From Thermomonospora catenispora (GTDB lineage: Bacteria > Actinomycetota > Actinomycetes > Streptosporangiales > Streptosporangiaceae), in NCBI RefSeq assembly GCF_006363815.1, contig NZ_RRYT01000006.1:124216-188215 (forward strand): a DNA stretch of 64,000 nucleotides, in the 5' to 3' direction. The position numbers were made by a program, and so were the translations under genes. Positions 1-64,000 of the stretch are shown here, piece after piece. Position 1 is the first letter of the stretch, and every line of letters starts with the position of its first letter. The notes beneath the pieces were generated by a model. The model did not search any database, was not told where the DNA came from, and saw only the letters and a list, made by a program, of their open reading frames with translations.

Positions 1-481
1 TCGAGGCGCCGGTGTCGAGCCGTTCCCATGCGGCGAGGTAGGGGGCCAGGTCGTCGACGGCCTGGGCGATCGAGCTCAGCGCCGTCCCGGCGTCCGGGCG
101 TGCCGGGAACTCCGCCAGGGTGCGGGCCCAGAACGCCTCCAGGAACGCGGTGATCGCCCGCTGCTCCGGCCAGTCCCGCCACCCGGCCAGGGCCAGTTTG
201 CCGAAGACGATCTCCGGGTCGGGCCAGCCGAACGCGTCGTCGGCCGCCAGCTCCAGCAGCCGGGGCGCGAAGTAGCGGAACTCCGCCACATCTCCCCAGG
301 TGGTGAGCGCGCGGAAGGCGTATGTGGCCAGCTCCTCGGCGGACAGTCGGCGCAGCGGCCGGGCCAGCAGCGGCGCGCCCGCGTCCGGCCCCACGCAGCA
401 GGGGCATCCGGGCAGTTCGGCCGGGCGCGGCACCGACGCGAACGCCGCATACAGCTCTTCGACGGCCGCCTCCCAGTGCAT
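1..481 (-). CDS. Conserved hypothetical protein with CPCC motif (3' end outside window)
   Basis: The visible 160 residues begin at an ATG at 481 and read without stop to the window edge, so the C-terminus is missing. Near residue 30 there is a CPCC cysteine cluster, followed by a helical, acidic, Trp-rich segment (FGWPDPEIVFGKLALAGW). No signal peptide or membrane segment is visible. A purine-rich GAGAGG lies about 14 nt upstream of the ATG, and an in-frame GTG at 496 is an alternative start. I do not recognise a characterised family. The cysteine cluster could bind metal, but that is a guess. Codon use with G/C in third position throughout supports real coding in this frame. Confidence 0.55.
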   Translation of the reverse strand, partial: MHWEAAVEELYAAFASVPRPAELPGCPCCVGPDAGAPLLARPLRRLSAEELATYAFRALTTWGDVAEFRYFAPRLLELAADDAFGWPDPEIVFGKLALAGWRDWPEQRAITAFLEAFWARTLAEFPARPDAGTALSSIAQAVDDLAPYLAAWERLDTGAS

Positions 482-790
482 CCGCCGATCGTCCACCTCT
501 CATCGTTCGAAAAGCCAGTTCTTTTCGGAAGGGCGCCCGGCCGATCCCCCGATCCACCCCCTCGACGCGAGGAGAACTCGATGGCGAGCCGGGTGCCCGG
601 CGGGTCCGCTGCAGCTCGCCGGTCCGGCCCTCAGCCGGGCGCTCAGCGCCCACAAGTGACCTCTCCGTGCCCCCAAAAGCGGGCACGGGACGATCGGAGG
701 GCGGACGCGCGGGGCACGACGGCCGGCGAGAGGCGGCCGCTCTCGCCGGCCGGGCCGGCCGGGGAGGTTCCTGCGCCGCGGTCGTCGGGG
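482..790. other. Intergenic stretch without a gene
   Basis: No credible coding region. It lies upstream of the minus-strand hypothetical gene and downstream of the minus-strand gene at 791-1537. An 8-bp stem (CCGTGCCC, 665-672, pairing with GGGCACGG, 681-688) about 100 nt past the stop of that gene could be a weak terminator, but no T-tract follows. The relatively A/T-rich part at 500-530 is the likely promoter zone of the hypothetical gene. Confidence 0.5.
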
Positions 791-1537
791 TCAGGCGGCG
801 TAGTTGCGCAGGACGCGCAGGGCCGCGGCGGCGTGCGGGCCCTCGGCGCGCAGGGAGGTGTCCTCGGGACGCAGCCGACGGGCCCCGACCCGGCAGAACT
901 CGCCCGCCGGACCGGTGATCACGCTCGGCGCGTCGGCGTCGCCGAACTCCCAGCGCTCCCCCGCCGGACCGGTCAGCACGCAGCGGACCGGGCCTCCCTC
1001 CTCTCCGGCCACCGCGAACGCGTACGGCAGGGTGCGCTGCGCCAGCCGGGCGATGTGCCACAGCCGCGCGGTGTCGGGGTAATCGACGCCGAGGGGACCG
1101 GTGACGTCCAGGGCGTGCGCCCAGTGTTCGGCGATGCGGGTGGCGGCCAGGGTGCGCGGCGACAACGGGACCGCCGCCCAGTGCAGGCGCGTTCCGGCGG
1201 GGCAGCCGCGCAGCGCCTCCAGCGCCGCCGCGGCGGACCTCCGCCAGCGCCGGAAGACCTCCTCCGGAGGCGCGCCGCGTTCTTCGGCGACCATGCGGTC
1301 CATCAACTCGTCCAGCGGAACGCCCTCCGGGCGGGCGAACTGCTCCCGGTCGCCGGTGACGCTGGCCACGACGAGCTCGTTGGTCTGCGCCAGATGCAGG
1401 ACCACGTCGCCGACCGTCCATCCGGGCGCGCCGGATGCGGCGTCCCACCGTTGAGGCGGTATCGCCGCGAGCACGGCCTCCAGGTGCGCGTGTTCGGCGG
1501 CCAGGTCGTCGAAGACGTCTCTCTCCTCGTGGATCAC
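791..1537 (-). CDS. TIGR03084-type metal-binding/maleylpyruvate-isomerase-like protein
   Basis: A 248-residue protein from a GTG at 1537, matching the usual length of the TIGR03084 family, a branch of the mycothiol-dependent (DinB-like) fold. An N-terminal four-helix part carries the GWTVGDVVLHLA motif near residues 40-51, and a second conserved histidine occurs in RIAEHWAHALDV. Such histidines bind a divalent metal in related proteins. The C-terminal part is a small beta domain. The substrate is unknown; a thiol-dependent role is inferred from the fold only. The reading frame stays open further upstream, but that extension is Arg/Pro-rich and unlike the family. An operator-like repeat at 1549-1565 lies 11 bp ahead of the start. 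Confidence 0.8.
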   Translation of the reverse strand: MIHEERDVFDDLAAEHAHLEAVLAAIPPQRWDAASGAPGWTVGDVVLHLAQTNELVVASVTGDREQFARPEGVPLDELMDRMVAEERGAPPEEVFRRWRRSAAAALEALRGCPAGTRLHWAAVPLSPRTLAATRIAEHWAHALDVTGPLGVDYPDTARLWHIARLAQRTLPYAFAVAGEEGGPVRCVLTGPAGERWEFGDADAPSVITGPAGEFCRVGARRLRPEDTSLRAEGPHAAAALRVLRNYAA

Positions 1538-1548
1538 CGTCCCACGGT

Positions 1549-1565
1549 ACCGAACGGGATTCGGG
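1549..1565. promoter_or_regulatory. Operator-like inverted repeat upstream of the TIGR03084 gene
   Basis: ACCGAAC-GGG-ATTCGGG: imperfect 7-3-7 inverted repeat 11 bp upstream of the GTG start at 1537. It has the same geometry and CCGAA/TTCGG core as the sites at 51064-51080 and 52773-52789, but two arm positions do not pair. It may belong to the same regulator's set of sites; this is inference. Confidence 0.35.
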
Positions 1566-1687
1566 AAATACAGGAGCGGCCGGCCGGATCCGGCCAGGCG
1601 GCATGAGGCGGCGTGCGAGGGCGGGCGGCCGCCGACGCCGTTCCGGCGCCCGAGGGCCGCCGAGGCGATGCCCCCGGCATGCACGAC

Positions 1688-1726
1688 GTCTCTCCGCACG
1701 GTCTCTCCGCACGGTCTCTCCGCACG
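1688..1726. repeat. Three perfect tandem copies of a 13-bp unit
   Basis: GTCTCTCCGCACG occurs three times head to tail without a mismatch (1688-1700, 1701-1713, 1714-1726). It lies between the start of the TIGR03084 gene and the end of the monooxygenase gene (stop at 1761), so it is downstream of the latter on the minus strand. Copy number may vary between strains. Confidence 0.95.
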
Positions 1727-1760
1727 CGGCGTCGGGCCGCTCCCCCGGCCGGCGGCAGGG

Positions 1761-3239
1761 TCAGGACTGCAGGGCCCGGGCGGCGGGGGCGCCGCAGTGC
1801 CGGTGCAGCGCCGACTGGATCGCCGAGACCGATTGCGGGCTCTCCGCGGCCCAGGCGATGTAGGCGTCGGGGCGGACCAGGACGATGAGGCCGGTGGCGG
1901 CCCCGGCCTCGGCGATCTGGACGCGGTCGGACCAGGAGACGACCGCGGTCTGTCGAGGGCGCCCGCCGGGCGGCGTCACCAGCAGGAAACGGCCGTCGCG
2001 GAGCGCCTCATAGAGCCGCCGCCCGCCGGCGAGCGGGACGTCGGGAGCGCGTCTGCCGGTCAGCGGATGCTCCGTGGACGGGGCCGGGTAGGCGATGTCG
2101 AGACCGGAGACGGCGCCGGCGGCCCGGCGGACCAGCGGGGGGACGTTCGCCGCCACCCGGACCAGACCGCCGCGCACGGCGCGCAGCGGGCGCGGGCCGA
2201 GCAGGGCCGCCCGCACGAGGAGGCCGCTGACCCGCAGCGCCGCCCGGCCGACCGGACGGCGTTCGGCATGGTAGGAGTCCAGCAGGTCGGGCGGGGCCCA
2301 GCCGTGCACCGCGGCGGCGAGCTTCCAGCCGAGGTTGGCGGCGTCCTGCAGACCGGTGTTCATGCCCAGCCCGCCGGCCGGGGAGTGGACGTGCGCGGCG
2401 TCCCCGGCCAGGAACACCCGGCCGGACCGATAACGCGGCACCTGGCGCTCGTCGCTGTGGAACCGCGACATCCAACGGGGGTCGTGCATGCCGTAGTCGG
2501 TGCCCAACGCCCGCCGCACCACCGCGCGGAGCTCCGCCAGCTCGATCGGGGCGTGATCGGGGAGCTGCCGACGGCGGTTCCAGGCGATCACCCGGTACCA
2601 GCCGTCGCCGAACGGGATCAAGAGCGCGAAGCCGTTCCCGTCGCCGTTCACGGTCACCGTGTCCGGCGGGGTGCGGGACAGGCGCACGTCGGCCAGCATC
2701 ACCGAGCGCACCACCGAACGGCCGGGGAACCCCAGGCCCAGCTCCCGCCGCACCGTGCTGTGCGCCCCGTCCGCGCCGACCACGTAGCGGGCCCGGATGC
2801 GGCGGGTCCTGCCGCGCCGGTCCCGCACGGTCACATCGACGCCCGCGGGGTCCTGGCGCAGCGCGATCACCTCGGTGCCCGTCCGGAGCTCCGCCCCATA
2901 GGCCCGGGCGCGGGCCTCCAGCAGCCGCTCGGTGTGGTACTGGGGGGTGACGAGCACGCACGGGAACCGGCCGGGCAGCACCGACAGGTCCAGCTCCACC
3001 GCGCCGAACAGCCGCAGCCGCCGCACCACCGTCCCGGTGGCGATCAGGTCGTCGGCCAGGCCCCGGGCGTCGAGCTGCTCCAGGGTCCGGGCGTGCACGG
3101 CGAACGCGCGGGAGAGGTTCGACTCCTCATCGCGCCGTTCCGCCACCACGCAGCCGACGCCGGCGGCGGCCAGGTCGCCGGCCAGCAGCAGCCCGGTCGG
3201 CCCGGCTCCCACGACGAGCACCTCCGCGCGTTCCACCAT
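1761..3239 (-). CDS. FAD-dependent aromatic-ring monooxygenase (PHBH type)
   Basis: A 492-residue group A flavoprotein monooxygenase that would hydroxylate an aromatic substrate using NAD(P)H and O2. The three family signatures are present: the dinucleotide-binding GxGxxG at residues 11-16 (GAGPTG), the DG motif GADGAHSTVR, and the GD motif GRVFLAGDAAH followed by GGLGMNTGLQDA. A thioredoxin-like C-terminal region (residues about 390-490) resembles that of phenol hydroxylase and RdmE/PgaE-type enzymes. The ATG at 3239 was chosen because the Rossmann strand begins directly after it; the frame is open upstream but the extra sequence is not protein-like. It stands alone with no polyketide or catabolic genes beside it, so the substrate cannot be predicted. 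Confidence 0.88.
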   Translation of the reverse strand: MVERAEVLVVGAGPTGLLLAGDLAAAGVGCVVAERRDEESNLSRAFAVHARTLEQLDARGLADDLIATGTVVRRLRLFGAVELDLSVLPGRFPCVLVTPQYHTERLLEARARAYGAELRTGTEVIALRQDPAGVDVTVRDRRGRTRRIRARYVVGADGAHSTVRRELGLGFPGRSVVRSVMLADVRLSRTPPDTVTVNGDGNGFALLIPFGDGWYRVIAWNRRRQLPDHAPIELAELRAVVRRALGTDYGMHDPRWMSRFHSDERQVPRYRSGRVFLAGDAAHVHSPAGGLGMNTGLQDAANLGWKLAAAVHGWAPPDLLDSYHAERRPVGRAALRVSGLLVRAALLGPRPLRAVRGGLVRVAANVPPLVRRAAGAVSGLDIAYPAPSTEHPLTGRRAPDVPLAGGRRLYEALRDGRFLLVTPPGGRPRQTAVVSWSDRVQIAEAGAATGLIVLVRPDAYIAWAAESPQSVSAIQSALHRHCGAPAARALQS

Positions 3240-3406
3240 CGGTTGGTACCCGAGGACGAGCGCGGGACAACCGGCTGGAGCGCCCCGCCCGAGAGCGCCC
3301 GCGGCGCCGGCCCGTTCCGGCCGCACCTCGCTCTGCGCCGTCCTCCGGGCGGCCAGGGCCGGTCCGGCCGCCCCGAGCCCGCGGGGAGCGGCCGGACCGG
3401 GAGGGG

Positions 3407-4036
3407 TCAGCAGGTGCCGAGCATGGCGGTCAGGGCGCTCTTCTCGGCGCTGTCGACGCTGAGGCCCCAGTACCACTTCACCTGGATCCAGGCCCGGGCG
3501 TAGGTGCAGCGGAACGCGGCCCGCGGCGGCTGCCATTCGGCCGGGTCCTTGTCGCCCTTGGCCTGGTTGACCTCGTCGGTGACGGCCCACAGCTGGGGCC
3601 CGCCCAGGTCGTTGGCGAACGCCCGGCGCCGCTCGGTGGTCCAGGCGTGGGCGCCGGAGGCCCAGGCCTCGGCCAGCGGCACCATGTGGTCGATGTCGAC
3701 GTCGGAGGCCCGGTACCAGGTGGCGCCGTCGTAGGGGGAGTACCAGGAGCCGGAGGTCGGGTAGCAGGCCGAGTCGGTGACCACGTTCGCGCCGTCGCGC
3801 TTGAGCACCGTCTCGCGGGTGTTGCAGGCGCCGGAGACGGTGATCCAGTGCGGGAACAGCGACCGGTCGTAGGAGGAGTGGTTGGACTCGGGGCGCACGG
3901 TCAGCGCGGCGAGCCGGGAGGCGGCGGTCGAGGCGGACGGGATGTTGGGCGGGGTCGCCGAGGCCGGGGTCGCCAGGGCGGGGACGGTGAGCGCGGGGAG
4001 CACGGCCAGGACGGCCGCGGCGAGCGATCGTCGCAT
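3407..4036 (-). CDS. Secreted HNH endonuclease family protein (DUF1524-like)
   Basis: A 209-residue exported protein. Residues 1-27 form a classical Sec signal peptide: two arginines, a hydrophobic core, then a TPASA-type cleavage site. The mature part carries the HNH-type motif DIDHMVPLAEAW, then NDLGGPQLWAVTDEVNQAKGD, and closes with Tyr/Trp-rich sequence and a final cysteine; several paired cysteines suggest disulfides. Secreted relatives in actinomycetes are taken to be extracellular non-specific nucleases. A Shine-Dalgarno AAGGGA lies about 11 nt before the ATG at 4036. No immunity gene or toxin-delivery domain is adjacent, so a scavenging nuclease is more likely than a toxin (inference). 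Confidence 0.85.
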   Translation of the reverse strand: MRRSLAAAVLAVLPALTVPALATPASATPPNIPSASTAASRLAALTVRPESNHSSYDRSLFPHWITVSGACNTRETVLKRDGANVVTDSACYPTSGSWYSPYDGATWYRASDVDIDHMVPLAEAWASGAHAWTTERRRAFANDLGGPQLWAVTDEVNQAKGDKDPAEWQPPRAAFRCTYARAWIQVKWYWGLSVDSAEKSALTAMLGTC

Positions 4037-4472
4037 CAGCGGGGATCCCTTCCGCCGCCCGCCTCGGGCAGGGACCGGCCGTCCCTGAGGGGACCCGGGA
4101 GGGCGGCAGACCGAAGATCACCCAAAACCGTGACAAGTACAATAAATCGGAATTAATTACCGCAAATATGTTTCAATCGCCAAGGAATCGCCGTCGCTCG
4201 AGAGGGCACCGCCCGGGGCCGAGATCGCGGGGGCCGCCCGGTCCGGGCAGGGCCGAAGCCGGCCGGGCCGGCATACGGCCGGGCGCTCCGCCCGCCCCGG
4301 CCGAGGCGGGCGTCGGGAACGCACGGCCGCGCGAAGACGGACCGTTCCAACCCGGGCGATGCACTGGTCTGCGTCCTGAACCGGTCCGGTATGCCCCCGC
4401 CGCGGGTTACCCTGTCGCCCTGATCGCCCCGCCGAAACCGAGCCGCCCACCAACCCGAGGGGGTCGCAGCCC
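4037..4472. other. Divergent intergenic region with AT-rich island
   Basis: Lies between the divergently oriented nuclease (minus) and TetR (plus) genes. A roughly 50-bp A/T-rich island around 4130-4185, containing AATTAATT, stands out sharply from its GC-rich surroundings and is the probable promoter zone for one or both genes. I could not assign convincing -35/-10 pairs. No gene is visible in the remaining sequence up to the TetR start. Confidence 0.5.
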
Positions 4473-5066
4473 GTGTCGAAGCAGGCCGCAGAGAAGGCGC
4501 AGATCGTCGAGGCCGCCTACCGATGCCTGGCCGACACCGACGGCGCGACCGCCTCCATCACCGCCATCCTCACCGCCGCGGGCCTGTCGACCCGGGCCTT
4601 CTACCGGCACTTCCAGTCCAAGGACGGGCTGCTGCTGACCATGTTCCGCGAGGACGCCGACCGGGTGATGCAGGAGCTGCGGGCACAGGTCGCCGCCGCG
4701 CCCACCCCCACCGAGGCGCTGCGCGCCCTGATCCACGGGATGCTCCGGCTCACCGCCGACCCCGCCCGGCGACGGCGCGTGCTGGTGCTGACCTCGCAGG
4801 AGGCCCAGCGGGCGCGGGGCTACACCGCCGAGCTGGCCCGCTTCCGGGCGATCCAGGACTCGGTCATCTCCGGCATCCTGCGCTCCGGGCTGGCCGACGG
4901 CTCCTTCCCCCGGGCCGAGCCCGACTCCGACGCCCGCTTCATCCGCGCCGCCCTGGATCAGGCCTTCGAGGAGCAGATGCGGCAGACGAGCTCCCTGGGC
5001 CCCGAGGAGGCGGCCGAACAGGTCTGCGGGTTCGCCCTGCGCGCCCTGGGAGCCCGCCCCGCCTGA
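4473..5066 (+). CDS. TetR/AcrR family transcriptional regulator
   Basis: A 197-residue repressor of the TetR class. The N-terminal helix-turn-helix covers about residues 8-55, with recognition-helix sequence GLSTRAFYRHFQSKDGLL. The C-terminal two thirds is the helical ligand-binding and dimer domain. Start is a GTG preceded by GAGGGGG at about 9 nt. It converges on the MMPL exporter gene, with a strong terminator between them. Control of that exporter is plausible by neighbourhood, but the arrangement is not the usual divergent one, so the target is uncertain. Confidence 0.88.
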   Translation: MSKQAAEKAQIVEAAYRCLADTDGATASITAILTAAGLSTRAFYRHFQSKDGLLLTMFREDADRVMQELRAQVAAAPTPTEALRALIHGMLRLTADPARRRRVLVLTSQEAQRARGYTAELARFRAIQDSVISGILRSGLADGSFPRAEPDSDARFIRAALDQAFEEQMRQTSSLGPEEAAEQVCGFALRALGARPA

Positions 5067-5196
5067 CCGGGCCCTCGCCCGGAGAGGATCCGAGCGCGTC
5101 GGGCCGCGCAGGCGATGGCGGCGCGGCCCCTCTTCCGGCGCGGCGCGTCCGCCCCGCGAGCCGCACGGCGTACCATCGACCCCGGTGATGCGACGA

Positions 5197-5232
5197 GGCC
5201 GGCCCGCCCCGCAGGGGGCGGGCCGGCCTTTT
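5197..5232 (+). terminator. Intrinsic terminator of the TetR gene
   Basis: A perfect 14-bp GC stem (5197-5210 with 5215-5228), a 4-nt loop and then TTTT at 5229-5232. The T-tract is on the plus-strand side only, so it ends transcription from the TetR gene and shields the convergent exporter gene. Confidence 0.9.
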
Positions 5233-5249
5233 CCCGCGGTCGTCCCCGG

Positions 5250-7430
5250 TCAGGAGGGACGTTCCAGAGCGACCTTGGGCAGGAGCCGGGCCAGCGGGGA
5301 CGGCAGCCACCAGGCGCCGCGGCCGAGCAGCTGCATCGCCGCGGGCACGATCAGGCAGCGGATCACCACCGCGTCGAGCAGGATCGCCACCGCCAGGCCG
5401 AGACCGAACTGCTGCAGCATCCGGCTGGGGCTGAGGACGAACGCGGCGAACACCACGATCATGATGGCCGCCGCCGCGGTGATCACCTTGCCGGTGGCGG
5501 CCAGGCCCTCACGGACCGCCCGCCGGTGATCCCCGGTCCGCTCCCACTCCTCGTGGATCCGGGAGACCAGGAACACCTCATAGTCCATCGACAGCCCGAA
5601 CACGATCGCGAAGATCATCACCGGGATGAACGCCTCGATCGGGCCGGGCTGCGCCCCGAACCAGCCGTGCTGGAACACCAGCGTGATCGCGCCCAGCGCC
5701 GCCGTGATGGACAGCAGGTTCAGCACCGCCGCCTTCAGCGGGATCAGCAAGGACCGGAACACCGCCATCAGCAGCAGCGACGACAGCCCCACCACGATCG
5801 CCACGAACAACGGCATCCGCCCGGCCACCGTGTCGGCGAAGTCCTGGGCGGCGGCGGTCGGCCCCCCGACCAGGTAGCTGCCGCCGGTGCGCTCGGCCAG
5901 CGACGGCAGCACGTCCGTGCGGAGCGTGTGCACCAGCTCGCCGGTGGCCTCGTCCTGCGGCGCGGTCTCGGGGAACGCGATCACGGTGAACACGGCTCCG
6001 TCCTTGGACGGCAGCGGCGGGGTCGCCGCGGCGATGCCGTCCGTCTCGGTCAGCGCCGCCTGCAGCTGCCGCGCGGCGGGCTCGCCGCCCTGGGCGACCA
6101 CGACGAGCGGGCCGTTGAACCCCGGTCCGAAGCCCTCGGCCAGCAGGTCGTAGGCGCGGCGGCTGGTGGAGGAGGGAGAGTCGTTGCCCGCGTCGGCGAA
6201 TCCCAGCCGCAGGTCCAGGGCGGGGGCCGACAACGCCAGCAGGGCGGCGACGGCGACGAGCAGGGCGGGCAGCGGGCGACGCTGCACCGCCGCGGCCATC
6301 GCCCGCCAGCGCGCGCCCTCGACCCGGCCCTTGGCCTCGGCCCGGGCGGCGCGCCTGCGGACGTTCCGTTCGATGCGCCCGCCGAACACCGCCAGCAGGG
6401 CGGGCAGCAGGGTGAGCGAGGCGGCCATGGTCACCAGCACGGTCAACGCCACCGCCAGCGCCACGCCCTGCAGCGCGCCCAGCCCCAGCGCCACCAGCCC
6501 GAGCAGCGCGATGATCACGGTGCAGCCGGCGAAGAACACCGTCCGGCCCGCCGCGTCCAGCGCGATCCGCGTGGCGGCGGCGCGGTCGGCCCCGGCGGTC
6601 AGCTCGTGCCGGTACCGGTAGAAGATCAGCAGCGCGTAGTCCACGCCGACGCCCAGGCCCACCAGCATCATGATCGGCGGGGTGAAGTCGGCGACCGTGA
6701 ACACGTACGAGGCCAGCGTGATCAGCCCCACCGCGCCGCCCACCGCGAACAGCGCGGTGACCAGCGGCAGCGCCGCCGCCACCAGCGACCCGAACAGCAG
6801 CACCAGGATCACCAGCGCGGCCAGCATGCCGGCGCCCTCGGCCGCCCCGCCCTCCTCGGACTCGGCGACCTCCCGGATCGCGTCGCCGCCCAGCTCGATC
6901 TGGAGACCGTCGGTCTCGGCGGACTCGGCGACGTCGATGATCCGGGCGACGTCCTCGTTGCGCACCTGCTCGGCCCTGCCGGTGAGGGTGACGGTGGCAT
7001 AGCCGATGGTCCCGTCACGGGAGATCGCCGAGGCGTCGGCGTAGGGGCTGCGCACATCGGCGACGCCGGGCAGCCCGCGCACCCGCTGCAGCATCGGCTC
7101 GATGCGGTCGCGGACCCCGGCCAGCCCGCGCTCGCTGTGCACGACGATCTGCACGCTGTCCCCGGCCTGCAGCGAGCCGTGCTCGGTCAGCAGGTCCGTG
7201 GCGGCCTGCGAATCGGTGCCGGGCAGGGAGAAGTCGTTGCGGTAGTCGCTGCCGGCCGCCTGGGAGCCGACGGTGACGGCGGCCACCACCAGCACCCACA
7301 GCAGCAGCGCGCCCCAGCGGTGCCGCTGCGACCAGGCGGCCAGCCGCCCGAACAGGCCGGCGCGGGGGGCGTCCCGCGCCGCGGGGTCGGCGGACCCGGC
7401 CGACGCGGCCGGGCCGTGAGTCATCGTCAT
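5250..7430 (-). CDS. MMPL/RND family transporter
   Basis: A 726-residue integral membrane transporter of the MMPL branch of the RND superfamily. The topology is classical: one TM segment near residue 40, a large extracytoplasmic loop, five TM segments with GLGVGVDYALLIFYR, and then a repeat of this plan in the second half (VFGLSMDYEVFLVSRIHEEW). The two Gly-x-x-x-Asp-Tyr motifs carry the proton-relay aspartates typical of the family. Such proteins export lipids, siderophores or drugs; the cargo cannot be told here. Start is the ATG at 7430, with GAGG 9 nt upstream; the ATG at 7436, which overlaps the previous gene's stop (TGATG), is the alternative. It is co-transcribed with the small membrane protein upstream. 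Confidence 0.92.
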   Translation of the reverse strand: MTMTHGPAASAGSADPAARDAPRAGLFGRLAAWSQRHRWGALLLWVLVVAAVTVGSQAAGSDYRNDFSLPGTDSQAATDLLTEHGSLQAGDSVQIVVHSERGLAGVRDRIEPMLQRVRGLPGVADVRSPYADASAISRDGTIGYATVTLTGRAEQVRNEDVARIIDVAESAETDGLQIELGGDAIREVAESEEGGAAEGAGMLAALVILVLLFGSLVAAALPLVTALFAVGGAVGLITLASYVFTVADFTPPIMMLVGLGVGVDYALLIFYRYRHELTAGADRAAATRIALDAAGRTVFFAGCTVIIALLGLVALGLGALQGVALAVALTVLVTMAASLTLLPALLAVFGGRIERNVRRRAARAEAKGRVEGARWRAMAAAVQRRPLPALLVAVAALLALSAPALDLRLGFADAGNDSPSSTSRRAYDLLAEGFGPGFNGPLVVVAQGGEPAARQLQAALTETDGIAAATPPLPSKDGAVFTVIAFPETAPQDEATGELVHTLRTDVLPSLAERTGGSYLVGGPTAAAQDFADTVAGRMPLFVAIVVGLSSLLLMAVFRSLLIPLKAAVLNLLSITAALGAITLVFQHGWFGAQPGPIEAFIPVMIFAIVFGLSMDYEVFLVSRIHEEWERTGDHRRAVREGLAATGKVITAAAAIMIVVFAAFVLSPSRMLQQFGLGLAVAILLDAVVIRCLIVPAAMQLLGRGAWWLPSPLARLLPKVALERPS

Positions 7431-7435
7431 GAGCA

Positions 7436-7684
7436 TCAACCTCGTTTTCCGGAATGAGGGCCGCGACCGGTCAGCCGGGCCCCGACGATCGCGCCGATCA
7501 CGGCGCAGGCCACCGGCACCGCCACGACGGCGGGCGGCGGCTCGCCGGTGCCGTCGAAGGCGAGCGAGCGGCCCAGGACGAAGGTGAAGAAGACGCCCAC
7601 CAGCTCGATCAGCAGGAATCCGACGGCCCCGCCGACGAGCAGCCCGACGAGGGTGGCCCGACCGGACGGCGAGTTCGCGTTCAT
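7436..7684 (-). CDS. Small two-TM membrane protein upstream of the MMPL transporter
   Basis: An 82-residue protein with two predicted membrane helices (about residues 9-37 and 49-70), joined by a short loop with several prolines, and a basic C-terminus. The stop overlaps the potential first ATG of the transporter gene by one base (TGATG), so the two are translationally coupled. It could be an accessory subunit of the exporter, but no characterised family was recognised. The start was set at the ATG at 7684; an earlier ATG would add an unlikely His/Cys-containing leader. Confidence 0.7.
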   Translation of the reverse strand: MNANSPSGRATLVGLLVGGAVGFLLIELVGVFFTFVLGRSLAFDGTGEPPPAVVAVPVACAVIGAIVGARLTGRGPHSGKRG

Positions 7685-7842
7685 GTCCGCAGCGTGGATG
7701 CACGTCCACCGCCCGGGCATCGGCCTGCGGCGGACACCCGTCGTACTCCACGGGTTGCGATCTCGCCGTCGCCCCTACTCCCGGGGTTGCGACCCGGTGC
7801 GGGACGGCGTTCTTCGGACCGGTCCGGGCCTAAGCTGAGGAC

Positions 7843-8982
7843 ATGCTCTCTGGCGGCTCCCTCCGGTCGCGGCTGCCGCGCGGGCGCGCCGCGGACGCGG
7901 CGCTGGCCCTCGTCGTGTTCGTCGCGTCGCTCTCCGGCACCGCCCGGGCGTTCTTCGGCGGGCCGCGCGAACCCTGGACGACCACCGTCGTCGGATGCGT
8001 TCTGATCACCGTGGCGTGCGCGGCGCTGTACCTGCGCCGCCGGCATCCGGTGGCCGTCGGGACGGTGGTGCTCGTCCTCACCGGCGTGTACTACGTCACC
8101 AGCGACTACGACGGACCGCTGATGATCGCGCTGATGGTGGCGCTCTACACGATCGCGGCGGTGGGACGGTTGCAGGCGGCGGTCGCGCTGGGCTCGCTGA
8201 CCCTGATCGGCGTGGGCGTCGGCACGCTGGCGGGCAACCGCGAGATCAACGGGGTCGCGTTGTTCATGCTCGCCGGCTGGCTGATCGCCGTGGTGGCGCT
8301 CGGCTGGGTCGCGCACAGCCGCCACATCTACGTCCGCGAGGCGCGGGAGCGGGCGGCCGGTGAGGAGCGGCTGCGGATCGCCCGCGAGCTGCACGACATG
8401 GTCGGCCACCACATGTCGCTGATCAACGTGCAGGCCAGCGCGGCGCTGCACCGGATCGCCAAGGACCCGACGCAGGCCGAGGAGGCGCTCGGGGCGATCA
8501 AGGAGTCCAGTCAGGAGGCGCTGCGGGAGCTGCGCGCCACCCTCGGGGCGCTGCGGCGGACCGGCGAGGACGCCCCCACCTCGCCGACGCCCGGGCTGGC
8601 CAGGCTGGACGAGCTGATCCGGGCCGCGGAGCAGACAGGGCTGCGGGTGCGCACGCGGATCGACGAGGGCTCGGGGCCGCTGCCGCCCGAGGTGGACCTG
8701 GCCGCGTACCGGATCGTGCAGGAGTCGCTGACCAACGTGGCCCGGCACGCCCGCGCCCGCACCGTCACCATCGGCCTGGCCTGCGAGCCGGACGCGGTGA
8801 CGGTGGAGATCTCCGACGACGGCGTCGGCGGGGCCGGCGCCGTCCCCGGCAGCGGAATCACCGGCATGCGGGAGCGGGCGCGGGCGCTGGGCGGCGAGCT
8901 GACCGCCGGCCCCCGGCCGGGCGGCGGGTTCGTCGTCCGGGCCCGGCTGCCGCACCGCAGCGGAGTGCTCCCACGATCATGA
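7843..8982 (+). CDS. Two-component sensor histidine kinase (NarL/DesK type, HisKA_3)
   Basis: A 379-residue membrane kinase. The N-terminal 170 residues contain about five hydrophobic helices with only short loops, so the signal is probably sensed in or near the membrane. The phosphoacceptor is His184 in RIARELHDMVGHHMS, followed by the HATPase_c domain with TNVARHARA (N box) and DDGVGG (G1 box). It phosphorylates the response regulator encoded by the next gene, which overlaps it by 4 nt (ATGA). Shine-Dalgarno GAGGA precedes the ATG. The pair is divergent from the MMPL exporter operon, which is a natural candidate target. Confidence 0.93.
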   Translation: MLSGGSLRSRLPRGRAADAALALVVFVASLSGTARAFFGGPREPWTTTVVGCVLITVACAALYLRRRHPVAVGTVVLVLTGVYYVTSDYDGPLMIALMVALYTIAAVGRLQAAVALGSLTLIGVGVGTLAGNREINGVALFMLAGWLIAVVALGWVAHSRHIYVREARERAAGEERLRIARELHDMVGHHMSLINVQASAALHRIAKDPTQAEEALGAIKESSQEALRELRATLGALRRTGEDAPTSPTPGLARLDELIRAAEQTGLRVRTRIDEGSGPLPPEVDLAAYRIVQESLTNVARHARARTVTIGLACEPDAVTVEISDDGVGGAGAVPGSGITGMRERARALGGELTAGPRPGGGFVVRARLPHRSGVLPRS

Positions 8983-9647
8983 TCAAGGTTCTGTTGGCCG
9001 ACGACCAGCGGCTGGTCCGCGCCGGCTTCCGGTCGATCCTGGAGGACGAGGACGACATCACGGTGGTCGGCGAGGCCGCCGACGGGGAGCGGGCCGTGAC
9101 CGCCTGCCGCGAGCTGCGGCCGGACGTGGTGCTCATGGACATCCGGATGCCCGGGACGGACGGGCTGGAGGCGACCCGGCGGATCATCGCCGACCCGCGC
9201 CTTGAAGGGGTGCGGGTCGTCATCTTGACCACGTTCGACCTGGACGACTACGTGTACGGGGCGCTGCGCGCCGGGGCGAGCGGGTTCCTGGTCAAGGACA
9301 CCGAGCCGGAGGAGCTGATCCACGCGGTGCGGGTGGCGGCCCGCGGCGACGCGCTGATCAGCCCATCGGTCACCCGGCGGCTGATCGCCGAGTTCGCCGC
9401 CCGGGCGCGCGCTCCCCGGCCCGACCCCCGGCTGAACGCCCTGACCGAGCGCGAGCGCGAGGTGATGCAGCTGGTGGCGGCGGGCCTGACCAACGACGAG
9501 ATCGCCGCCCGTCTGGTGCTCAGCCCCGCCACCGCCAAGACCCACGTCAGTCGGATCATGACCAAGCTGGACGTGCGGGACCGCTCCCAGCTGGTGGTGC
9601 TGGCCTATGAGTCCGGCCTGGTCAGTCCGGGCTGGTTGACGAACTGA
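8979..9647 (+). CDS. Two-component response regulator, NarL/LuxR family
   Basis: A 222-residue regulator partnered with the upstream kinase. The receiver domain (residues 1-120) has the acidic pocket Asp10/Asp11, the phosphoacceptor Asp54 in VLMDIRMPG, and the conserved Lys in FLVKDTEPEEL. The C-terminal LuxR-type helix-turn-helix (about 155-215) reads LTEREREVMQLVAAGLTNDEIA. Length and layout are standard for the family. Expression is translationally coupled to the kinase by the ATGA overlap. Confidence 0.95.
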   Translation: MIKVLLADDQRLVRAGFRSILEDEDDITVVGEAADGERAVTACRELRPDVVLMDIRMPGTDGLEATRRIIADPRLEGVRVVILTTFDLDDYVYGALRAGASGFLVKDTEPEELIHAVRVAARGDALISPSVTRRLIAEFAARARAPRPDPRLNALTEREREVMQLVAAGLTNDEIAARLVLSPATAKTHVSRIMTKLDVRDRSQLVVLAYESGLVSPGWLTN

Positions 9648-9828
9648 CCGCGGCGGCCGGGGCTCGGGACCGCCTCCCCGGCGCCGGTGCGGGCCGTCCG
9701 CGGCGGGACCGGGCGTCGGCCGCTCCGAATCCGACGACCCCGTCGGCGCGGAAGGTGTCAGAGCATGCGCGACGGGTAACGACCCGGACCGTGCGACGGG
9801 CGCATCGGAAGGGCGGTGAGCGGGCGGA

Positions 9829-10118
9829 ATGCGGTTGACCAGGCGTGAACGGACGGCGCTGCACCGGATCGAGACGCAGCTGATGCAGGGCGACCCCGAG
9901 CTGGAGCGGCTGCTGCGCGCCCTCGCGGCCTCGAACGCGCCCGCGGCGGACGCCCCGCCCTCGTGGCGGCCTCCGCGCGTCGCGGTGGCCGTGGCCGCGG
10001 CGGTCGTCGCGGTGACGGTCTTCTTCCTCACCGTGATGGCCCTGTCGGCGACCCGGCCCTGCTCCCCGACCGGCCCGCGGCCGGCGCTCCGGCCGTCGCC
10101 GACCCGCCCGCCTGTTGA
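9829..10118 (+). CDS. DUF3040-like membrane protein; C-terminal frame uncertain (possible frameshift)
   Basis: The N-terminus (MRLTRRERTALHRIETQL, then a DPELERLLRAL stretch) matches the start of DUF3040 proteins, small actinobacterial proteins with an N-terminal amphipathic helix and a TM segment. A hydrophobic helix follows at about residues 49-71. Beyond residue 72 the same frame has no stop until 10713 and turns into Arg/Pro-rich sequence antisense to the two crcB genes, which is not credible. In the neighbouring frame a stop (TGA, 10116-10118) would end the protein at about 96 residues, typical for the family. I therefore annotate to 10118 and suspect a one-base slip between about 10035 and 10060, real or a sequencing error. 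Confidence 0.5.
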
Positions 10119-10203
10119 ATCAGCGGTGCAAGGCCGACGCCGTCGGGGCGGGCGGAGGATCGCGCCGTGCCGTCCGCCGGCGCCACCGCGGGCCCGGCCG
10201 GCC

Positions 10204-10566
10204 TCAGGCCCCGACGAAGGACGCCACGACGGCTCCGGCGGCGGCCGCGGCCAGGGCCGCGAAGACCGAGACGACGACGTAGACCAGCGCCCGCCGGCGG
10301 GCGCCGTCCTCCAGCAGCCGCACCGTCTCGTACCCGAACGTGGAATAGGTGGTCAGCGCCCCGCACAGGCCGGCGCCGGCGAACGCCGTCAGGCCGGCGC
10401 CGGCGGGGAGGGCGGCGAGCAGACCCAGCATCCCGGAGCCGAGCACGTTCACCCCGAGCGTGCCCCAGGGGAAGTCGTCCCCGAAACGGGACCGCGCCCA
10501 CCGGTCGGCCAGATAGCGCAGCGGCGCGCCCACCGCGGCCCCCAGCAGGACCCAGAGGACGGTCAT
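10204..10566 (-). CDS. crcB: Fluoride ion channel subunit CrcB/Fluc
   Basis: A 120-residue four-TM protein of the CrcB/Fluc family, which exports fluoride through a dual-topology dimeric channel. Family signatures are visible: GTLGVNVLGS in helix 2 and the Phe-box region TTYSTFGYE in helix 3. The start ATG at 10566 overlaps the stop of the upstream crcB copy by 4 nt (ATGA). With two dissimilar copies in tandem, this subunit probably forms an antiparallel heterodimer with its neighbour (known for some paired Fluc proteins; inferred here). Confidence 0.92.
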   Translation of the reverse strand: MTVLWVLLGAAVGAPLRYLADRWARSRFGDDFPWGTLGVNVLGSGMLGLLAALPAGAGLTAFAGAGLCGALTTYSTFGYETVRLLEDGARRRALVYVVVSVFAALAAAAAGAVVASFVGA

Positions 10567-10973
10567 GGACGTCCGCCCCGGCGGACCAGCGGGCGCGTCG
10601 CCCGCAGCCCCGCGTACACCGCCGCCAGCGCGCACACCACGGTCGCGACCAGGTACGTCACCGCCGTTCCGGGCGCCCCCGCCTGGAACGCCCGCTGGAC
10701 GTCCAGCGCGTAGGCGGAGAACGACGTGAACCCGCCCAGCACCCCGACCCCCAGGAACGGGCGCGTCAGCGGATGCACCCGCGGGCCGCAGGTGATCACC
10801 GCCATGAGCACGCCGATCAGCAGACCTCCCGACACGTTGACGGCGAACATCGCCCAGCCGAAGTCCCCGGGGGCATGCGGGAACGCCTCGGTGAGGCCCC
10901 AGCGGGCCAGCGCTCCCACCATGCCGCCCGCCGAGACCGCCGCCGTCGTCCGCACGGTGCCGCCGTCGGGCAC
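10563..10973 (-). CDS. crcB: Fluoride ion channel subunit CrcB/Fluc, second copy
   Basis: A 136-residue homologue of the downstream gene with its own signatures: FAVNVSGG in helix 2 and GGFTSFSAY in helix 3. Four hydrophobic helices are predicted. GTG start with GGGGAGG a few nucleotides upstream. First gene of a two-gene operon. I looked upstream (10974-11070) for a crcB-motif fluoride riboswitch and saw no matching conserved elements, so the pair may be constitutive. Confidence 0.92.
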   Translation of the reverse strand: MPDGGTVRTTAAVSAGGMVGALARWGLTEAFPHAPGDFGWAMFAVNVSGGLLIGVLMAVITCGPRVHPLTRPFLGVGVLGGFTSFSAYALDVQRAFQAGAPGTAVTYLVATVVCALAAVYAGLRATRPLVRRGGRP

Positions 10974-11070
10974 GGGCGCCTCCCCACCGGCGGATGAAGA
11001 CCGCCGCTCTCCTGCCTGGACCGACGCCCAGTGTAGGAAGGGGCCGAGGCCGGCGGACCCGCGCCGGGCT

Positions 11071-11832
11071 TCAGGGCACCGGGAGGCTGGCGCAGGCGCG
11101 GGCGATGGCCGCGGCGGTGGTCCGCAGCGGTTCGATGAGCCGGGGCAGCTCCCGGGCCCGCCGGGAGGACAACACGATCCCCAGGGCGGCCACCACCCGA
11201 CCGTCCACGGCGACCGGCACCGCCGCCGAGCAGGAGCCCAGCGTCATCTCCTCGTGGGTCAGCGCGTACCCGCGCTCCCGCACGGCCTCCAGCTCGCGGG
11301 CCAGCCGCCCCGGCTCGGTGATCGTGTAAGGGGTGGGGCGCTCCAGTTCGCGCTCCAGGTAGGCGTTCACGAACCAGTCCGGCTCGTGGGCGAGCAGGAC
11401 CTTGCCCACGCCGGTGGGGTGCATCGGCAGCCGACCGCCGGTCCGGGAGACGATCGGGACCGCCCGGCGGCCGTACACCTTGTCCACGTACAGCACCTCC
11501 ATGCCGTCGCGGACGGCGACGTGGACGTTCTCCCCGGTGGCGGCGAACAGCTCCTGCAGCCAGGGGCGGGCGACCTCGTGCAGCCGCCCGGTGGCGAGCT
11601 GGCCCAGCTCCCACAGCCGCATCCCGACCCTCAGCCGGCCGTCGGGGGCGCGGGCCAGCACCTGGGCGTCCACCAGTTCCGCCACCAGCCGATGCGCGGT
11701 CGACAGCGGAAGGCCGCTGCGGCGGGCCAGATCGGTGAGGGTGAGCCGGGGATGCGCCGCGTCGAACGCCCCCAGCACGGCCACGACCTTCGAGGTCACC
11801 GACCGTCCCGGTTCGCGTGCGCGGCCCGCCAT
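11071..11832 (-). CDS. IclR family transcriptional regulator
   Basis: A 253-residue regulator. The N-terminal winged helix (about residues 12-75) contains LTLTDLARRSGLPLSTAHRLVAEL, and the C-terminal GAF-like effector domain includes GRLPMHPTGVGKVLLA and a final LGIVLSS motif, all typical of IclR proteins, which often control catabolism of aromatic or small acid substrates. ATG at 11832 chosen because the HTH starts normally from it; no strong ribosome-binding site is seen. It is divergent from the TetR gene at 12090. No catabolic operon is adjacent, so its targets are not apparent. Confidence 0.9.
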   Translation of the reverse strand: MAGRAREPGRSVTSKVVAVLGAFDAAHPRLTLTDLARRSGLPLSTAHRLVAELVDAQVLARAPDGRLRVGMRLWELGQLATGRLHEVARPWLQELFAATGENVHVAVRDGMEVLYVDKVYGRRAVPIVSRTGGRLPMHPTGVGKVLLAHEPDWFVNAYLERELERPTPYTITEPGRLARELEAVRERGYALTHEEMTLGSCSAAVPVAVDGRVVAALGIVLSSRRARELPRLIEPLRTTAAAIARACASLPVP

Positions 11833-12072
11833 GCACGGAATTGTCCCACTGCGGGCGCGCCGTGCACAGACGACGGCCCAGGTCCGCACGGGCCGGAGGG
11901 GGCGCCCGGCCCGCCCCTCAGGGCCCCGAACGCCCGCAGGCGGGCCGCTCCCCGGAGCAGTCCCCGTCGCGATCGTCGCCGTCGACGCGCGCTCTCCTCG
12001 GCCGTCTCCCCCCGCCGCCTCCCCCGTGCGCGCCGGCCCGGACTCGGTCCGGACGACACCCCCGCCGGTCAA

Positions 12073-12085
12073 TCACTTACAGTGA
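12073..12085. promoter_or_regulatory. Inverted repeat over the -10 region of the TetR gene at 12090
   Basis: TCACT-TAC-AGTGA is a perfect 5-3-5 inverted repeat ending 4 nt before the ATG. TACAGT (12078-12083) within it fits a -10 element and lies 6 nt from the start, suggesting a leaderless mRNA. A repressor bound here would block its own promoter; autoregulation by the TetR protein is the simplest reading. Confidence 0.55.
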
Positions 12086-12089
12086 CCAC

Positions 12090-12704
12090 ATGGATACCGA
12101 TCCCGAAGTGGAACGATTGATCGGCACCGCCGAGCGACTGTTCGCCGAGCTGGGGTACGACGGGGTCTCGGCGGGACTCATCGCGGACGCGGCCGGGGTC
12201 GACGTGTCCACTCTCGTCGCCAAGGCGGGCGACCGGCCGCAGCTGTACCGGACGGTGATGATGCGGGCCCATCACGCCGAGCGGCGGGCTCTGGAGCCCG
12301 TCCTGGCCCGGTTCGACGGGACCCGCGCCGGCCTGCTCGACCTGCTGGACGCCTACCTGGACTTCTACGCGAACAACCCGCGGGTGCTCGCGCTGTGGCA
12401 GCACCGGTGGATGGGGGACGCCGCCGACGTTCCGGGTCTGGAGCAGCTGTACAGCCGCCCGCTGGCGCTCACCATCCGCGAGACGGTCGCCCCCTTGATC
12501 CCCGAGGACGTCTCCGCCGACTTCCTGATCTGGAGCGTGGTCTGGTGCGTGTACGGCTATCTCACCGGCGGCATGCAGACCGTCGACCCGATGCGGCACC
12601 AGGGCCACCGCTCCGGGACCTCGCCGGAGGACCTGGAGGCGTTCCGCGGCTTCCTGCGCACCATGCTCCTCCGGATGACCTCGCCCGGGCCGCCCGACCG
12701 CTGA
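12090..12704 (+). CDS. TetR family transcriptional regulator
   Basis: A 204-residue protein. The N-terminal HTH (residues about 8-52) reads ELGYDGVSAGLIADAAGVDVSTLVAKAGDR; the recognition helix is less typical than usual (VAKAG where Y.HF is common), yet the rest of the domain fits. The C-terminal ligand domain is helical with several Trp residues. No Shine-Dalgarno sequence; translation probably starts on a leaderless transcript from the promoter overlapping the 12073-12085 repeat. The next gene, phzF-like, is convergent, so the regulator appears to stand alone. Confidence 0.85.
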   Translation: MDTDPEVERLIGTAERLFAELGYDGVSAGLIADAAGVDVSTLVAKAGDRPQLYRTVMMRAHHAERRALEPVLARFDGTRAGLLDLLDAYLDFYANNPRVLALWQHRWMGDAADVPGLEQLYSRPLALTIRETVAPLIPEDVSADFLIWSVVWCVYGYLTGGMQTVDPMRHQGHRSGTSPEDLEAFRGFLRTMLLRMTSPGPPDR

Positions 12705-12726
12705 CCGGACGGCCCGGACCGCCCGG

Positions 12727-13605
12727 TCAGTCCCGGATGCGCACCGCCGTCCCCGACACCCGGACACGGGGGTCGCCGGGGCGCAGCTCCACCCGCAGCA
12801 CGCCGGGGCGCCCCATGTCCTCCCCTTGATGCAGGGTCAGCACCGCGTCAGGGGGCGCCTGGCCGAGGGCGCGCAGATAGGCGCCGAACGCCGCGGCGGC
12901 GGCGCCGGTCGCCGGATCCTCCACCACGCCGCCGACCGGGAACGGGTCGCGCACATGGAAGACGTCCGCCGAGGCGCGCCAGGCCAGATGCACCGTCGTC
13001 AGGTCGTGGTCGGTCATGAACCCGACGAGGCGGTCTGCGTCGTAGTCCAGGTCGGCCAGTCGGGCGCGGGAGGCGGCGGCCAGCACCAGATGCCTGGCCC
13101 CGGCGAACGCGATCCGGGGCGGCAGGGCGGGATCGAGCTCATCGGCCCGCCAGCGCAACGCCTCCAGCGCCCGGGCGACCTCGGTGCGGTCGATCTCCGT
13201 CACATGCGGCTCGACGCTGGTCAACGTCGCGACCGGCCTGCCGTCGGGGTCCACGGCGACCTCGACCGGCACCGTCCCGGACCGGGTGTGGAACGTCAGC
13301 GGGCCCGGCCCCAGGCGTTCGGCCAGCGCGACGGCGGCGGCGATCGTCGCGTGCCCGCAGAACGGCACCTCGGCCTTGGGACTGAAGTAGCGGACGGTCC
13401 AGGCGCGGCCCTCCCCCGCCTCGGGGGGCGGCGTCAGGAAGGCCGTCTCGGAGTAGCCCACCTCGGCGGCGATCGCGAGCATCGCCGCATCGTCCAGTCC
13501 GGCGGCGTCCAGGACGATCCCCGCCGGATTGCCCCCGGAGGGGTCGGCGGTGAACGCCGCGTACCGCAGGAGCTCCGCCCTCTCGGCGGACGGTGAAACG
13601 CTCAT
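12727..13605 (-). CDS. PhzF family isomerase/epimerase
   Basis: A 292-residue member of the PhzF/DapF fold. The two half-barrels are recognisable: an N-terminal half with Glu53 in the GYSETAFL motif (equivalent to the catalytic acid of PhzF) and PFCGHATIAAA, and a C-terminal half ending with VVEDPATGAAAAAFGAYL, the second conserved Asp-Pro-Ala-Thr-Gly turn. PhzF itself isomerises a dihydro-anthranilate in phenazine synthesis, but no other phz gene is present, so this is one of the many family members with unknown substrate. Confidence 0.9.
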   Translation of the reverse strand: MSVSPSAERAELLRYAAFTADPSGGNPAGIVLDAAGLDDAAMLAIAAEVGYSETAFLTPPPEAGEGRAWTVRYFSPKAEVPFCGHATIAAAVALAERLGPGPLTFHTRSGTVPVEVAVDPDGRPVATLTSVEPHVTEIDRTEVARALEALRWRADELDPALPPRIAFAGARHLVLAAASRARLADLDYDADRLVGFMTDHDLTTVHLAWRASADVFHVRDPFPVGGVVEDPATGAAAAAFGAYLRALGQAPPDAVLTLHQGEDMGRPGVLRVELRPGDPRVRVSGTAVRIRD

Positions 13606-13708
13606 GTCCGGCCGAACGCCCGTCGGTCGTCCTCGCTTCCCGGGCCGCCGTCGGGCGCCCGCCGCCCATGCGGATTACCATGCCGCGGGAGCTCGAGGGG
13701 AGGCGCCC

Positions 13709-14185
13709 ATGGTGAACGACACGGACCTGCGTCATCTGCGGCGTTGCGTGGAGCTGGCCGAGCAGGCCCTGGCGGCGGGCGACGAGCCGTTCGGGTCGAT
13801 CCTCGTCGCCGAGGACGGCACCGTGCTGCTGGAGGACCACAACCATGTGGCCTCCGGCGACCGCACCCGGCATCCGGAGCTGGCGATCGCGCGGTGGGCG
13901 GCGCGTGCGCTGACCCCTCGAGAGCGGGCCGCGGCCACCGTCTACACCTCCGGGGAGCACTGCCCGATGTGCGCCGCGGCGCACGGCTGGGTCGGGTTGG
14001 GCCGGATCGTGTACGCCAGCTCCGCCGAGCAGTTGTCCGGCTGGCTCGCCGAGTGGGGCGTGCCCGCGCCGCCGGTCCGGCCGCTGCCGATCCGCGAGGT
14101 GGTGCCGGACGCGGTGGTCGACGGCCCGGTGCCCGAGCTCGCCGCGCGCATCCGTGAGCTGCACCGCCGTTCCCTGGGGGTTTGA
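13709..14185 (+). CDS. Nucleoside/guanine deaminase-like zinc enzyme (CDA fold)
   Basis: A 158-residue cytidine-deaminase-fold protein. Zinc ligands and catalytic acid are in place: His55-Pro-Glu57 (HPE) and Cys85-Pro-Met-Cys88. The region ahead contains GDEPFGSILVAEDG, characteristic of guanine deaminases and TadA-related enzymes. The second cluster lacks the usual PC before xxC (here EHCPMC), which is seen in some stand-alone nucleoside deaminases. It would hydrolytically deaminate a purine or cytosine base; the exact substrate is open. Start ATG with GAGGGGAGG at 6 nt. It is divergent from the PhzF gene. Confidence 0.88.
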   Translation: MVNDTDLRHLRRCVELAEQALAAGDEPFGSILVAEDGTVLLEDHNHVASGDRTRHPELAIARWAARALTPRERAAATVYTSGEHCPMCAAAHGWVGLGRIVYASSAEQLSGWLAEWGVPAPPVRPLPIREVVPDAVVDGPVPELAARIRELHRRSLGV

Positions 14186-14328
14186 CCCAGCCGGTGGTGT
14201 GCCCCGTGCGTCGTCCGGGCATACCGCGCTGACGGAGCGTTCGCGGTGGCGCCGACGATGACGACCGAGGTCCCGCCCCCAGGCCCCGAGGTCACCGCGT
14301 CCGGCCCGGATCGGGGGAGCGAGGGAGC

Positions 14329-16467
14329 ATGCCGGACAAGGCCGCTCACGCCGTTGAGACCGGAGCCGAGTGGCTCGACCCGCTGGTGAGCCGGATCATC
14401 ACGCAGGCCGGCGCCACCATAGGGCTGCTGTACCTGCTGGAGCAGGACGGGCGGGTGCTGCGGCTGACCACGGTGCTGGGGTTCAACCCCGAGATCGTCG
14501 CCCCGTGGAAGCGGCTGCCGATCGGCGCCCCGGCGCCCGCCACCGACGCGCTGCGCGAGCACCGGCTGGTGTGGATACCCAACCATTCCGAGCTGGTCCG
14601 CCGCTATCCCCGGGCCGCGCTGATCCTGCCGTATCAGTTCTGCCTCGCCGCCCTCCCCGTCACCGGCGGAGGCGTCGACTGGGGCGTGCTGCTCCTGCTG
14701 TGGCCGTCCTCCCATCCGCCGCGGCCGTCCCCGCGGGAACGGCGGAGGCTGGAGGACCACTGCCGCCGGCTGGCCCGCCATCTGCAGGAGGCGAGCGACG
14801 GCGGCCGCCCCGTCCGGCCCTCCCCCGAGCCGAGGCTGATCCCCCCGCCGCCCTCCCGGCGGCCCGGGCCCGAGGAGGAGGCGGCGGCGCTGGCGTTCGC
14901 CGAACGGCTGCCGGAGGGATGCTGCGCGCTCGACCTGGAGGGCAGGATCGTCTTCATCACCTCCCGGGCCGCCGGGCTGCTCGGCCTTCCCCCCGCCGAA
15001 CTGCTGGGCCGACTGCCGTGGGAGGCGCTGCCGTGGCTGTACGACCCCGCCTATGAGGACCGGTACCGATCCGCGCTGGTCAGCCGACGACCGGTGAAGT
15101 TCACCGCGCGACGCCCGTCGAACCGGTGGCTGACGTTCGAGATGTGGCCGGACTCCACCGGCGTCAGCGTCCGCATCACCCCCGCCGCCGGGCACGGCGG
15201 CGAAGAGGCCGGGCCGGAGACGGAGGAGATCGTGTTCCCTCCGATCCGGGCCGGGGTCCTCTACCAGGTGATGCACCTCGCCGCCACGCTCACCGAGGCG
15301 ATCACCGTGCAGGATGTGTTCGACCTGGTCGCCGAGCAGATCATGCCGGCCTTCGGGGCGCAGGGGCTGGTGCTGTTCCGGTCCGAGAACAACCGGATGC
15401 GGATCATCGGGCACCGCGGATACGACGACGAACCCCCCGAGCTCTCCTGGGAGGCGTCCCGCTCCGCCGCGTCGACCCCGCTCAAGCGGGCGATGGAAAG
15501 CGGCATCCCCGGCTTCGTCTCCTCCCCCGAGGAGATGGAGCGGAGCCATCCCGGGCTGCCCGGGTTCTCCGGCAAGTCGGCGTGGGCGTTCCTGCCCTTG
15601 ATCACCTCGGGCCGCTCGGTCGGCTGCTGCCTGCTGTCGTACGACCGGCCGCACCCGTTCCCGGTGGAGGAGCGGGCGATCCTCAGCTCCCTGGCCGGTC
15701 TCATCGCCCAGGCCCTGGAACGCGCCCAGCTCTATGACGCCAAGCATCAGCTCGCCCACGGCCTGCAGGCCAGCCTGCTGCCCACCGAGCTGCCCGACCT
15801 GCCGGGGCTGGAGGTGGGCGCCCGGTATCTGCCCACGACCCTGGGCCTGGACATCGGCGGCGACTTCTACGACCTGATCCGCCTGGACGACACCGCCGCG
15901 GCCGCGGTGATCGGGGACGTGCAGGGCCACAACGTCACCGCCGCCGCGCTGATGGGGCAGGTCCGCACCGCCGTGCACGCCTACAGCTCCGCGGGCGCCT
16001 CCCCCGGCGAGGTCCTCGCCCACACCAACCGGCTGCTGACCGACCTCAATCCGGGTCTGTTCACCAGCTGCCTGTACGCCCAGATCGACCTGAAGGCGCA
16101 CACCGCCTGCCTGGCCTCGGCCGGGCACCCGCCGCCACTGCTGCGCCGCCCCGACGGGGGCGCCGAGGTGCTGCCGGTGGAGCCGGGGCTGCTGCTGGGC
16201 ATCGAGCCGGACCGCGACTACCCGACGGTGGAGGCGCCCTTCCCTGAGGGATCGGCGCTGGTGCTGTACACCGACGGGCTGGTGGAGTCCCCGGGCGTCG
16301 GCCTGGACGAGGCGATCGCGGAGCTGGCCGAGGCCCTGTCGCGGGCCGGATCGCGGCCGGTCGAGGAACTGGCCGACGACCTGCTGCGGCACGACCGCCA
16401 CGGCGACCCCATCAGCGACGACATCGCCCTCCTGCTGCTGAGCCGGTGCGGCCGGGGGAGCGGCTGA
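14329..16467 (+). CDS. GAF-PAS-GAF-SpoIIE PP2C-type serine phosphatase
   Basis: A 712-residue soluble signalling phosphatase. Order of domains: GAF (about residues 15-145), a proline/arginine-rich linker, PAS (about 190-275), a second GAF (about 305-470) and a C-terminal PPM/SpoIIE phosphatase (about 485-708). The phosphatase has the metal-binding motifs GGDFYDLI, VIGDVQGHN and LYTDGLVESPG with DDIALLLLSR at the end. Related proteins dephosphorylate anti-sigma-factor antagonists of the STAS type, activating stress sigma factors; a STAS protein is encoded at 55252-55629, though far away. Start ATG with GAGGGA directly upstream. The GAF/PAS sensors suggest control by small molecules or redox state. 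Confidence 0.92.
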   Translation: MPDKAAHAVETGAEWLDPLVSRIITQAGATIGLLYLLEQDGRVLRLTTVLGFNPEIVAPWKRLPIGAPAPATDALREHRLVWIPNHSELVRRYPRAALILPYQFCLAALPVTGGGVDWGVLLLLWPSSHPPRPSPRERRRLEDHCRRLARHLQEASDGGRPVRPSPEPRLIPPPPSRRPGPEEEAAALAFAERLPEGCCALDLEGRIVFITSRAAGLLGLPPAELLGRLPWEALPWLYDPAYEDRYRSALVSRRPVKFTARRPSNRWLTFEMWPDSTGVSVRITPAAGHGGEEAGPETEEIVFPPIRAGVLYQVMHLAATLTEAITVQDVFDLVAEQIMPAFGAQGLVLFRSENNRMRIIGHRGYDDEPPELSWEASRSAASTPLKRAMESGIPGFVSSPEEMERSHPGLPGFSGKSAWAFLPLITSGRSVGCCLLSYDRPHPFPVEERAILSSLAGLIAQALERAQLYDAKHQLAHGLQASLLPTELPDLPGLEVGARYLPTTLGLDIGGDFYDLIRLDDTAAAAVIGDVQGHNVTAAALMGQVRTAVHAYSSAGASPGEVLAHTNRLLTDLNPGLFTSCLYAQIDLKAHTACLASAGHPPPLLRRPDGGAEVLPVEPGLLLGIEPDRDYPTVEAPFPEGSALVLYTDGLVESPGVGLDEAIAELAEALSRAGSRPVEELADDLLRHDRHGDPISDDIALLLLSRCGRGSG

Positions 16468-16636
16468 CCCCGGCCGCGGACGGGCGGCGCGGGGATGCAT
16501 GCCCGGGCGATGGGCGGGTAGGGCGCTCGCACGTCGACGAGGAGAGGCGGCCTTGAGCGCCGGGACCGATGCGGCCGCCCGGACCCGTGACCCGGCCGGC
16601 GGGACGCCGGCCGGGACGACGCATGGAGGAGGACCG

Positions 16637-17686
16637 ATGCGAGTAGTCGTCATCGGCGCCACCGGCAACGTCGGCACCAGCCTGATCGAGGCGTTGGCCG
16701 CCGACCCGCAGGTGACCTCGATCCTCGGGGTGGCGCGACGCAGGCCGCGGTGGACGGCCGACAAGACCGAGTGGGCGCAGGCCGACGTCACCGCCGCCGA
16801 CCTGGTGCCGCTGCTGCGCGGCGCCGACGTGGCGGTGCACCTGGCGTGGCTGTTCCAGCCCACCCACCGGCCGATGGTCACCTGGCGCAACAACGTGGTG
16901 GGCAGCGCCCGGGTGTTCCGGGCGGTCGCCGACGCGGGGGTCCCCGCGCTGGTGTACGCCTCGTCGGTGGGGGCCTACTCCCCCGGCCCGAAGGACCGTC
17001 CCGTCGACGAGCACTGGCAGACCCACGGCTGGCCGACGGCCGCCTACAGCCGGGAGAAGGCGTACGTGGAACGCCTGCTGGACAGCTTCCAGGTGCTGAA
17101 CCCCCGCTGCCGCGTGGTGCGGATGCGACCGGGCTTCATCTTCAAGCGCGAATCGGCGGCCCAACAGCGGCGGCTGTTCATGGGGCCGCTGATGCCCGCC
17201 CGGCTGGCACGACCGGGCGCGATCCGGGTGGTGCCGGACTTCCCGGGGCTGCGGTTCCAGGTCCTGCACGCCGACGACGCCCGGGAGGCGTACCGGCTGG
17301 CGATCACCGGCGATGCGCGCGGCCCGTTCAACCTCGCCGCGGACCCGGCGGTGGGGGCCCGGGAGCTGGCCTCGCTGCTGGGGGCGCGCACGGTGCGGGT
17401 CCCGGCGGCGGGGGTGCGGGCGCTGCTGGCGGCGGGCTGGGGGCTCGGCCTGGTGCCCGCCTCGCCGCAGCTGTTCGACCTGGCCCGGCACATCCCGATC
17501 ATGGACACCGGCCGGGCCCGGCGGGAACTGGGCTGGACGCCCCGGTACGGCTCGCTGGACACGCTGGCGGAGTTCCTGCGCGGGCTGCGGGAGGGCGCCG
17601 GGATGGACACCCCGCCGCTGTCGCCCGACACCGGCGGTCCGGCGCGGGTCCGGGAGCTGACCACCGGAGTCGGCCATCGGCCCTGA
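16637..17686 (+). CDS. NAD-dependent epimerase/dehydratase family protein
   Basis: A 349-residue extended short-chain dehydrogenase. NAD(P)-binding GATGNVG at residues 7-13; the catalytic Ser is in YASSVGAYSPG and the catalytic Tyr-x-x-x-Lys is YSREK. The C-terminal substrate domain ends with MDTGRARRELGWTPRYGSLDTLAEFLRGL, standard for this class, plus a short Pro/Gly tail. ATG chosen because GGAGGAGG lies just before it; the open frame upstream is not protein-like. Likely acts on a nucleotide sugar or small carbonyl substrate; no sugar pathway genes are next to it. Converges with the helicase gene (15-bp gap). Confidence 0.88.
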   Translation: MRVVVIGATGNVGTSLIEALAADPQVTSILGVARRRPRWTADKTEWAQADVTAADLVPLLRGADVAVHLAWLFQPTHRPMVTWRNNVVGSARVFRAVADAGVPALVYASSVGAYSPGPKDRPVDEHWQTHGWPTAAYSREKAYVERLLDSFQVLNPRCRVVRMRPGFIFKRESAAQQRRLFMGPLMPARLARPGAIRVVPDFPGLRFQVLHADDAREAYRLAITGDARGPFNLAADPAVGARELASLLGARTVRVPAAGVRALLAAGWGLGLVPASPQLFDLARHIPIMDTGRARRELGWTPRYGSLDTLAEFLRGLREGAGMDTPPLSPDTGGPARVRELTTGVGHRP

Positions 17687-17701
17687 CCGGCGAGGGCGCG
17701 G

Positions 17702-20218
17702 TCACATCCGATCCACCGACAGCACCCTGATCACCGCGGTGCCCTCCTCGTCGGAGGCGGCCAGGTCGACCTCGGCGGTGATGCCCCAGTCGTGATCGCC
17801 GGCCGGGTCGTCGAAGATCTGCCGGACCCGCCACAGCGCCTCCTCCGGCGCCTCCTCGATCATCAGCAACTGAGGCCCTCGGGCGTCCGGTCCGGTCAGC
17901 AGCTCCTCGTGCTCGGCGTAGTAGGCCCGCATCGCCTCCTCCCACGCCTGCGCGCCGAACTCCGGATCCAGCTCGCCCAGCTCGTCGTACCGTTCGAGGG
18001 CGGCCAGCTCCACCCGCCGGAACATCGCGTTGCGCACCAGCACCCGGAACGCGCGCGTGTTCGCGGTGACCTTGGCGGCCGGGGAGTCGGCGACCTCCTC
18101 GGGCCCCTCGGCGGCGGCCGCGGCGGGATTGGTCAGCTGCTCCCACTCGTCCAGCAGGCTGGAGTCGACCTGGCGGACCAGCTCGCCCAGCCACTCGATG
18201 AGGTCGACCAGCTCCTCGGTCTTCATCGACTCCGGCACCGTCTGCTGCAGGGCCTTGTAGGCGCTGGAGAGGTAGCGCAGCAGCAGCCCTTCCGCGCGGG
18301 CCAGCTCGTAGTGGCCGATGTACTCCACGAACGTCATCGCCCGCTCGTACATGTCCCGCGCGATCGACTTGGGCGAGAGCGGGTGGTCGCTCACCCACGG
18401 GTGGCCGCGCCGGTAGACGTCGTAGGCGGCCTGCAGCTCCTCCTCCAGCGGCTTGGGGTAGGTGATGTCCTGGAGCCGCTCCATGCGCTCCTCGTACTCC
18501 AGCCCTTCGGCCTTCATCCGGGCGACGGCCTCGGCGCGGGCCTTGTTCTCCTGAGCGGCCAGGATCTGCCGCGGGTCGTCCAGCGTCGCCTCGATCACCG
18601 ACAGCACGTCCAGGGCGTAGGTGGGGGAGGCGCGATCCAGCAGCTCGAAGGCGGCCAGCGCGAACGTCGACAGCGGCTGGTTGAGGGCGAAGTCCTCCTG
18701 CAGGTCGACGGTGATCCGGGCGTAGCGGCCCTCTTCGTCGGGCTCCTCCAGCTGCTCGACCACTCCCCCGGCCAGCAGCGACCGGTAGATGGCGATGGCC
18801 TGGCTGATGTGCCTGCGCTGCCGTTCGCGCGGCTCGTGGTTGTCGGTCAGCAGCTTCTTCATCGCCTGGAAGGCGTTGCCGGGCCGGGAGATCACCGACA
18901 GCAGCATGGCGTGGGTGACCTTGAAGCGGGACTGCAGCGGCTCCGGCGGCGCGCTCTGCAGCTTGCGGAAGGTGTCCTCGTTCCAGGACACAAAACCCTC
19001 GGGGGGCTTCTTGCGCACCACCTTGCGGCGCTTCTTGGGATCGTCGCCGGCCTTGGCCAGCGCCCGCTCGTTCTCGATCACGTGCTCGGGGGCCTGGGCC
19101 ACCACATATCCGATGGTGTCGAACCCGGCGCGGCCGGCCCGTCCGGCGATCTGGTGGAACTCGCGGGCCCGCAGCCGCCGCACCCGCTGCCCGTCGTACT
19201 TGCTCAGCGCGGTGAACACCACGGTGCGGATGGGGACGTTGACGCCGACGCCGAGGGTGTCGGTGCCGCAGATCACCTTGAGCAGCCCGGCCTGGGCCAG
19301 GCGCTCCACCAGCCGTCGGTACTTGGGCAGCATCCCGGCGTGGTGCACCCCGATGCCGTGCCGCACGAACCGCGACAGGTTGCGGCCGAAGCGGGTGGTG
19401 AAGCGGAAGTCGCCGATCATCTCGGCGATCTCGGCCTTCTCCTCCTTGGTGCAGACGTTGATGCTCATCAACGCCTGCGCCCGTTCCACCGCCGCGGCCT
19501 GGGTGAAGTGCACCACGTAGACGGGGGCCTTGTCGGCCTTGAGGAGGTCCTCGATGGTCTCGTGCAGCGGGGTGAGGCGGTACTCGTACTCCAGCGGGAC
19601 GGGCCGTTCGGCGGAGGTGACCACGGCGGTGGGACGGCCGGTGCGCCGGGTCAGGTCCTTCTCGAAGTGGCTGACGTCGCCCAGCGTCGCCGACATCAAC
19701 AGGAACTGCGCCTGCGGCAGCTCCAGCAACGGCACCTGCCAGGCCCAGCCGCGCTCCGGCTCGGCGTAGAAGTGGAACTCGTCCATGATCACGGTGCCGA
19801 TGTCGGCGTCGGCGCCGTCCCGCAGCGCGATGTTCGCCAACACCTCCGCGGTACAGCAGATGATGGGGGCGTCGGCGTTGACGCTGGCGTCCCCGGTCAT
19901 CATGCCGACGTTCTCGCTGCCGAACACCTCGCACAGGTCGAAGAACTTCTCCGACACCAGCGCCTTGATCGGCGCGGTGTAGAAGCTGACCTCGTCCCGT
20001 CCCAGCGCGGCGAAGTGCGCTCCGACGGCCACCAGGCTCTTGCCGGACCCGGTGGGGGTGGACAGGATCACGTTGGATCCCGACACCACCTCGATCAACG
20101 CCTCCTCCTGCGCCGGGTACAGCGTGATCCCGCGTTCGGACACCCATTCCTGGAATCTCTCGTAGAGGGTGTCGGGATCGGCGTGGGCGGGGGGCGGCAA
20201 TCGATCGATGAGACTCAC
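17702..20218 (-). CDS. DEAD/DEAH-box RNA/DNA helicase with C-terminal DUF3516
   Basis: An 838-residue superfamily 2 helicase of an actinobacterial type. Motifs: Walker A TPTGSGKS with Lys60, DEFH box 146-149, SAT at 176-178, then in the second RecA domain VHHAGMLPKYRR and HQIAGRAGRAG (motif VI). The C-terminal half is the DUF3516 region characteristic of these proteins, resembling Ski2/Mtr4-like helicases; a role in RNA turnover or repair is supposed but unproven. A GTG at 20218 is the start; the open frame beyond it is Arg-rich and unlikely. It ends 15 bp from the convergent epimerase. Confidence 0.93.
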   Translation of the reverse strand: MSLIDRLPPPAHADPDTLYERFQEWVSERGITLYPAQEEALIEVVSGSNVILSTPTGSGKSLVAVGAHFAALGRDEVSFYTAPIKALVSEKFFDLCEVFGSENVGMMTGDASVNADAPIICCTAEVLANIALRDGADADIGTVIMDEFHFYAEPERGWAWQVPLLELPQAQFLLMSATLGDVSHFEKDLTRRTGRPTAVVTSAERPVPLEYEYRLTPLHETIEDLLKADKAPVYVVHFTQAAAVERAQALMSINVCTKEEKAEIAEMIGDFRFTTRFGRNLSRFVRHGIGVHHAGMLPKYRRLVERLAQAGLLKVICGTDTLGVGVNVPIRTVVFTALSKYDGQRVRRLRAREFHQIAGRAGRAGFDTIGYVVAQAPEHVIENERALAKAGDDPKKRRKVVRKKPPEGFVSWNEDTFRKLQSAPPEPLQSRFKVTHAMLLSVISRPGNAFQAMKKLLTDNHEPRERQRRHISQAIAIYRSLLAGGVVEQLEEPDEEGRYARITVDLQEDFALNQPLSTFALAAFELLDRASPTYALDVLSVIEATLDDPRQILAAQENKARAEAVARMKAEGLEYEERMERLQDITYPKPLEEELQAAYDVYRRGHPWVSDHPLSPKSIARDMYERAMTFVEYIGHYELARAEGLLLRYLSSAYKALQQTVPESMKTEELVDLIEWLGELVRQVDSSLLDEWEQLTNPAAAAAEGPEEVADSPAAKVTANTRAFRVLVRNAMFRRVELAALERYDELGELDPEFGAQAWEEAMRAYYAEHEELLTGPDARGPQLLMIEEAPEEALWRVRQIFDDPAGDHDWGITAEVDLAASDEEGTAVIRVLSVDRM

Positions 20219-20942
20219 GCTCCCATCCTGCCCGGGGCCGCGGGGTGCCCACGACACGATCTCCTCTCGCCCTCCTCCCGCCCCCTCATCGCCCCGCGCC
20301 GTCCGCGGCCCCGGCCGCGACGCCCATGAGCGCCGCCGTGCGGAGCCCCGGGCCGCCCTGTCCGGTCTCCGGCGGCGACGGCCCGTGAGGGAGGGCGGCT
20401 TTCGCACGCGGCGTCGCCGGACGTCCGTCGCGGGCGGAGGCCGGTGTCGGCGGGGGCTCCTGCCGGCCGCCGCCCCGCGACCGGACGGGCGCCTCGTCTT
20501 CTTCGCCGTCGAGGCGGACGCCGGCCGTCGAGGGCGGCGTCGATGCGGGGCCGGGCGCCTCGCCGCGGCACCGGAAAGCCACCGGCCCGCGGTCTCCGCA
20601 TCGTGCCGGACACCGGTCGGGAAAGGCCCGACGATCATCGTTTCGGAGGGCCGGAAGGTCGAGTGATCACGCTGAGGCGCGCACCACCGGGGCACGGCGT
20701 GTCAAGGTCCCGTCAGGACTCGGGTTAAGACGATCGAAACGCGCCGGTCCGCATCCGCGGACCCCTGCTCCGGATCGTCCGCGCCCTTCGGACGGCGGCT
20801 GTGAAGGCCCTGCGCGTCCCCGGTCCGCACGAATCCGTCCGGGGATGAAGTGCGCTCTCATCCGCCCTCGATTATTCGCTGCCCAAAGCGTGGACGCTTG
20901 CTTACCATCGATGTCAAATCGGGTTGTCAAGGACGGCGGGCG
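20219..20942. other. Long intergenic region, no gene seen
   Basis: Divergent space between the helicase (minus) and the SecA-like gene (plus). Frames open across it give only Arg/Pro/Gly-rich translations and none has a good start site. The last 100 bp (about 20860-20940) is less GC-rich and is the probable promoter region of the SecA-like gene; it contains a short inverted repeat (AGCGT-GG-ACGCT) but no clear promoter boxes. Confidence 0.5.
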
Positions 20943-22628
20943 ATGGTGGCCGAGACGGTGAACAGGTGGGTCGGGCGGATCTCTGCGCGCCGGCTGTCCT
21001 CTCAGTGTCGTTCCATCGCCGAGCGGGTCGCCGCCCGGGAACCGGAGTTCCGAACGCTCTCCGACGCCGACCTGGCCGCCCTGACGGGGGCATACCGAGA
21101 GCGGATCGCGGCCGGGGAGGACCTGTCCGACCTGGCGGTCGAGGCGTTCGCGGCCGTCCGGGAGGCGGTGCGACGCACGCTCGGGCTGCGCCTGCATGAG
21201 GAGCAGATCATGGCCGGGGCGGCGATGGCGGCCGGCGCGATCGCCGACATGGCCGCGGGCGAGGGCAAGACCCTGGCCTGCGCGCCGCCCGCCTATCTGT
21301 GGGCTCTCGAGGGCTCCGCGGTGCACGTTCTCACCTCCGACGATCACCGGGCCGAGCAGGCCGTCCGCCGGCTGGAGCCGGTCTACCGGGCGCTCGGGGT
21401 CGACATCGGCCTGATCCGGCCGGACCTGGAGCAGGCGGCGCGCCGTGAGGCGTACGCGTCCGACGTCGTCTACGGCTCCCTCGACCAGATCGGCTTCGAC
21501 CTGCTCCGGGACGACATGGCCTCCCACCCCTCCGAGGTCGTCCAACGCGGTCTGGGCGTGGCCGTCGTGGACGACGCGCGCACGTGGTTCATCGATGAGC
21601 TCCGCCGCGAGCTGCGACTCTCCGCCGCGGCGCCTCAGGAGGCCGTGGAGCGGCGGGCCGAGTGGATCCGCGCCGCCCGGTCGCTGAGCAGGGAGGCCGG
21701 AGACTACGCCGTCGACCGCATCAGGCGGCTGGTCCGGTTGCGGGAACCGGGGATCGCCAAGCTCCGGGAGCTGCTGGAGGTCGACGACCTGGACCCGATC
21801 GAGAACGCGGTGCCGCTGGCGTTGACGGCCGCGGTCCTCCGGGCGCGGGAGTTCGCCGAGAAGGAGGAGCCCGCGCCCGACGAGGAGATCACGGTGAAGA
21901 AGATCTCGGCCGTCGGGGTGCTGCGCGAGTACGAGGGGGTGTGCGGCGTCTCGACCGACGCCGCACCGGAGGCGGAGATCTTCCGGCGCTGCTACGGCGT
22001 GACGGTGGTGCCGATCCCCTCCCGCCGCCCGGCGGAGGGCGGCCCGCGCAGTGCCCGCGCCCCGGAGCACTTCGAGGAGGATGTCGTCTTCCTCCACACG
22101 GTGGATCTGCAGCGGAGGGAGACGGCTTCCCGACGCGCCGCCGTGCTGGCGGAGGAGGACTGTTCCTCGATGATCGAGGACCTGCTGGCGGAGTTCGTCG
22201 AGCAGGAGCTCCACGGGCTGCCCCGAACACTGGGCCGCGAGGACGTCGAGGACGCGCTCGACCGCCTGCACCGGGTGTGCCCGATCTCGACGACGGCGGA
22301 CGAGCTGATGCGCGCCCCCCGGCGGACCGATGTCGCCGCGCGCCTGCGGGACGACGTCGCCGAGGCGTACCGACGCCGGGAGGACCGGTTCGGCTCGGAG
22401 GTGATGCGGGCGCTGGGACGGCTCGTCCTCCTGAGGGTGCTGGACCGCTGCTGGCATGAGCATCTGGCCAGGGCGGAGGCGCTGCTGGACAGCCTGCGCC
22501 TCCTCGACGCCCTCGGCGACGACCCGCTCGCGGACCACCTGAACGCGGTGGCCGAATCGTACGGCTTGCTGGAGCGGGAGTTCTGCCGGAACAGCGTGGA
22601 CCGCCTCTTCCGGCTGGAGGTGAGGTGA
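20943..22628 (+). CDS. Reduced SecA-like ATPase lacking motor domain 2
   Basis: A 561-residue protein clearly derived from SecA but about 300 or more residues shorter than the normal subunit. Its N-terminal part aligns by eye with nucleotide-binding domain 1: the SecA entry helices, Walker A AAGEGKT (Lys109), and a Walker B-like VVDDAR (Asp210-Asp211) where SecA has VDEVD. Part of the preprotein cross-linking domain follows, then a version of the SecA stretch around GMTGTA (here EGVCGVS), after which motor domain 2, including the arginine-finger region, is missing. The C-terminal helical scaffold is intact (VLLRVLDRCWHEHL). The zinc tail for SecB is absent. ATG chosen with AAGGA upstream. It may be an accessory or regulatory SecA relative, or a degenerating one; an active translocation motor is unlikely. 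Confidence 0.8.
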   Translation: MVAETVNRWVGRISARRLSSQCRSIAERVAAREPEFRTLSDADLAALTGAYRERIAAGEDLSDLAVEAFAAVREAVRRTLGLRLHEEQIMAGAAMAAGAIADMAAGEGKTLACAPPAYLWALEGSAVHVLTSDDHRAEQAVRRLEPVYRALGVDIGLIRPDLEQAARREAYASDVVYGSLDQIGFDLLRDDMASHPSEVVQRGLGVAVVDDARTWFIDELRRELRLSAAAPQEAVERRAEWIRAARSLSREAGDYAVDRIRRLVRLREPGIAKLRELLEVDDLDPIENAVPLALTAAVLRAREFAEKEEPAPDEEITVKKISAVGVLREYEGVCGVSTDAAPEAEIFRRCYGVTVVPIPSRRPAEGGPRSARAPEHFEEDVVFLHTVDLQRRETASRRAAVLAEEDCSSMIEDLLAEFVEQELHGLPRTLGREDVEDALDRLHRVCPISTTADELMRAPRRTDVAARLRDDVAEAYRRREDRFGSEVMRALGRLVLLRVLDRCWHEHLARAEALLDSLRLLDALGDDPLADHLNAVAESYGLLEREFCRNSVDRLFRLEVR

Positions 22629-22631
22629 AGC

Positions 22632-22649
22632 CCGCCTGAGCGCAGGCGG
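22632..22649 (+). terminator. Hairpin after the SecA-like gene
   Basis: CCGCCTG-AGCG-CAGGCGG, a perfect 7-bp stem starting 3 nt after the stop codon. No T-tract, as is common in this GC range. Confidence 0.55.
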
Positions 22650-22777
22650 TCCGGGCGCCGGTCCCCCTCGGGACGGGGCGCGGCGGGCCGGTGCGGTGAT
22701 ATGCGAGAGGACGCGGCGGCCGCCCTCGCCGTGGCCGGGATCCGCGGCCCGAGGTGTTCGTCCGGCTCCGGCCCGGG

Positions 22778-23395
22778 TCAGCGCAGGCCGCCGAGGAAGG
22801 CGTCGACCAGCCCGTCGATGAAGTCCTCGTCCACCGGTTCGCCGGTGACCAGGATGCGGTAGTAGACGGGGCCGACGAGCCGTTCGGTCTCGGCGGCCAC
22901 GTCCAGGTCGGCGGGCAGCTCGCCGCGCCGCACCGCGCGTTCCAGCGGCAGGCGGTCCACGGCGCGCTGCCGGTCGAGGCAGCGGGCGCGGAAGTCGGCG
23001 GCGAACGCCGGATCGTGCTGGGCCTGGGCGATCAGCGCGCGGAACACGGCGCCCGCGTCGGTGCGGCCGAGGAAGAAGGCCAGCCAGCGCAGGTGGGTGC
23101 GCAGGTCACGGTCGAGGTCGCCATGGTCGGGCGGGGTCAGGTCCTCGGTCAGGTCCTGCAGGAACGCCTCCACCAGGATGTCGGTCTTGCTCTTCCACCA
23201 GCGGTAGACGGTCTGCTTGGCGACCCCGGCGCGCGCGGCGATGCCCTCGATCGTGACTCCCGCGAACCCCTTCTCCACGAGCAGGTCGTCGGCCGCTTCC
23301 AGGACGGCCCGACGGGCCTGCTCGCTGCGGCCGTACCGGTTGCCGTGGTGCCGCCGGGTCGATTCCGGCCGGGCGGTGTGCGCTGCGCCTGTCAT
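22778..23395 (-). CDS. TetR family transcriptional regulator of the adjacent methyltransferase
   Basis: A 205-residue TetR protein. HTH at about residues 28-72: FAGVTIEGIAARAGVAKQTVYRWWKSKTDIL, with the strongly conserved TVYRWW recognition helix; a TetR_C-type ligand domain follows (DAGAVFRALIAQAQ). Shine-Dalgarno GAGGGAG precedes the ATG at 23395. It is divergent from the O-methyltransferase gene, with only 68 bp between the two starts and a perfect 28-bp palindrome in that space, so it very probably represses both genes and is induced by a compound linked to the methyltransferase. Confidence 0.93.
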   Translation of the reverse strand: MTGAAHTARPESTRRHHGNRYGRSEQARRAVLEAADDLLVEKGFAGVTIEGIAARAGVAKQTVYRWWKSKTDILVEAFLQDLTEDLTPPDHGDLDRDLRTHLRWLAFFLGRTDAGAVFRALIAQAQHDPAFAADFRARCLDRQRAVDRLPLERAVRRGELPADLDVAAETERLVGPVYYRILVTGEPVDEDFIDGLVDAFLGGLR

Positions 23396-23428
23396 GCTCC
23401 CTCCCTCGCCCGGCAGGATAGACCGCCT

Positions 23429-23456
23429 AGACTAGACGCAACGTTGCGTCTAGTCT
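23429..23456. promoter_or_regulatory. Perfect 28-bp palindromic operator between TetR and O-methyltransferase
   Basis: The half-site AGACTAGACGCAAC (23429-23442) is followed directly by its exact reverse complement (23443-23456). The rightmost hexamer, TAGTCT (23451-23456), reads as a -10 box 7 nt before the ATG at 23464. A bound TetR dimer would cover the methyltransferase promoter and sit upstream of its own gene. Confidence 0.93.
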
Positions 23457-23463
23457 GATGGGC

Positions 23464-24117
23464 ATGACGCACATCAGCACGCTCGCCGACCCGCGGGTCG
23501 CGAACGCACTCGACCGGATGTTCACCGCCGCCGACCGCGACAAGGAGGTCATGGCCCGCGCCGATCTCGACGCCTTCGCCGCGATGACCACGCGCGAACG
23601 CGTCGACGCCGCCGCGGACGTCTACATGCCCGTCTCCGAGGCGGGAGGCAGGCTGCTCTACGCCCTGGTGCGCGCCGCCCGCCCGGCCACCGTGGTGGAG
23701 TTCGGCACCTCGTTCGGGATCTCCACCCTGTTCCTGGCCGCCGCGGTGCGCGACAACGGCATCGGACGCGTGGTGACCACGGAGCTCAGCCCGGACAAGA
23801 TCGCCGCGGCGCGCCGCACCTTCGCCGAGACCGGCCTGGACGATGTGATCACCGTCCTGGAGGGAGACGCGCTGGAGACCCTGGCGACCCTCGAGGAGCC
23901 CGTCGGGTTCGTCCTCCTCGACGGCTGGAAGGAGCTCTGCCTGCCGGTGCTGCGGCTGCTGGAGCCGCGACTGACGCCCGGAGCCCTCGTCGTCGCCGAC
24001 GACGTCACCATGCGCGAGCTGGCGCCCTGTCTGGAGTACGTCCGCGATCCCGCCAACGGCTACCACAGCGTGACGTTCCCCGTCGGGGACGGCATGGAGA
24101 TCAGCTGCCGCCTCTGA
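23464..24117 (+). CDS. SAM-dependent O-methyltransferase
   Basis: A 217-residue class I methyltransferase of the catechol/caffeoyl-CoA O-methyltransferase type. SAM-binding motif I is VVEFGTSFGISTLFLA, motif II follows as VVTTELSPDKIAAA, and the metal-site region includes VLLDGWKELC and VVADDVTM, with Asp residues as in Mg-dependent relatives. Two in-frame ATGs lie 6 nt apart (23458 and 23464); the second falls at the expected transcription start for the -10 box in the palindrome, so a leaderless mRNA from 23464 is favoured. No Shine-Dalgarno. Acceptor unknown, probably a small phenolic or xenobiotic given the TetR partner. Confidence 0.88.
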   Translation: MTHISTLADPRVANALDRMFTAADRDKEVMARADLDAFAAMTTRERVDAAADVYMPVSEAGGRLLYALVRAARPATVVEFGTSFGISTLFLAAAVRDNGIGRVVTTELSPDKIAAARRTFAETGLDDVITVLEGDALETLATLEEPVGFVLLDGWKELCLPVLRLLEPRLTPGALVVADDVTMRELAPCLEYVRDPANGYHSVTFPVGDGMEISCRL

Positions 24118-24467
24118 CCCGTCCCGGACGCGCACCCGCACGCACCCCGAGTCGGGGATTTCGACGGAGCGGACTCCTCACAAAAGCCGGGCGAGCGTCA
24201 CGGAAATCCTCGACAAAAACTTCACCGAGAGGATGGAAAGCTCAGAGAACGCACCGAAAAGGGGTGCCGTGAAATTCGTGCCCGGGAGGCGGGCGAGACC
24301 GTCTTCGGCGGGAAGGCCGCCGGGAGCCGGGACGCATCCTGCGGTGCCGGAGCGGACGCCTGAAGCCCCACGCCCGGCGGCCCGGTGACGGATGCGGCCT
24401 CCACGACTCGGCGTACCGGGCGGTCGGACGGTGGACGATCGTCCAGGAGCGGACCGGGACATGAGAC
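24118..24467. other. Intergenic region with less GC-rich segment
   Basis: Between the methyltransferase (plus) and gnd (minus, convergent). A segment at about 24178-24290 is noticeably richer in A than its surroundings but shows no good gene, RNA structure or repeat that I can identify. The remaining part is ordinary GC-rich spacer. Confidence 0.45.
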
Positions 24468-24511
24468 GCCCGCGTCGCCCCCGGGCGCCGTGCCCGGGGG
24501 GCGACGCGGGC
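24468..24511 (-). terminator. Long hairpin directly after gnd
   Basis: A 19-bp stem with one bulged G (24468-24486 with 24492-24511), loop GCCGT, beginning 3 nt after the gnd stop on the minus strand. Very stable, but with no T-tract beyond. It also lies in the path of read-through from the plus-strand methyltransferase. Confidence 0.75.
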
Positions 24512-24514
24512 CGG

Positions 24515-25942
24515 TCAGGCCTCGACCTCGGAGCGGTCGCCGCTCCAGAGGGTGTGGAAAGAGCCCGCGCGGTCGACCCGGCGGTAGGTGTGGGCGCCGA
24601 AGAAGTCGCGCTGCCCCTGGATGAGGGCCGCCGGCAGCCGCTCGGCGCGCAGCGCGTCGTAGTAGGCCAGGGCGCTGGAGAAACCGGGCACCGGGACGCC
24701 CAGCTCGGCGGCGGTGGCGACGACGCGGCGCCAGGCGCTCTGGGCGGCGCCGACGGCGTCGGCGAAGTGCTCGTCGGCGAGCAGGGTCGGGATGCGCGGA
24801 TCGGCCTGGTAGGCGGCGCGGATGCGGTCCAGGAAACGGGCGCGGATGATGCATCCGCCGCGCCAGATGGCGGCCATCCGCCCGAGGTCGATGTTCCAGC
24901 CGTACTCGTCGCTGCCGGCCTGGATCTGGTGGAATCCCTGCGCATAGGCGACGATCTTGGAGGCGTACAGGGCCTGCTCCACATCGTCGGCGAACACGTC
25001 GGCGTCCACCGGCCGCCCCGGCGTCGGTCCGGGCAGGCGGCGGGCGGCCTCGCGGAGCGGCACGTGGCCGGAGAGCGATCGGGCGAACACCGCCTCGGCG
25101 ATGCCGTTCACCGGAACGCCCAGGTCCAGGGCGGTCTGCACGGTCCAGCGGCCGGTGCCCTTCTGCTCGGCCCGGTCCAGCACCACGTCCACGAAGGGGG
25201 CGCCGGTGGCCGGGTCGGTGTGCGCGAGGACCTCGGCGGTGATCTCGATCAGGTACGACTCCAGCCGTCCGCCGTTCCAGGCGCGGAACACCTCGGCGAT
25301 CTCCGCGGGCCCCAGTCCGGCGGCCCGTCTGAGCAGGTCGTACGCCTCGCCGATCAATTGCATGTCCGCGTACTCGATGCCGTTGTGGACCATCTTGACG
25401 AAGTGGCCCGCCCCGTCGGGGCCCACGTGCGCGCAGCAGGGCTCGCCGTCCGCCTCGGCGGCGATGTCCTCCAGCAGCGGCCCCAGCTCCCGGTAGGACT
25501 CGGCCGAGCCGCCCGGCATGATGCTGGGCCCGTGCAGCGCCCCCTCCTCGCCGCCGGAGATGCCGGCGCCGACGAAGTGGATGCCGCGTTCCCGCAGCGC
25601 CCTCTCGCGCCTGCGGGTGTCGGCGAAGTGCGCGTTGCCGCCGTCCACGATCATGTCGCCGGGCGCCAGCAGCGGCGCGAACTCCTCGATCACCGCGTCG
25701 GTGGGGGCGCCCGCCTTGACCATGATCACCAGCCGGCGGGGGCGTTCCAGCGCCGCCACGAACTCCTCCGGCGTGGAGGCCGGAACGAACGTCCCCTCGT
25801 GGCCGAACTCCTCGATCAGCGCCTTGGTCCGGGCCTCGGTGCGGTTGTGCACGGCCACCGGATGACCGTGCCGGGCCAGATTGCGGGCCAGATTCCGGCC
25901 CATCACCGCCAAGCCGGTGACGCCGATGCGCGCCTGTGCCAT
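24515..25942 (-). CDS. gnd: 6-phosphogluconate dehydrogenase, decarboxylating
   Basis: A 475-residue enzyme of the pentose phosphate pathway: 6-phosphogluconate plus NADP+ gives ribulose 5-phosphate, CO2 and NADPH. NADP-binding GLAVMG at residues 10-15, HNRT at the end of strand 2, substrate motif GISGGEEGALHGPSIMPGG, catalytic Lys/His region HFVKMVHNGIEY, and DRAEQKGTGRWT near the active site. Length is normal for the long (gndA) type. ATG with GAGGGGAAG about 7 nt upstream. It is divergent from the beta-phosphoglucomutase gene, so sugar phosphate handling is grouped here. Confidence 0.96.
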   Translation of the reverse strand: MAQARIGVTGLAVMGRNLARNLARHGHPVAVHNRTEARTKALIEEFGHEGTFVPASTPEEFVAALERPRRLVIMVKAGAPTDAVIEEFAPLLAPGDMIVDGGNAHFADTRRRERALRERGIHFVGAGISGGEEGALHGPSIMPGGSAESYRELGPLLEDIAAEADGEPCCAHVGPDGAGHFVKMVHNGIEYADMQLIGEAYDLLRRAAGLGPAEIAEVFRAWNGGRLESYLIEITAEVLAHTDPATGAPFVDVVLDRAEQKGTGRWTVQTALDLGVPVNGIAEAVFARSLSGHVPLREAARRLPGPTPGRPVDADVFADDVEQALYASKIVAYAQGFHQIQAGSDEYGWNIDLGRMAAIWRGGCIIRARFLDRIRAAYQADPRIPTLLADEHFADAVGAAQSAWRRVVATAAELGVPVPGFSSALAYYDALRAERLPAALIQGQRDFFGAHTYRRVDRAGSFHTLWSGDRSEVEA

Positions 25943-26073
25943 CTGCAGCTTCCCCTCTTCGTCGAAGCGACCTCCTCCGTTCTACGCGACCGGGCCCCGG
26001 CCCGTTCGGCATCGACGTCAAGGGGTAGGCATGGGTCGACAAACGAGGCCTCTGCCGCCCAGCGAGGAGGACG

Positions 26074-26814
26074 ATGCTCCCCAGCGATCTGCGCGCCTGC
26101 CTGTTCGACCTGGACGGGGTGCTGACGGACACGGCGGCAGTGCACGCGGCCGCGTGGAAGCGGATGTTCGACGAGTTCCTGCGCGAGCGCGCCGCGCGCG
26201 AGGGCGGGCCGTTCGTGCCGTTCGACCCCGCCACCGACTACCCCCGGTACGTGGACGGCAAGAGGCGGGCGGACGGCACCCGCGCGTTCCTGGCCTCGCG
26301 CGGCATCCGGCTGCCCGAGGGCTCCCCCGACGACCCGCCCGGCGCGCTCACCGTGCGCGGGCTGGGCGCGCGCAAGAACGATCTGGTGCTGCGGCTGCTG
26401 GAGGAGCGGGGTGTGACCGTCTTCCCCGACGCGGTGGCGTTCGTGCGGGCGATCCGGGGCCGCGGGCTGCGCACCGCGGTGGTGTCCTCCAGCGCCAACA
26501 CCGCCCAGGTGCTGCGGGTCGCCGGGCTGACCGGCCTGTTCGACGCCCGGGTCGACGGGGTGACCGCCCAGGAGCGGAACCTGCCCGGCAAGCCCGCCCC
26601 CGACATGTTCTGGGAGGGGGCCCGCGCGCTGAACGTCGAACCGGGGCGGGCGGCCGTGTTCGAAGACGCCCTGGCGGGCGTGGCCGCCGGCCGGGCCGGC
26701 GGGTTCGCGCTGGTCGTCGGAGTCGACCGGGTCGGCGGGGGGCACGGCGAGGCGCTGCGCGAGCACGGAGCCGACATCGTGGTGGACGATCTGGGCGAGC
26801 TGTTGGAGACCTGA
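26074..26814 (+). CDS. pgmB: HAD-family beta-phosphoglucomutase-like hydrolase
   Basis: A 246-residue HAD superfamily enzyme. Motif I is FDLDGVLTD with nucleophile Asp12 and Asp14, motif II is VVSSSAN, motif III contains KPAPDMF and motif IV is VFEDALAGV. The alpha-helical cap with DYPRYVDGKRRADG is that of beta-phosphoglucomutases, which turn beta-glucose 1-phosphate into glucose 6-phosphate. The next gene, a GH65 phosphorylase, would make beta-glucose 1-phosphate, and the two overlap by one base (TGATG), so the substrate link is strong. ATG with GGAGG 5 nt upstream. Confidence 0.93.
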   Translation: MLPSDLRACLFDLDGVLTDTAAVHAAAWKRMFDEFLRERAAREGGPFVPFDPATDYPRYVDGKRRADGTRAFLASRGIRLPEGSPDDPPGALTVRGLGARKNDLVLRLLEERGVTVFPDAVAFVRAIRGRGLRTAVVSSSANTAQVLRVAGLTGLFDARVDGVTAQERNLPGKPAPDMFWEGARALNVEPGRAAVFEDALAGVAAGRAGGFALVVGVDRVGGGHGEALREHGADIVVDDLGELLET

Positions 26815-29219
26815 TGACCGATGCGACGATCACCCCGGCGTTCCCCCGACCGGTGTACGAGGTCGATCCGTGGTGCGTGCGCGAACGCGAGCTGCACCTG
26901 GACCGGCTGGCCCAGAGCGAGTCGGTGTTCGCCCTGGCCAACGGGCACATCGGGCTCCGCGGCAACCTGGAGGAGGGTGAGCCGCACGGGATCCCGGGCA
27001 GCTACCTGAACTCCTTCTTCGAGCTGCGCCCCCTGCCGTACGCCGAGGCCGGCTACGGCTACCCGGAGTCCGGGCAGACGGTCATCAACGTCACCAACGG
27101 CAAGATCATCCGGCTGCTGGTCGACGACGAGCCGTTCGACGTGCGGTACGGCCGCCTCAACCGGCACGAGCGCGAGCTGGACATGCGCGCCGGGACGCTG
27201 ACGCGCCTGGTGGAGTGGCGCTCCCCGGCCGACGACACGGTGCGGGTCACCTCGACCCGGCTGGTGTCGCTCACCCAGCGGGCGATCGCGGCGATCTGTT
27301 ACGAGGTGGAGCCGGTGCACAGGCCGGTGCGGATCGTGGTGCAGTCGGAGCTGGTCGCCAACGAGTCCACGCCCTATCTGGGCAACGACCCGCGGATGGC
27401 GGCGATGCTGGAGCATCCGCTGGTGTCGGAGGAGCACGTGTCCAACGGGCGGCGGGTGGTGCTGGTGCACCGCACCCGTCGCAGCGGGCTGCGGATGGCG
27501 GCCGGGATGACCCACGAGATCTACGGCCCGGAGAAGCTGTCGACCGAGGCCGAGAGCTTCCCCGACGTCGGCCGGGTCACCGTGGCCACCCGGCTCAGCC
27601 CGGGGCAGAGGCTGCGGATCGTCAAGTACCTGGCCTACGGCTGGTCCAGCCGACGGTCCCGCCCGGCGCTGCACGACCAGGTGGTGGCGGCGCTGGCGGA
27701 CGCCCGGCTGACCGGCTGGGAGGGGCTGCTGCAGGAGCAGCGGGACTTCCTGGACGAATTCTGGGCGGGCGCCGACGTGGAGGTCGACGGCGACCCGGAG
27801 GTGCAGCAGGCGGTGCGGTTCGCGCTGTTCCACATCCTGCAGGCCGGGGCGCGGGCCGAGCGGCGGATGATCCCCTCCAAGGGACTGACCGGTCCGGGCT
27901 ACGACGGACACGCGTTCTGGGACACCGAGACGTTCGTGCTGCCGGTGCTGACCTACACGTTCCCGACCGCGGCGGCGGACGCGCTGGCGTGGCGGCACAT
28001 GACGCTGCCGCTGGCCGAGGAGCGGGCCCGGACGCTGGGGTTGGAGGGGGCGGCGTTCCCCTGGCGGACGATCCGCGGGCAGGAGTGCTCGGGCTACTGG
28101 CCGGCCGGCACCGCGGCGTTCCACGTCAACGCCGACATCGCCGACGCGGTGGTGCGCTATGTGGACGCCACCGAGGACACCGAGTTCGAGCGGGAGATCG
28201 GCGTGGAGCTGCTGGTGGCCACCGCCCGGCTGTGGCGCAGCCTGGGCCACCACGACGTGCACGGCGGCTTCCGGATCGACGGGGTGACCGGCCCGGACGA
28301 GTACAGCGCCCTGGCCGACAACAACGTGTACACGAACCTGATGGCGCGGCGTAATCTGCGGGCCGCGGCCGATGCGGCGATGCGGCATCCCGAGGTCGCC
28401 GACCGGCTGGGGGTGACCACCGAGGAGGCGGCCTCCTGGCGGGACGCGGCCGACGCGATGCTGATCCCCTACGACGAACGGCTGGGCGTGCACCCGCAGA
28501 GCGAGCAGTTCACCAACCACGCCCGCTGGGACTTCGCCCGGGTCAGGCCGGACCAGTACCCGCTGCTGCTGCACTTCCCGTACTTCGACCTGTACCGCAA
28601 ACAGGTGGTCAAGCAGGCGGATCTGGTGCTGGCGATGCACCTGTGCGGGGAGGCGTTCACCGAGGAGCACAAGCGCCGCAACTTCGCCTACTACGAGGCG
28701 ATCACGGTGCGGGACTCCTCGCTGTCGGCGCAGACCCAGGCGGTGATCGCCGCCGAGGTCGGTCATCTGGACCTGGCGCACGACTACCTCGGCGAGACGG
28801 CCCTGATCGACCTGCACGACCTGGCCGGCAACACCCGCGACGGGCTGCATCTGGCGTCGCTGGCGGGCGCGTGGAACGCCCTGGTGGCGGGGTTCGGCGG
28901 GATGCGGATCCGCCGGGGGCGGCTGAGCTTCGCGCCGCGGCTGCCGGGCGGCATCAGCCGGCTGTCGTTCCGGATCCGGTACCGGGGGCGGCGGCTGTGC
29001 GTCACGGTGACCGCGGAGAAGGCGCTGTACGAGCTGCACGAGGGGCCGCCGCTGCGGATCTCCCACCACGGGGAGGAGTTCGAGCTGGGCGAGGACCCGG
29101 TGCGACTGGCGGTGCCGCAGGCGCCCTCCCTGCCGAGCCCGACCCAGCCGCACGGCCGGGCGCCGGCGCCGCGCCGCACCGACCCCTCGGGGCGGGTGCG
29201 GGTCGGGCCCGAGCAGTGA
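26814..29219 (+). CDS. Glycoside hydrolase family 65 phosphorylase (maltose/trehalose type)
   Basis: An 801-residue GH65 protein. An N-terminal beta-sandwich domain (about 1-270) and linker lead to the (alpha/alpha)6 barrel, where the catalytic acid is Glu496 in GVTGPDEYSAL, the family motif. Substrate-site motifs WDTETFVLP and KQADLVLAMHL are present. A small C-terminal beta domain and a Pro-rich tail end the protein. GH65 enzymes phosphorolyse alpha-glucosides such as maltose, trehalose or kojibiose to beta-glucose 1-phosphate; which disaccharide cannot be read from sequence by eye. Coupled to pgmB, whose product consumes the sugar phosphate, so together they feed glycolysis. Confidence 0.93.
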   Translation: MTDATITPAFPRPVYEVDPWCVRERELHLDRLAQSESVFALANGHIGLRGNLEEGEPHGIPGSYLNSFFELRPLPYAEAGYGYPESGQTVINVTNGKIIRLLVDDEPFDVRYGRLNRHERELDMRAGTLTRLVEWRSPADDTVRVTSTRLVSLTQRAIAAICYEVEPVHRPVRIVVQSELVANESTPYLGNDPRMAAMLEHPLVSEEHVSNGRRVVLVHRTRRSGLRMAAGMTHEIYGPEKLSTEAESFPDVGRVTVATRLSPGQRLRIVKYLAYGWSSRRSRPALHDQVVAALADARLTGWEGLLQEQRDFLDEFWAGADVEVDGDPEVQQAVRFALFHILQAGARAERRMIPSKGLTGPGYDGHAFWDTETFVLPVLTYTFPTAAADALAWRHMTLPLAEERARTLGLEGAAFPWRTIRGQECSGYWPAGTAAFHVNADIADAVVRYVDATEDTEFEREIGVELLVATARLWRSLGHHDVHGGFRIDGVTGPDEYSALADNNVYTNLMARRNLRAAADAAMRHPEVADRLGVTTEEAASWRDAADAMLIPYDERLGVHPQSEQFTNHARWDFARVRPDQYPLLLHFPYFDLYRKQVVKQADLVLAMHLCGEAFTEEHKRRNFAYYEAITVRDSSLSAQTQAVIAAEVGHLDLAHDYLGETALIDLHDLAGNTRDGLHLASLAGAWNALVAGFGGMRIRRGRLSFAPRLPGGISRLSFRIRYRGRRLCVTVTAEKALYELHEGPPLRISHHGEEFELGEDPVRLAVPQAPSLPSPTQPHGRAPAPRRTDPSGRVRVGPEQ

Positions 29220-29280
29220 CCCGCGGGCCCGCGCCGCACGTCATGTGCAACAGCGTGACCTGCGCTGTCGTCGAGGTGCT

Positions 29281-29296
29281 GCAGCGGGCCCGCTGC
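29281..29296. promoter_or_regulatory. 16-bp perfect palindrome upstream of the CDF exporter
   Basis: GCAGCGGGCCCGCTGC, 14 bp before the ATG at 29311. It could be an operator for a metal-responsive repressor; a perfect palindrome without loop is a poor RNA hairpin. Function not shown. Confidence 0.35.
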
Positions 29297-29310
29297 GTCA
29301 TCCTGGCGCC

Positions 29311-30312
29311 ATGGGACATCACCGCCACGGGCACGGGCGGATCGCCCGTCTGCTGCGGCCGCACGTCCACGGGCACTCCCACGGGCCCGGGCACCGGGTG
29401 GACCGGCAGATGGAGTCGGCCGCCGAGGGCATGCGGGCGCTGTGGATCTCCGTCGCCGGGCTGGGGCTCACCATGCTGCTCCAGGCCGTGGTGGTCGCGG
29501 TGTCGGGCTCGGCGGCGCTGCTGGGGGACACCCTGCACAACGGAGCCGACGCGCTGACCGCCGTCCCGCTGGGGGTCGCGTTCTGGCTGGCGCGCCGCCC
29601 GCCGTCGCGCCGCTTCACCTACGGGTACGGACGCGCCGAGGACCTGGCGGGGGTGCTGATCACCGTGATGATCGGGCTGTCGTGCGCGGCGGCGGGCTGG
29701 ACGGCGGTCCGCCGGCTGCTGGAGCCGGCGCCGGTGGATCATCTGCCGGCGGTGGCCGGGGCGGCGCTGGCGGGGTTCGTCGGGAACGAGGTCGTCGCCC
29801 GGTACCGGATCCGGGTGGGCCGCCGGATCGGGTCGGCGGCGCTGGTCGCCGACGGGCTGCACGCCCGCGCCGACGGGTTCACCTCGCTGGCCGTCCTGGC
29901 GGGCGCCGCCGGGGTCGCGGTCGGCTGGCGGTGGGCGGATCCGGTGGTCGGGCTGGTGATCACGGCGGCGATCGCCGCGGTGCTGCGGCAGGCGGGCCGG
30001 GAGGTCTGCGGCCGGTTGCTGGACGCCGTCGACCCGGCCCTGGTGGACCGGGCGGAGGAGGCGCTGCGCGGGACGCCGGGGGTGCTGGAGGTGGGAGCGG
30101 TCCGGCTCCGCTGGCTGGGGCATCGGCTGCGCGCCGAGTGCGAGGTGGTCGTGGACCATCGGGCCACCGCGGTCGAGGCCCATGCGGTGGCGGTGGCCGC
30201 CGAGCACGCCCTGCTGCACGCCCTGCCCCGGCTGCACGGCGCGCTCGTGCACACCGATCCGCGGCCCGCCGACGGCGTCGACCACCACGCCGTCCTGGCG
30301 GACCACCGCTGA
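29311..30312 (+). CDS. Cation diffusion facilitator metal exporter (Zn/Co type)
   Basis: A 333-residue CDF protein. A His-rich N-terminus (MGHHRHGHGR, HVHGHSHGPGH) suggests zinc or cobalt. Six TM helices; the transport-site residues are seen as DTLHNGAD in TM2 and DGLHARADGFTSL in TM5 (His-x-x-x-Asp pairs). A cytoplasmic C-terminal domain with VEAHAVAVAAEHAL and a late HH pair forms the usual dimer domain. It exports divalent metal by proton antiport. ATG chosen because family sequence begins there; a clear Shine-Dalgarno is missing. The TM2 Asp-His arrangement fits zinc-type members. It stands alone, with a palindrome ahead. Confidence 0.92.
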   Translation: MGHHRHGHGRIARLLRPHVHGHSHGPGHRVDRQMESAAEGMRALWISVAGLGLTMLLQAVVVAVSGSAALLGDTLHNGADALTAVPLGVAFWLARRPPSRRFTYGYGRAEDLAGVLITVMIGLSCAAAGWTAVRRLLEPAPVDHLPAVAGAALAGFVGNEVVARYRIRVGRRIGSAALVADGLHARADGFTSLAVLAGAAGVAVGWRWADPVVGLVITAAIAAVLRQAGREVCGRLLDAVDPALVDRAEEALRGTPGVLEVGAVRLRWLGHRLRAECEVVVDHRATAVEAHAVAVAAEHALLHALPRLHGALVHTDPRPADGVDHHAVLADHR

Positions 30313-30372
30313 CGGGCGGCGCCCTCGTCGGATGGGACCCGGCGTCCCCCGGAACGGGCGGCGGCGCACGGG

Positions 30373-30395
30373 CCGGGACCGCGGCGCGGTCCCGG
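30373..30395. terminator. Hairpin between convergent CDF and soxR genes
   Basis: CCGGGACCGC-GGC-GCGGTCCCGG, a perfect 10-bp stem with 3-nt loop, placed between the two convergent stop codons. Symmetric, so it can serve both directions. Confidence 0.7.
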
Positions 30396-30442
30396 GCGCC
30401 CGCCGGGAGCGGGCCGCCCCGAGGGCTCCGGCGCCGCGGGCG

Positions 30443-30976
30443 TCATCCGGCGGCCGATCCGAGGCACCCCTCCGCGGCGGGCTCCCCGGCGGGCTTCTTC
30501 GCGACCCCCTTCGCGGGCTCCTCCGCGGAGCGGACCAGCAGGCGGTGCGGGCCCGGCCCCTCCTCGGCGAGCCGGTCGTCGGGGTTGGCCAGGGCGCAGG
30601 CGCTCAGCGACAGGCAGCCGCAGCCGATGCAGTCGGTCAGGTGGTCGCGCAGCCGCTGAAGCTGGGTGATGCGTTCATCGAGCTTGCGCCGCCAGGCCTC
30701 CGACAGCGCCGCCCAGTCCTCCACGGTGGGGGTGCGCTCCTCCGGCAGCCGGGCCAGCGCCTCGCGGATCTCCGCGAGCGGAATCCCGACCCGCTGGGAC
30801 ACCCGGATGAACGCCACTCGGCGCAGCGTGTCGCGGGTGAAACGGCGCTGGTTGCCGGCCGTGCGGCGGCTGCGGATCAGGCCTTTGGACTCGTAGAAGT
30901 GCAGCGCGGACACGGCGACTCCGCTGCGCCGGGCCAGCTGACCCACGGTGAGCTCGGAACGGGCGGACTTCGTCAT
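30443..30976 (-). CDS. soxR: Redox-sensitive transcriptional activator SoxR
   Basis: A 177-residue MerR-family protein. N-terminal winged HTH (residues 9-75) with [25 protein letters not shown], a dimerisation helix, then the [2Fe-2S] ligand pattern Cys116-x2-Cys119-x-Cys121-x5-Cys127 (CIGCGC...C), which defines SoxR. In actinomycetes SoxR reacts to redox-cycling metabolites and drives a few oxidoreductase genes directly. The tail after the cluster is about 50 residues, longer than in enteric SoxR. A perfect sox box lies in the 51-bp gap to the divergent PPOX gene. A -10-like TAGAGT ends 6 nt before the ATG, so soxR may be leaderless. Confidence 0.96.
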
Positions 30977-30992
30977 GCCTTCACTCTAACTT

Positions 30993-31014
30993 GACCTCAA
31001 CCATGGTTGAGGTC
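30993..31014. promoter_or_regulatory. Sox box (22-bp perfect palindrome)
   Basis: GACCTCAACC-AT-GGTTGAGGTC; the inner 18 bp follow the known SoxR operator pattern (CCTCAA...TTGAGG). For the plus-strand gene it lies between TTGACC (30991-30996) and GAGGAT (31016-31021), a 19-bp spacer, which is the over-long spacing typical of MerR-type activation. Confidence 0.9.
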
Positions 31015-31027
31015 TGAGGATCGAGGC

Positions 31028-31438
31028 ATGGAGCTCACCGAGCACGAACGCGCCTTCCTCAAGACCCAGCGGATCGGCCGGCTGGCCACCGTGGACGGCG
31101 ACGGAGCGCCGCAGAACAATCCGGTCGGATTCTTCCACAACCCCGAGACCGGGACGTTCGACATCGGCGGCCGCGCGCTGGGGTCCACCCGCAAGTTCCG
31201 CAACGTGCAGCGCAACCCCCAGGTCGCGCTGGTGATCGACGAACTGGTCTCCACCGACCCCTGGCGGGTGCGCGGCATGGAGATCCGCGGCGAGGCCGAG
31301 GCGCTGACCGGGCAGAAGCCGCCGCGGCCGGGCATGAGCACGGAGTTGATCCGCATCCATCCCCGCCGGATCTACACCTGGGGGATCGAGCCGGACGAGC
31401 CCGGCCTGGTCCGGCGGGAGGCGACGCGGACGCCCTGA
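31028..31438 (+). CDS. PPOX-class F420/flavin-dependent oxidoreductase, SoxR target
   Basis: A 136-residue split-barrel flavoprotein of the pyridoxamine-phosphate-oxidase-like class; actinobacterial relatives bind F420 or FMN. Characteristic stretches: IGRLATVDGDGAPQNNPVGF at the N-terminal barrel strands, GGRALGSTRKFRNVQRNPQVALVIDEL (cofactor and dimer region), and a C-terminal IHPRRIYTWGIE. Start ATG at 31028; a TTG 21 nt earlier lies inside the sox box and is unlikely. The promoter with 19-bp spacer over the sox box places transcription start at or next to the ATG (leaderless). It probably reduces redox-active quinone- or phenazine-like compounds that trigger SoxR (inference). Confidence 0.9.
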   Translation: MELTEHERAFLKTQRIGRLATVDGDGAPQNNPVGFFHNPETGTFDIGGRALGSTRKFRNVQRNPQVALVIDELVSTDPWRVRGMEIRGEAEALTGQKPPRPGMSTELIRIHPRRIYTWGIEPDEPGLVRREATRTP

Positions 31439-31456
31439 GCCCCGGGACGCTCGCAC

Positions 31457-31494
31457 GGGCGCGCCGCGCTCCCCGCGGGGAGCGCGGCGCGCCC
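31457..31494. terminator. 38-bp perfect palindrome between convergent PPOX and pckG
   Basis: GGGCGCGCCGCGCTCCCC (31457-31474), then GC, then the exact reverse complement (31477-31494). As RNA it forms the same very stable hairpin in both directions; it lies between two convergent stop codons, so a bidirectional terminator is likely. Confidence 0.85.
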
Positions 31495-31545
31495 GAGGCC
31501 GTTCGTCCGGCCCGCGTCAGGCCGACGTCGGGCTCCGCGTCCGGC

Positions 31546-33360
31546 TCAGCCGAGGCGGTTCACCAGGGCGCGGTGCTCCTCCCACAGCTCCTTGGGCAGG
31601 TGGTCGCCGAAGGTCTTGAAGTGCTCGGCGATGAGGTCGGCCTCCTGCCGCCACACCTCGGCGTCGACCGACAGCAGGACGTCCAGGTCGGCCTCGGGGA
31701 TGTCCAGTCCCTCGGTGTCCAGCGAGTCCTTGGTCGGCACGTGGCCGATCGGGGTCTTGACCGCGTCGGCCTGCCCGTTCAACCGCTCCACGATCCACTT
31801 GAGGACCCGGCTGTTCTCACCGAAGCCCGGCCACAGGAAGCGGCCCTCGTCGTCCTTGCGGAACCAGTTGACGTAGTAGATCCGCGGCAGCTTCTCCGGG
31901 TCGGCCTGCTTGCCGATCTTGATCCAGTGGCCGAAGTAGTCGCCCATGTTGTAGCCGCAGAACGGCAGCATGGCGAACGGGTCGCGACGCAGCTCGCCGA
32001 CCTTGCCCTCGGCGGCGGCGGTCTTCTCCGAGGCCACGTTGGCGCCCAGGAACACCCCGTGCTGCCAGTCGAAGGACTCGGTCACCAGCGGCACGGCGGT
32101 GGCGCGACGACCGCCGAACAGGATGGCCGAGATCGGCACGCCCTTGGGGTCCTCCCACTCGGGCGCGATGGTCGGGCACTGGCCGGCCGGAGTGGTGAAG
32201 CGGGCGTTGGGGTGGGCGGCCGGAGTGCCGGAGTCCGGCGTCCAGTCGTTGCCCCGCCAGTCGATCAGGTGCGCGGGCGGCTCGTCGGTCAGCCCCTCCC
32301 ACCACACGTCGCCGTCGTCGGTGAGCGCGACGTTGGTGAAGATGCTGTTGCCCCACAGGGTCTTGATGGCGTTGGCGTTGGTGGACTCGCCGGTGCCGGG
32401 GGCGACGCCGAAGAAGCCGGCCTCGGGGTTGATCGCGTACAGCCGGCCGTCCTCCCCGAACCGCATCCAGGCGATGTCGTCGCCGATGGTCTCGACCTTC
32501 CACCCGGGGATGGTCGGCTGCAGCATGGCCAGGTTGGTCTTGCCGCAGGCGGACGGGAACGCGGCCGCCACGTAACGCGGCTCGCCGGCGGGCGGGGTCA
32601 GCTTGAGGATCAGCATGTGCTCGGCCAGCCAGCCCTCGTCGCGGGCCATGGTCGAGGCGATCCGCAGCGCGTAACACTTCTTGCCCAGCAGCGCGTTGCC
32701 GCCGTACCCGGACCCGTAAGACCAGATCTCCCGGGTCTCGGGGAAGTGCGAGATGTACTTGGTGGAGTTGCACGGCCACGGCACGTCCTTCTGGCCGGGC
32801 TCCAGCGGGGCGCCGACCGAGTGGACGCACTTGACGAACGAGCCGCGCTCCTCGATGAGCCGCAGCGCCGGGGTGCCCATGCGGGTCATGATCCGCATCG
32901 ACACCGCGACATAGGCCGAGTCGGTGATCTCGACGCCGAGCTGGGAGATCTCACCGCCCAGCGGGCCCATGCAGAACGGCACCACGTACATGGTGCGGCC
33001 CCGCATGCAGCCGTCGAACAGCTTGTCGAAGGTGGCCCGCATCTCCGCCGGCGCGATCCAGTTGTTGGTGGGGCCGGCGTCCTCCTCCCGCTCGGAGCAG
33101 ATGAACGTACGGTCCTCGACGCGGGCGACGTCGCTGGGGTCGGAGGCGGCGTAGAAGCTGTTCGGCCGTTTGTCGGGATTCAGGCGTTTGAAGGTGCCCT
33201 GCTCGACGAGGAGGTCGGTCAACCGCTTCCATTCCTCCTCCGAGCCATCACACCACTCGACCCGGTCGGGCTTGGTGAGCTCGGCGATCTGGCGCACCCA
33301 GTCGACCAGCTCGGCGTGACTGGTGGGGGCCTGATCGAGGCCGGGTACCTGTCGGGACAC
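31546..33360 (-). CDS. pckG: Phosphoenolpyruvate carboxykinase (GTP)
   Basis: A 604-residue GTP-type PEPCK, which converts oxaloacetate to PEP at the entry of gluconeogenesis. The P-loop with the catalytic cysteine is FPSACGKTN (Cys272, Lys274); substrate and metal regions include [11 protein letters not shown] and [26 protein letters not shown]. Length is standard. Start is a GTG with AAGGAG 7 nt upstream; the open frame above it is not needed. The long leader (33361-33538) holds a CRP-type site at 33471 and a TGGTC-TG-GACCA element at 33425, so the gene is likely controlled by carbon state. Confidence 0.96.
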
Positions 33361-33424
33361 GGGCAACTCCTTATGCTGTTCGCAGGATCTTTGCATGATG
33401 AACAAAACGGCACATGTTTTCCAT

Positions 33425-33438
33425 TTGGTCTGGACCAA
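33425..33438. promoter_or_regulatory. TTGGTC-TG-GACCAA inverted repeat (DasR/GntR-like) upstream of pckG
   Basis: The core TGGTCTGGACCA differs at one position from TGGTCTAGACCA, the core of sites bound by the GntR/HutC regulator DasR in Streptomyces. It is 65 bp upstream of the GTG start. Assignment to a DasR-like protein is inference from this similarity. Confidence 0.5.
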
Positions 33439-33470
33439 TCCGAGCCGTTTTTACCGCCCCGGGAGCCGTT

Positions 33471-33486
33471 TGTGACTGATGTCACT
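33471..33486. promoter_or_regulatory. CRP/cAMP-receptor-type site upstream of pckG
   Basis: TGTGA-CTGATG-TCACT matches the enteric CRP consensus (TGTGA-N6-TCACA) at 9 of 10 arm positions and fits the GTG-N6-G-N-CAC pattern used for actinobacterial CRP. It is about 110 bp before the pckG start, a usual activator distance. Confidence 0.65.
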
Positions 33487-33518
33487 CATCTGGAACGTGC
33501 CCGGGACGACTCGGACTA

Positions 33519-33537
33519 ATCACACAAACTGTGTGAT
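33519..33537 (-). terminator. Stem-loop just after modC
   Basis: ATCACACA-AAC-TGTGTGAT, perfect 8-bp arms, one base after the modC stop. As RNA on the minus strand it would form a hairpin with a GTT loop. No T-tract follows, so it may alternatively be a protein site (it contains TCACA/TGTGA halves like CRP sites). Confidence 0.5.
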
Positions 33538-33538
33538 C

Positions 33539-34582
33539 TCAGACGGGGTAGGCGCGGACCTCCGCGGCCTCGACCCTCGCCCAGACCTCGTTCCCCTCGA
33601 CCAGCCCGAGCTCGGCCACCGCGGCGGGGGCGACGTCGGCGGACGCCTGCAGCGGGCCGCCCAGCTCCACCCGGATGCGGTCCCCGTGCCGCTCGACGGC
33701 CTCCACCCGGGCCCGCCACCGGCCGTGCGGGCCGCCCTCGGGACGTTCGGCGCACAACGCCACGGACGAGGGGGCGAACGCCGCGAACACCTCCCCCTGC
33801 ACGGGCCGGTCGGTCTCCAACCGGACCGGCGAGCCGTGCAGGGCGATCAGACGTCCCTCCGCCCGTCCGCGACAGAGGTTCACCCCCACCAGACGGGCCA
33901 CGTAGTCGCTGCGCGGACGCCGGGCGACCTCGGCGGGCGGCCCCTGCTGGACCAGCCGGCCGCGTTCCACCACCACGAGCCGGTCGGCCAGCGCCATCGC
34001 ATCGAGCGGATCATGGGTGACCACGATCGCCACCCCGGCGAAGTCGGCCAGATGCCGCCGCAGCCCGGAGCGGATCTGCGACCGGGTGTGCGCGTCCAGC
34101 GCGGCCAGCGGCTCATCCAGCAGCAGCAGCCGGGGCTCGACGGCCAGCGCCCGGGCCAGCGCCACCCGCTGGGCCTGCCCGCCCGACAGCTCCCGCGGCC
34201 TGCGGTCCTCATGCCCCTCCAGGCCGACCCGCCGCAGCCACTCGGCCGCCCGCCGGCGCGCCCGGCGCCGGGGCACGCCCCGGCAGCGGGGGCCGAACGC
34301 CACGTTGTCGAGGGCGGTCATGTGCGGGAACAGCAGATAGTCCTGGAACACCACGCCGACCGGGCGCCGCTCGACCGCCAGGCGGTGCACCGGCTCGCCG
34401 TCGAGCCGGACATGCCCCTCGGCGAGCGGGACGAGCCCGGCCAGGGCCCGCAGCGCGGTGGTCTTGCCCGCGCCGTTGGGCCCGAGCAGCGCCACCACCT
34501 CCCCCGCGGCGGCCTCCAACGACAGGTCCAAGACGAACTCGCCGCGGCGCACCACCAGGCGGGCCTGCAGACCGGCGGTCAC
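33539..34582 (-). CDS. modC: Molybdate ABC transporter ATP-binding protein
   Basis: A 347-residue ABC ATPase for molybdate uptake. Walker A GPNGAGKTT, Q-loop in VVFQDYLLFPHMT, signature LSGGQAQRVALARAL, Walker B LLLLDEPLAALD and the H-loop THDPLDA. Residues about 265-347 form a TOBE-type molybdate-binding domain (WRARVEAVERHGDRIRVEL). GTG start at 34582 overlaps the modB stop by 4 nt (GTGA). Last gene of the four-gene operon; sulfate/tungstate specificity cannot be fully excluded. Confidence 0.93.
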   Translation of the reverse strand: MTAGLQARLVVRRGEFVLDLSLEAAAGEVVALLGPNGAGKTTALRALAGLVPLAEGHVRLDGEPVHRLAVERRPVGVVFQDYLLFPHMTALDNVAFGPRCRGVPRRRARRRAAEWLRRVGLEGHEDRRPRELSGGQAQRVALARALAVEPRLLLLDEPLAALDAHTRSQIRSGLRRHLADFAGVAIVVTHDPLDAMALADRLVVVERGRLVQQGPPAEVARRPRSDYVARLVGVNLCRGRAEGRLIALHGSPVRLETDRPVQGEVFAAFAPSSVALCAERPEGGPHGRWRARVEAVERHGDRIRVELGGPLQASADVAPAAVAELGLVEGNEVWARVEAAEVRAYPV

Positions 34583-35364
34583 GGGCCGCTCACCCACCGA
34601 TCCCGCAGCAGCGCCAGGATCGCCGTGCAGACCGCCAGCAGCACCAGGCTCAGCACGATCGCGGCCTGCGGGTCGGTCTCCAAGGCCAGGTAGACCGCCA
34701 GCGGCATGGTCTGGGTGCGTCCCGGGAAGTTGCCCGCGAACGTGATCGTCGCGCCGAACTCCCCCAGCGCCCGGGCCCAGCACAAGATCGCGCCCGCCGC
34801 CACGCCCGGGGCGACCATCGGCAGGGTCACCCTCCGGAAGATCGTCCAGCGGGACGCGCCCAGCGTCGCGGCGGCCTCCTCATAACGCGGGTCCACCCCG
34901 CGCAGCGCCCCCTCCACGCTGATCACCAGGAACGGCATCGCCACGAACGCCTCCGCCAGCACCACCCCGGCCGTGCTGAACGGCAGCGTGACGCCGAACG
35001 CCGCCTCCAGCCACCGCCCGACGATCCCGTTGCGGCCCAGCACCGTCAGCAGCGCCACCCCGCCCACCACCGGCGGCAGCACCAGCGGCACCGTGACCAG
35101 CGCCCGCACCAGGTTCCGCCCGCGAAAGCCGCCCCGGGCCAACGCCCACGCCAGCGGAACGCCCAGCAGCAGGCACAGCCCGGTCGCCAGCGTGGCGGTC
35201 ACCAGCGACAGCCGCAGCGCCGCCAGCACCTGCGGCTCGGCCAGCCGGGCGCCGAGCGTGGACCAGGGGGCGCGCAGCACCAGCCCGGCCGGCGGCAGCA
35301 CCAGGAACGCCAGCCCGAGCGCCGCCGGGATCACCAGCGGCCACGGCACCCGACCCCGGGTCAC
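34579..35364 (-). CDS. modB: Molybdate ABC transporter permease
   Basis: A 261-residue inner-membrane permease with six predicted TM helices. The EAA loop that docks to the ATPase is DPRYEEAAATLGASRWTIFRRVTLP, and GRTQTMPLAVYLALE is typical of ModB. GTG start at 35364 overlaps the modA stop by 4 nt. It channels molybdate delivered by ModA using ATP hydrolysis by ModC. Confidence 0.94.
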   Translation of the reverse strand: MTRGRVPWPLVIPAALGLAFLVLPPAGLVLRAPWSTLGARLAEPQVLAALRLSLVTATLATGLCLLLGVPLAWALARGGFRGRNLVRALVTVPLVLPPVVGGVALLTVLGRNGIVGRWLEAAFGVTLPFSTAGVVLAEAFVAMPFLVISVEGALRGVDPRYEEAAATLGASRWTIFRRVTLPMVAPGVAAGAILCWARALGEFGATITFAGNFPGRTQTMPLAVYLALETDPQAAIVLSLVLLAVCTAILALLRDRWVSGP

Positions 35365-36122
35365 GGCAGGTCGAACCCCCGCTCGGCGAGCGCAGCGCGG
35401 CCCCGGGCGGAGGTCACCAGGGACACGAAGGCCCGGGCGTGCCGGGGCTCGGAGGCCCCGGTCAGCGGCGCGATCGGGTAGTCGTTGACGGCGTGGGCGG
35501 CCTCGGGGAAGTCGATGCCCCGGACCCGCCCGCCCGCGGCCCGCACGTCGGTGCGGTAGACCAGCCCGGCGTCGGCCTCCCCCATCCGCACCTTGGTCAG
35601 CACCGCCTTGACGTCCTGCTCCTCGGAGGCCGGAGCGACCTGGACACCGGCGGCGCGCAGCGCCTCGCGGGCGGCGGCGCCGCAGGGCACCTGGGCCGCG
35701 CACAGCACCACCGTGACCCTTCGATCGGCCAGATCGCGCAGCGAACGCACCCCGCCCGGATCGCCCGGCGCGGTCGCGATCACGAGCCGGTTGCGGGCGA
35801 AGATCCGGGGGGCGGCGGCGGTGCGCCGGGCATCGGTGACGGCCTGCATGGCGCTGTGGTCGGCGGCGGCGAACACGTCCGCGGGTGCGCCGTCGACGAT
35901 CTGACGGGCCAGAGCGGAGCTGCCGGCGAAGGAGAACCGCACCTTGACGCCGGGATGGGAGCGTTCGAAGACGCGGCCCAGCTCGGTGAACGATTCGGTC
36001 AGCGACGCGGCGGCGAACACCGTCACGGTCGCGCCGCCCGCACCGCCGCAGCCGGCCGCGGCGAGGGCCGACGCGAGCGCCACGGCGGCCCGGGCGGTCT
36101 TGCCGAACACGCGGTCACTCAT
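35361..36122 (-). CDS. modA: Molybdate-binding lipoprotein
   Basis: A 253-residue periplasmic-type binding protein anchored as a lipoprotein: the signal sequence ends in a lipobox LAAAGC (Cys near residue 25). The mature protein starts TVTVFAAASLTESFTELG, the classical ModA signature, with VRFSFAGSSALARQI and APADVFAAAD forming the oxyanion site. Its start overlaps the end of the HTH-TOBE gene by 8 nt, so the four genes form one tightly coupled operon. Confidence 0.95.
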   Translation of the reverse strand: MSDRVFGKTARAAVALASALAAAGCGGAGGATVTVFAAASLTESFTELGRVFERSHPGVKVRFSFAGSSALARQIVDGAPADVFAAADHSAMQAVTDARRTAAAPRIFARNRLVIATAPGDPGGVRSLRDLADRRVTVVLCAAQVPCGAAAREALRAAGVQVAPASEEQDVKAVLTKVRMGEADAGLVYRTDVRAAGGRVRGIDFPEAAHAVNDYPIAPLTGASEPRHARAFVSLVTSARGRAALAERGFDLP

Positions 36123-36513
36123 GCCCGGGCAGCTCCACGACGACGTTGGTGGACTTGACCACGGCCTCGGCGACCACCCCGACCCGCAGATCCAGCTCGT
36201 CGGCGGCCTCCCGGCTCATCAGCGACACCAGCCGATGCGGCCCGGCCTGGATCTCCACCCGGGCCATCACCGTGTCGCGGACGACATCGGTGACGATGCC
36301 GCGCATCCGGTTGCGGGCCGAGGAGAACCGCCCCCGAGGCCTGCTCTCCCCCGCCTGCTCGCGCACGAAGGCGGCGAGGTCGGCCCCGGCGATGCGGCGG
36401 TGACCGTGCTCGTCGCGGCGGGCGGGGAGCCGGCCGGTGTCGATCCAGCGGCGCACCGTGTCGGCGCTGACCCCCAGCAGCCCGGCCGCCTCGCTGATCC
36501 GGAACGTCTCCAC
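36115..36513 (-). CDS. Helix-turn-helix/TOBE molybdate-responsive regulator
   Basis: A 132-residue protein in two parts: an N-terminal MerR/excisionase-type HTH (FRISEAAGLLGVSADTVRRWIDTGRLPARRDEHGHRRI) and a C-terminal mop/TOBE domain (NRMRGIVTDVVRDTVMARVEIQAGPHRLVSLMSREAADEL...GVVAEAVVKSTNVVVEL), which binds molybdate in relatives. It heads the modABC operon and likely senses molybdate and controls it, replacing the larger ModE. GTG start at 36513; a weak ribosome-binding site. Known as a small family in actinobacteria; the exact DNA site is not evident. Confidence 0.85.
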   Translation of the reverse strand: METFRISEAAGLLGVSADTVRRWIDTGRLPARRDEHGHRRIAGADLAAFVREQAGESRPRGRFSSARNRMRGIVTDVVRDTVMARVEIQAGPHRLVSLMSREAADELDLRVGVVAEAVVKSTNVVVELPGHE

Positions 36514-37170
36514 CCGGAGAACGGTAACACCTCGCCGATGCAAGGCCAATGCCGACCCATGGCCGGAATCTGCGCGTTTTCTTCCGCTCTTCGGCTCGCA
36601 TCTGCGAGTCATCGTCCGCTGAAGTCCGCCGGGGGCGGCCGTGATGCGGCGGGCCGCGGTCACGGCGGCCGCCGGCCCGCCGGGCCCTCGGGAGATCGGC
36701 ACGGGACGAGGCGAGGACGACACGGGACTGATCGGCGGGGTCGGGCGGGGCGGACCTCCCGTGCCCGGCGCTCCCCGGCGCACCGTCCCGACGCCGCCGC
36801 CGCGACGGTCGGCGACCTCGCCGGGACCGTCGAGTCCGCATCGGGGTGGAGCGCCCCGCTCCCGGATGAGAGCGACCGGAGCGCCGGGTCCCGGGTGCGC
36901 CGACGGCGGCCCGGCCTCCGTCGCGACGGGCCCGTGACGCCCGCGGAGAGCGGGCCGGCGATCCGGGAGAGGCCGCCTCGGCCCGGGAAAGGACGCTCAA
37001 GGACGTTCTCGGCGCCATGCAGGGGTCGTGGGCGTGTTCGGGGCCGTGTCGGGGCGCTCCGGCGGGAACGCGCGCCGCTCCGTCGGGGCGGGCCCGGGGA
37101 GGCGGGCCCGCCGCGCGCCGGCCCTCGTCCCGAACGGAGGGGGATCTCCGTCGTCGGGCGGGGAGGGAGG
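36514..37170. other. Long intergenic region, no gene recognised
   Basis: Lies upstream of the mod operon and downstream of the small membrane gene (both minus strand). The part at 36530-36620 is less GC-rich and probably holds the mod promoter. The rest has open frames in several directions but none with protein-like composition or a good start. A hairpin at 37087-37112 ends the der-side unit. No molybdenum-cofactor riboswitch pattern was seen. Confidence 0.5.
37087..37112 (-). terminator. Hairpin downstream of the small membrane gene
   Basis: GGCGGGCCCG-GGGAGG-CGGGCCCGCC, perfect 10-bp arms and 6-nt loop, about 60 nt after the stop at 37171. Possible end of the der-side transcription unit; no T-tract. 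Confidence 0.5.
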
Positions 37171-37374
37171 TCACAGGTCCCCGTTGCGCATCCGGCGGAC
37201 GGTGTAGGGCGTCTCGGCGTCCCGCTCGGCGTACCGGGCCTGGACCGGATCCCCGTCGCCCAGCAGCGCCCCCAGGCCCACCAGCAGCCCCAGGCCCCAC
37301 ATCCACGGCCTGTCCCCGACGAAGCCGCCGATCACCAGGGCGATCGCGGCGAGGACGAGCAGCAGGGTCCGCAC
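37171..37374 (-). CDS. Small membrane protein downstream of der
   Basis: A 67-residue protein: two hydrophobic helices (about residues 2-20 and 25-41), then a charged C-terminus with QARYAERDAETPYTVRRMRNGDL. GTG start with GGAGGG upstream. It follows der on the same strand after an 82-bp gap that contains a perfect 22-bp palindrome, so it may have separate control. No family recognised. Confidence 0.6.
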   Translation of the reverse strand: MRTLLLVLAAIALVIGGFVGDRPWMWGLGLLVGLGALLGDGDPVQARYAERDAETPYTVRRMRNGDL

Positions 37375-37391
37375 GTGCCCTCCCGGACGAG

Positions 37392-37413
37392 GAACGAGAA
37401 CATGTTCTCGTTC
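37392..37413. promoter_or_regulatory. Perfect 22-bp palindrome between der and the small membrane gene
   Basis: Half-site GAACGAGAACA followed by its exact reverse complement; centre between 37402 and 37403. It is 18 bp before the GTG of the small membrane gene. It contains GAAC and GTTC halves as in SOS boxes, but spaced by 2 rather than 4, so LexA is unlikely. Probably an operator of an unidentified regulator, or a hairpin ending der transcripts. Confidence 0.7.
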
Positions 37414-37456
37414 GCCACGATAGGCGGGACCGCGCCGCCGAGGAAGCCGGCGGACG

Positions 37457-38848
37457 TCACTTCCTGCCGCGCCGCGTCTTCTCGCCTCGCTTGCCGCGGA
37501 TCCGCATGCCGATCTCGATGGGGGTGCCGGGGAAGCCGAACTCCTCGCGCAGCCGCCGCTCGATGAACCGCCGGTAGCCCTCCTCCAGGAACCCGGTGGT
37601 GAACAGCACGAACCGGGGCGGCCGGACTCCCGCCTGGGTGGCGAACAGCACCCGCGGCTGCCTGCCGCCGCGGACCGGGTGCGGATGCGCGGCCACCAGC
37701 TCGGCGAAGAACTGGTTGAGCTTGGCGGTGGGCACCCGATGCCCCCACCCCTCCAGCGCCGTGTCCAGCGCCGGCACCAGCTTGTCCACATGCCGGCCGG
37801 TGCGCGCCGAGATGTTGACCCGCGGCGCCCAGCGGGCGTTGTGCAGCTGCCGCTCGATCTCCCGCTCCAGGTAGCGGCGGCGTTCCTCGTCGACCAGATC
37901 CCACTTGTTGTAGGCCAGCACCAGCGCCCGGCCGGCCTCGATCACCATGGAGATGATCCGCAGGTCCTGCTCGGCCAGCGGCTGGCTGGCGTCGATCAGC
38001 ACCACCGCCACCTCGGCGCGCTCCAGGGCCGACTGGGTGCGCAGGGTGGCGTAGAAGTCGGCGCCCTGGTTCTCCCGATAGCGTCGCCGGATCCCGGCGG
38101 TGTCGATGAACCGCCAGGGCCGTCCGCCCAGCTCGATCAACTCGTCGACCGGGTCGCGGGTGGTGCCGGCCACGTCGTCGACCACCACCCGGTCCTCGCG
38201 GGCCAGCTTGTTGAGCAGGCTGGACTTGCCCACGTTGGGGCGGCCCAGCAGCGCCACCCGACGCGGACCGCCCTCGGCGAGCCGCACGGGCGGCGGCGGC
38301 TCGGGCAGCGCCTCCAGCACCGCGTCCAGCAGGTCGCCGCTGCCGCGGCCGTGCAGGGCGCTGACCGGGTGCGGTTCCCCGATGCCCAGCGACCACAGCG
38401 CGGCCGCCTCCAGCTCGGTGGCGGCGTCGTCGACCTTGTTGGCCACCAGCAGCACCGGCTTGCCGGAGCGGCGCAGGATGTCGACCACCGCCTCGTCCAC
38501 ATCGGTGGCGCCGACGGTGGCGTCCACCACGAACAGCACCACGTCGGCCAGGTCCACCGCCATCCGGGCCTGCTCGGCGATGGACGCGGCCAGGCCGGAG
38601 GCGTCCGGCAGCCAGCCGCCGGTGTCCACGACCGTCAGCCGCCAGCCGCTCCACTCGGCGTCGTAGGCGACCCGGTCCCGGGTCACCCCGGGAACGTCCT
38701 CCACGACCGCCTCACGGCGCCCCAGGATCCGGTTGACCAGGGTGGACTTGCCCACGTTGGGACGGCCCACCACGGCCACCACCGGCGGGGTCCGCTCGTC
38801 GGCGGCGCTGTCGAACTGCGCGCTCTCGGCGACGTCGTACTCGCTCAC
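37457..38848 (-). CDS. der: Ribosome-associated GTPase Der (EngA)
   Basis: A 463-residue GTPase with two tandem G domains needed for 50S subunit assembly. G1 motifs GRPNVGKST (about residue 28) and GRPNVGKSS (about 200); G3 DTGG and DTAG; G4 NKVD and NKWD. A C-terminal KH-like domain ([20 protein letters not shown]) is complete, followed by a basic tail [15 protein letters not shown] start with GGAG about 6 nt upstream. Follows cmk with an 80-bp gap, as in most actinobacteria. Confidence 0.96.
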
Positions 38849-38928
38849 GTGCTACTCCGGTTCCGTGGTCGTCCTGCCGTGCCACGCGCTCCGCGGACGA
38901 CCTGCTCGGAGCCTGCGGCCGCCCGCGG

Positions 38929-39600
38929 TCACCCCGCGGCGGTGCTCTCCTTGGCCAGCCGCACGACGGCCTCGATGACCTCGGGCAGGCTCAGGCTCGT
39001 GGAGTCGATCTCTACCGCGTCCTCCGCCTTGGTCAGCGGGGACGTCGTGCGGGTGGAGTCCAGCCGGTCCCGGCGGGCCTGCTCGGCCTGGGTCAGCTCC
39101 ACCGTCGCCGCCGGGTCGTGGGCCAGATCCCGGGCGCGGCGCCGGGCCCGGGCCTCCTCGCTGGCGGTCAGGAAGATCTTGACGGGGGCGTCGGGCGCCA
39201 CCACCGTGCCGATGTCGCGCCCCTCCACCACGATGCCCCCGTCGCCGATGATCTCCCGCTGCAGCGCCACCAGCCGCTCGCGGACCGCGGGCACCGCGCT
39301 GACCGCGCTGACGGCGTTGGTGACCTCGCGAGTGCGGATCGGCCCCGACACGTCGACGCCGTTCACCGCGATCGTCGGCGCGTCCGGATCGGTGCCGCAC
39401 TCCAGCACCGGCTCCCCCGCCCGCGCGGCGACCGCCTCGGCGTCCTCCACCGGGACCCCCTGGGTCAGCATCCACCACGTCACGGCCCGGTACATGGCGC
39501 CGGTGTCCAGGTACCGCAGCCCGAGCCTGCGGGCCACGCCCTTGGACGCGCTGGACTTGCCCGACCCGGACGGTCCGTCGATGGCGATCACGAGCGACAC
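38929..39600 (-). CDS. cmk: Cytidylate kinase
   Basis: A 223-residue kinase that phosphorylates CMP and dCMP with ATP. P-loop GPSGSGKSS at about residues 9-17, YLDTGAMYRAVTWW (CMP-binding region), RTREVTNAVSAVSAVPAVRE and VVEGRDIGTVVAPDA, all family signatures. The lid region has EEARARRRARDL. GTG start with AAGGAAG about 6 nt upstream. Within the conserved tyrA-cmk-der order. Confidence 0.96.
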   Translation of the reverse strand: MSLVIAIDGPSGSGKSSASKGVARRLGLRYLDTGAMYRAVTWWMLTQGVPVEDAEAVAARAGEPVLECGTDPDAPTIAVNGVDVSGPIRTREVTNAVSAVSAVPAVRERLVALQREIIGDGGIVVEGRDIGTVVAPDAPVKIFLTASEEARARRRARDLAHDPAATVELTQAEQARRDRLDSTRTTSPLTKAEDAVEIDSTSLSLPEVIEAVVRLAKESTAAG

Positions 39601-39707
39601 GGTGGCTTCCTTCCCAGGTCCCGAGGAACGGGTGCCGACGGAGAACAGGGGATGCGCGGCCCGCGGCCGCGCCCGGCCCCGGCGTGCCAGGCTACCGCTC
39701 CCGGAGA

Positions 39708-40799
39708 TCAGCCGGGGACGGACCAGCCCCGGGCGCGCAGCTCCTCGGCCAGTCGCCCGGCCGCCGCCGGCTCCACCGACAGCTCCACCACGCCGACCGG
39801 CTTGCCCGGCGAGTGCTCGATCGTCACGTCCTCGATGTTGACCCCGGCGACCCCGGCCGCCTGGAACAGCAGCGCCAGCTCGCCCGGCCGGTCCTGGACG
39901 AGCACCGGGACGACCGCGTACCGGGACTGGCGTCCGCCGTGCTTGCCGGGGATCCGGGCGCGGCCGGCGTTGCCCCGCGACAGCAGGTCCCGCACGTGCT
40001 CCATGGCGCTCTCGCCGCCGTCCCGCAGCAGTGCGGCGGCCAGCGCCAGATCGGTGGCGACCTCCTCCAGCACGTCGGCGACCGGCCGGGCGTTGGCGGC
40101 CAGGATCCCCACCCACAGCCGGGGATCCCCGGCGGCGATCCGGGTGACGTCGCGGACGCCCTGCCCGGCGAGGCCCAACGCGACCTCGTCGGCCTCGCGC
40201 AGCCGTGCCGCCACCGCCGCCGACACCACGTGCGGGGCGTGCGAGACCAGCGCCACCGCCCGGTCGTGCTCGGCGGCCTCCACCCGCAGCGGGACGGCGC
40301 CGCAGGAGCGGACCAGCTCCTCCACCAGCGCCACGGCCGCCGGATCGGTCTCCGCCGCCGGGCACACCGCCCAGGTGCGGCCCAGGAACAGGTCGGCGCG
40401 GGCGGCGGCGGGCCCGGACCGCTCGCTGCCGGCCAGCGGATGGGCCGCCACGAACGTCGTCAGGTCGCAGCCCAGCTCGGCCGCCGCCGCCAGCGGCAGG
40501 GCCTTGACGCTGGCCACGTCGGTGTAGACGCGGGCCAGCCCGCGTTTCTGGGCGTCCAGCAGCACCGGCGCCACCGCGGCGGGCGGCACCGCCAGCACGG
40601 CGAGGTCGGCGGGCTCGCCGGGCCCCTCCGGCGGCAGCGCCGCGCCGGCGCCCAGCCGGACCGCCAGCTCCAGCGCGGAGCCGTCCCGGTCCGACAGCAG
40701 CACCTCGGCGCCCTGCTCGCGCATCGCCAGCGCGACGGACGCGCCGATCAGTCCCGTCCCGATGACGACGATCCGCCGTATCACCTGCTCCTGCGCCAT
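39708..40799 (-). CDS. tyrA: Prephenate dehydrogenase with C-terminal ACT domain
   Basis: A 363-residue enzyme oxidatively decarboxylating prephenate to 4-hydroxyphenylpyruvate for tyrosine. NAD(P)-binding GTGLIGAS at residues 14-21; catalytic His region FVAAHPLAGSERSGP; a helical dimer domain with ALVSHAPHVVSAAVA. Residues about 290-363 form an ACT domain (VLVQDRPGELALLFQAAGVAGVNIEDVTIEH) that likely senses tyrosine for feedback control. Located next to chorismate mutase aroH, whose product it uses. Confidence 0.95.
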   Translation of the reverse strand: MAQEQVIRRIVVIGTGLIGASVALAMREQGAEVLLSDRDGSALELAVRLGAGAALPPEGPGEPADLAVLAVPPAAVAPVLLDAQKRGLARVYTDVASVKALPLAAAAELGCDLTTFVAAHPLAGSERSGPAAARADLFLGRTWAVCPAAETDPAAVALVEELVRSCGAVPLRVEAAEHDRAVALVSHAPHVVSAAVAARLREADEVALGLAGQGVRDVTRIAAGDPRLWVGILAANARPVADVLEEVATDLALAAALLRDGGESAMEHVRDLLSRGNAGRARIPGKHGGRQSRYAVVPVLVQDRPGELALLFQAAGVAGVNIEDVTIEHSPGKPVGVVELSVEPAAAGRLAEELRARGWSVPG

Positions 40800-40822
40800 C
40801 CGCCCAGCCTAGCGACCGGTGC

Positions 40823-41185
40823 TCACTGGGCGATGTCCAGCCGCAGGGCGGTGGCGCCGCGCAGGTAGACGTGCTGGATCGCCGAGCGGGGCTTGTCGGT
40901 CTCGACGTGGGCCATCAGCCGGATCACCCGGGGCATGGCGTGCGGCACGTTCAGCTCGCTGGCGCACAGCAGGGGCACCTCGTGGAACCCCAGCTTGCGG
41001 GCGGCCAAGGCGGGGAACTCCGCGGTCAGGTCGGGGGTGAGCGTGAAGATGACGCTGATCACATCGTCGGTGGTCAGCTCGTTGCGCCGCATCACCTCCG
41101 AGACCAGCTCGGTGGTCGCCTCCAAGATCAGATCCCGCTCGTCGGCGTCCACCTGGGTGGCCCCTCGGATCGCCCGTACCGCCAC
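40823..41185 (-). CDS. aroH: Monofunctional chorismate mutase, AroH class
   Basis: A 120-residue trimeric-type chorismate mutase that rearranges chorismate to prephenate. It begins VRAIRGATQVDADE (Arg of the active site), has FTLTPDLTAEFPALAARKLGF and the C-terminal RVIRLMAHVETDKPRSAIQHVYLRGA with the second Arg, the pattern of Bacillus AroH. GTG start with AAGGACG upstream. Provides prephenate to TyrA, encoded 23 bp downstream. Confidence 0.95.
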   Translation of the reverse strand: MAVRAIRGATQVDADERDLILEATTELVSEVMRRNELTTDDVISVIFTLTPDLTAEFPALAARKLGFHEVPLLCASELNVPHAMPRVIRLMAHVETDKPRSAIQHVYLRGATALRLDIAQ

Positions 41186-41223
41186 TGTTCGTCGTCCTTC
41201 CTGCCGTGCGTCGGCCCCGGGCG

Positions 41224-41964
41224 TCAGAGCCCGACCGCCTTGTACAGCTCGCCGATCTCCTTCATGGTCAGCGCGCGCACCACGCCGGGCTTCAGGCGCC
41301 CCAGCTTGATCGGGCCGAACTGGATGCGGGCCAGCCGCTGCACCGGGTGTCCGGCCTCCTTGAGCATTCGCCGCACGATGTGCTTGCGCCCCTCGTGCAG
41401 CGTCACCTCCACCAGCGCCCGCCGGCCGACCTGCTCGACCAACCGGAACCGGTCGGCGCGGGCCGGCCCGTCCGGCAGCGGGATGCCGGCGCGCAGCCGC
41501 CTGCCCAGGTCCCGCTTGACCGGCCCGTGGATCTCGGCCAGGTACACCTTCTGCACCCCGTAACTGGGGTGGGTGAGCCGGTGCGCCAGTTCGCCGTCGT
41601 TGGTGAGGAGTATCAGCCCCTCGGTGTCGATGTCCAGCCGGCCCACGTGGAACAGCCGCTCTGGCACGTCCACGAAGTCGGCCAGGGACTTGCGGCCGCG
41701 TTCGTCGGACATGGTGGACACCACGCCGCGCGGCTTGTTGACGGCGTAGTAGCGCATCTCCGGGCGGGTCTCCACCCGCAGGCCGTCGACGTGGATGACG
41801 GACTTGGCCGGATCGATCCGGGCGCCGAACCAGGACACCACTTCGCCGTCGACGGTGACCCTGCCCTCGGCGATGAGCCGCTCGCAGTGCCTGCGGCTGC
41901 CCACTCCCGCGTCGGCCAGGGCCTTCTGCAGGCGTACACCTTCGTCACGAGTGTCGGTGCTCAC
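41224..41964 (-). CDS. rluB: 23S rRNA pseudouridine synthase, RluB/RsuA family
   Basis: A 246-residue enzyme: N-terminal S4 RNA-binding domain (VRLQKALADAGVGSRRHCERLIAEGRVTVDG) and a catalytic domain with the nucleophile Asp in GRLDIDTEGLILLTNDGE. The family modifies a uridine in 23S rRNA (position 2605 in E. coli numbering for RluB). C-terminal GRKHIVRRMLKEAGHPV is typical. GTG start overlaps the scpB stop by 4 nt, the usual actinobacterial arrangement. Confidence 0.94.
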   Translation of the reverse strand: MSTDTRDEGVRLQKALADAGVGSRRHCERLIAEGRVTVDGEVVSWFGARIDPAKSVIHVDGLRVETRPEMRYYAVNKPRGVVSTMSDERGRKSLADFVDVPERLFHVGRLDIDTEGLILLTNDGELAHRLTHPSYGVQKVYLAEIHGPVKRDLGRRLRAGIPLPDGPARADRFRLVEQVGRRALVEVTLHEGRKHIVRRMLKEAGHPVQRLARIQFGPIKLGRLKPGVVRALTMKEIGELYKAVGL

Positions 41965-42551
41965 GTGCGGTCATCCTCGAGAATGTCGTCGGGTACGTCG
42001 TCGGGGAGGAACGGGGCCAGGTCGGGCAGCTCGTCCAGGCTGTTGATGCCCAGCCGCTCCAGAAAGTACGTGGTGGTCCGGTACAGGTGGGCGTTGGTCT
42101 CCGGGTCCTGTCCGGCCTCCTCGATCAGGCCCCGCAGGGTGAGGGTGCGCATCACGCCGTCGCTGTTGACCCCCCGGATGGCCGACACCTTCGCCCGGCT
42201 GACCGGCTGCCGGTAGGCCACCACCGCGAGGGTCTCCAGCGCCGCGGTGGTCAGCCTGGCCTGCTGCCCGTCGGTGACGAAGCGCTCCACCGCCGGCGCG
42301 CATTCGGGGCGGGTGTAAAAGCGCCAGCCGCCGGCGACCTCCCGCAGATCGAACCCGCGGCCCTGGGCGGTGTATTCCGCCGACAGCTCCCGCAGCGTCG
42401 CGGCCACCTCCTGACGGGGGCGCTCCAGGACCTGCGCCAAGGCGACCTCGGTCACCGGCTCGTCCACCACCATCAAGATCGCCTCGAGAGCGGCCCGCAG
42501 GTCCGGTCGCGCGCCTTCCTCAGGCGTCCGCTCTCCCCTCGTCGCGGTCAT
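41961..42551 (-). CDS. scpB: Segregation and condensation protein B
   Basis: A 196-residue kleisin-partner protein of two winged-helix domains: LRAALEAILMVVDEPVTEVALAQVL and TTAALETLAVVAYRQPVSRAKVSAIRGVNSDGVMRTL. With ScpA it forms the regulatory part of the SMC complex. The C-terminus is acidic. ATG overlaps the scpA stop (ATGA). Confidence 0.95.
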   Translation of the reverse strand: MTATRGERTPEEGARPDLRAALEAILMVVDEPVTEVALAQVLERPRQEVAATLRELSAEYTAQGRGFDLREVAGGWRFYTRPECAPAVERFVTDGQQARLTTAALETLAVVAYRQPVSRAKVSAIRGVNSDGVMRTLTLRGLIEEAGQDPETNAHLYRTTTYFLERLGINSLDELPDLAPFLPDDVPDDILEDDRT

Positions 42552-43495
42552 GACCGTTCCTCGTCCTCAGGGTCGTCGGGCCGGTCGCCGCTCGGCTCCC
42601 GGGCACCCTCGTAGTCGTCGACCACCGTCACCTCGCCCTCGTCGTCGCCGGTCCAGATGACGTGCAGCTCCGCCATCGGCTCGGCCTGCTCGAACGTCAC
42701 CGCCTTCTCCCGGTACAGCTCCAGCAGCGCAAGGAACCGCGCCACGACCTCGAAGGTGCCCCGGGCGTCGGCGGTCAGCGTCCGGAACGTGGCCCGCCGC
42801 AGCCGCCGCAGGGCGGCGACCACGATGGCGGCCTGTTCGGCGACGCTGGCCTTCGGGGTGTACATGTGCTCGACCGACACCCCCGGCGGCGGCCCCTTGG
42901 GCGTCAGCGCCTTGGCGGCCAGCCGGGCGAACTCGACCGGGCCGAGCCCCAGGAACACCTCCGGCAGCTTGGTCGCGAACCGCGGCTCCAGCGGCACCGC
43001 GCGGGGGAACCGGCGGGACTCGGCCTCCATCCGCTCGGCGAGGACCTTGGCGACCTCCTTGTAGGCCCGATACTGCAGCAGCCGGACGAACAGCAGGTCG
43101 CGGGCCTCCAGCAGGGCCAGATCCTCCTCGTCGTCGACCTCGCCGGAGGGCAGCAGCCGGGCCGCCTTCAGGTCCAGCAGCGTGGCCGCCACCAGGAGGA
43201 AGTGGCTGGCCTGGTCCAGCTCCCAGTCCTGGCCCCGAGACCTGATGTAGGCGATGAACTCGTCGGTGACCTTGTGCAGCGACACCTCGGTGATGTCGAG
43301 CTTGTGCTTGGAGATCAGCGCCAGCAACAGGTCGAAGGGCCCCTCGAAGTTGTCCAGGTGGACCTGGAAGCCCTGCGACTGCCCGGTCTCCGCGGTGTCC
43401 GCCTGCGGTGCGGCGGCCCGCGGGTCGCCGGTGTCGGAGGCGGCGGCGTGCTTCACACGTAAGACCGTAACGGAATCGGGCCGATGCCCCGGCAT
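42548..43495 (-). CDS. scpA: Segregation and condensation protein A (kleisin)
   Basis: Up to 315 residues; the conserved kleisin starts at FQVHLDNFEGPFDLLLALISKHKLDI (about residue 43), and its C-terminal winged helix (AELHVIWTG) binds SMC heads. A charged tail follows. The start is uncertain: ATG at 43495 gives a leader with little conservation and a weak ribosome-binding site, while a GTG at 43456, close behind TACGGT, would suit a leaderless transcript. Works with ScpB and SMC in chromosome compaction. Confidence 0.92.
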   Translation of the reverse strand: MPGHRPDSVTVLRVKHAAASDTGDPRAAAPQADTAETGQSQGFQVHLDNFEGPFDLLLALISKHKLDITEVSLHKVTDEFIAYIRSRGQDWELDQASHFLLVAATLLDLKAARLLPSGEVDDEEDLALLEARDLLFVRLLQYRAYKEVAKVLAERMEAESRRFPRAVPLEPRFATKLPEVFLGLGPVEFARLAAKALTPKGPPPGVSVEHMYTPKASVAEQAAIVVAALRRLRRATFRTLTADARGTFEVVARFLALLELYREKAVTFEQAEPMAELHVIWTGDDEGEVTVVDDYEGAREPSGDRPDDPEDEERS

Positions 43496-43517
43496 CCGCA
43501 GCCGGCCCCGTCCGTGC

Positions 43518-44426
43518 TCAGCCGGCCTGGCTCCACCTCGCCAGGACCTCCTTGGCCAGCTCGCGATAGGCGTTGGCGCCCATCGAGGAGGGGTCGAAGT
43601 AGGTGATCGGCTCGCCGGCCACGGTCGCGTCGGGGAACCGGACCGTCCGGTTGATCACGGTGTGGAACACCCGGTCGCCGAACGCCTGCACGATCCGCTG
43701 CAGCACCTCCCGGGTGTGCAGGGTCCGCGAGTCGTACATGGTGCCGAGCACGCCGTCGATCTGCAGTTCCGGGTTGATCCGGGACTGCACCTTCTCGATC
43801 GTCTCCATCAGCAGCGCGACGCCGCGCATGGCGAAGTACTCGCACTCCAGCGGCACCAGCACGCCGTGGCTGGCGGCCAGCGCGTTCACCGTGAGCAGGC
43901 CCAGCGACGGCTGGCAGTCGATCAGGATGCAGTCGTACTCGGGAACCGCCGGCTTGAGCGCCTGGGCGAGGATGTACTCGCGTCCGACCTCGTGGACGAG
44001 CTGGACCTCCGCGCCCGACAGGTCGATGTTGCTGGGCAGCAGGTCCATGCCCTCCACGCCGGTGTCGATGACGATCTCCTCCCAGGAGACGTTGTTCTCC
44101 AGCAGGAGGTTGTGCACCGTCAGGTCGAGCTGGCGGGGGTCACCCTTGCCCAGGCCCACCGACAGGGCGCCCTGCGGGTCGAAATCGACCAACAGCACCC
44201 GGCGGCCGAGCTCGGCCAGCGCCGCACCCAGATTGATGGTGGTGGTGGTCTTGCCGACGCCGCCCTTCTGGTTGCAGATCGACACGATGCGCGCTGGCCC
44301 GTGCTCGGTCAGCGGCTCGGGCTCGGGGAACTCGGGCAGGGGCCGCCCCGTCGGCCCGATCGCCTGGCGGGGGTCGGTCAGGGCTGCCGGGATCTCGGTC
44401 TCGGCGGCCTCTGGCGTACTGGTCAC
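43518..44426 (-). CDS. parA: ParA/MinD family ATPase of the scpAB cluster
   Basis: A 302-residue ParA-like ATPase with deviant Walker A CNQKGGVGKTTTT (about residue 51), Walker A' VDFDPQG and Walker B LIDCQPSLG. This is the stand-alone copy always found beside scpA in actinobacteria, distinct from the parAB pair at the origin; no parB gene is adjacent. It may assist positioning of SMC-ScpAB (inference). GTG start with GGGAAGG 10 nt upstream. Confidence 0.92.
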   Translation of the reverse strand: MTSTPEAAETEIPAALTDPRQAIGPTGRPLPEFPEPEPLTEHGPARIVSICNQKGGVGKTTTTINLGAALAELGRRVLLVDFDPQGALSVGLGKGDPRQLDLTVHNLLLENNVSWEEIVIDTGVEGMDLLPSNIDLSGAEVQLVHEVGREYILAQALKPAVPEYDCILIDCQPSLGLLTVNALAASHGVLVPLECEYFAMRGVALLMETIEKVQSRINPELQIDGVLGTMYDSRTLHTREVLQRIVQAFGDRVFHTVINRTVRFPDATVAGEPITYFDPSSMGANAYRELAKEVLARWSQAG

Positions 44427-44533
44427 GGCTTTCGAACCTTCCCGGGGCCTGGTTACCGTCCAAAACGGGGACTTTAGGGGCCCGTCGCCATGCTCTCAAG
44501 CCGACGCGCGGTGACCCCGACGACCGGGCCGGG

Positions 44534-45460
44534 TCAGATCCCGGCCCGGGGATGGGCTTCGGCGTACGCGTCGCGCACCTCGCACGGCAGCCGATCGCAC
44601 TCCGTCCCGCCGGCGTGCCCGAGCAGTCGCCGCACGAGCCGGACGTCGGCGCCGGCGTCCAGCAGATGGGCGGCGAACGAGTGCCGCAGCGTGTGCGGGG
44701 ACACCCCGGCCAGCCGAGCCCGTTCGGCGGCGGCCCGCAGCACCATCCACGCCCCCTGCCGGGACAGCCTCCCGCCGCGGGCGTTCAGGAACAGCGCCGG
44801 GCCGCCCGCGCCGTCCCGCGCCAGCCGCGGGCGGGCGTGCCGCAGATAGTCCCGCACGGCCCCGCGGGCGGGCGCGCCGAGCGGCACCAGCCGGACCCGG
44901 CCGCCCGGCCCGGCGACCCGGACCGACCCGACGCCCAGATCGACGTCGCCGACGTCCAGCCCGACCGCCTCGGAGATCCGCGTCCCCGAGGCGTACAGCA
45001 GCTCCAGCAGCGCCCGGTCCCGCAGCCCGCGCGGGGCGTCGTCGGAGGCGACGGCGGCCAGCAGCCGCTCCACCTCGGCGACCGAGATCGCCCTGGGGGC
45101 GTGGCGCGGCGCGGCGGGCGCCCGCACCCCGGCGGCGGGATCGGCGGGGGCAAGCCCGCGCTGCGCGGCGAACCGGTGCAGCCCGCGGATCGCCGCCGCC
45201 GCGCGGGCCGTCGAACGCGCCGACAACGGCGGCCGGTCCGGCCCGCCCTCGCGCAGCGTCGCCAGGAAGTCCAGCACATCGGCCTCGGTGACCTCGCTGA
45301 TGGCGTGCCGGCCCCGGGCGTCCAGCATGTGCACGTACCGGCTCAGGTCATGCCGGTAGGAGCGCAGCGTGTTGGCGGCCAGCCCGCGTTCGGCGGCCAG
45401 ATGCGTCAGATAGCCGTGCACGGCCGTGTGCAACGTGACCTCCGCCGCCACGTTCGGCAC
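44534..45460 (-). CDS. xerD: XerD-like tyrosine recombinase lacking the catalytic tyrosine
   Basis: A 308-residue protein with the SAM-like N-terminal core-binding domain and the catalytic domain of XerD, at the standard xerD position before parA. Arg161 (GTRISE), His256-x-x-Arg259 (HTLRH) and His282 (LGHA) are present. After LGHA, where XerD has about 16 residues containing the nucleophile (IYTHV), only 12 unrelated residues occur (GGTECDRLPCEV) before the normal ending RDAYAEAHPRA. The Tyr is absent in all three frames. The beta-hairpin Lys (GKG.K in relatives) reads GPGGR here. So it is likely unable to cleave DNA, though it may still bind it. Start ATG at 45460. Confidence 0.88.
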   Translation of the reverse strand: MPNVAAEVTLHTAVHGYLTHLAAERGLAANTLRSYRHDLSRYVHMLDARGRHAISEVTEADVLDFLATLREGGPDRPPLSARSTARAAAAIRGLHRFAAQRGLAPADPAAGVRAPAAPRHAPRAISVAEVERLLAAVASDDAPRGLRDRALLELLYASGTRISEAVGLDVGDVDLGVGSVRVAGPGGRVRLVPLGAPARGAVRDYLRHARPRLARDGAGGPALFLNARGGRLSRQGAWMVLRAAAERARLAGVSPHTLRHSFAAHLLDAGADVRLVRRLLGHAGGTECDRLPCEVRDAYAEAHPRAGI

Positions 45461-45533
45461 TCCCGTCCCGCTCGTACCCGCCGATGTCGGACCCGCCCAT
45501 CATGCCGGGTGCGCGACCGGTACGCGGCGAACG

Positions 45534-47923
<2,390 letters not shown>

Positions 47924-48028
47924 TCAGCAGGTGGCCGCGGCCGGGCCCGGAGCGCCCGGCCCGGCCGTCGAAACGCACGCAGCCCCTCCGCCGCGCCGTC
48001 GAAACCGAAGCCGCTGAGCGGGCCGCAC

Positions 48029-48063
48029 GACGGCTCCGGCATCGGGCGGCCGCCGGAGCCGTC
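48029..48063 (-). terminator. Hairpin downstream of the coiled-coil gene
   Basis: GACGGCTCCGGC pairs with GCCGGAGCCGTC (12 bp), 11-nt loop; outer bases around 48015 and 48080 can extend it partly. It lies 15 nt past the stop of the coiled-coil gene on the minus strand. Confidence 0.65.
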
Positions 48064-48077
48064 CGCCGACGGGCCGC

Positions 48078-49790
48078 TCAGACCCGCGGCACGGCGTTGG
48101 GCATGATGGTGCGCAGCTGCCGCGTCAGCTCGTCGATCAGGTTGCGGGCCTGGTCGGCGGCGGTCCGGGCGGCGTCGCGCTCCTGGGATATCTCCGCCAG
48201 CGCGGTGCGCTGCTCGGTGACCGCCTGCGCCAGCTGGTCCACCCACTGGTCGCGCTCGGCCAGCTTCTCGGCGATCGCGTCGCGCTCGGCGGCCAGCTTC
48301 CGCATCGCGGCGACCGCGTTGTCGCGCTCCCGGCCGGCCTGCTCGGCGCGGCCACGGGCCAGCGTGGCCTCCGAATCGGCGCGGGCCTGCGCCTGCAGGG
48401 CCGCCTCGCGCTGCTTCTCGGCGGCCCTCGCCGCCTCCAGCGCCTGCTGACGCTCGTTCTCCAGCTCGGCGGCGCGTCGCCGTTCGGCCTCCGCCTCCTT
48501 GGTCGCGGCGGCGACGGCGTGCTGCAGATTGGCGGCGGTCATCTCGGCCTCGTTGAGCTTGGCGCGCACCGCGGCCAGCTCGGCATGGGCGGTCTCCAGC
48601 GCCCGCGACAGCTCGGCCGCCTGCTCGGCCATCCGGTCCCGCTCGGACTCCGCACCGCGCCGTGCGGCGACCGCGTCCTCCATCGCCCGGTGCGCCTCGT
48701 CGCGGGCCTCGCGCATGGAGTCGCGCTGGGCCATCGCCTGGCGGGCGGTGTTCTCGGCCTCGGCCGCCCGCTGCTCGGCCTGGACCCGGGCCTGGTTGGC
48801 CTGCTCGGCGCGCTGCTCGGCCTCGGCGGCCAGCCGCTCGGCCTGCTCGGCCTGGGCACGGGCCTGCTGAGCCTGGTTCCACGCGGCGGCCGCATCCCGC
48901 TGCGCCGACTCCCGCTCCGCCTGCAAGGCCGCGATCTGCGCCGCGGCCTCATTGGCCGCCTCGGCCATCCGCCGCTCGGCCTCCGCCGCCCGCAGCTCCG
49001 CCTGCTCGGCCCGCCGCTCGGCCTCCGCCGCCCGCAACTCGGCCTGCTCGGCCCGCCGCTCGGTCTGCTCGGCCTGGGCACGGGCCTGCTGAGCCTGGTT
49101 CCACGCGGCGGCCGCATCCCGCTGCGCCGACTCCCGCTCCGCCTGCAAGGCCGCGATCTGCGCCGCGGCCTCATTGGCCGCCTCGGCCATCCGCCGCTCG
49201 GCCTCCGCCGCCCGCAACTCGGCCTGCTCGGCCCGCCGCTCGGTCTGCTCGGCCTGGGCACGGGCCTGCTGAGCCTGGTTCCACGCGGCGGCCGCATCCC
49301 GCTGCGCCGACTCCCGCTCCGCCTGCAAGGCCGCGATCTGCGCCGCGGCCTCATTGGCCGCCTCGGCCATCCGCCGCTCGGCCTCCGCCGCCCGCAGCTC
49401 CGCCTGCTCGGCCCGCCGCTCGGCCTCCGCCGCCCGCAACTCGGCCTGCTCGGCCTGCCCGCGGGCACGCTGCACCTCGCCCCAGGCCGCGGCGGCGTCG
49501 CGCTGCGCGGACTCCTTCTCCTGCTGCAGCGTGGCCAGCTCACCGGTGACCTCGGCGACCCTGCGCTCGCCGGCGGCCAGCGCGTCCCCGATGAGGTCGG
49601 CCATCTGCCGCAGCCGCTCGACGATGTCCCAGGGCTGGGCGTCGTGCTGCTCGGCGCTCCGGGAGCCCTGCTGGGCCGCCGCGGACGCCGTGGGCACCAC
49701 GGGCTGCGGTCCCGAGTCGGGCCCCAGCACCGGCCATGCCGAACCCACGTCCTGGACCGGCCGGTGACCCGATCCGTTGAGATCGCTCAC
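48078..49790 (-). CDS. Alanine/glutamate-rich coiled-coil protein with tandem repeats
   Basis: A 570-residue protein. After about 50 residues of low-complexity N-terminus comes WDIVERLRQMADLIGDALAAGERR, and then an almost continuous coiled coil to the end, rich in Ala, Glu, Gln and Arg. Central residues contain three long copies of a unit with AEAERRMAEAANEAAAQIAAL and RESAQRDAAAAWNQAQQARAQ, of 60 and 74 residues, the difference being 14 residues (two heptads). The C-terminus ends IDELTRQLRTIMPNAVPRV without a membrane anchor. GTG at 49790 has GAGGGGA upstream; a GTG at 49889 with GGGGGAA is an alternative. Function unknown; a scaffold or filament-forming role is conceivable. Confidence 0.75.
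   Translation of the reverse strand: MSDLNGSGHRPVQDVGSAWPVLGPDSGPQPVVPTASAAAQQGSRSAEQHDAQPWDIVERLRQMADLIGDALAAGERRVAEVTGELATLQQEKESAQRDAAAAWGEVQRARGQAEQAELRAAEAERRAEQAELRAAEAERRMAEAANEAAAQIAALQAERESAQRDAAAAWNQAQQARAQAEQTERRAEQAELRAAEAERRMAEAANEAAAQIAALQAERESAQRDAAAAWNQAQQARAQAEQTERRAEQAELRAAEAERRAEQAELRAAEAERRMAEAANEAAAQIAALQAERESAQRDAAAAWNQAQQARAQAEQAERLAAEAEQRAEQANQARVQAEQRAAEAENTARQAMAQRDSMREARDEAHRAMEDAVAARRGAESERDRMAEQAAELSRALETAHAELAAVRAKLNEAEMTAANLQHAVAAATKEAEAERRRAAELENERQQALEAARAAEKQREAALQAQARADSEATLARGRAEQAGRERDNAVAAMRKLAAERDAIAEKLAERDQWVDQLAQAVTEQRTALAEISQERDAARTAADQARNLIDELTRQLRTIMPNAVPRV
48841..49396. repeat. Tandem 180/222-bp coding repeats of the coiled-coil gene
   Basis: 49021-49200 is repeated base for base at 49201-49380 and continues for about 16 more. 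A third copy, shifted by 222 bp, begins at 48841 and is nearly identical over about 170 bp. A 42-bp subunit accounts for the difference in length. Identity at synonymous positions indicates recent duplication or gene conversion. Confidence 0.95.
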
Positions 49791-49944
49791 TTGTCCCCTC
49801 GCCTGGAGGCTCGGAGCCGCGTTCGCCGGCTCACCCTGCTTCTTGGTTCGCTCGTGGTCTGCTGCGTTCGTCGCCCTGAGGCTCCCCACAACGTTCCCCC
49901 ACGAACTCTAGTGCCGATCAGCACAGCGTTTGCCCTGTTTGGGG

Positions 49945-50992
<1,048 letters not shown>

Positions 50993-51063
50993 GCCGCGCC
51001 GTCCTCTCCCTCACCGCCCTCTCCTTCGAATCGGCCGATCCGCATCAGGGCGGCACACCTCAT

Positions 51064-51080
51064 ACCGAATCTTGTTCGGT
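51064..51080. promoter_or_regulatory. 7-3-7 operator upstream of the thiolase-like gene
   Basis: ACCGAAT-CTT-GTTCGGT, 48 bp before the start at 51129. Same layout as 52773-52789, with one arm mismatch. Probable site of a TetR-type regulator encoded elsewhere. Confidence 0.7.
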
Positions 51081-51128
51081 ACGGTGTCGAGCGACATGTT
51101 CCGGTTCTGGAGAGGGCGATGAGGATCC

Positions 51129-52295
51129 ATGGGTGAGAGTGCGGCGATCGCCGGACTCGGGATGACCGAGCTGGGCAAGGTGTACGGGCGCAGCGCGCGC
51201 CGGCTGGCCGCCGACGCGGTGCGGCGCGCGGTCGCCGACGCGGGGCTCGGCCTGGCCGACCTGGACGGGCTGGTGGTCAGCCACGGGATGAGCGGGTCCC
51301 CCGGCGTCGAGCTGGCCGCCGCGCTCGGGCTGCGGGACCTGCGGGTGCTGACCCAGATGAACGCCTTCGGCGCCACCGCCGGAGCCATGGTCGCCTATGC
51401 GGCCATGTCGGTGATCAGCGGCGCCGCGACCACCGTGGCCTGCGTGTTCGCCGACGCGCCGCTGCGGCCCAAGCAGTCCTCGGGCGCGGCCTACGAGCGC
51501 AGCGCCAGGGAGTGGTACGGCTACGGCGGCATGACCGCCGCGCTGGGCTTCCGCAGCGTCAACGCCCTGTACGCGCTGGCCGCGCGGCGGCACATGCTCC
51601 GCTACGGCACCACCAGCGAGCAGTTCGGCGCGATCGCGGTCAGCACGCGGCGGTGGGCGACCATGAACCCGCTGGCCCAGATGCGCGACCCGATCACTCT
51701 GGAGGACCACCAGAGCTCCCGCTGGGTGGCCGAGCCGCTGCACCTGCTGGACTGCTGCCTGGTGTCCAACGGGGCGATCGCGGTGGTGATCACCTCCGCG
51801 GACCGGGCCCGGGACCTGGCCCGTCCGCCCGTGCACATCTGGGGCTGGGGGCAGGGGCACCCGGGGCACCGCAGGGAGCGCGGCAGCGAGTTCGGGCTCA
51901 CCACCGGCGCGGCGATCTCCGGGCCGATCGCCATGAAGATGGCCGGGGTGACCGTCTCGGACATCGACCTGTGCCAGCTGTACGACTGCTACACCTACAC
52001 GGTCCTGGTCTCGCTGGAGGACTACGGATTCTGCGCCAAGGGCGAGGGCGGGGCGTTCGTGGAGTCCGGGGCGCTCAGCCCGGGCGGCTCGCTGCCCACC
52101 AACACCGGCGGCGGACAGCTGTCGGGCTACTACATGTGGGGCATGACGCCGCTGTCGGAGGCGGTCATCCAGGCCCGCGGCGACGGCGGCGAGCGCCAGG
52201 TCGCCAAGCGGGACGTGATCCTGGTCAGCGGCAACGGCGGCATCCTGGACCACCACTCGACCCTGATCCTCAGCCCGCACCGGAAGGAGGCCTAG
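51129..52295 (+). CDS. Thiolase-like protein (Ltp2-like), probable aldolase subunit
   Basis: A 388-residue protein of the SCP2-thiolase fold. The nucleophilic Cys of thiolases (ACASG) is replaced: this protein reads MNAFGATAG around residues 78-84. The usual GGxxAxGHPxG His is also changed (GGGQLSGYYMWG has Tyr). Such Cys-less, Tyr-bearing versions resemble Ltp2, which with a DUF35 protein cleaves a CoA thioester side chain as an aldolase in steroid degradation. The next gene is exactly such a DUF35 partner, 3 bp away. A Tyr-rich stretch LYDCYTYTVL fits. ATG with GAGGA close upstream. Preceded by the 7-3-7 operator. Confidence 0.85.
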   Translation: MGESAAIAGLGMTELGKVYGRSARRLAADAVRRAVADAGLGLADLDGLVVSHGMSGSPGVELAAALGLRDLRVLTQMNAFGATAGAMVAYAAMSVISGAATTVACVFADAPLRPKQSSGAAYERSAREWYGYGGMTAALGFRSVNALYALAARRHMLRYGTTSEQFGAIAVSTRRWATMNPLAQMRDPITLEDHQSSRWVAEPLHLLDCCLVSNGAIAVVITSADRARDLARPPVHIWGWGQGHPGHRRERGSEFGLTTGAAISGPIAMKMAGVTVSDIDLCQLYDCYTYTVLVSLEDYGFCAKGEGGAFVESGALSPGGSLPTNTGGGQLSGYYMWGMTPLSEAVIQARGDGGERQVAKRDVILVSGNGGILDHHSTLILSPHRKEA

Positions 52296-52298
52296 GCC

Positions 52299-52733
52299 AT
52301 GGGGGCCATGGAGACCACGAAGACCACGGAGACCGTGGAAATCGGCGTTCTGCACCGGGACGGCCGCACCGACCCGTTCTTCGACGGCGCGGCCGAGGAC
52401 CGGCTGGTGATCCGTCGGTGCGAGCCGTGCGGCCGCTGGTACGCGCCCGATCAGTCGGGCTGCCCGGACTGCGGCGCCGACAGGCTGTCCTGGGCCCCGG
52501 CGTCCGGGGAGGCGACCCTGGTGACGTGGACGGTGCTGCACGGGCGGCCGGCCGAGGACGGCACGGCGCCGCCGCCGACGATCCTGGGGCTGGTGGAGCT
52601 GGCCGAGGGGCCGTGGCTGAACGCCCGGCTGGACGGCGTGGACGCCGGCGCGCTGCGCGAGGGGCTGCCGCTGCGGGCGTCGTTCGTGCACCCCGCCCAG
52701 GGCGAGCCCTATCTGCTGTTCCGGCCGGCCTGA
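52299..52733 (+). CDS. DUF35 OB-fold acyl-CoA-associated zinc protein
   Basis: A 144-residue protein with an N-terminal helical hairpin, a rubredoxin-like zinc ribbon (CEPCGRWYAPDQSGCPDC: two CxxC pairs) and a C-terminal OB-fold (VTWTVLHGRP...LGLVELAEGPWLNARL). DUF35 proteins pair with thiolases or thiolase-like enzymes to hold the acyl-CoA. GGAAGGAGG precedes the ATG and overlaps the end of the thiolase-like gene; a second ATG lies 9 nt on. Operon with its partner. Confidence 0.92.
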   Translation: MGAMETTKTTETVEIGVLHRDGRTDPFFDGAAEDRLVIRRCEPCGRWYAPDQSGCPDCGADRLSWAPASGEATLVTWTVLHGRPAEDGTAPPPTILGLVELAEGPWLNARLDGVDAGALREGLPLRASFVHPAQGEPYLLFRPA

Positions 52734-52772
52734 GCGGGTCCGGCCGGTCTGAGCGGGGTGGACACCCCCTGG

Positions 52773-52789
52773 ACCGAATGACATTCGGT
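52773..52789. promoter_or_regulatory. 7-3-7 operator upstream of the nitronate monooxygenase gene
   Basis: ACCGAAT-GAC-ATTCGGT, perfect arms; with flanking bases the repeat grows to 23 bp (52770-52792). It ends just before TAGCGT (52794-52799), a -10 box 7 nt from the ATG at 52807, so repressor binding would block this promoter and the mRNA is probably leaderless. Confidence 0.8.
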
Positions 52790-52806
52790 CCAGTAGCGTA
52801 CGCGGC

Positions 52807-53970
52807 ATGCGTACCGAGGTCTGCGAGATGTTCGGCATCGAGTTCCCGCTGTTCGCCTTCAGCCACTGCCGCGACGTGGTCGCCGCGGTGACCAACGCGG
52901 GGGGCTTCGGGGTGCTGGGCGCCGTCGCCTACACCCCCGACCGGCTCGAAGAGGAACTGCGCTGGATCGACGAACACGTCGGCGGCCGCCCCTACGGGGT
53001 GGACGTGCTGGTGCCCGCCAAGCTCGACCTCGGCGACGCCCCCGACCCCTCCCAGGGGGGCGGCGGGCTGGCGGCGATGCTGGCCGCGGTCCCCCGGGAG
53101 CACTGGGCGTTCCTGCGGGACCTGTTCGACCGGCACGGCGTCCCGCAGCCGGACTTCGAGGCCGCACGCCGCTCCACCGCCCGCGGCGTCGGCGCGCAGG
53201 TCACCGAACAGGGCGCCGCCGATCTCATCGAGGTCGCCCTGAACCACCCCATCCGGCTGATCGCCAGCGCCCTCGGCACCCCGCCGCCCCGCATGATCGA
53301 AGCCGCCAAGAAGGCCGGCGTCCCGGTCGCCGCGCTGGTCGGCACCGCCGAGCACGCCCGCCGCCAGGCCGCCGCCGGGGTCGACCTGATCGTCGCCCAG
53401 GGCGGCGAGGCGGGCGGGCACACCGGCGAGATCTCCACGATGGTGCTGGTCCCCGAGGTCGTCGACACCGTCGCCCCGCTTCCCGTGCTGGCCGCGGGCG
53501 GCATCGCCACCGGACGCCAGATGGCCGCGGCGATGGCGCTCGGGGCCTCGGGCGTGTGGTGCGGATCGGTCTGGCTGACCACCGAGGAGGCCGAGACCCC
53601 GCCGCACGTCAAGGAGAAGATGCTGGCCGCCACCTCGCGCGACACCGTCCGCTCCCGGTCGCGCACCGGCAAGCCGGCCCGTCAGCTCCGCTCCGCCTGG
53701 ACCGACGCCTGGGAGGGCCCCGAGAGCCCCGGATCGCTGGGGATGCCGCTGCAGATGGTGCTCGCCGAGGGCGCCATGCGGCACATCAACAAGGTCGCCG
53801 AGAGCGGCCACGAGGGCGCCCGCGCGCTGGCCAACTACTTCGTCGGGCAGTGCGTGGGACTGATGAACAGCGTGCGTCCCGCCCGCCAGGTCGTCTACGA
53901 CATGGTGCAGGAGTTCGCCGAGGCGCTGGACCGGCTCAACGCGATCACCGGCTCGACCGACCCCGACTGA
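52807..53970 (+). CDS. Nitronate monooxygenase family FMN protein
   Basis: A 387-residue TIM-barrel flavoprotein of the nitronate monooxygenase/2-nitropropane dioxygenase family. Motifs: FSHCRDVVAAVTNAGGFGVLG at the N-terminus, AQGGEAGGHTGE (the catalytic-site histidine loop) and LAAGGIATGRQMAAAMALGASGVWCG (phosphate binding of FMN). Family members often sit in acyl-CoA or propionate-related clusters and may be enoyl-reductase-like; here control by the same operator as the thiolase-like pair supports a joint pathway. No Shine-Dalgarno; leaderless start at 52807 likely. Confidence 0.9.
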   Translation: MRTEVCEMFGIEFPLFAFSHCRDVVAAVTNAGGFGVLGAVAYTPDRLEEELRWIDEHVGGRPYGVDVLVPAKLDLGDAPDPSQGGGGLAAMLAAVPREHWAFLRDLFDRHGVPQPDFEAARRSTARGVGAQVTEQGAADLIEVALNHPIRLIASALGTPPPRMIEAAKKAGVPVAALVGTAEHARRQAAAGVDLIVAQGGEAGGHTGEISTMVLVPEVVDTVAPLPVLAAGGIATGRQMAAAMALGASGVWCGSVWLTTEEAETPPHVKEKMLAATSRDTVRSRSRTGKPARQLRSAWTDAWEGPESPGSLGMPLQMVLAEGAMRHINKVAESGHEGARALANYFVGQCVGLMNSVRPARQVVYDMVQEFAEALDRLNAITGSTDPD

Positions 53971-53978
53971 CGCCCCGC

Positions 53979-55046
53979 TCACCGGAACTGGTGCAACGGG
54001 CGCCCGGGGCCGGTGCGGATCTGCTGCACGAACAGCCGGGCCAACGCCTGATAACCGGCCCGGGTGGGGTGGAAGCTGGCCGGCTCGGCCGCCAGCGCCG
54101 ACAGGTCGACCTTGAGGCCGTTCACATACGGCTCGGGGGTGCCGACCTCATGGCCGGAGAAGGCGTGGTAGGCGTCGACGAACTCCACGCTCCCCTGCCC
54201 CTCGGTCGCCGCGATCTGCCGATCCCGGTCGGCCACCACCTGCCGGATGACCTCGTTCAGCTCGCGGGCCCGCGCGTTCAGCCACTGCTGGTCGCCGATG
54301 CTGATGTTGTCGGCGCGGGCCCCCGAGCGCTCGGAGAAGATCCGGGGATAGCCCATCACGATCACCCGGGCGCGCGGGGCCCGCGCGGTGATGGCGTCGA
54401 GCACGGTGGTCAGCGAGTACCGCAGCGCGGCCATCCGGTCGGCGATCTCAGGACCCTGGTCCTTGCAGGCCCGGCTCCACGGCAGCCGCACCACGCATCC
54501 CGCCAGCACCCGGGAGAAGCCGACGTCGTTGCCGCCCACGCTGATCGTCACCAGGCTGGTCTCCGGCCCCACCCGGCTGGTCTGCGGCGGCTCCCCCGAC
54601 TTGCCCTTCAGCACGGTGGCCGTGGTCGCCCCGGCGCACGCCCAGAACGCCGTGCCGCCGGCGAACCGGAACTCCTTGACCACATCGTGGTAGTAGGCCT
54701 GGGAGGTGCGCCGGCACCGGTTGGAGGGGTCCAGGTCGGCGGGGGTCCCATAAGCGCCCTCACCGGAGGAGTAGGAGTCCCCCAGCGCCACGTACCGGCC
54801 CCAGGTGGCGGCCTCCAGCGGGGTGAGCCTGCGGGCGGCGCTCCGCGTCGGCTCCGCGGCCGGCGCCTCGACCCGCGGCGCCCTGCGGCACCCGATCCCG
54901 AGGACCTCGCACCGCGCCGCCGGGAGCGCGACCAGGGCCCCCGCGGCGACGAACACCGAGACCACCAGCACCACGAGCGCCCGTCCCCGCTCTCCGAGCC
55001 GGGGCGGGCGCCGGCCGCCTCGCGGCCATGCCCTCGGTCCGCCCAT
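53979..55046 (-). CDS. Secreted or membrane-anchored SGNH/GDSL hydrolase
   Basis: A 355-residue esterase/lipase-like protein. An N-terminal Arg-rich segment and one hydrophobic helix (about 23-41) give export or anchoring. Block I is GDSYSSGEG with Ser91, block III GGNDVGF carries the oxyanion Asn, and block V has SFHPTRAGY with the catalytic His. Several cysteine pairs fit disulfides in secreted actinomycete lipases such as the Streptomyces SGNH type. ATG at 55046 chosen for GAGGGAAG upstream; a GTG 30 nt earlier is less likely. Substrate: acyl ester, unknown. Confidence 0.9.
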   Translation of the reverse strand: MGGPRAWPRGGRRPPRLGERGRALVVLVVSVFVAAGALVALPAARCEVLGIGCRRAPRVEAPAAEPTRSAARRLTPLEAATWGRYVALGDSYSSGEGAYGTPADLDPSNRCRRTSQAYYHDVVKEFRFAGGTAFWACAGATTATVLKGKSGEPPQTSRVGPETSLVTISVGGNDVGFSRVLAGCVVRLPWSRACKDQGPEIADRMAALRYSLTTVLDAITARAPRARVIVMGYPRIFSERSGARADNISIGDQQWLNARARELNEVIRQVVADRDRQIAATEGQGSVEFVDAYHAFSGHEVGTPEPYVNGLKVDLSALAAEPASFHPTRAGYQALARLFVQQIRTGPGRPLHQFR

Positions 55047-55207
55047 CGTTCTTCCCTCGCCCGGTGAGTACACCACCCGTTCGACCAGACGTCGGGCCGC
55101 GGATCACGGTTCCCGCCTTTACATCGTAGATCAATAAATGGGCCGAGGGCGCGCCGTCGGCGTCCGTGCGGCGGCATGGACGCCCGGCCTCGCGAGCGGG
55201 CCGGCGC

Positions 55208-55238
55208 AAAAAAATCCGGCGACCGGGGGTCGCCGGAT
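55208..55238 (-). terminator. Strong intrinsic terminator of the STAS gene
   Basis: On the minus strand ATCCGGCGACC-CCC-GGTCGCCGGAT (11-bp stem, 3-nt loop) followed by a run of seven T. It is 14 nt past the stop at 55252. One of only two canonical hairpin plus T-tract terminators in the window. Confidence 0.95.
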
Positions 55239-55251
55239 CGCGGATCGGACG

Positions 55252-55629
55252 TCAGACTCGCGCGGGCCGGATGCGGAACGCGCCGTCCATCCCGGTGATC
55301 TCCATGATGCGCAGCGCGTTCGGCGGGACCGCGGCCAACGTCAGCGTCACCCCGGCGAGCTCGGCCTCCGCCTGGACGTCGGCCAGCACGCGCAGCGCGT
55401 CCGAGCCGAAGAAGCCGACCTCGCGCAGATCGACGACCACCTGGGACATCCTCTCGGCGACGAGCCCCATCAGCGCCTGCCGCAGATGCCCCTGGGTGTG
55501 CAGATCGATGTCGCCCGTGACGTACACCACCGCCCGATCCCGATGCCGCAGCACCGCGACCGAGAAGTCGAGTTCCCTGCGAAGCGTCATGCTCGTCATG
55601 CCGTCACCGTCCGCATCGCTCGTCCCCAT
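55252..55629 (-). CDS. STAS-domain anti-sigma factor antagonist
   Basis: A 125-residue STAS protein of the SpoIIAA/RsbV kind. Strand VVYVTGDIDLHTQGHLRQAL and VVVDLREVGFFGSDALRVLADV; the phospho-serine loop, usually DSSGL, reads GSDAL, so the Ser is kept but its neighbours differ. It would bind and titrate an anti-sigma kinase when unphosphorylated. No kinase or sigma gene is beside it. Start could be the ATG at 55629 or that at 55599; neither has a clear ribosome-binding site. Confidence 0.88.
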   Translation of the reverse strand: MGTSDADGDGMTSMTLRRELDFSVAVLRHRDRAVVYVTGDIDLHTQGHLRQALMGLVAERMSQVVVDLREVGFFGSDALRVLADVQAEAELAGVTLTLAAVPPNALRIMEITGMDGAFRIRPARV

Positions 55630-55893
55630 CGCCGTTCGGGCCGCGCCCTACGATCCTGGACCGGCCGCCCGCTCGACACACCACCGTCCGGGTAGCGATT
55701 GCCCCTTGTGCTCTTGACCCAGACCCCGCCACTCCCACACACCCGTAATCCACCCCTCAAAGAGACAAAAAGCACATGTCCGACACATCACGGGGGTCGG
55801 CGGTCCCGTCGACCTCGCATCGGCCCCGTCCGCCGGGGCGGGCGGCACCGCCCCGCTCTCCGGCCGCGCCCGTCCCGGACGCGGACCCGCGCC

Positions 55894-56370
55894 TCACCCG
55901 CGCCGCATGACCACCCGGGGCCCCAGCGCGTGCAACCCGGCCGCGATCTCCGCCTCCCAGCGCTCGCGCAGCCGCGGCCCCCACTCCCGCTCAGGCAGCG
56001 CCGTGAACCCGAACCGCGCGTACCAGGGAGCGTTCCACGGCACGTCCCGGAACGTGATCAGCGTCAGCCCTCCCCGGCTCTCCTCGATCACCCGGGCGAG
56101 CAGCCGCCCTCCGACGCCCCGGCCGGCGCGGTCGGCCCGCACCGCGATCTGCTCCAGATGGGGACGCCCGTCCACGTCGACGACCGCCGCGAACCCCACC
56201 GGCGGGTCGCCGGCCACCCACACCCGGGCCCGCTCCCCCACCTCCTCGATCATGGTGGGCCCGGCCGGGAGCACGATCCCCACCGACGCGAACATCCCGT
56301 CCGCGCTCCGCTCGATCTCCGGCAGCCCCGCCAGATCCGCCGTCCGCGCCCTCCGCACCGGCTCCCTCAT
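55894..56370 (-). CDS. GNAT family N-acetyltransferase
   Basis: A 158-residue acetyltransferase. Acetyl-CoA motif A is IAVRADRAGRGVGGRLLARVIEE (R-x-x-G-x-G), followed by LTLITFRDVPWNAPWYARFGFTALPE, typical of the C-terminal GNAT strands. ATG at 56370 is the first start giving normal family length. Acceptor unknown. It is upstream of nothing on its strand; uvrB lies behind it, 118 bp away. Confidence 0.88.
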   Translation of the reverse strand: MREPVRRARTADLAGLPEIERSADGMFASVGIVLPAGPTMIEEVGERARVWVAGDPPVGFAAVVDVDGRPHLEQIAVRADRAGRGVGGRLLARVIEESRGGLTLITFRDVPWNAPWYARFGFTALPEREWGPRLRERWEAEIAAGLHALGPRVVMRRG

Positions 56371-56488
56371 CCCGGAAGCGCACCGCCCCTCGGCGCCCCG
56401 GCGCCGCGCCGCCGGGCGGTCGGCCGCGCGGGCGACCGCCCGTCCCGGCCCGGGGCGCATCGCGGGAGGGCGGGGGCCGGCCCGGGCG

Positions 56489-58606
<2,118 letters not shown>

Positions 58607-58707
58607 GTCGTCCTCCCCTGCTCGGATGCGCTCATCCCGCGTCCCCACTGTACGCAGCCGGTGCGACAGTCCCGGACGCGGCGGCGCGCCCGGCGGGTCC
58701 GCGGCGA

Positions 58708-59841
58708 TCAGGAGGCGGCGGGCAGCGGGATGCGGGCGCGCAGCGCGAACCCGCCCTCGGGCCGCGGCCCGGCGTCCAGGGCCCCGCCGAGCGCGGTGAC
58801 CCGCTCCCGCAGCCCCACCAGGCCGTTGCCGCCGCTGGGCAGCAGCCGCTCGGGCTCGCCCGGCGGCGGCCCGTTGACCACCGACAGCTCGATCGCGTCG
58901 GAGGTCTGCCGGACCAGCACCTCGGTGTCGGCCTCGCCGGCGTGCTTGTGCACGTTGGTCAGGCCCTCCTGGATCACCCGGTACGCGGCGCGCGCCACCG
59001 CCGGAGGCAGCTGGCAGTCGCCGAGCTCGGTGGTCAGCGCGATCTTCAGCCCGGCCGCCCGGGACCGCTCGACCAGTTCGGCGATGTCGTCGGGGCCCGG
59101 CACCGTCTGCGGGCCGCTGTCCTCGCCGAGCCGCAGCACCCCGATCACCTGCCGCAGCTCCTCCAGCGCCTGGCGCCCCATGTCCCCGATGACCTCGGCG
59201 GTCTCGGCGGCCCGCTGCGGGTCGCGGGCGGCGATGGCGCGCAGCGCGGCCGCCTGCACCACCATGACGCTGATCCGGTTGGCGACCACGTCGTGCATCT
59301 CGCGGGCGATGCGGGCGCGCTCCTCGACGCGGGCGCGCTCGGCCAGCAGGGTCTGCTCGCGCTCCAGCCGCCGGGTGCGTTCCTGCAGCGAGGCGATGAG
59401 CTGCTTGCGGGCGCCCATGTACAGGCCGAGCAGCACCGGCGGCAGCGCGAACACCATGCCCACGATCAGCCGCAGCGTCAGCGGTTCCGAGCGGTCCAGC
59501 CCCGGCTCGGGCTGCAGCGCGAACGAGGCGATCCCCAGCGCCGTCAGGCAGAGCACGGCCCGGCGGGAGGTCGCGTAGGCGCCCAGCGAGTAGCAGGCGA
59601 TGAGCCCGGAGACGGCCCCGCCCCCGGTGGCCGCTCCCACCGCGGTCCCGGCCGCCACCAGCGCCACGGGGTGCCTGCGGCGCACCACCAGGCACAGCCC
59701 GAGCACGAACGCCGCCGACGCCGTCGCCCAGCGGGGCAGCCAGAAGTCCACGGTGGTGACCCACGCGATGAGCGCGTCCGTCACCGCCGCCCCGGCCGCC
59801 AGCGCAACGTCCAGCGCCCGTGATCGCTTCGTCGGCCGCAT
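58708..59841 (-). CDS. Orphan sensor histidine kinase (HisKA_3)
   Basis: A 377-residue membrane kinase. The first 140 residues have about five hydrophobic helices; then a coiled linker and the phosphoacceptor His183 in [20 protein letters not shown]; the HATPase domain has the N box [10 protein letters not shown] and a G region [12 protein letters not shown]. No response regulator is encoded next to it, unlike the pair at 7843-9647. The ATG at 59841 (GGGGGCGG upstream) was preferred to a GTG at 59856. A CGATATATCG palindrome lies in its promoter region. Confidence 0.9.
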
Positions 59842-59885
59842 CGCCGCCCCCGTCACCCCATGGTGAGCCTACGGAACCCGTTACT

Positions 59886-59895
59886 CGATATATCG
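59886..59895. promoter_or_regulatory. CGATATATCG palindrome upstream of the orphan kinase
   Basis: A 10-bp perfect A/T-centred palindrome inside a short AT-rich island, 44 bp upstream of the kinase start. Unusual composition for this genome; probable promoter or operator. Confidence 0.45.
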
Positions 59896-59921
59896 CATTT
59901 TCCGGGGCGGCCCGAGGCCGT

Positions 59922-60524
59922 TCAGCCCGCCGCGGAACGGGCCTCCAGCTCGGTCCACAGCGCGTCCACCGCCGCGTCCAGCTCCTCCAGCGTCCCGGAG
60001 TTGTCGATCACGTAGTCGGCGATCTTCAGGCGCTCCTCACGGGTCGCCTGCGCGGCGATCCGGGCGCGGGCGTCCTCCTCGCTCATGCCGCGGGCGCCGG
60101 TGAGCCGGGCCAGCTGCGTCTCCACCGGCACGTCCACCACGACCACCATGTCGTACAGTCCCGCCAGGTTGTTCTCGGTCAACAGCGGCACGTCGTAGAC
60201 CACGACGGCGTCCTGCGGCGCCGCCTCCACCAGCTCGTTCATCCGCTCCCCGACCAGGGGGTGCACGATGGCGTTGAGCGCGGCGCGGCGATCGGCGTCG
60301 GCGAACACGATCGAGCCGAGCCGTTCCCGGTCCAGCGACCCGTCCGGGAGCAGCACCTGCTCGCCGAACTCGGCGACCACCGCCGCCAGTCCCGGCGTGC
60401 CGGGCTCGACCACCTCGCGGGCGATCTTGTCGGCGTCGATGATGACGGCGCCGCGAGCGGCCAGCCGCGCGGACACCTCGCTCTTGCCGGCGCCGATCCC
60501 GCCGGTCAGTCCCACTCGCAACAC
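59922..60524 (-). CDS. coaE: Dephospho-CoA kinase
   Basis: A 200-residue kinase for the last step of CoA synthesis. P-loop [11 protein letters not shown] at residues 5-15, [17 protein letters not shown] (family signature), HPLVGERM and YDVPLLTE. Many actinobacterial CoaE carry a C-terminal GrpB/UPF0157 extension; this one does not. GTG start. It lies between rpsA-side genes and uvrB, as usual in this phylum. Confidence 0.95.
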
Positions 60525-60566
60525 GGCCGTCAGCCTAACGGGTGGGCCCGCCGCGCCCCGATCCGG

Positions 60567-61058
60567 CTAGGAGTCTCCGGAAACGAGCGGTTTGCGCATG
60601 TGCACCACGGTCAGATGGGCGGCCAGCCGCTCCCGGTGCGTCTCGGTGTAGCCGAGTCTCCGGCACAGCCGCAGGCCGGCGTCGCTGAGGTGGCCGGTGA
60701 ACAGCGCGCAGGAGTCCGCCCGGGCGGCGGCCCGCTCCTCCAGCGCCCGCAGCAGCCTCGTCCCCACACCCTGCCCCTGCGCGTCGGGGGCGACGGCCAG
60801 CCGGCCCACCAGGCAGGTGCGCCCACCGAACGTGCCGCGGACCGCGCCGACCAGCCGAGCCCCCCGCATCGCCTTGAGCACCAGCGTGTCGGTCCCGGTC
60901 AGCGCCCTGCGGAGCTGATCGAGCGTCTCGATCAGCGGCGGGAGGAACGGATCCCCGTACAGCTGCGCCTCGGCCAGGTAGGCGGCCCGCTGAACGGTCA
61001 GGATCTCCCCGGCGTCGTCCTCACCGGCGGGCGCGATGCGCAGCGGCGGCGTGCTCAC
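60567..61058 (-). CDS. GNAT family N-acetyltransferase
   Basis: A 163-residue acetyltransferase. LVGRLAVAPDAQGQGVGTRLLRALEERA is motif A with the Q-x-x-G-x-G pyrophosphate loop; LYGDPFLPPLIETLDQLRRAL is a typical N-terminal part. LRLCRRLGYTETHRE is the end motif. GTG start. Acceptor unknown. It lies 42 bp ahead of coaE and may be cotranscribed with it. Confidence 0.9.
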   Translation of the reverse strand: MSTPPLRIAPAGEDDAGEILTVQRAAYLAEAQLYGDPFLPPLIETLDQLRRALTGTDTLVLKAMRGARLVGAVRGTFGGRTCLVGRLAVAPDAQGQGVGTRLLRALEERAAARADSCALFTGHLSDAGLRLCRRLGYTETHRERLAAHLTVVHMRKPLVSGDS

Positions 61059-61082
61059 CGGCGCGCCCCCGCGGCCCGACGC

Positions 61083-63032
61083 TCAGCCATCGAGGCGGAC
61101 GGTGACGGCCACCGGGTAGTGGTCGGACACCGGGGCGGGGTGCACGCCGTGCTCGGAGAACACCAGCTCGTCGGTGCCCAGGATCCAGTCGACCTTCCTG
61201 CCCTCGGGGGTGGTGGCCCGATAGTCGCCCAGCGCGGCGGCGCGCAGCGGCTTGCCCTTCAGGAAGGTGCCGTCCAGGAACATGTCCATCTCAGGATCGT
61301 CGGGCTCGCTGCCCAGGTCTCCGCCGAAGACCGTGCGGGGGGCGCCGCCCCACGCCGACAGCAGCGCCGCGATCTCCCGCCGCCGGGCCCGCGCATGGTC
61401 CGTCCCGCCGTCCAGGTGGGTGTTCCACACGTACACCGGCTTGCCGCCGACGTCCAGACGGGCCCACACGTATCCGCGGATCTGGGACCAGTCGCCCTTG
61501 GGCATCCGGGCGGCGCCCGACCGCAGCACCTTCCGGGAGGTCAAGATGGCGTTGCCGAGCTGGCCGTCGGCGGCGGGGCCCCAGATCAGGTGCATGCCGA
61601 GCTCGCGGGACAGCCACACCCCGATGTCGGTGGCGCCCGACGGCACCGCTCCGCGCCCCACCTCCTGCAGCAGCACCACGTCGGCGCGCTGGGCGCGGAC
61701 GGCGTCGGCGACGGCCCGCAGGTTCAGCCGTCCGCCGTCGTCGATGGCGTGGCGGATGTTGAAGGTCACCACCCGCAGGGTGCGCGGATCGCCGCCCGGC
61801 GCGGTCGCGTCCGGCTCGGTGAGCGCGAACGCCAGCGTCCCCAGCAGCAGCACCAGCGCCGCCGCCCCTCCGGTCAGCGCCCGCAGCGGCGCCCGCGCCG
61901 GCAGCGGGCCTCCCCGGGCCGCGGCGATGGCGGCCAGTCCGCCCAGCAGGATCCCGGCCACCCCGGGCAGCACGTTGTTGGGGAACGGCAGCGCCCCGAC
62001 GGCGCTGAGCTGGTACGGCAGCAGCACCGCCACGATCAGGAATCCGCCCAGTGCGGCGCCCACGTCGATCCGCCACACCGGACCGCCCTCCCCGGCGCGG
62101 CGCAGCGGAGCCCGGCAGGCCACCGCCAGCAGCCAGGCCGCCAGCACCTGCCCGAGGACCACCACGCCGACCACCACGACGCCGGAGACCGCGTACGACC
62201 CGGCCACCGCGCCGGCGGCGACCCCCAGCACGGTGCCGCCGAGCACGCACACCCCGCCGGGCACCGCCCGCACCGCCAGCCCCGACGACAGGAACGCCAG
62301 CGCCAGCCCCTGCCCGACGACCACCGTCGCATGCGCCACCAGCAGCGACTGCCAGCCGGAGGAGGCCACGAACGCGGGGCTGGACAGCACCAGGATCTGC
62401 AGCGCCAGGAACGGCCCGAGCGCCGCCGCGCCCATGCCGTCCCGCCAGGAGATCCCCGGCGCCCGGACCGGCCCCGAGGACAGCTCCCGGGCCAGGGCCG
62501 CCGCGCCGAGCCCCACGAACAGCAGGCACACCGCCCACTCGGCGACGCCGTTCCGCCACACCGGGTCCCACGTGCCGAACGCCATGCGCACCGCCGTGTC
62601 CACCCCGAGCCCGGCGACGGTCGCGGTGGCGAACCCCACCCCCGACAGGCCGCGCGCCGCCTCGTACAGCGCCGCCACCGCGATCATCCCGACCGCGGTG
62701 CCGAGCAGCGCCAGCGCCAGGTGCCCGGAGAGCGCCTGCGCCAGCAGGCGCACCAGCAGCAGCCCGCCGACACCGGTCAGCAGCAGCCCGTTCGGCCCGG
62801 CCGCCGTCCGGACGGCGGGGGCGGCGAACCCGGCCAGGAACACCGCCAGCACCACCGGGACGGCGACGACGGCGCCCGCCGAGTCGGCCACATGGGTGAA
62901 GTGCGGCGCCGCCATGCGCAGGATCTGCGCCAGCACGCCGATGGTGACGGCGATGAGCGTCAGCCGCGCCGGGCCCTGGGGAACGATCGACGGGGCGTCC
63001 TCGGCCCTGGTTGCCGGGTGAGTGGTGGTCAC
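61083..63032 (-). CDS. Multi-TM protein with C-terminal endonuclease/exonuclease/phosphatase domain
   Basis: A 649-residue fusion: about twelve hydrophobic helices (residues 25-405) followed by an extracytoplasmic or cytoplasmic EEP domain (from LRVVTFNIRHAIDDGGRLNL to the end). The EEP catalytic motifs are seen: LLQEVG (Glu for Mg), NTHLDGGTDHARARRREIAAL, FGGDLGSEPDD and VSDHYPVAVTV (Asp-His). GGDLGS has Leu-Gly in place of the common Asn (GDFN), a possible substrate change. Such membrane-fused EEP proteins may act on phospholipid head groups or nucleic acid; unknown here. GTG start at 63032. Confidence 0.85.
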   Translation of the reverse strand: MTTTHPATRAEDAPSIVPQGPARLTLIAVTIGVLAQILRMAAPHFTHVADSAGAVVAVPVVLAVFLAGFAAPAVRTAAGPNGLLLTGVGGLLLVRLLAQALSGHLALALLGTAVGMIAVAALYEAARGLSGVGFATATVAGLGVDTAVRMAFGTWDPVWRNGVAEWAVCLLFVGLGAAALARELSSGPVRAPGISWRDGMGAAALGPFLALQILVLSSPAFVASSGWQSLLVAHATVVVGQGLALAFLSSGLAVRAVPGGVCVLGGTVLGVAAGAVAGSYAVSGVVVVGVVVLGQVLAAWLLAVACRAPLRRAGEGGPVWRIDVGAALGGFLIVAVLLPYQLSAVGALPFPNNVLPGVAGILLGGLAAIAAARGGPLPARAPLRALTGGAAALVLLLGTLAFALTEPDATAPGGDPRTLRVVTFNIRHAIDDGGRLNLRAVADAVRAQRADVVLLQEVGRGAVPSGATDIGVWLSRELGMHLIWGPAADGQLGNAILTSRKVLRSGAARMPKGDWSQIRGYVWARLDVGGKPVYVWNTHLDGGTDHARARRREIAALLSAWGGAPRTVFGGDLGSEPDDPEMDMFLDGTFLKGKPLRAAALGDYRATTPEGRKVDWILGTDELVFSEHGVHPAPVSDHYPVAVTVRLDG

Positions 63033-63206
63033 TTGGCGTTGCTCTCTGACAGCGGGGTGTTGGGCGGGTCCTACCGGGATGCGGCCGCAGGAAACGACCA
63101 CGGCCGGACGTCGACCCCGTCACAGGGCCGTCATCCGGCCGTGGTCATTATGGCATCGCCCGCGGGTCGACACCGACCGACGCACGGCTCGCCCTTCGAG
63201 ATGCGC

Positions 63207-63243
63207 GAGGGCCCGCGGCCCGGTGAACGGGCCGCGAGCCCTC
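63207..63243 (-). terminator. Hairpin downstream of rpsA
   Basis: Two stem blocks, GAGGGC/GCCCTC and CGCGGCCCG/CGGGCCGCG, with one C-A mismatch between them and a 5-nt loop. About 120 nt past the rpsA stop; no T-tract. Confidence 0.6.
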
Positions 63244-63364
63244 GGAAGCCACGATCGAGACACACGGCGGAGCCGACGGCGCGAGGATCTCCCCCGCGCC
63301 GGGCGCGGAGCCCTCAGGCCCTACCGGCGGGCGGACCGGCGGACCGCCGCCCCGCCCGTCCCGC

Positions 63365-64000
63365 TCACTGGCCGCCGCCGGAGAGCTTCTCGCGGAGAGC
63401 GGCCAGGGCCTCGTCGGAGGCCAGGGCGCCGGACTCGGACTCGCCGCCGGAGTAATCCTCGCCCAGGGCGGTGCCGGCCGCCTCGGCCTCGGCACGGCGG
63501 GCCTCCTCGATCTGCCGGCGGTGGGCCTCGAAGCGCTGGCGGGCCTCGGCGTACTGCCGCTCCCAGGCCTCACGCTGCTCCTCGTAGCCCGGCAGCCACT
63601 CGCCGGTCTCGGGGTCGAAGCCCTCGGGGTACTTGTAGTTGCCGTGCTCGTCGTACTCGGCCGGCATGCCGTACAGGGTGGGGTCGAAGTCCTCGTCGTC
63701 CATGGCCGCGGCGCTCTCGTTGGCCTGCTTGAGCGACAGGCTGATCCGGCGCCGGTCCAGATCGATGTCGATGATCTTGACGAAGATCTCGTCGCCGACC
63801 TGCACGACCTGCTCGGGGATCTCCACGTGGCGCTCGGCCAGCTCGGAGATGTGCACCAGGCCCTCGATGCCCTCCTCGACCCGCACGAACGCGCCGAACG
63901 GCACCAGCTTGGTGACCCGGCCCGGCACGACCTGGCCGATCTGGTGGGTGCGGGCGAACTGCTGCCAGGGGTCCTCCTGGGTCGCCTTCAGCGACAGGGA
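63365..64000 (-). CDS. rpsA: 30S ribosomal protein S1 (5' end outside window)
   Basis: The C-terminal 211 residues of S1, which helps mRNA binding to the 30S subunit. The last S1 domain is complete: GQVVPGRVTKLVPFGAFVRVEEGIEGLVHISELAERHVE...IDIDLDRRRISLSLKQA. A long acidic/Gln-rich tail follows (FDPTLYGMPAEYDEHGNYKYPEGFD, then ARQRFEAHRRQIEEAR), as in actinobacterial S1. Reading continues without stop to the window end. Confidence 0.96.
   Translation of the reverse strand, partial: SLSLKATQEDPWQQFARTHQIGQVVPGRVTKLVPFGAFVRVEEGIEGLVHISELAERHVEIPEQVVQVGDEIFVKIIDIDLDRRRISLSLKQANESAAAMDDEDFDPTLYGMPAEYDEHGNYKYPEGFDPETGEWLPGYEEQREAWERQYAEARQRFEAHRRQIEEARRAEAEAAGTALGEDYSGGESESGALASDEALAALREKLSGGGQ

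Follow-up and report, generated by a model that had tools for sequence, protein, structure and literature searches.

The window, a 64,000-nt stretch of the Thermomonospora catenispora genome (assembly GCF_006363815.1, contig NZ_RRYT01000006.1, positions 124,216-188,215), carries a gene that encodes a SecA homologue devoid of the second nucleotide-binding domain (NBD2), which we call secAx (Table 1). A DEAD helicase gene with a DUF3516 domain flanks it on one side; on the other, two divergently oriented genes separate it from gnd, one coding for a TetR-family regulator and the other O-methyltransferase-like. No operon is evident, as secAx is divergent from the helicase, and promoter and terminator scans returned no sites. 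An alternative GTG start at 20850 is possible and would lengthen the protein to 592 residues. A homologue lies in G322, a single-contig genome of the same family but of another genus.

Table 1. Features of the secAx locus, in coordinates of the 64,000-nt window; residue numbers refer to the 561-residue protein.
Feature	Position	Strand	Basis or remark
DEAD helicase with DUF3516, divergent neighbour	17702..20368	-	flank conserved in G322; start codon provisional
AAGGAC, likely ribosome-binding site	20929..20934	+	8 bases between AAGGAC and ATG; read directly
secAx (P0001), NBD2-less SecA homologue	20943..22628	+	561 aa plus stop; ORF list and Pfam
NBD1, first part, residues 14-218, RecA/DEAD-like fold	20982..21596	+	Pfam SecA_DEAD, model
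Walker A AGEGKT, residues 105-110 (GEGKT 106-110), intact; PEEDGA in G322	21255..21272	+	alignment
Walker B position, DDARTWFIDE, residues 210-219	21570..21599	+	alignment
Preprotein cross-linking domain remnant, residues 219-320	21597..21902	+	alignment, Pfam, model; mostly low model confidence
NBD1 return, residues 321-363, ending in IPSRRP	21903..22031	+	alignment
GVSTDA, residues 335-340, in place of GMTGTA	21945..21962	+	alignment
Linker at the excision point, residues 364-375	22032..22067	+	alignment, NBD2 searches
Helical scaffold, helical wing and two-helix finger, residues 371-561 (piece modelled), no zinc tail	22053..22625	+	model
TetR-family regulator, between secAx and gnd	22778..23395	-	
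O-methyltransferase-like gene, between secAx and gnd	23458..24117	+	
gnd, 6-phosphogluconate dehydrogenase	24515..25942	-	flank conserved in G322

The Pfam profile SecA_DEAD matches residues 14-346 of secAx (E 4e-64, 217.1 bits, cut-off 24.6) and SecA_SW matches residues 389-558 (E 2.9e-14, 54 bits, cut-off 26.7, profile positions 38-199 of 200). All 24 distinct PDB sequences matched are SecA or SecA2, the best at E 2.8e-58. These matches bear out the first-pass annotation, which had read the gene as SecA-derived; judged by sequence comparison, secAx is a SecA homologue with a similarity far beyond chance. It scored far under the cut-offs of the curated families, with 282.9 bits for NF009538 (cut-off 814) and 245.4 bits for TIGR00963 (cut-off 800), the two SecA equivalogs, for which the SecA1 of the same genome reached 1268.4 and 1185.4 bits, and with 166.7 bits for TIGR04221, SecA2_Mycobac (cut-off 725). 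By these cut-offs secAx is a member of neither SecA nor SecA2; it is a rare, fast-evolving SecA variant. The genome encodes one full SecA1 in a 964-codon frame, to which secAx is 40% identical over residues 17-308.

The profile of NBD2, PF21090 (P-loop_SecA), scored 324.6 and 322.9 bits in two SecA1 controls, the former being that of the same genome, while no match (E up to 0.01) was obtained in secAx or in its G322 relative. The NBD2 of the genome's own SecA1, used as a query against the whole window, found nothing better than E 0.2. NBD2 is gone from secAx by these searches, as had been proposed, and the gap falls near the domain borders in the alignment. About 234 SecA1 residues between two alignment anchors are without counterpart: the NBD1 alignment reaches IPSRRP (IPTNKP in SecA1), and beyond a linker of roughly twelve residues the next segment, HFEED...DLQRRETASRRAAVL, aligns to the long scaffold helix of SecA. 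The start of this helix aligns without gaps to six viral-contig SecAs and with a three-residue gap to actinobacterial SecA1; it is placed less well in the larger alignment behind the tree and the conserved-column counts. In E. coli SecA, PMC6620043 gives the borders as 9-220 and 378-411 for NBD1, 221-377 for the cross-linking domain (PPXD), 412-620 for NBD2, 621-672 and 756-832 for the scaffold and 673-755 for the wing. Since the C-terminal piece of secAx starts at E. coli residue 637 in a structural alignment, NBD2 and roughly the first 16 residues of the scaffold are gone. A second loss comprises 39 SecA1 residues of the cross-linking domain, DEFTGR included. A remnant of this domain is present, with a SecA_PP_bind score of 18.9 bits, under the cut-off of 23.5; the description of the domain as shortened was correct in kind but understated the loss. 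The C-terminal zinc tail is also missing, as the alignment shows.

We compared the windows of NBD1 that we take to be the Walker A, Ia, Walker B and TGT motifs. The own-genome SecA1 reads TGEGKTL, TVNDYLA, DEVDSILIDE and GMTGTA at these positions, secAx reads AGEGKTL, TSDDHRA, DDARTWFIDE and GVSTDA, and the G322 copy reads PEEDGAL, TVDDERA, NGIGTLLVDG and GVSAGA. The intact GEGKT and the weakened Walker B (DDAR for DEVD) were thus correctly read at first pass. In both copies Walker B, TGT and all NBD2 motifs are lost, and in G322 Walker A is lost too. With motif windows of our own choice, secAx keeps 25 and G322 keeps 18 of the 51 SecA1-invariant motif columns of NBD1, against 32-40 in 19 SecA2 rows. 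Of the 53 such columns elsewhere in NBD1, the pair keeps 31 and 24, against 18-31 in SecA2. By these counts, the loss of residues in the pair is specific to the NBD1 motifs.

Conservation of SecA1-invariant columns in the other regions of secAx is uneven. It amounts to 13/38 in the cross-linking domain, to 13/29, a moderate share, in the finger and tail, and to 5/20 in the long scaffold helix, the last being a soft count because the helix start is poorly aligned; the residues of the finger tip differ from those of SecA1. The claim that the regions contacting SecYEG and preprotein are retained is therefore not supported as it was worded, though the scaffold, the wing and the two-helix finger are present. 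Across the protein, 63 of 220 SecA1-invariant sites are kept in both copies, where 42 would be expected if losses were independent (hypergeometric p 7e-9), an excess to which common ancestry contributes too. Summed over regions, 52 positions are identical in the pair and present in none of 20 SecA1s.

Structure models were built for the full-length protein and for its C-terminal 191 residues (371-561) alone; the alignment rows of both were SecAs, which favours a SecA-like outcome. The full-length model (8 SecA rows) reached a pLDDT of 74.1 and a pTM of 0.49; it is confident in NBD1 and in the C-terminal helices, but a large part of the linker and of the cross-linking remnant falls below 50. 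Its NBD1 superposes on the motor domains of E. coli SecA (3bxz_B) with a Z of 36.8 and an rmsd of 2.5 over 267 residues. Superposition of the full model on most full SecA chains gave an rmsd of 11-23, and the mutual arrangement of the domains is therefore not fixed by the model. The C-terminal piece gave a pLDDT of 89.8 and a pTM of 0.81; it matches residues 588-779 of B. subtilis SecA (3jv2_B; Z 19.2, rmsd 2.6 over 184 residues) and also residues 637-832 of E. coli SecA, the best non-SecA row having a Z of 9.8. In the window copy, both NBD1 and the scaffold/wing/finger unit are thus modelled as still SecA-like domains.

In order to determine how widely secAx is distributed, we searched sets of genomes at increasing taxonomic depth. 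Using secAx as query, matches beyond the level of SecA1 (E 1e-62) were found in 2 of 341 genomes of the family, namely its own and G322. An alignment query, with 3 or 4 candidates scored per genome, returned the same two among 345 genomes of the order (E 1e-79), and only the own genome among 394 of a class sample (E 1e-79) and 396 of a phylum sample (E 1e-78); these genome sets overlap, and thresholds were set just beyond SecA1 scores, so that a more diverged relative scoring under SecA1 would escape these counts. Within the genus of G322, only G322 itself exceeds the SecA1 level (1/65), the 64 others having no match at that level, and the four other genomes of the own genus contain SecA1 only and no secAx (E up to 1e-30). 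Its absence above the SecA1 level from all of these genus mates indicates that secAx is dispensable. The four mates of the own genus also lack SecA2, since each gave two matches at E up to 0.001 and both were pieces of SecA1; no SecA2 was detected in any of the five own-genus genomes. Many other sampled genera of the family carry a SecA2-like frame, mostly of 750-850 codons, and one genome (G025) has two different ones, at C1:2051702 (798 codons) and C1:5974238 (797 codons, on a long branch). Five genomes of the G322 genus, G304 and G293 included, gave weaker NBD1 matches in frames of 1003-1052 codons; the SecA1s of G304 (locus L116) and G293 (L117) bear 16- and 24-residue insertions, respectively, upstream of Walker A.

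The G322 homologue has the same NBD2-less architecture and occupies the same slot: the gene order is gnd, secAx, helicase, and, like the window copy, secAx is oriented divergently to the helicase. The TetR and O-methyltransferase-like genes have no match at the gnd-helicase loci of G322 or of the genus mates G001 and G003. In these two mates, 229 and 39 bases separate the matched gnd and helicase stretches, without secAx. At 20 loci of family genomes containing the helicase flank, no SecA-like ORF was found (best E 0.5), gnd also being in the piece at only 5 of them. Vertical descent followed by many losses best accounts for a homologue in the same slot, transfer into the slot being a less likely alternative.

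Among mobile elements, 125 plasmid and 20 phage records matched, none of them with 80% of the secAx query in one place. At 13 loci of viral contigs, SecA-type frames of 534-1279 codons were found, several cut by contig ends, and none was recognised as NBD2-less. In L068 and L069, contigs labelled viral and 50 and 79 kb long, a SecA-like frame of 1132 codons has an unusual N-terminal region. The sole locus from a search of named genomes (L033; Nocardia aurantia NZ_WEGI01000001.1, 2383-12372) was rejected as an orthologue because its SecA domain has an NBD2 and lies inside a very long frame. This frame, of at least 3330 codons and running off the piece, combines a WXG100-like N-terminus, SecA_DEAD, the SecA cross-linking domain, NBD2 (P-loop_SecA) and a weak, sub-threshold sugar-transferase signal; the SecA motor here forms part of a giant and possibly polymorphic-toxin-like protein.

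The parentage of secAx was analysed in a tree of 20 SecA1s, 19 SecA2s and 4 viral-contig SecAs. The secAx pair forms a clade (100/99) with very long branches of 2.0 and 2.8 changes per column, and all 19 SecA2 rows lie on one side of a branch supported at 100/100, with secAx outside. AU tests rejected none of the candidate sisters, be it SecA2 (p 0.433), the SecA1 of the order or family (p 0.495) or the SecA1 of the two genera (p 0.461). The wing, present in secAx and SecA1 and absent from the seven SecA2s aligned, points to SecA1 as the parent, and secAx is probably SecA1-derived. Its N-terminal AETVNRW resembles that of some SecA2s (AETVRRM in L039). Helicase and gnd were not found in 6-10 kb pieces around 18 SecA2 loci.

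We then compared the divergence of secAx between the window and G322 with that of its neighbours. The two copies are 40% identical, against 84-85% for helicase and gnd. NG86 estimates gave a dN of 0.60 and a dS of 0.69 for secAx (crude dN/dS 0.87), against 0.107 and 0.44 for gnd and 0.108 and 0.379 for the helicase; dS is unreliable at a GC3 of 0.93-0.95, and the fourfold sites of secAx are near saturation. Nonsynonymous divergence is thus about 5.5 times that of the two neighbours. The first-pass annotation had held that a lack of orthologues combined with relaxed selection would speak against it: one orthologue was found, and only one, and it shows this faster divergence. Identity at fourfold sites is 0.493 in secAx (chance 0.455), against 0.678 in the helicase, 0.649 in gnd and 0.773 in SecA1; three other frames of 53-75% identity, not all of them verified genes, gave 0.46, 0.57 and 0.59. 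Horizontal arrival and a deeper age are candidate readings of the near-chance value.

Both frames are open end to end, in line with the earlier statement that an open frame is maintained. In neutral simulations of substitutions started from the window gene, 1.5% of 400 frames were still open at 0.3 changes per site and GC2 had risen to 0.58; at 0.5 changes per site, these values were 0.25% and 0.63. The observed GC2 is 0.476 and 0.518. The codon bias, previously called normal, is so only roughly: although GC3 reaches 0.934, the codon adaptation index, referenced to helicase, gnd and SecA1, is 0.651 (0.650 in the G322 copy), against 0.706-0.742 in four neighbours outside the reference. Taken together, the open frames, GC2, the jointly kept sites and the fast divergence indicate quick evolution under a weak but real coding constraint, at present or until recently.

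In the same order as in SecA1, secAx has the NBD1 fold, scaffold, wing and two-helix finger; it differs from SecA1 in lacking NBD2, Walker B, TGT, part of the cross-linking domain and the zinc tail. With actinobacterial SecA2 (TIGR04221) it shares being a second SecA-like protein without a zinc tail. However, the seven SecA2s aligned have no wing but retain the two NBDs and the ATPase motifs, whereas secAx lacks NBD2 and has the wing; the SecA2 frames that we fetched have 751-818 codons, and G322 carries a 784-codon SecA2 besides its secAx homologue. Among the layouts compared, secAx therefore fits no known SecA2, as had been noted. Secondary SecA_DEAD proteins of Planctomycetes, Verrucomicrobia and others are likewise extra, rearranged and of unknown role (PMC4452313). 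In them, SecA_SW is absent or reduced to a small fragment and the genes lie near type I secretion genes, whereas secAx keeps SecA_SW and sits between the DUF3516 helicase and gnd. Closest to the retained C-terminal unit is the E. coli fragment C34, described in PMC5456053 as a scaffold/wing/finger unit plus tail that acts in trans, as is proposed for secAx. In that paper, C34, N68 and N609 are laboratory truncations, not natural genes, and N609 keeps NBD2. Searches of open-licence PMC papers turned up none that describes a natural SecA lacking NBD2.

According to PMC6620043, the interface of NBD1 and NBD2 is where ATP binding and hydrolysis take place, and PMC7503281 states that Walker-A lysine mutants lose ATP binding while Walker-B mutants bind ATP and do not hydrolyse it. 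As secAx has no NBD2 and a changed Walker B, ATP hydrolysis is not expected. We tentatively favour the reading that secAx is a catalytically dead SecA paralogue with a non-hydrolysing, binding role, perhaps modulating SecA1, though we would put it somewhat below an even chance. In its favour are the lack of NBD2 in both copies, the shared excision at one locus, the motif-specific losses, the SecA-like model of the C-terminal unit and the frames kept open. One old excision of NBD2 in the common ancestor of the two copies would have left a protein that is no longer a motor. Such a protein may bind without hydrolysing ATP, its most likely role being that of a Sec-pathway accessory or inhibitor whose scaffold and finger would pair with SecA1 or occupy a SecA site on SecYEG or on a client. 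A Sec accessory is favoured because the retained unit corresponds to C34 without the tail, and C34 down-regulates the SecA ATPase, as PMC5456053 states from earlier work. In the same paper, the E. coli fragments N350 and M48 show no detectable intrinsic ATPase activity, or little (N350), a fragment comprising residues 1-493, with only part of NBD2, still has some, and C34 complements N619 and longer N-terminal fragments in trans but not N609, C34 with N609 giving no channel or translocation activity. Given the activity of fragment 1-493 and the inactivity of C34 with N609, it is not certain that a SecA without NBD2 is dead, or that secAx would act in trans as C34 does. The poorly kept preprotein and long-helix surfaces, the only moderately kept finger and tail, the lack of an evident operon, the dispensability of the gene and the crude dN/dS also count against a Sec modulator.

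This weak conservation of substrate-facing parts and the rarity of secAx keep another explanation close behind, a serious rival although itself well short of probable: a duplicated SecA may have lost NBD2 and its function, the frame of a disappearing gene persisting because decay is slow in GC-rich DNA. Carriage by only two of 341 family genomes, a dN of 0.60 (dS 0.69) against about 0.11 in both flanks, the two very long tree branches and a codon adaptation under the four neighbours in both copies all agree with such a relic. Yet the open frames, the coding GC pattern and the jointly kept invariant sites, to the last of which ancestry adds, are unlike neutral drift; the C-terminal unit is predicted to be foldable, and the likely start has a Shine-Dalgarno-like sequence.

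Fast evolution could instead be adaptation, if the NBD1 core and the helical unit had been recruited as a binding or nucleotide-sensing module with a new function unrelated to Sec. In line with such recruitment, conservation is among the lowest in the cross-linking and long-helix regions, 52 pair-identical positions occur in none of the 20 SecA1s and the window copy keeps GEGKT; we nevertheless consider it unlikely, since the neighbouring genes point to no other pathway and 63 of the 220 SecA1-invariant sites are still common to both copies. An assembly or frameshift artefact that hides an NBD2, whether in a longer form of the gene or in an adjacent one, is very improbable. The assembly does comprise 109 contigs, but secAx is one open frame inside a 203,819-base contig, NBD2 was found nowhere else in the window, and the same excision at the same locus recurs in the single-contig genome of G322. 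The first-pass annotation had named assembly error as a possible refutation.

The usual view of SecA is that of a motor dependent on both of its nucleotide-binding halves. A natural SecA that lacks NBD2 and whose ATPase motifs decay, present at a single locus in two genera, would show that the binding parts can serve apart from the motor, and secAx would offer a ready-made tool to separate binding from translocation. If secAx, in the dead-paralogue reading, were a natural half-motor acting in trans, pairing with SecA1 or capping SecYEG through scaffold and finger and so braking or redirecting export, a form of that reading which we regard as quite improbable, it would be the evolved counterpart of the laboratory fragment C34, and the control of export by a pseudo-SecA would become testable. 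Even if it were only a relic, secAx would still be a clean example of domain-wise loss in the duplicate of an essential motor.
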